Shown in pieces: positions 1-11,530 of a stretch of 11,530 nucleotides of DNA (positions are counted from its first letter, which is position 1; each line of letters starts with the position of its first letter). The translations under genes and the position numbers were made by a program. Origin of the DNA: Methanobacteriota archaeon (GTDB taxonomy: Archaea > Thermoplasmatota > Thermoplasmata > Methanomassiliicoccales > Methanomethylophilaceae); NCBI GenBank assembly GCA_029574055.1, contig JAKQBQ010000013.1:1-11530 (forward strand). The letters run 5' to 3'. The notes beneath the pieces were generated by a model. That model was given only the letters and a program-made list of their open reading frames with translations, was not told the origin of the DNA and searched no databases.

Positions 1-2354
1 GCTCGATCCAGAAACTCTACGGGATATACCGGGACTGGTACGGCGGCAGGAGGGACGAAGCCACTAAAGCCATGATAGATTCCGAGGAGCACAACAAGAA
101 TCCCGAGTACATGCTCGCATCCGCCAGAATGTCGATGGACGAGAGGGACTGGCACTCCGCACAGATGATGTACTCGTCCCTATTGGCGAAGAGCGCGAAC
201 TGCATCTACATCATATGCGAAGCGGCCAAAGCATTCTATTCCGGAAGGAACTACGAAAAGGCGCTTTCTTTATACAGGGATGCCGAGGCGTTGGACCCGG
301 CATCGCCGATGGTGATGAAGGGGTTGATCCAAACATATTCCGCATTGGGCAGGAAGGCAGAAGCCTCCCAATGCGTGAAGGAATACATCGACAGCGAGAA
401 CGCAGACCTCAAGGCGTACGTCTACGGGGCGAAGCTGCTGCTTTCCAATTCATATTACACAGACGCCGAATCCGTTGTCGATAAGGTCCTGATATCCTAT
501 CCCGGCGACCCGAGCGCGTTCATTTTGAAATCGGAGATCGAATATGAGCGGGGCAACATCAATTCTGCACTCAGGACGATAATGAACGGCGTTGACAAGA
601 ATCCCGACAACGCCGATGTCAGGCTCCAGAAGGCGAAGATACTGTTCAGGACAGGCAGGATCGACAAGGCCAAGGTCGATCTCGAAAAAGCGGAGAAGGC
701 CGATCGGAATAATGTTGGTGTTCTTCTCTTGATGAAGGACATAGCCGTTTCCGAGAACAGGAACGAAGAGGCGGTGAGACTTTGCAACAGGATCATAGAA
801 TTGGATCCGGGCAACACAGAGGCAATGAACATCCTGTCCAAAGCAAATCTTTCCATGAGGCGCTCGGACACCTACGCTTCATACAAGGACATGATGGTCT
901 CCGATAACAGGGCGGAGAATTTTGTTAATATTCTATCATCAATGATCCTCGAAGGCAGATACGAGGATGCCATAAGGATGTTCGCCGAGAAGGAGAGGGA
1001 GTTCGGCGCGGACCCTATCGTAAGGCGCCTCAAAGGGAATGCGGAGTATGCCGTCGGGGATTACAAAGCGGCATCCGCCACTTTCCTACGGGCAGCCGAG
1101 GCCGACCCGACCGATCCGATGATCTGGCACTCCAAAGGCATGGCGGACGAGGCCGGAGGAGACCTCGACAACGCCGAGCAAGCCTACAACAGGGCCGTCC
1201 TCCTGGATATGAACGAGCCGGAATACTGGATATCCCGCGCGGCGGTGCTGGAAAAGAAGAAGGATACCGCCGGCGCCGTCGAATCTTTGAACAGAGTGAT
1301 AGAGCTCAGGCCAGACGACATTTATGCTCTTGTCAAGAAAGGCATGATATTCGCAGAGATGGGGAAATACGACGAAGCTCTCTATTTCGTCGAGATGGCG
1401 GCAATAATCGCCCCGGACGACATCAATGTGATCAGGGTAAAACGCGACATAGCCGCGGCCTCCGGCAATTCAGAGAAGGCGGAGAAGGCCGCTTTGAAGA
1501 TATTGGACATGGACCCGGCGGACGAGGAAGGATTGGCATCAGCGATCACGATACTGACGCTCGAGGGGAAGGACGATATCGTTGAAGGTTTGATAGGCAA
1601 CGCGTTGAAAGCGAAACCGAAGTCGGTACCGATCCTTTCGATGAAGAAGGACTTCTACATGTCCAAGGGAGACAATAGGGCGGTCATAGATGCCTGCACA
1701 CGGATACTGGCACTATCGGATGACAGGATCGTCCGCAAAGACCTTGCCGACGCCTACGCCGCTGCGGGAGACGTGAATTCCGCCAGCAGGCTGTACTCCG
1801 AATTGGGGTACAGGGGCGGCGATCCCGAGAACAAGCTCCCCGAAACCAACAGGCAGAGGCAGAAGGTGCCGGAGCCCGTGAAGAGGTATGCGGAAAGGGT
1901 GCTCAGGAGGGCATACATATCGAAGCTCCCCATAAGCGATCCGGACCTGGTCTCCGCGCTGGGCCTCGACGAGGCCACAACGAAAGCGATAATGAGCTAT
2001 CTTTCGGACATCTCCGAGTACGGGGACATCACCCCCGGCACGCTGGAGTTCGAAAGGATGGAGAAGCTGTCGCTGAACGCGGTGGTCAAAGGGAACTGCG
2101 CGGGGCTGGACGGGGATCCGATAATATCGATACCCTGTGCGTACGTCGCAGGAGGGGCGAAGGATGCCGACGAGGCGAAGCTCCTTGTCGCATACATCTA
2201 TAAAGTGATGAGTGCCAGAAGGTCGTCGAAGAGTTTGCCTCCCGACTTAAAGAACATAGCATGCTCGATCCAAAAGGGCACCCCTATCGAGGACATAATG
2301 AAGGGAGGCAAGATAGGGGTGTATCAGGCGAAGATGGTCAGGGACAGCCTCTGA
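1..2354 (+). CDS. TPR-repeat protein, 5'-truncated by the window
   Basis: The frame is open from the first base to a TGA at 2352-2354. The ATG at 72 is preceded by 23 in-frame sense codons without a stop, so the true start probably lies outside the window. From the ATG at 72 there are 760 residues. Residues about 15-590 are a run of some 15 tetratricopeptide-type helix pairs with the usual pattern (G..Y..A...Y..A....P), for example GDYKAASATFLRAAEADP and GKYDEALYFVEMAAIIAP. No signal peptide or membrane segment is visible. Such arrays act as protein-binding scaffolds; the partner here is unknown. From residue about 599 (base 1866) the repeats stop and a domain of about 160 residues follows that I do not recognise. 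It has two Cys (in GNCAG and IPCAYVAGG), a helical KLLVAYIYKVM stretch and a basic end. Codon use looks like the neighbours. The TPR call is firm; the function is not assigned. Confidence 0.85.
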   Translation, partial: SIQKLYGIYRDWYGGRRDEATKAMIDSEEHNKNPEYMLASARMSMDERDWHSAQMMYSSLLAKSANCIYIICEAAKAFYSGRNYEKALSLYRDAEALDPASPMVMKGLIQTYSALGRKAEASQCVKEYIDSENADLKAYVYGAKLLLSNSYYTDAESVVDKVLISYPGDPSAFILKSEIEYERGNINSALRTIMNGVDKNPDNADVRLQKAKILFRTGRIDKAKVDLEKAEKADRNNVGVLLLMKDIAVSENRNEEAVRLCNRIIELDPGNTEAMNILSKANLSMRRSDTYASYKDMMVSDNRAENFVNILSSMILEGRYEDAIRMFAEKEREFGADPIVRRLKGNAEYAVGDYKAASATFLRAAEADPTDPMIWHSKGMADEAGGDLDNAEQAYNRAVLLDMNEPEYWISRAAVLEKKKDTAGAVESLNRVIELRPDDIYALVKKGMIFAEMGKYDEALYFVEMAAIIAPDDINVIRVKRDIAAASGNSEKAEKAALKILDMDPADEEGLASAITILTLEGKDDIVEGLIGNALKAKPKSVPILSMKKDFYMSKGDNRAVIDACTRILALSDDRIVRKDLADAYAAAGDVNSASRLYSELGYRGGDPENKLPETNRQRQKVPEPVKRYAERVLRRAYISKLPISDPDLVSALGLDEATTKAIMSYLSDISEYGDITPGTLEFERMEKLSLNAVVKGNCAGLDGDPIISIPCAYVAGGAKDADEAKLLVAYIYKVMSARRSSKSLPPDLKNIACSIQKGTPIEDIMKGGKIGVYQAKMVRDSL

Positions 2355-3659
2355 TCAATACCTTTCCATTTCCGATTTCATATATTCTCTGAGAAGGCAG
2401 GTGGCATAGTTGCCTTTCGGAAGGTAGAATCTCATCTCATACCCTCCTTCAACGACGTTGTGGGAAAGGTCTCCCACCGGGCAGAGTATCTCCCTCCTGC
2501 TTCCCTTGGAGCTGCAGTGCGGAAGGCCGGGGACGATGAAGTCTTTCTTTTCGATCCCCTCGCTTTCTATGACTGATCTTTCTATCTCTCCCATTTCCCC
2601 GTCGGGGATGATGCTTTCCGATCCGAATAAAGAGATGGTAACGAACGCTCTCCCGGACCTCACCTGCCTGGCGACAAGATCGATGTTGCCGGACGTTGTG
2701 GTTATTGGGTTCTCATGCAGCGGGATCCTGTTGGCATCCAGCGGGATCACCACGTCGCCCAATACGGGGGCGTTCAGGGGAAGCCCCTTTGCCATGCGCC
2801 CGCTGAGCATCCGGTTGAAAAGATATGACTGATAGGCGTGTACGAACATCATCTGGAGGTTCTTCGGGAGCTTTTCGACCGCTCCCCTCCAGTCTCCCGG
2901 GGACGAGACGATGTGCTCCACCATTATCTTCTCGTAGGACATGGAGTTCGGCATTTCATTCAAGAGAGAAGACCAATCCTCCCCTTCTGACAAAGACCTT
3001 CTGGCTATAGCCGTTTCCTCATCCTCGAACAGGGACGGGTCGGAGACGTAGCTCCTTACAGCTTCCTCGATATTCCCTCTGATCAGGTATTCCCCGACCT
3101 TGTGGGTGATAGGGCGTATCGTTCCGAACCGCTGTACCCCGAAATAGTTGGGGAATCCCCCCGCCTCCTTTATGACGGAGGAGACGGAATCGAGGATCGG
3201 GGGTATCCCGCTTTCCGGGACGCCGCATTCGGTGACCTTTATCGCAAACGAGTTGCCTCTCAGGTCGCCGATCTGTATGCCCCTCTTTGCGGTATACATC
3301 CCGCTGATCTCCACATCCTTGAGGGCGATATTCTTCACTCGGTCAATAGGGCATTCGAAGGACATCAGCTGCGTCGTGACCGCCCTCTTATCCTTTGTCC
3401 CGGCAAAACCCACCCTTTCGCGCGAGATGCCCAACCCCCTCGATATCAATCTCACGAGGCGGTTCGTCTCCCAATTCCTGCTGGTGACCTCTGCGATGAC
3501 GAATTTCCCACCCTCCGCAGGCTCCGGCCTGTTGGACATCTCCTTAACAACAAAATCCTCAGGCTCTTTCTTCAGGCGCCCTCCGGTGCCTTCGATATCG
3601 CTCAGATAGAAGGACATGCCGACGCCCGCTTCGGCGGTGCGGCATTCTCTGTAGGTCAT
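2355..3659 (-). CDS. truD: tRNA pseudouridine synthase D (TruD/Pus7 family)
   Basis: This enzyme isomerises a uridine to pseudouridine in tRNA; the family's classic target is U13 of the D-arm. The protein has 434 residues, the size usual in archaea and longer than bacterial TruD. The three family motifs are in order: GFAGTKDKRAVTTQ (84-97) with the catalytic Asp at 90, NYFGVQRFG (171-179), and YQSYLFNR (276-283). The conserved C-terminal LPKGNYAT...LLREYM block (413-427) is also present. The segment between motifs II and III holds the TRUD insertion domain. The start at 3659 overlaps the rpoL stop as ATGA, which favours translational coupling. An internal ATG at residue 15, just before FYLSD, is the only serious alternative and sits where many homologues begin. 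The stop (TGA) abuts the TGA of the convergent TPR gene with no base between. The call is very secure. Confidence 0.96.
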   Translation of the reverse strand: MTYRECRTAEAGVGMSFYLSDIEGTGGRLKKEPEDFVVKEMSNRPEPAEGGKFVIAEVTSRNWETNRLVRLISRGLGISRERVGFAGTKDKRAVTTQLMSFECPIDRVKNIALKDVEISGMYTAKRGIQIGDLRGNSFAIKVTECGVPESGIPPILDSVSSVIKEAGGFPNYFGVQRFGTIRPITHKVGEYLIRGNIEEAVRSYVSDPSLFEDEETAIARRSLSEGEDWSSLLNEMPNSMSYEKIMVEHIVSSPGDWRGAVEKLPKNLQMMFVHAYQSYLFNRMLSGRMAKGLPLNAPVLGDVVIPLDANRIPLHENPITTTSGNIDLVARQVRSGRAFVTISLFGSESIIPDGEMGEIERSVIESEGIEKKDFIVPGLPHCSSKGSRREILCPVGDLSHNVVEGGYEMRFYLPKGNYATCLLREYMKSEMERY

Positions 3660-3910
3660 TGCTTTACCGCTGAGAAATAAGTGGATACCGTCTTCGCGGC
3701 CTTCTTCACCGCGTCCTCAGGCTTCCCTTTGCTGACCTCTACCACCAGCACAGGGTCGGCCAGCTCCGGGTGATAGTTGATGTACCTCACCTGGATGACG
3801 GTCTTGTCGTCGTTGAGCGCTTTGATAAGGGGTTCCACAAGCGTAGGGTTCTCGTCCCTGAATCCGAGGGTTATCGATCTACCGGTCCTTTCGACAGTAT
3901 AGACTTCCAT
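3656..3910 (-). CDS. rpoL: DNA-directed RNA polymerase subunit L (Rpo11)
   Basis: This is the archaeal counterpart of eukaryotic Rpb11 and of the N-terminal domain of bacterial alpha. It pairs with Rpo3 (subunit D) to start RNA polymerase assembly. The protein has 84 residues, slightly shorter than many (about 90-95). The family core is visible: the DENPTLVEPLIKAL helix (18-31), then a strand and turn with YNYHPELADP-like residues (YINYHPELADPVLVVEV, 43-59), then an amphipathic C-terminal helix. The N-terminal MEVYTVERT strand also fits. The ATG at 3908-3910 has no Shine-Dalgarno, but a TATA box sits about 25 bases upstream, which fits a leaderless transcript. It is first in a two-gene unit with truD and overlaps it by four bases. 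Confidence 0.92.
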   Translation of the reverse strand: MEVYTVERTGRSITLGFRDENPTLVEPLIKALNDDKTVIQVRYINYHPELADPVLVVEVSKGKPEDAVKKAAKTVSTYFSAVKQ

Positions 3911-3928
3911 GCTTTGCGATTACCGTTC

Positions 3929-3939
3929 TTATAATAAAG
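3929..3939 (-). promoter_or_regulatory. TATA box of the rpoL-truD unit
   Basis: Read on the - strand the segment is CTTTATTATAA, an archaeal TATA element. Its centre lies about 25 bases upstream of the rpoL ATG. Archaeal transcription normally starts 25-28 bases downstream of the TATA centre, so the transcript should begin at or within a few bases of the start codon. This agrees with the lack of a Shine-Dalgarno there. The position is seen in the sequence; the start site is inferred. Confidence 0.65.
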
Positions 3940-4030
3940 CTTTCGTAACTTCGGAGTGAGAGGTACGACGCTATAGACAGCATAGTTCTTTTAAACTCTC
4001 ACAGTATTGAATGCTAACGAAAGAAATAAC

Positions 4031-4040
4031 TTATATATTA
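4031..4040 (+). promoter_or_regulatory. TATA box of the MarR-ABC exporter operon
   Basis: TTATATATTA is a near-ideal archaeal TATA element. It is preceded by the purine-rich AAGAAATAAC, which can serve as the TFB recognition element (BRE). The expected transcription start is near 4062-4065, giving a leader of roughly 15 bases that still contains the Shine-Dalgarno at 4067-4072. It faces away from the rpoL promoter, about 95 bases distant. Confidence 0.75.
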
Positions 4041-4042
4041 GA

Positions 4043-4061
4043 TTGCTAATAGCATTAGCAA
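4043..4061. promoter_or_regulatory. Probable MarR operator (inverted repeat)
   Basis: TTGCTAAT and ATTAGCAA form a perfect 8-base inverted repeat around a 3-base AGC spacer. It lies directly between the TATA box and the expected transcription start, where a bound dimer would block TFB or polymerase. MarR proteins bind palindromes of this size and commonly repress their own operons. A further half-site TGCTAA occurs at 4012-4017, 32 bases upstream of the equivalent half of the palindrome, or about three helical turns. The palindrome is seen directly; its use by the adjacent MarR protein is inferred. Confidence 0.7.
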
Positions 4062-4066
4062 CTAAC

Positions 4067-4072
4067 AGAGGT
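4067..4072 (+). promoter_or_regulatory. Shine-Dalgarno of the MarR gene
   Basis: AGAGGT lies six bases upstream of the ATG at 4079 and fits the 3' end of archaeal 16S rRNA. It fixes the MarR start at 4079, upstream of the in-frame TAG. This argues that translation is meant to begin before that TAG and not at a weak internal TTG (4244). Confidence 0.65.
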
Positions 4073-4078
4073 AGCTAA

Positions 4079-4504
4079 ATGGACTACGATGAGCTTGTGA
4101 AGGAACTCTCTGTGAAAATGCAGTCCGCCCGCTCAGCAGGTCTGAGGAAACAGATCTACGACAGCAATCAAGGCGAGCTCTATGTCCTTTTTAGTATCAG
4201 GGACAGATAGGGCACGACCGTCCCCGGCGATATCAGCAGCGCTTTGAACATCAGTTCCGCGCGCGTCGCCGCAGCCCTGAACAGCCTCGAGGAGAAAGAG
4301 CTGATCACCCGCAGGATCAACGTCGATGACAGGCGCAAGATCATTGTGGAGCTTACGCCCAAAGGCGTAGAATATCTGGAAGAGCGGCAGAGGGAACACT
4401 TTGAGAGGATAAAGAGCATCCTTGTGCAGCTTGGGGAGAAGGACGCGAAGGAATTGGTCCGTATACTCGGGCGCATCGCGGAGGTGCTCGACAAACGCGA
4501 ATGA
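4079..4504 (+). CDS. MarR-family repressor with in-frame UAG (possible pyrrolysine)
   Basis: The frame starts at an ATG with a good Shine-Dalgarno and ends at a TGA (4502-4504). It contains a single TAG at codon 44 (4208-4210). Counting that codon as an amino acid gives 141 residues, typical for MarR. Before the TAG come the dimerisation helix and the GELYVLFSIRDR helix. After it come GTTVPGDISSALNISSARVA (helix-turn-helix), the NSLEEKELITRR recognition region, the wing VDDRRKIIVELTPKG with the family-defining DRR, and a long C-terminal helix. The TAG falls in the loop before the helix-turn-helix, a tolerant place. Its likely role is to repress the operon with the two ABC exporter genes behind it, through the palindrome at 4043-4061. 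Stop at codon 44 would leave a 43-residue fragment without a DNA-binding domain. Alternatives are a recent nonsense mutation (pseudogene) or a sequencing error. MarR identity is sure; read-through is an inference. Confidence 0.8.
4208..4210 (+). other. In-frame TAG codon, candidate pyrrolysine codon
   Basis: TAG is the only in-frame stop between the MarR start and its terminal TGA. It sits between Arg43 and Gly45 of the MarR frame. The bases on either side can form a 5-bp stem (GGGAC 4200-4204 with GTCCC 4220-4224) that leaves the TAG in a 15-base loop. In pyrrolysine-using archaea UAG is decoded by tRNA-Pyl (pylT/pylS). Whether this genome has the pyl genes cannot be seen here. Confidence 0.5.
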
Positions 4505-4627
4505 GGCCGCCGTCTGCCGAGGAAGCTTCTCATAGCGCATGACCCAGCGTATGCTTGTGCATCCGCGGCGATCCGTTCTGCAAACGATCACGTTAAGCAA
4601 TATCACACAAAAAAGCAAGGTAATGAA

Positions 4628-6406
4628 ATGGGAAACATTCTGAAATTCAAAAGCATATTCAAATATCTCGGGCCGAAGGATTGGGCGCTCATCGGGGTGA
4701 TCCTGGTCTTTGTGATCATCCAGGTCTATTTCAATCTGAAGCTGCCCGAGTACATGGCAACCATCACGACGCTCGTGCAGACGCCTGGCAGCGAGATGAG
4801 CGAGATATGGATGAACGGGGGGTACATGATCCTATGCGCTCTCGGAAGCCTCGCGGCCGCCGTCATGGCGGGATTCTTCGCATCGAGGATGGCTTCAGCA
4901 TTCTCGCAAAGGCTCAGGAGCCTGCAGTTCAATAAGGTTGACTCGTTCTCAATGAGCGAGATCAATAAGTTTTCGATAGCAAGCCTGATCACCCGCTCTA
5001 CGAACGACGTTACGCAGGTGCAGATGGCATTCACGATGGGACTGCAGATAGTCACCATGGCGCCGATACTCGCGGTGTGGGCGTTCTTCAAGATCTACGG
5101 GAAGGGGTTCGAATGGACGCTTGCGACAGGCGTTGCCATGGTCTGCATCTTTGTGCTGTTCATCGTGATACTGGTATTCGTCATACCCAAATTCAAGAAG
5201 ATGCAGGTCCTGACCGACAACATCAACGATGTAGCCAGGGAGAACCTCACCGGGCTTCCCGTCGTACGCGCATACAACGCGGAGGACTACCAGGAGGCCA
5301 AGTTCGAGAAGGCCAACGAGGAGCTGACCAGCACCCAGCTGTACACCACCCGCGCGATGGCGACGCTGATGCCGCTGATAAGCCTCATAATGAACGTGTT
5401 GCTGATAGCCATATACTGGATAGGCGCGATACTCATCAACAACTCCGGCGCGGACGGGGCGTTGGAGACCTTCGCGAACATGATAGTGTTCTCCGCATAT
5501 GCCATGCAGATAATGATGGCGGTCATGATGATCATGATCATGTTCATAATGCTGCCCCGCGCACAGGTGTCGGCAAGGCGTATAAACGAAGTGATCAACA
5601 CCGAATCCTCCATTAAGGACGGAACGGTGACCGAAACCGACCCCAACATAAGAGGAGAGGTGGAGTTCAAGAATGTGAGCTTCAAATACCCCGGCGCGGC
5701 AGATTATGTGATCAAAGATGTGAGCTTCTCTGTCGAGCAGGGGGAGACGATAGCGTTCATAGGGTCCACCGGGAGCGGGAAGAGCACGCTGATAAACCTC
5801 GTCCCAAGGTTCTACGATGCCACCGAAGGCACGATCCTGATCAACGGGGTGGATGTCCGCGAATACAAGCTTGAGGCGCTTTACAACAAGATAGGGTACA
5901 TCCCGCAGAAAAGCGTGCTTTTCAGCGGGACTGTCTCCTCCAACGTCGCATTCGGCGAGAACGCCGGCAGGAAAGCCACGGAAGAAGACATCAGGGATGC
6001 GGTGAGGATCGCCCAGGGGAAGGATTTCGTCGAGAATATGGAAAACACTTACGATGCGGACATTGCGCGCGGGGGCACCAATGTGTCAGGCGGGCAGAAA
6101 CAGCGCCTGTCGATCGCCCGCGCCGTGTGCAAGAAGCCTGAGATATACATCTTCGACGACAGCTTCTCGGCGCTCGATTACAAGACAGACAGGGTCCTCA
6201 GGACAGCGCTCAGGAAGGAGACCAAAGGGGTCACGAGCATGATCGTGGCACAGCGCATAGGCACCATCATGGATGCCGATAAGATCGTCGTCCTCAACGA
6301 AGGGAAAGTAGAGGGGATCGGGAAGCATAAGGACCTCCTCAAAACGTGCGGAGTGTACAGAGAGATAGCGATGTCGCAGCTGAGCGAAGAGGAGTTGGCA
6401 ATATGA
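4628..6406 (+). CDS. ABC exporter half-transporter, degenerate-site subunit
   Basis: A 592-residue membrane-domain plus ATPase half-transporter of the multidrug/lipid exporter class. Six hydrophobic segments lie at about 21-38, 66-86, 138-156, 164-187, 248-271 and 284-309. The ATPase has Walker A GSTGSGKST (379-387), Q-loop Gln427, signature VSGGQ (486-490) and Walker B IYIFDD (506-511). Two key residues are changed: Asp511 replaces the catalytic Glu, and Gln542 replaces the H-loop His (AQR for AHR). In heterodimers such as TM287/288, LmrCD and BmrCD the first subunit carries just these changes, so one ATP site turns over poorly. CAAGG at 4616-4620 is a modest Shine-Dalgarno. It lies 123 bases behind the MarR gene, with no obvious terminator or strong promoter between, and overlaps the next gene by ATGA. 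The substrate cannot be told from sequence. Confidence 0.93.
   Translation: MGNILKFKSIFKYLGPKDWALIGVILVFVIIQVYFNLKLPEYMATITTLVQTPGSEMSEIWMNGGYMILCALGSLAAAVMAGFFASRMASAFSQRLRSLQFNKVDSFSMSEINKFSIASLITRSTNDVTQVQMAFTMGLQIVTMAPILAVWAFFKIYGKGFEWTLATGVAMVCIFVLFIVILVFVIPKFKKMQVLTDNINDVARENLTGLPVVRAYNAEDYQEAKFEKANEELTSTQLYTTRAMATLMPLISLIMNVLLIAIYWIGAILINNSGADGALETFANMIVFSAYAMQIMMAVMMIMIMFIMLPRAQVSARRINEVINTESSIKDGTVTETDPNIRGEVEFKNVSFKYPGAADYVIKDVSFSVEQGETIAFIGSTGSGKSTLINLVPRFYDATEGTILINGVDVREYKLEALYNKIGYIPQKSVLFSGTVSSNVAFGENAGRKATEEDIRDAVRIAQGKDFVENMENTYDADIARGGTNVSGGQKQRLSIARAVCKKPEIYIFDDSFSALDYKTDRVLRTALRKETKGVTSMIVAQRIGTIMDADKIVVLNEGKVEGIGKHKDLLKTCGVYREIAMSQLSEEELAI
6389..6394 (+). promoter_or_regulatory. 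Shine-Dalgarno fixing the second ABC gene start
   Basis: GAGGAG lies eight bases upstream of the ATG at 6403. It supports that ATG, which overlaps the preceding stop as ATGA, over the in-frame ATG at 6346. The 6346 start would add 19 residues of implausible composition read through the end of the upstream gene. Confidence 0.7.
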
Positions 6407-8241
6407 GCGAGGAAAGGCCGAGGCGGGACGGCCCTCCTCTGGGAGGACCATTCGGAGGAGTGGCCGAAAAGCCGAAGGAGTTCAAAAAGACCGGGATGAA
6501 GCTGATCCGGTACTGCAGGTCATTCATCCCTCTGATAATCATAGCTTTGGCGATGGCTGTAGGCGGGACCATCCTTCAGGTCATCAGCCCGGATTGGCTG
6601 AAGAATCTGACCGATGAGATAACCAACGCTCTCCCGGCGATCATGAGCGGGCTGCCCGGCGCCATCGACATGGATGTCATAATAGGCATTGTCATCGTGC
6701 TGATATGCTTCTATGTGATCTCTTCAATACTAACGTTCATCCAGAACTGGATCATGGCAACGGTCACGCAGAAGATATCCAAGAAGATGAGAACCGACAT
6801 ATCTCAAAAGATTAACCGCCTCCCCTTCAGCTACTTCAACAAGGGGAGCTACGGCGATGTCCTGAGCCGCATGACGAACGACGTCGACACTATAGGCATG
6901 ACGCTCAACCAGAGCATCACCACCCTGGTATCGGCGGCGGCGATGTTCATAGGCTCTCTGATAATGATGTTCTACACGGATTGGATAATGGCCCTTACAG
7001 CGATCGGGTCCAGCCTGCTGGGCTTCATGTCGATCTTCGTCATCATGAAGAAATCCCAGAAGTTCTTCGTCGCTCAGCAGAACGACCTCGGCAACGTGAA
7101 CGGCCATGTAGAAGAGACGTACACCGGGCACAACATCGTGAAGATATACAATGCCAGCAGGGAATTCAAGAAGAAATTCGAGGACATAAACCTCAGGCTT
7201 TACGAGAGCGGATGGAAGTCGCAGTTCTTCTCCGGCCTGATGATGCCGCTGATGTCGTTCATAGGCAACTTCGGATATGTGATGGTGTGCGTCGTCGGAG
7301 CGGTATTGGCCATGAGCGGAACGATCTCCTTCGGCGTCATAGTGGCGTTCATGATCTACGTCAGGTTATTCACGCAGCCCCTTTCGCAATTTGCGCAGGC
7401 CGCCACCAACCTGCAGAGGACGGCGGCCGCAGGCGAGCGCGTGTTCGAGTTCCTGGAGGAAAAGGAGCTGGAGGACGAGAGCCAGATGGTGAAGAGGATC
7501 TCCGATGTAAGGGGGGATGTGGAATTCAGGAACGTCAGGTTCGGATACACCCAGGACAGGGCGGTCATCCACAACTTCTCGGCAGAGGTGAAGGCAGGGC
7601 AGAAGGTGGCGATCGTGGGCCCCACCGGCGCCGGCAAGACCACCATCGTCAATCTTCTGATGAGGTTCTACGAGGTAGACAGCGGAGAGATACTGCTCGA
7701 CGGAGTCTCAACGAGAGAGATCCCCCGCGAGAACGTGCACGAGCAGTTCTGCATGGTGCTTCAGGATACCTGGCTGTTCAACGGCACCATAAAAGAGAAC
7801 ATCATCTATTCCAAAGAGGGAGTTTCCGATGAGGAGGTGGTCAATGCCTGCAAGACAGTGGGACTGCACCACTTCATACAGACGCTGCCGGACGGATACG
7901 ACACAGTGCTGAGCGACACGGCGAACCTGTCGGAGGGGCAGAAGCAGCTGATCACGATCGCACGTGCGATAATCAAGGATTCGCCGCTGCTGATACTGGA
8001 TGAGGCAACGAGCTCTGTGGACACACGCACCGAGCGCATTGTGCAGGATGCAATGAACGCCCTTACAAAAGAGAGGACATCTTTCATCATTGCGCACAGG
8101 CTGTCGACCATCAAGGATGCAGATAAGATATTGGTGATGAAGGACGGCGATATCGTGGAGAGCGGATCTCACACGGAGTTGCTGGCACAAGGGGGATTCT
8201 ACGCCGAGCTGTACAACAGCCAGTTCGAATTGGCAGCATGA
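6403..8241 (+). CDS. ABC exporter half-transporter, catalytic partner subunit
   Basis: A 612-residue half-exporter that should pair with the product of the preceding gene. A Gly/Pro-rich charged tail (about 1-30, including PPLGGPFGG) precedes the membrane domain. Hydrophobic segments follow at about 42-64, 90-116, 172-191, 195-215, 276-304 and 307-325. The ATPase has Walker A GPTGAGKTT (406-414), Q-loop Gln454, Walker B LLILDE (529-534) with the catalytic Glu534, and an intact H-loop His565 (AHRLST). The signature is LSEGQ (509-513), with Glu for the first Gly. That is the variant expected in the partner of a subunit with a dead catalytic Glu: its weak signature completes the inactive site. 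Reading continues from the first gene by a 4-base ATGA overlap, which helps equal production. A hairpin with flanking A/T runs follows the stop. Its tail and operon order (MarR-ABC-ABC) resemble Firmicutes exporters, so transfer from gut bacteria is possible but unproven. Confidence 0.94.
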   Translation: MSEERPRRDGPPLGGPFGGVAEKPKEFKKTGMKLIRYCRSFIPLIIIALAMAVGGTILQVISPDWLKNLTDEITNALPAIMSGLPGAIDMDVIIGIVIVLICFYVISSILTFIQNWIMATVTQKISKKMRTDISQKINRLPFSYFNKGSYGDVLSRMTNDVDTIGMTLNQSITTLVSAAAMFIGSLIMMFYTDWIMALTAIGSSLLGFMSIFVIMKKSQKFFVAQQNDLGNVNGHVEETYTGHNIVKIYNASREFKKKFEDINLRLYESGWKSQFFSGLMMPLMSFIGNFGYVMVCVVGAVLAMSGTISFGVIVAFMIYVRLFTQPLSQFAQAATNLQRTAAAGERVFEFLEEKELEDESQMVKRISDVRGDVEFRNVRFGYTQDRAVIHNFSAEVKAGQKVAIVGPTGAGKTTIVNLLMRFYEVDSGEILLDGVSTREIPRENVHEQFCMVLQDTWLFNGTIKENIIYSKEGVSDEEVVNACKTVGLHHFIQTLPDGYDTVLSDTANLSEGQKQLITIARAIIKDSPLLILDEATSSVDTRTERIVQDAMNALTKERTSFIIAHRLSTIKDADKILVMKDGDIVESGSHTELLAQGGFYAELYNSQFELAA

Positions 8242-8248
8242 ACGCATC

Positions 8249-8300
8249 AAAAAAGGGGTTGGCGCATTGCCTTAACGGTGCGCCGCCCCGAACTATTTTT
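8249..8300. terminator. Bidirectional terminator between convergent operons
   Basis: GGCGCA (8261-8266) and TGCGCC (8279-8284) form a perfect 6-bp stem with a 12-base loop. An A6 run (8249-8254) lies on one side and a T5 run (8296-8300) on the other, so each strand sees the hairpin followed by a U tract. It lies just after the second ABC gene and overlaps the ligase stop codon, where both transcripts need to end. Archaeal termination relies mainly on U tracts; the hairpin may mostly stabilise the 3' end. Confidence 0.6.
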
Positions 8301-10065
8301 ACGACTCTTTATTCTGAGACTGCATCTCGAACATGCTCAGCGCTTCATTGACGGTGGTGCATTCCTCCGGACCCTTGTCTTCCCTGACGCGTCCGGTGAA
8401 CCGGGGGAACCTCAGGCCGAGGCCTGCATCCTCTTTCACTATCCCTTTGGCGGCAGTATGGATGGGGCTTAAGCTGATCTCCGCGGCCACCACCTCCAGC
8501 ACCACAGTGGGGAGGAACCATACGTCGGGGATCATATCTGCATCCACCATCCTCGGGCGCTCTTCGCTGATGTACTCGTCAAGCATGTCCGGCATGCTGT
8601 CGAGGAAAGCATCATCGAAACCGGTCCCAAGCTTGCATACGGTGCAGTACTCGCCTGTTTCCTCATCGAAAACGGCCATGAGGAGGGCGCCGTATTTCCC
8701 TGCTCTCTTCCCCCTGCCGTAGAATGCCCCCACAACAACGAGGTCGAAGGAATCTGTAAGAGCCTCCTCATAATCCTTTTTGTATTTTATCCAAAGGAAT
8801 CCTCTAGAGCCTGCCCTGTACACAGATCCCTCGGAAAGCGATTTCGCCATTATGCCCTCGCATTTCTTGCCGAGCGCCCTGCCGAAGAAATCCTCGCCTT
8901 CTTTCGGGGTGTTTATTATCTCCATTGTTGTCAGCTTCACCATTTCCGACAGATCGAAAGTTCTTTCCAGCACGGACCTTCTTTCTTCGAAGGGGCGGAC
9001 GGTCATGTCCTCGCCTCCGGCCATCAGAATATCGAACATGAATATCTTTACCGGATAATCCTCCACGGCCTTGTCCATGCCGTGCTTTTTCCTTCTGTGG
9101 GTGACGTTCTGGAACGGCAGCATGTTCCCGTCCGGGTCCACAGCGACGCACTCTCCCTCGATTATCGCCTCATCCGCTCTGCATTGCCTTCTCAGTTCGG
9201 CGGCGATGTCCGGGAAGTTGGAGGTCATGTCCTCCAAACGCCTTGAGTACAGCTTTACCGAATCCTTTCCGATATGCGCCTGCACCCTTATGCCGTCGTA
9301 TTTGAATTCCATGGCGCATCTTCCCTCCATCCTGTCCAAGATGAGGGGGATGGAAGGCAGGCGTTCTGCCAGCATCACTTTTATCGGGCTGCCGACTGCA
9401 ACTTTGATATCCTTGACCGCATCCACGCCCCCAAGGGCGAGGGTTTCAGCGACAAACCCGAGGTCGCATGTGATGTTGAACGCCCTTTCGATATCGGGGC
9501 GGTCCGCTTTCGTGCCGAAAGCTTCGGCAAGAGCGTCGAGGATGGTCATCGAGCCGGCGCCTATCCTCATCCTCCCGGTGACGATGCGGCACAGGTATCT
9601 GGCTTCGACGGGGCCGGAATCCATCAGGAGATTGGAGAGGTACTTCATCTTCTTGTCCTGAGAGTCCTTTCCCTCCGCATTCTCGATGAGCGTAAGGTTC
9701 TTGAGCACTTTCTCTAAAGTCAGGGGTTCGGAGAAAAGGGATGCCTGTTTCCTGTTCTTGATAAGGGATTCGGCGATCTTTCCCGGATCCCCCTCTTTCT
9801 TCCACAGCTCGTCGATCCTGCTCTCAGGCACGCCGGATACGAAAGCCACAGATCTCAGGACGAGTTTGTCGGCCATCCCTAGCTCCGCGCCGTGGAAGTT
9901 CGGATGGAGTTTTCCTTGGGAAAGGTACACTATGTTCCTAAGCGAGGAAGGTTCCAGCGTCCTGAAGAGATCCGAGAGTATGGACGTCATCTCAAGGCGG
10001 CTGCCGGTCCCCTCCAATCTGTCGAACACATCTGCGATCTCGGAATACAGCATGGCATCATCCAT
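8299..10065 (-). CDS. lig: ATP-dependent DNA ligase
   Basis: Seals nicks in duplex DNA using ATP through an enzyme-AMP intermediate; the replicative and repair ligase of archaea. The protein has 588 residues, the usual length for the family. The N-terminal helical DNA-binding domain (about 1-225) includes the conserved RMRIGAG (165-171). The adenylation domain carries motif I KYDGIR (255-260) with Lys255 as the AMP acceptor, motif III KLYSRRLEDMT (271-281), IIIa FMFDIL (342-347), motif IV EGIMAK (403-408) and motif V WIKYKK (425-430). The OB fold follows, with RFPRFTGRVREDK (552-564) as motif VI. KQASLFS (106-112) occupies the place of the short PCNA-binding box of archaeal ligases. The ATG at 10063 is the longest start; a second ATG four codons in (MLYSEIADVFDRLE) matches the usual family N-terminus equally well. 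Neither has a clear Shine-Dalgarno. It follows the helicase gene after 14 bases. Confidence 0.96.
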   Translation of the reverse strand: MDDAMLYSEIADVFDRLEGTGSRLEMTSILSDLFRTLEPSSLRNIVYLSQGKLHPNFHGAELGMADKLVLRSVAFVSGVPESRIDELWKKEGDPGKIAESLIKNRKQASLFSEPLTLEKVLKNLTLIENAEGKDSQDKKMKYLSNLLMDSGPVEARYLCRIVTGRMRIGAGSMTILDALAEAFGTKADRPDIERAFNITCDLGFVAETLALGGVDAVKDIKVAVGSPIKVMLAERLPSIPLILDRMEGRCAMEFKYDGIRVQAHIGKDSVKLYSRRLEDMTSNFPDIAAELRRQCRADEAIIEGECVAVDPDGNMLPFQNVTHRRKKHGMDKAVEDYPVKIFMFDILMAGGEDMTVRPFEERRSVLERTFDLSEMVKLTTMEIINTPKEGEDFFGRALGKKCEGIMAKSLSEGSVYRAGSRGFLWIKYKKDYEEALTDSFDLVVVGAFYGRGKRAGKYGALLMAVFDEETGEYCTVCKLGTGFDDAFLDSMPDMLDEYISEERPRMVDADMIPDVWFLPTVVLEVVAAEISLSPIHTAAKGIVKEDAGLGLRFPRFTGRVREDKGPEECTTVNEALSMFEMQSQNKES

Positions 10066-10079
10066 ATACAGTAAGTCTA

Positions 10080-11530
10080 TTAGAAATCTCCCAGCTTCAG
10101 CTGGCCTTCTTCTTTTGTGAGAGACAACTCCTTATTCAGCTTCTCTAGCCTTGAGCGCATCTGATCCTCCTTCTTTTTGCTGGAATTCTCGAACACCTCG
10201 TCCATTGTGCCTTTTGCGACAAGGACGAACACTTCCCCATCGCTCTTCCTTCCGGTGCGCCCGCGCCTTTGGATGGTCCTGATCTCAGACGGCACCGGCT
10301 CATAGAATATCACGGCATTGGTGCTGGCCACATCCAGCCCTTCCTCTCCGACGGAGGTGGCAACGATCACGTTCCTGGCGCCCCTCCTGAATTCCTCGAG
10401 GATTCCGATCTGCTCTCTCTGCCTGAGGCCGCCGTTGGACTGCCCGATCAGCTTTCCGACTCGGGCGCCATCGATGGAAGAGAGCTTCTCCACCAACAGG
10501 TCGCAGGTGTCGCGGTACTGCGTGAATACCATGACCTTTGACGAGCTGTCCGAGTTCAATATCTTGCTCACAAGGCTCATGAGCTTGGAGACCTTGGGAT
10601 GCTCGATCCTGCTGTTGTAGACCATGTCCCAGGCTTCTAGGTATTCCTTTCTGGCGACGAGCTCCTTCCCGCCCTTGTTCCCCTTCTCCGCCAGAGCATC
10701 CTCGTTCAGCTTGTACATGTACGACCTCAGCGAGCTCATCCCCTGGGTCTCGGCGAGGTTGATCGCGTGGAGTATCTTTATGCAGATGGACTGGACGGTA
10801 AGGCCGCGGTAGAGCGTTATGGACCGCTCTCCTCTTCTCAGCCTTTTTTGAAGGGATTCCCCGATCATGAGCATGTGCGTGGTGGACGGGGGCCAGTTCT
10901 CTTTCGTAAGCCTCAGGTCCGTAAGCTCCAGGAAATAGTGGTCCAGGAGCTTCTTCAATATGTTGGCGATGTCCAGGAGCTCCTTAGGCATGTTCACCTC
11001 TATCTTCTGGACGTATGTGTCGTGTATGTACGGGGCGACGTCCGGGTCCTCCTCCGTACGTATCTCGATCCTGAAGAATCCCAGGTTTTTGCATACTTCC
11101 TCCACCTTCTTGATGTCGCCGCCGGGGGATGCGGTGAGACCCATCGATCTGTTCCCCGCGGTGCAGTATTTGGCTACGGTTACGTACGCATAATTCCCGG
11201 TGCCCCTGTGCGCCTCGTCGTATATCACCAACCCGAAATCCTCCAGCCCGTACCTTCCGTTCTCCAGGTCGTTTGCGATGCACTGGGGGGTGGAGACGAT
11301 GAGATCGCTCTCATCGATCATCTTCTCCCTGGTCTCAGGCCTCATGTGGCCGGTCATCACCCCTATTTTGGTATCGATGAGAAGGTTTGCGAACACAGAG
11401 GAATGCTGGTCCACAAGAGGCTTCGTCGGAGCCATGAGGAGGACTTTCCTTCCGCGGTCAAGCACCACTGCTGACGTGTATAGGGCTATTATGGTCTTCC
11501 CGAGGCCGGTGGGCAGGACCACCAACGTAT
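10080..11530 (-). CDS. Hef/FANCM-type DEAH helicase, 5' end outside window
   Basis: A superfamily 2 helicase of the archaeal Hef (FANCM/MPH1) group, which unwinds or remodels forked and branched DNA. The frame runs off the right edge; the TTG at 11523-11525 is an internal Leu codon, and perhaps 30-40 N-terminal residues are missing. Counted from that codon, motifs are PTGLGKT (5-11), APTKPL (32-37), VSTPQ (77-81), DEAH (103-106), TASPG (131-135), VFTQYRDT (333-340), ATSVGEEGLDV (389-399) and QRRGRTGR (419-426). The long helical stretch at about 180-310 between the two RecA-like halves is the Hef insertion domain. The protein stops about 55 residues after motif VI, so the XPF-type nuclease and HhH domains of euryarchaeal Hef are absent. 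It ends in QLKLGDF, a PCNA-binding-like motif. The stop is TAA. Family placement is secure; the exact role is inferred. Confidence 0.92.
   Translation of the reverse strand, partial: TLVVLPTGLGKTIIALYTSAVVLDRGRKVLLMAPTKPLVDQHSSVFANLLIDTKIGVMTGHMRPETREKMIDESDLIVSTPQCIANDLENGRYGLEDFGLVIYDEAHRGTGNYAYVTVAKYCTAGNRSMGLTASPGGDIKKVEEVCKNLGFFRIEIRTEEDPDVAPYIHDTYVQKIEVNMPKELLDIANILKKLLDHYFLELTDLRLTKENWPPSTTHMLMIGESLQKRLRRGERSITLYRGLTVQSICIKILHAINLAETQGMSSLRSYMYKLNEDALAEKGNKGGKELVARKEYLEAWDMVYNSRIEHPKVSKLMSLVSKILNSDSSSKVMVFTQYRDTCDLLVEKLSSIDGARVGKLIGQSNGGLRQREQIGILEEFRRGARNVIVATSVGEEGLDVASTNAVIFYEPVPSEIRTIQRRGRTGRKSDGEVFVLVAKGTMDEVFENSSKKKEDQMRSRLEKLNKELSLTKEEGQLKLGDF

Follow-up and report, generated by a model that had tools for sequence, protein, structure and literature searches.

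An in-frame UAG codon in a MarR-family regulator gene of a Candidatus Methanoplasma genome, a candidate site of pyrrolysine insertion

The MarR gene, its control region and its neighbours

The stretch of DNA analysed here (the ‘window’, 11,530 nucleotides) is contig C25 of a MAG of the Candidatus Methanoplasma genus, order Methanomassiliicoccales (1.1 Mb in 218 contigs, 69% complete and 2.94% contaminated). On its plus strand, at positions 4079-4504, lies a gene for a MarR-family regulator that begins with ATG, ends with TGA and comprises 141 codons, one of which (codon 44, positions 4208-4210) is an in-frame TAG, the proposed pyrrolysine codon. A preliminary description, made from the sequence alone, had drawn a MarR frame broken only by this TAG and preceded by a promoter, a palindromic operator and a Shine-Dalgarno sequence, and each of these elements could be located again. 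In a Pfam search, PF01047 (MarR) spans the stop at residues 31-87, with 40 bits against a cut-off of 24.6. A structure model in which lysine was substituted at position 44 (mean pLDDT 86.7) agrees with that match in placing the product among the MarR winged-helix proteins; its best matches in the PDB are MarR-type regulators, several with DNA, at TM values of about 0.5-0.7.

Codon 44 falls, in that model, within a predicted loop between helices 29-42 and 49-56. This is a variable loop ahead of the winged-helix recognition part, where a pyrrolysine residue would probably be functionally neutral, and nothing in the evidence gathered points to a special role for residue 44. Around the TAG, no Rfam family scored above threshold, and one match lay below it.

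The control region can be read directly upstream. A TATA-box-like CTTATATA lies at 4030-4037 on the plus strand, its eight letters recur upstream in 11 of 15 MarR orthologues, and the promoter looks, from its letters, like the archaeal TATA type. Just 5' of the MarR start is the candidate operator TTGCTAATAGCATTAGCAA (4043-4061, no strand assigned), a perfect palindrome and the only such site in the genome bin even when up to 2 mismatches are allowed. Its core, CTAATNNNRTTAG, is complete in 14 of the 15 orthologues, a score attained by one of 2000 shuffled upstream regions. In these 14 it starts 28-37 bases 5' of the aligned start; in the remaining one it is matched at 12 of 13 positions. At the level of sequence, then, the gene carries the palindromic operator near its own promoter that is looked for in the MarR family. 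A Shine-Dalgarno-like AGAGGT follows at 4067-4072, also on the plus strand.

Downstream, and again on the plus strand, lie two ABC exporter halves that resemble MsbA but score under the cut-off of that family. The first (4628-6406), the likely target of MarR, adjoins the regulator gene in all 15 orthologous loci; the second occupies 6406-8241, with an approximate start (its frame is open from 6346). Elsewhere in the window, at 3656-3910 on the minus strand, an 84-residue RNA polymerase subunit L-like protein, under the NCBIfam cut-offs, is encoded next to truD.

Pyrrolysine genes and the use of TAG in the genome

The preliminary description had named a lack of pyl genes as a refutation of the pyrrolysine codon; pylT, pylS and pylBCD are all present in the MAG. 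On contig C99 (L054), a cluster of mtbB, mttB and two mtmB genes, each with an in-frame TAG, is followed by pylT, pylS, pylB and pylC. PylS, PylB and PylC score over their cut-offs, PylC being cut by the contig end, as is a PylD piece on contig C9 that also scores over its cut-off. The gene for tRNA-Pyl(cta), 5' of pylS, was called by ARAGORN at relaxed settings (it was missed at default settings) and aligns with those of four relatives. Each of the frames for MtbB (dimeth_PyL), MttB (trimeth_pyl) and the two copies of MtmB aligns end to end with its own family, across the in-frame TAG.

A survey of stop codons covered 85 contigs and 549,853 bases, or about half of the MAG. It held 3622 stops with at least 30 open codons on either side (1957 TGA, 904 TAA and 761 TAG, the last amounting to 21%), and at 50 of these (29 TGA, 14 TAA and 7 TAG) one and the same frame has coding signal before and after the stop. 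The seven with TAG comprise mtbB, mttB, the two mtmB genes, the methionyl-tRNA synthetase (MetRS) gene, MarR and one open reading frame without relatives in the genus. A start codon lies within 12 codons in 32 of the 43 TGA and TAA cases, as it would where one gene ends before the next; this criterion is weak, since a nearby start is also found in four of the seven TAG cases. A Pfam comparison covered seven of the 43, of which four proved to be two genes in a row and one a PurM gene; a low rate of true TGA or TAA lesions may exist outside the conserved gene set.

As a terminator, TAG is rare. Among 472 coding stretches with at least 80 open codons before the stop, nine end in TAG, five of which are read-through cases; once these five are set apart, TAG terminates 4 of 467, compared with its 21% share of the open-frame stops, and two of those four lie on a foreign-looking contig, C75. 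A second PurM gene, with an in-frame TGA, is on the same contig (C75, L117; 3420-4463, minus strand). Its product is 39% identical to that of the intact PurM gene on C176 and 35-39% identical to 14 other near-full-length copies in the genus, and on these low identities the copy was taken as foreign or redundant and set aside. Contig C75 itself is probably foreign to the genome. On contig C113 (L154), a frame at 5497-6381 has one TAG (C113:5704) with coding signal on both sides; it has no homologue in 16 other genomes of the genus and is therefore uninformative.

The conserved genes of the genome served as a control. From 400 kb of another genome of the genus (G048), 341 reference genes were taken, and at a threshold of at least 45% 131 of them were matched in the contigs covered, over 35,760 aligned codons. 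The sole stop deep in the interior of these alignments is the TAG of MetRS; six other stops (2 TAA, 3 TGA and 1 TAG) within 20 residues of the N-terminal end of the alignment were left out, probably reflecting overlong reference frames.

That MetRS gene lies on contig C41 (L083), positions 3-2216 of the minus strand, with its TAG at 963, and is the only full MetRS found in the bin: of ten MetRS-like matches, one is over the metG cut-off, and it carries the one TAG. In twelve other genomes of the genus a MetRS exceeds the cut-off, and all of these are free of stops. The stop, at residue 418, falls within the match to the catalytic domain (residues 37-428) and ahead of the anticodon and tRNA-binding domains; serine takes its place in three relatives that are 81-83% identical. 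As the bin is 69% complete, a second copy could lie in the missing part, but no genome of the genus showed two. MetRS is an essential gene and seems to need UAG to be read. If so, translation itself would depend on pyrrolysine in this lineage, a dependence that would go some way to account for the pyl genes being indispensable.

Within the half of the MAG covered, MarR and MetRS are the only two non-canonical in-frame TAGs with homology support. If the type of stop were random and the TAG share 21-33%, the chance of both being TAG would be about 0.04-0.11. The weight of this pair is modest; MetRS, which is needed for growth, weighs more.

Orthologues and the reading of codon 44

Seventeen genomes of the genus were searched for MarR, yielding 16 other orthologue-grade places at 47-60% identity, 15 of which were aligned. 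In none of the 15 is codon 44 a stop, and the listing shows no stop for the 16th; the TAG is limited to one genome, and the sharing of UAG seen in the methyltransferases is found in 0 of 15 orthologues. Such sharing is not required of neutral pyrrolysine cases. At codon 44 the orthologues have Q three times (CAG twice and CAA once), H and G three times each, R twice, and A, C, N and K once each, in a column that is not fully certain because two of them are gapped just ahead of it. The gene itself is dispensable, with no match in 6 of the 17 genomes, two of which are 93% and 97% complete.

All 31 positions that are invariant across the 15 orthologues are kept in the TAG-bearing MarR, 27 of them past the TAG, in line with the earlier remark that conserved residues continue beyond it. 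Mean identity 3' of the TAG is 0.616, inside the range of the intact orthologues (0.561-0.632); 5' of the TAG it is 0.367, below that of all 15 (0.404-0.496), and this lower value could point to relaxed constraint. The alignment contains no further lesion or decay past the TAG, although a very recent loss would look alike. Orthologues broken at different places, which the preliminary description had named as the mark of a pseudogene, were sought as well; none was found in the family searched, a set that holds no very close strain. Two orthologues (G042 and G036) were considered as possible breaks and rejected, since their TGA at codon 138 lies at the usual end point of the family.

Protein databases show the gene in truncated form. 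The entry for the MarR of the window is an 86-residue tail, as gene callers treat TAG as a stop and split genes of this kind. A second record, from a contig of 1710 bases, begins with the same codon, the TTG at 4244, and matches the tail without a difference over its 86 residues; such a start would be expected if the frame were closed upstream there too, though the two may share a sample and the second is a protein record alone. Among 54 protein matches there is no full-length MarR of the same species with a sense codon (the best full-length matches are 59-60% identical), and a scan of genome contigs for MarR returned only 6 distant loci.

The presence of the pyl genes and the lack of orthologues broken elsewhere make pyrrolysine decoding the best reading of codon 44, short of proof, and to that extent the earlier proposal of a pyrrolysine-containing MarR is partly borne out. 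It is probable that a working MarR autorepressor receives pyrrolysine at its UAG, a permissive and probably neutral site, and is made as the full 141-residue protein. Pyrrolysine supplied by PylBCD would be attached by PylS to the product of pylT, and the charged pyrrolysyl-tRNA would read the UAG in the MarR mRNA. The resulting MarR-type autorepressor, with whatever ligand it may bind, would control the adjacent pair of ABC exporter genes. The TAG may go back, through a single substitution, to a CAG such as two relatives have, and the change would have arisen in a lineage where the use of UAG as a terminator had nearly ceased.

The chief rival is a recent nonsense mutation that inactivated the repressor and derepressed the exporter, with no time yet for decay. 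The restriction of the TAG to one genome, the absence of a MarR match from six of the 17, the lower identity of the N-terminal part and the general knowledge that exporter repressors are often lost all speak for it. Yet such a mutation would have had to strike in a genome with pyrrolysine machinery, with TAG inside four methyltransferase genes and the one MetRS found, and with 131 conserved genes free of any TAA or TGA deep inside; the operator core and 31 of 31 invariant residues are kept, and a chance nonsense codon would be TAG about one time in five to three. On balance a nonsense mutation appears unlikely. A sequencing or assembly error, for which the draft state of the MAG, its incompleteness and its contamination might argue, is very improbable, given the same clean set of conserved genes and the second protein record (for what a possibly shared sample is worth) that begins at the same TTG.

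It is also highly doubtful that the reading of UAG sets the amount of repressor, and hence the output of the exporter pair, so that MarR would be a transcription factor responsive to the supply of pyrrolysine. A regulatory gate, in which partial termination at UAG would tie repressor amount to pyrrolysine supply and exporter expression to methylamine metabolism, is extremely unlikely: termination there would leave a product of 43 residues, short of most of the MarR domain (residues 31-87), so that output must follow the efficiency of UAG reading, but codon 44 is variable, its TAG is not common to the orthologues, and the TAG in MetRS would imply that decoding is steady.

Comparison with known amber-containing genes

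With pyrrolysine decoding as the preferred reading, a transcription regulator joins MetRS among the genes that apparently depend on UAG decoding in the Methanomassiliicoccales. Archaea in which all TAG codons stand for pyrrolysine have reportedly been described of late, and pyrrolysine is said to have entered a tRNA-His guanylyltransferase by neutral evolution. To go by the title of the latter report (Heinemann 2009), the evolutionary route would be the same as for MarR, while the recipient is an enzyme and not a regulator.

Two parallels come from the same order. In Ca. Methanomethylophilus alvus, TAG serves as a terminator in 1.6% of cases, the putative pyrrolysine proteins in Table 7 of that paper include an Rv0623-like transcription factor, and half of the homologues of its TAG genes in two other genomes lack the TAG (PMC4153887; Borrel 2014). 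The present MAG resembles M. alvus in its in-frame TAGs and its low use of TAG as a terminator, and differs in belonging to another genus and in its MarR, a family that the table does not list (PMC4153887). The ISO4-H5 genome has 46 amber-containing genes, adenylate kinase among them (PMC5011839); here too the order is the same and genes other than methyltransferases, including housekeeping genes, are involved, but the relevant passage names no regulator among them (PMC5011839).

The preliminary description had regarded a DNA-binding regulator as an unusual recipient, which is only partly right, TetR-type and Rv0623-like regulators being already in print. An in-frame amber codon occurs in MA2902, a TetR-family regulator of Methanosarcina acetivorans that has a relative in M. 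barkeri (PMC1914089, PMC3639795), and the presence of pyrrolysine in this protein is called unclear (PMC1914089). It is like MarR in being a DNA-binding regulator with such a codon, and unlike it in being a TetR protein whose amber occurs in two species (PMC1914089, PMC3639795). No pyrrolysine-containing MarR appears, by title or abstract opening, among the literature matches listed. Regulators with an in-frame UAG are thus already in print, and the MarR gene described here is a further example rather than a new kind.
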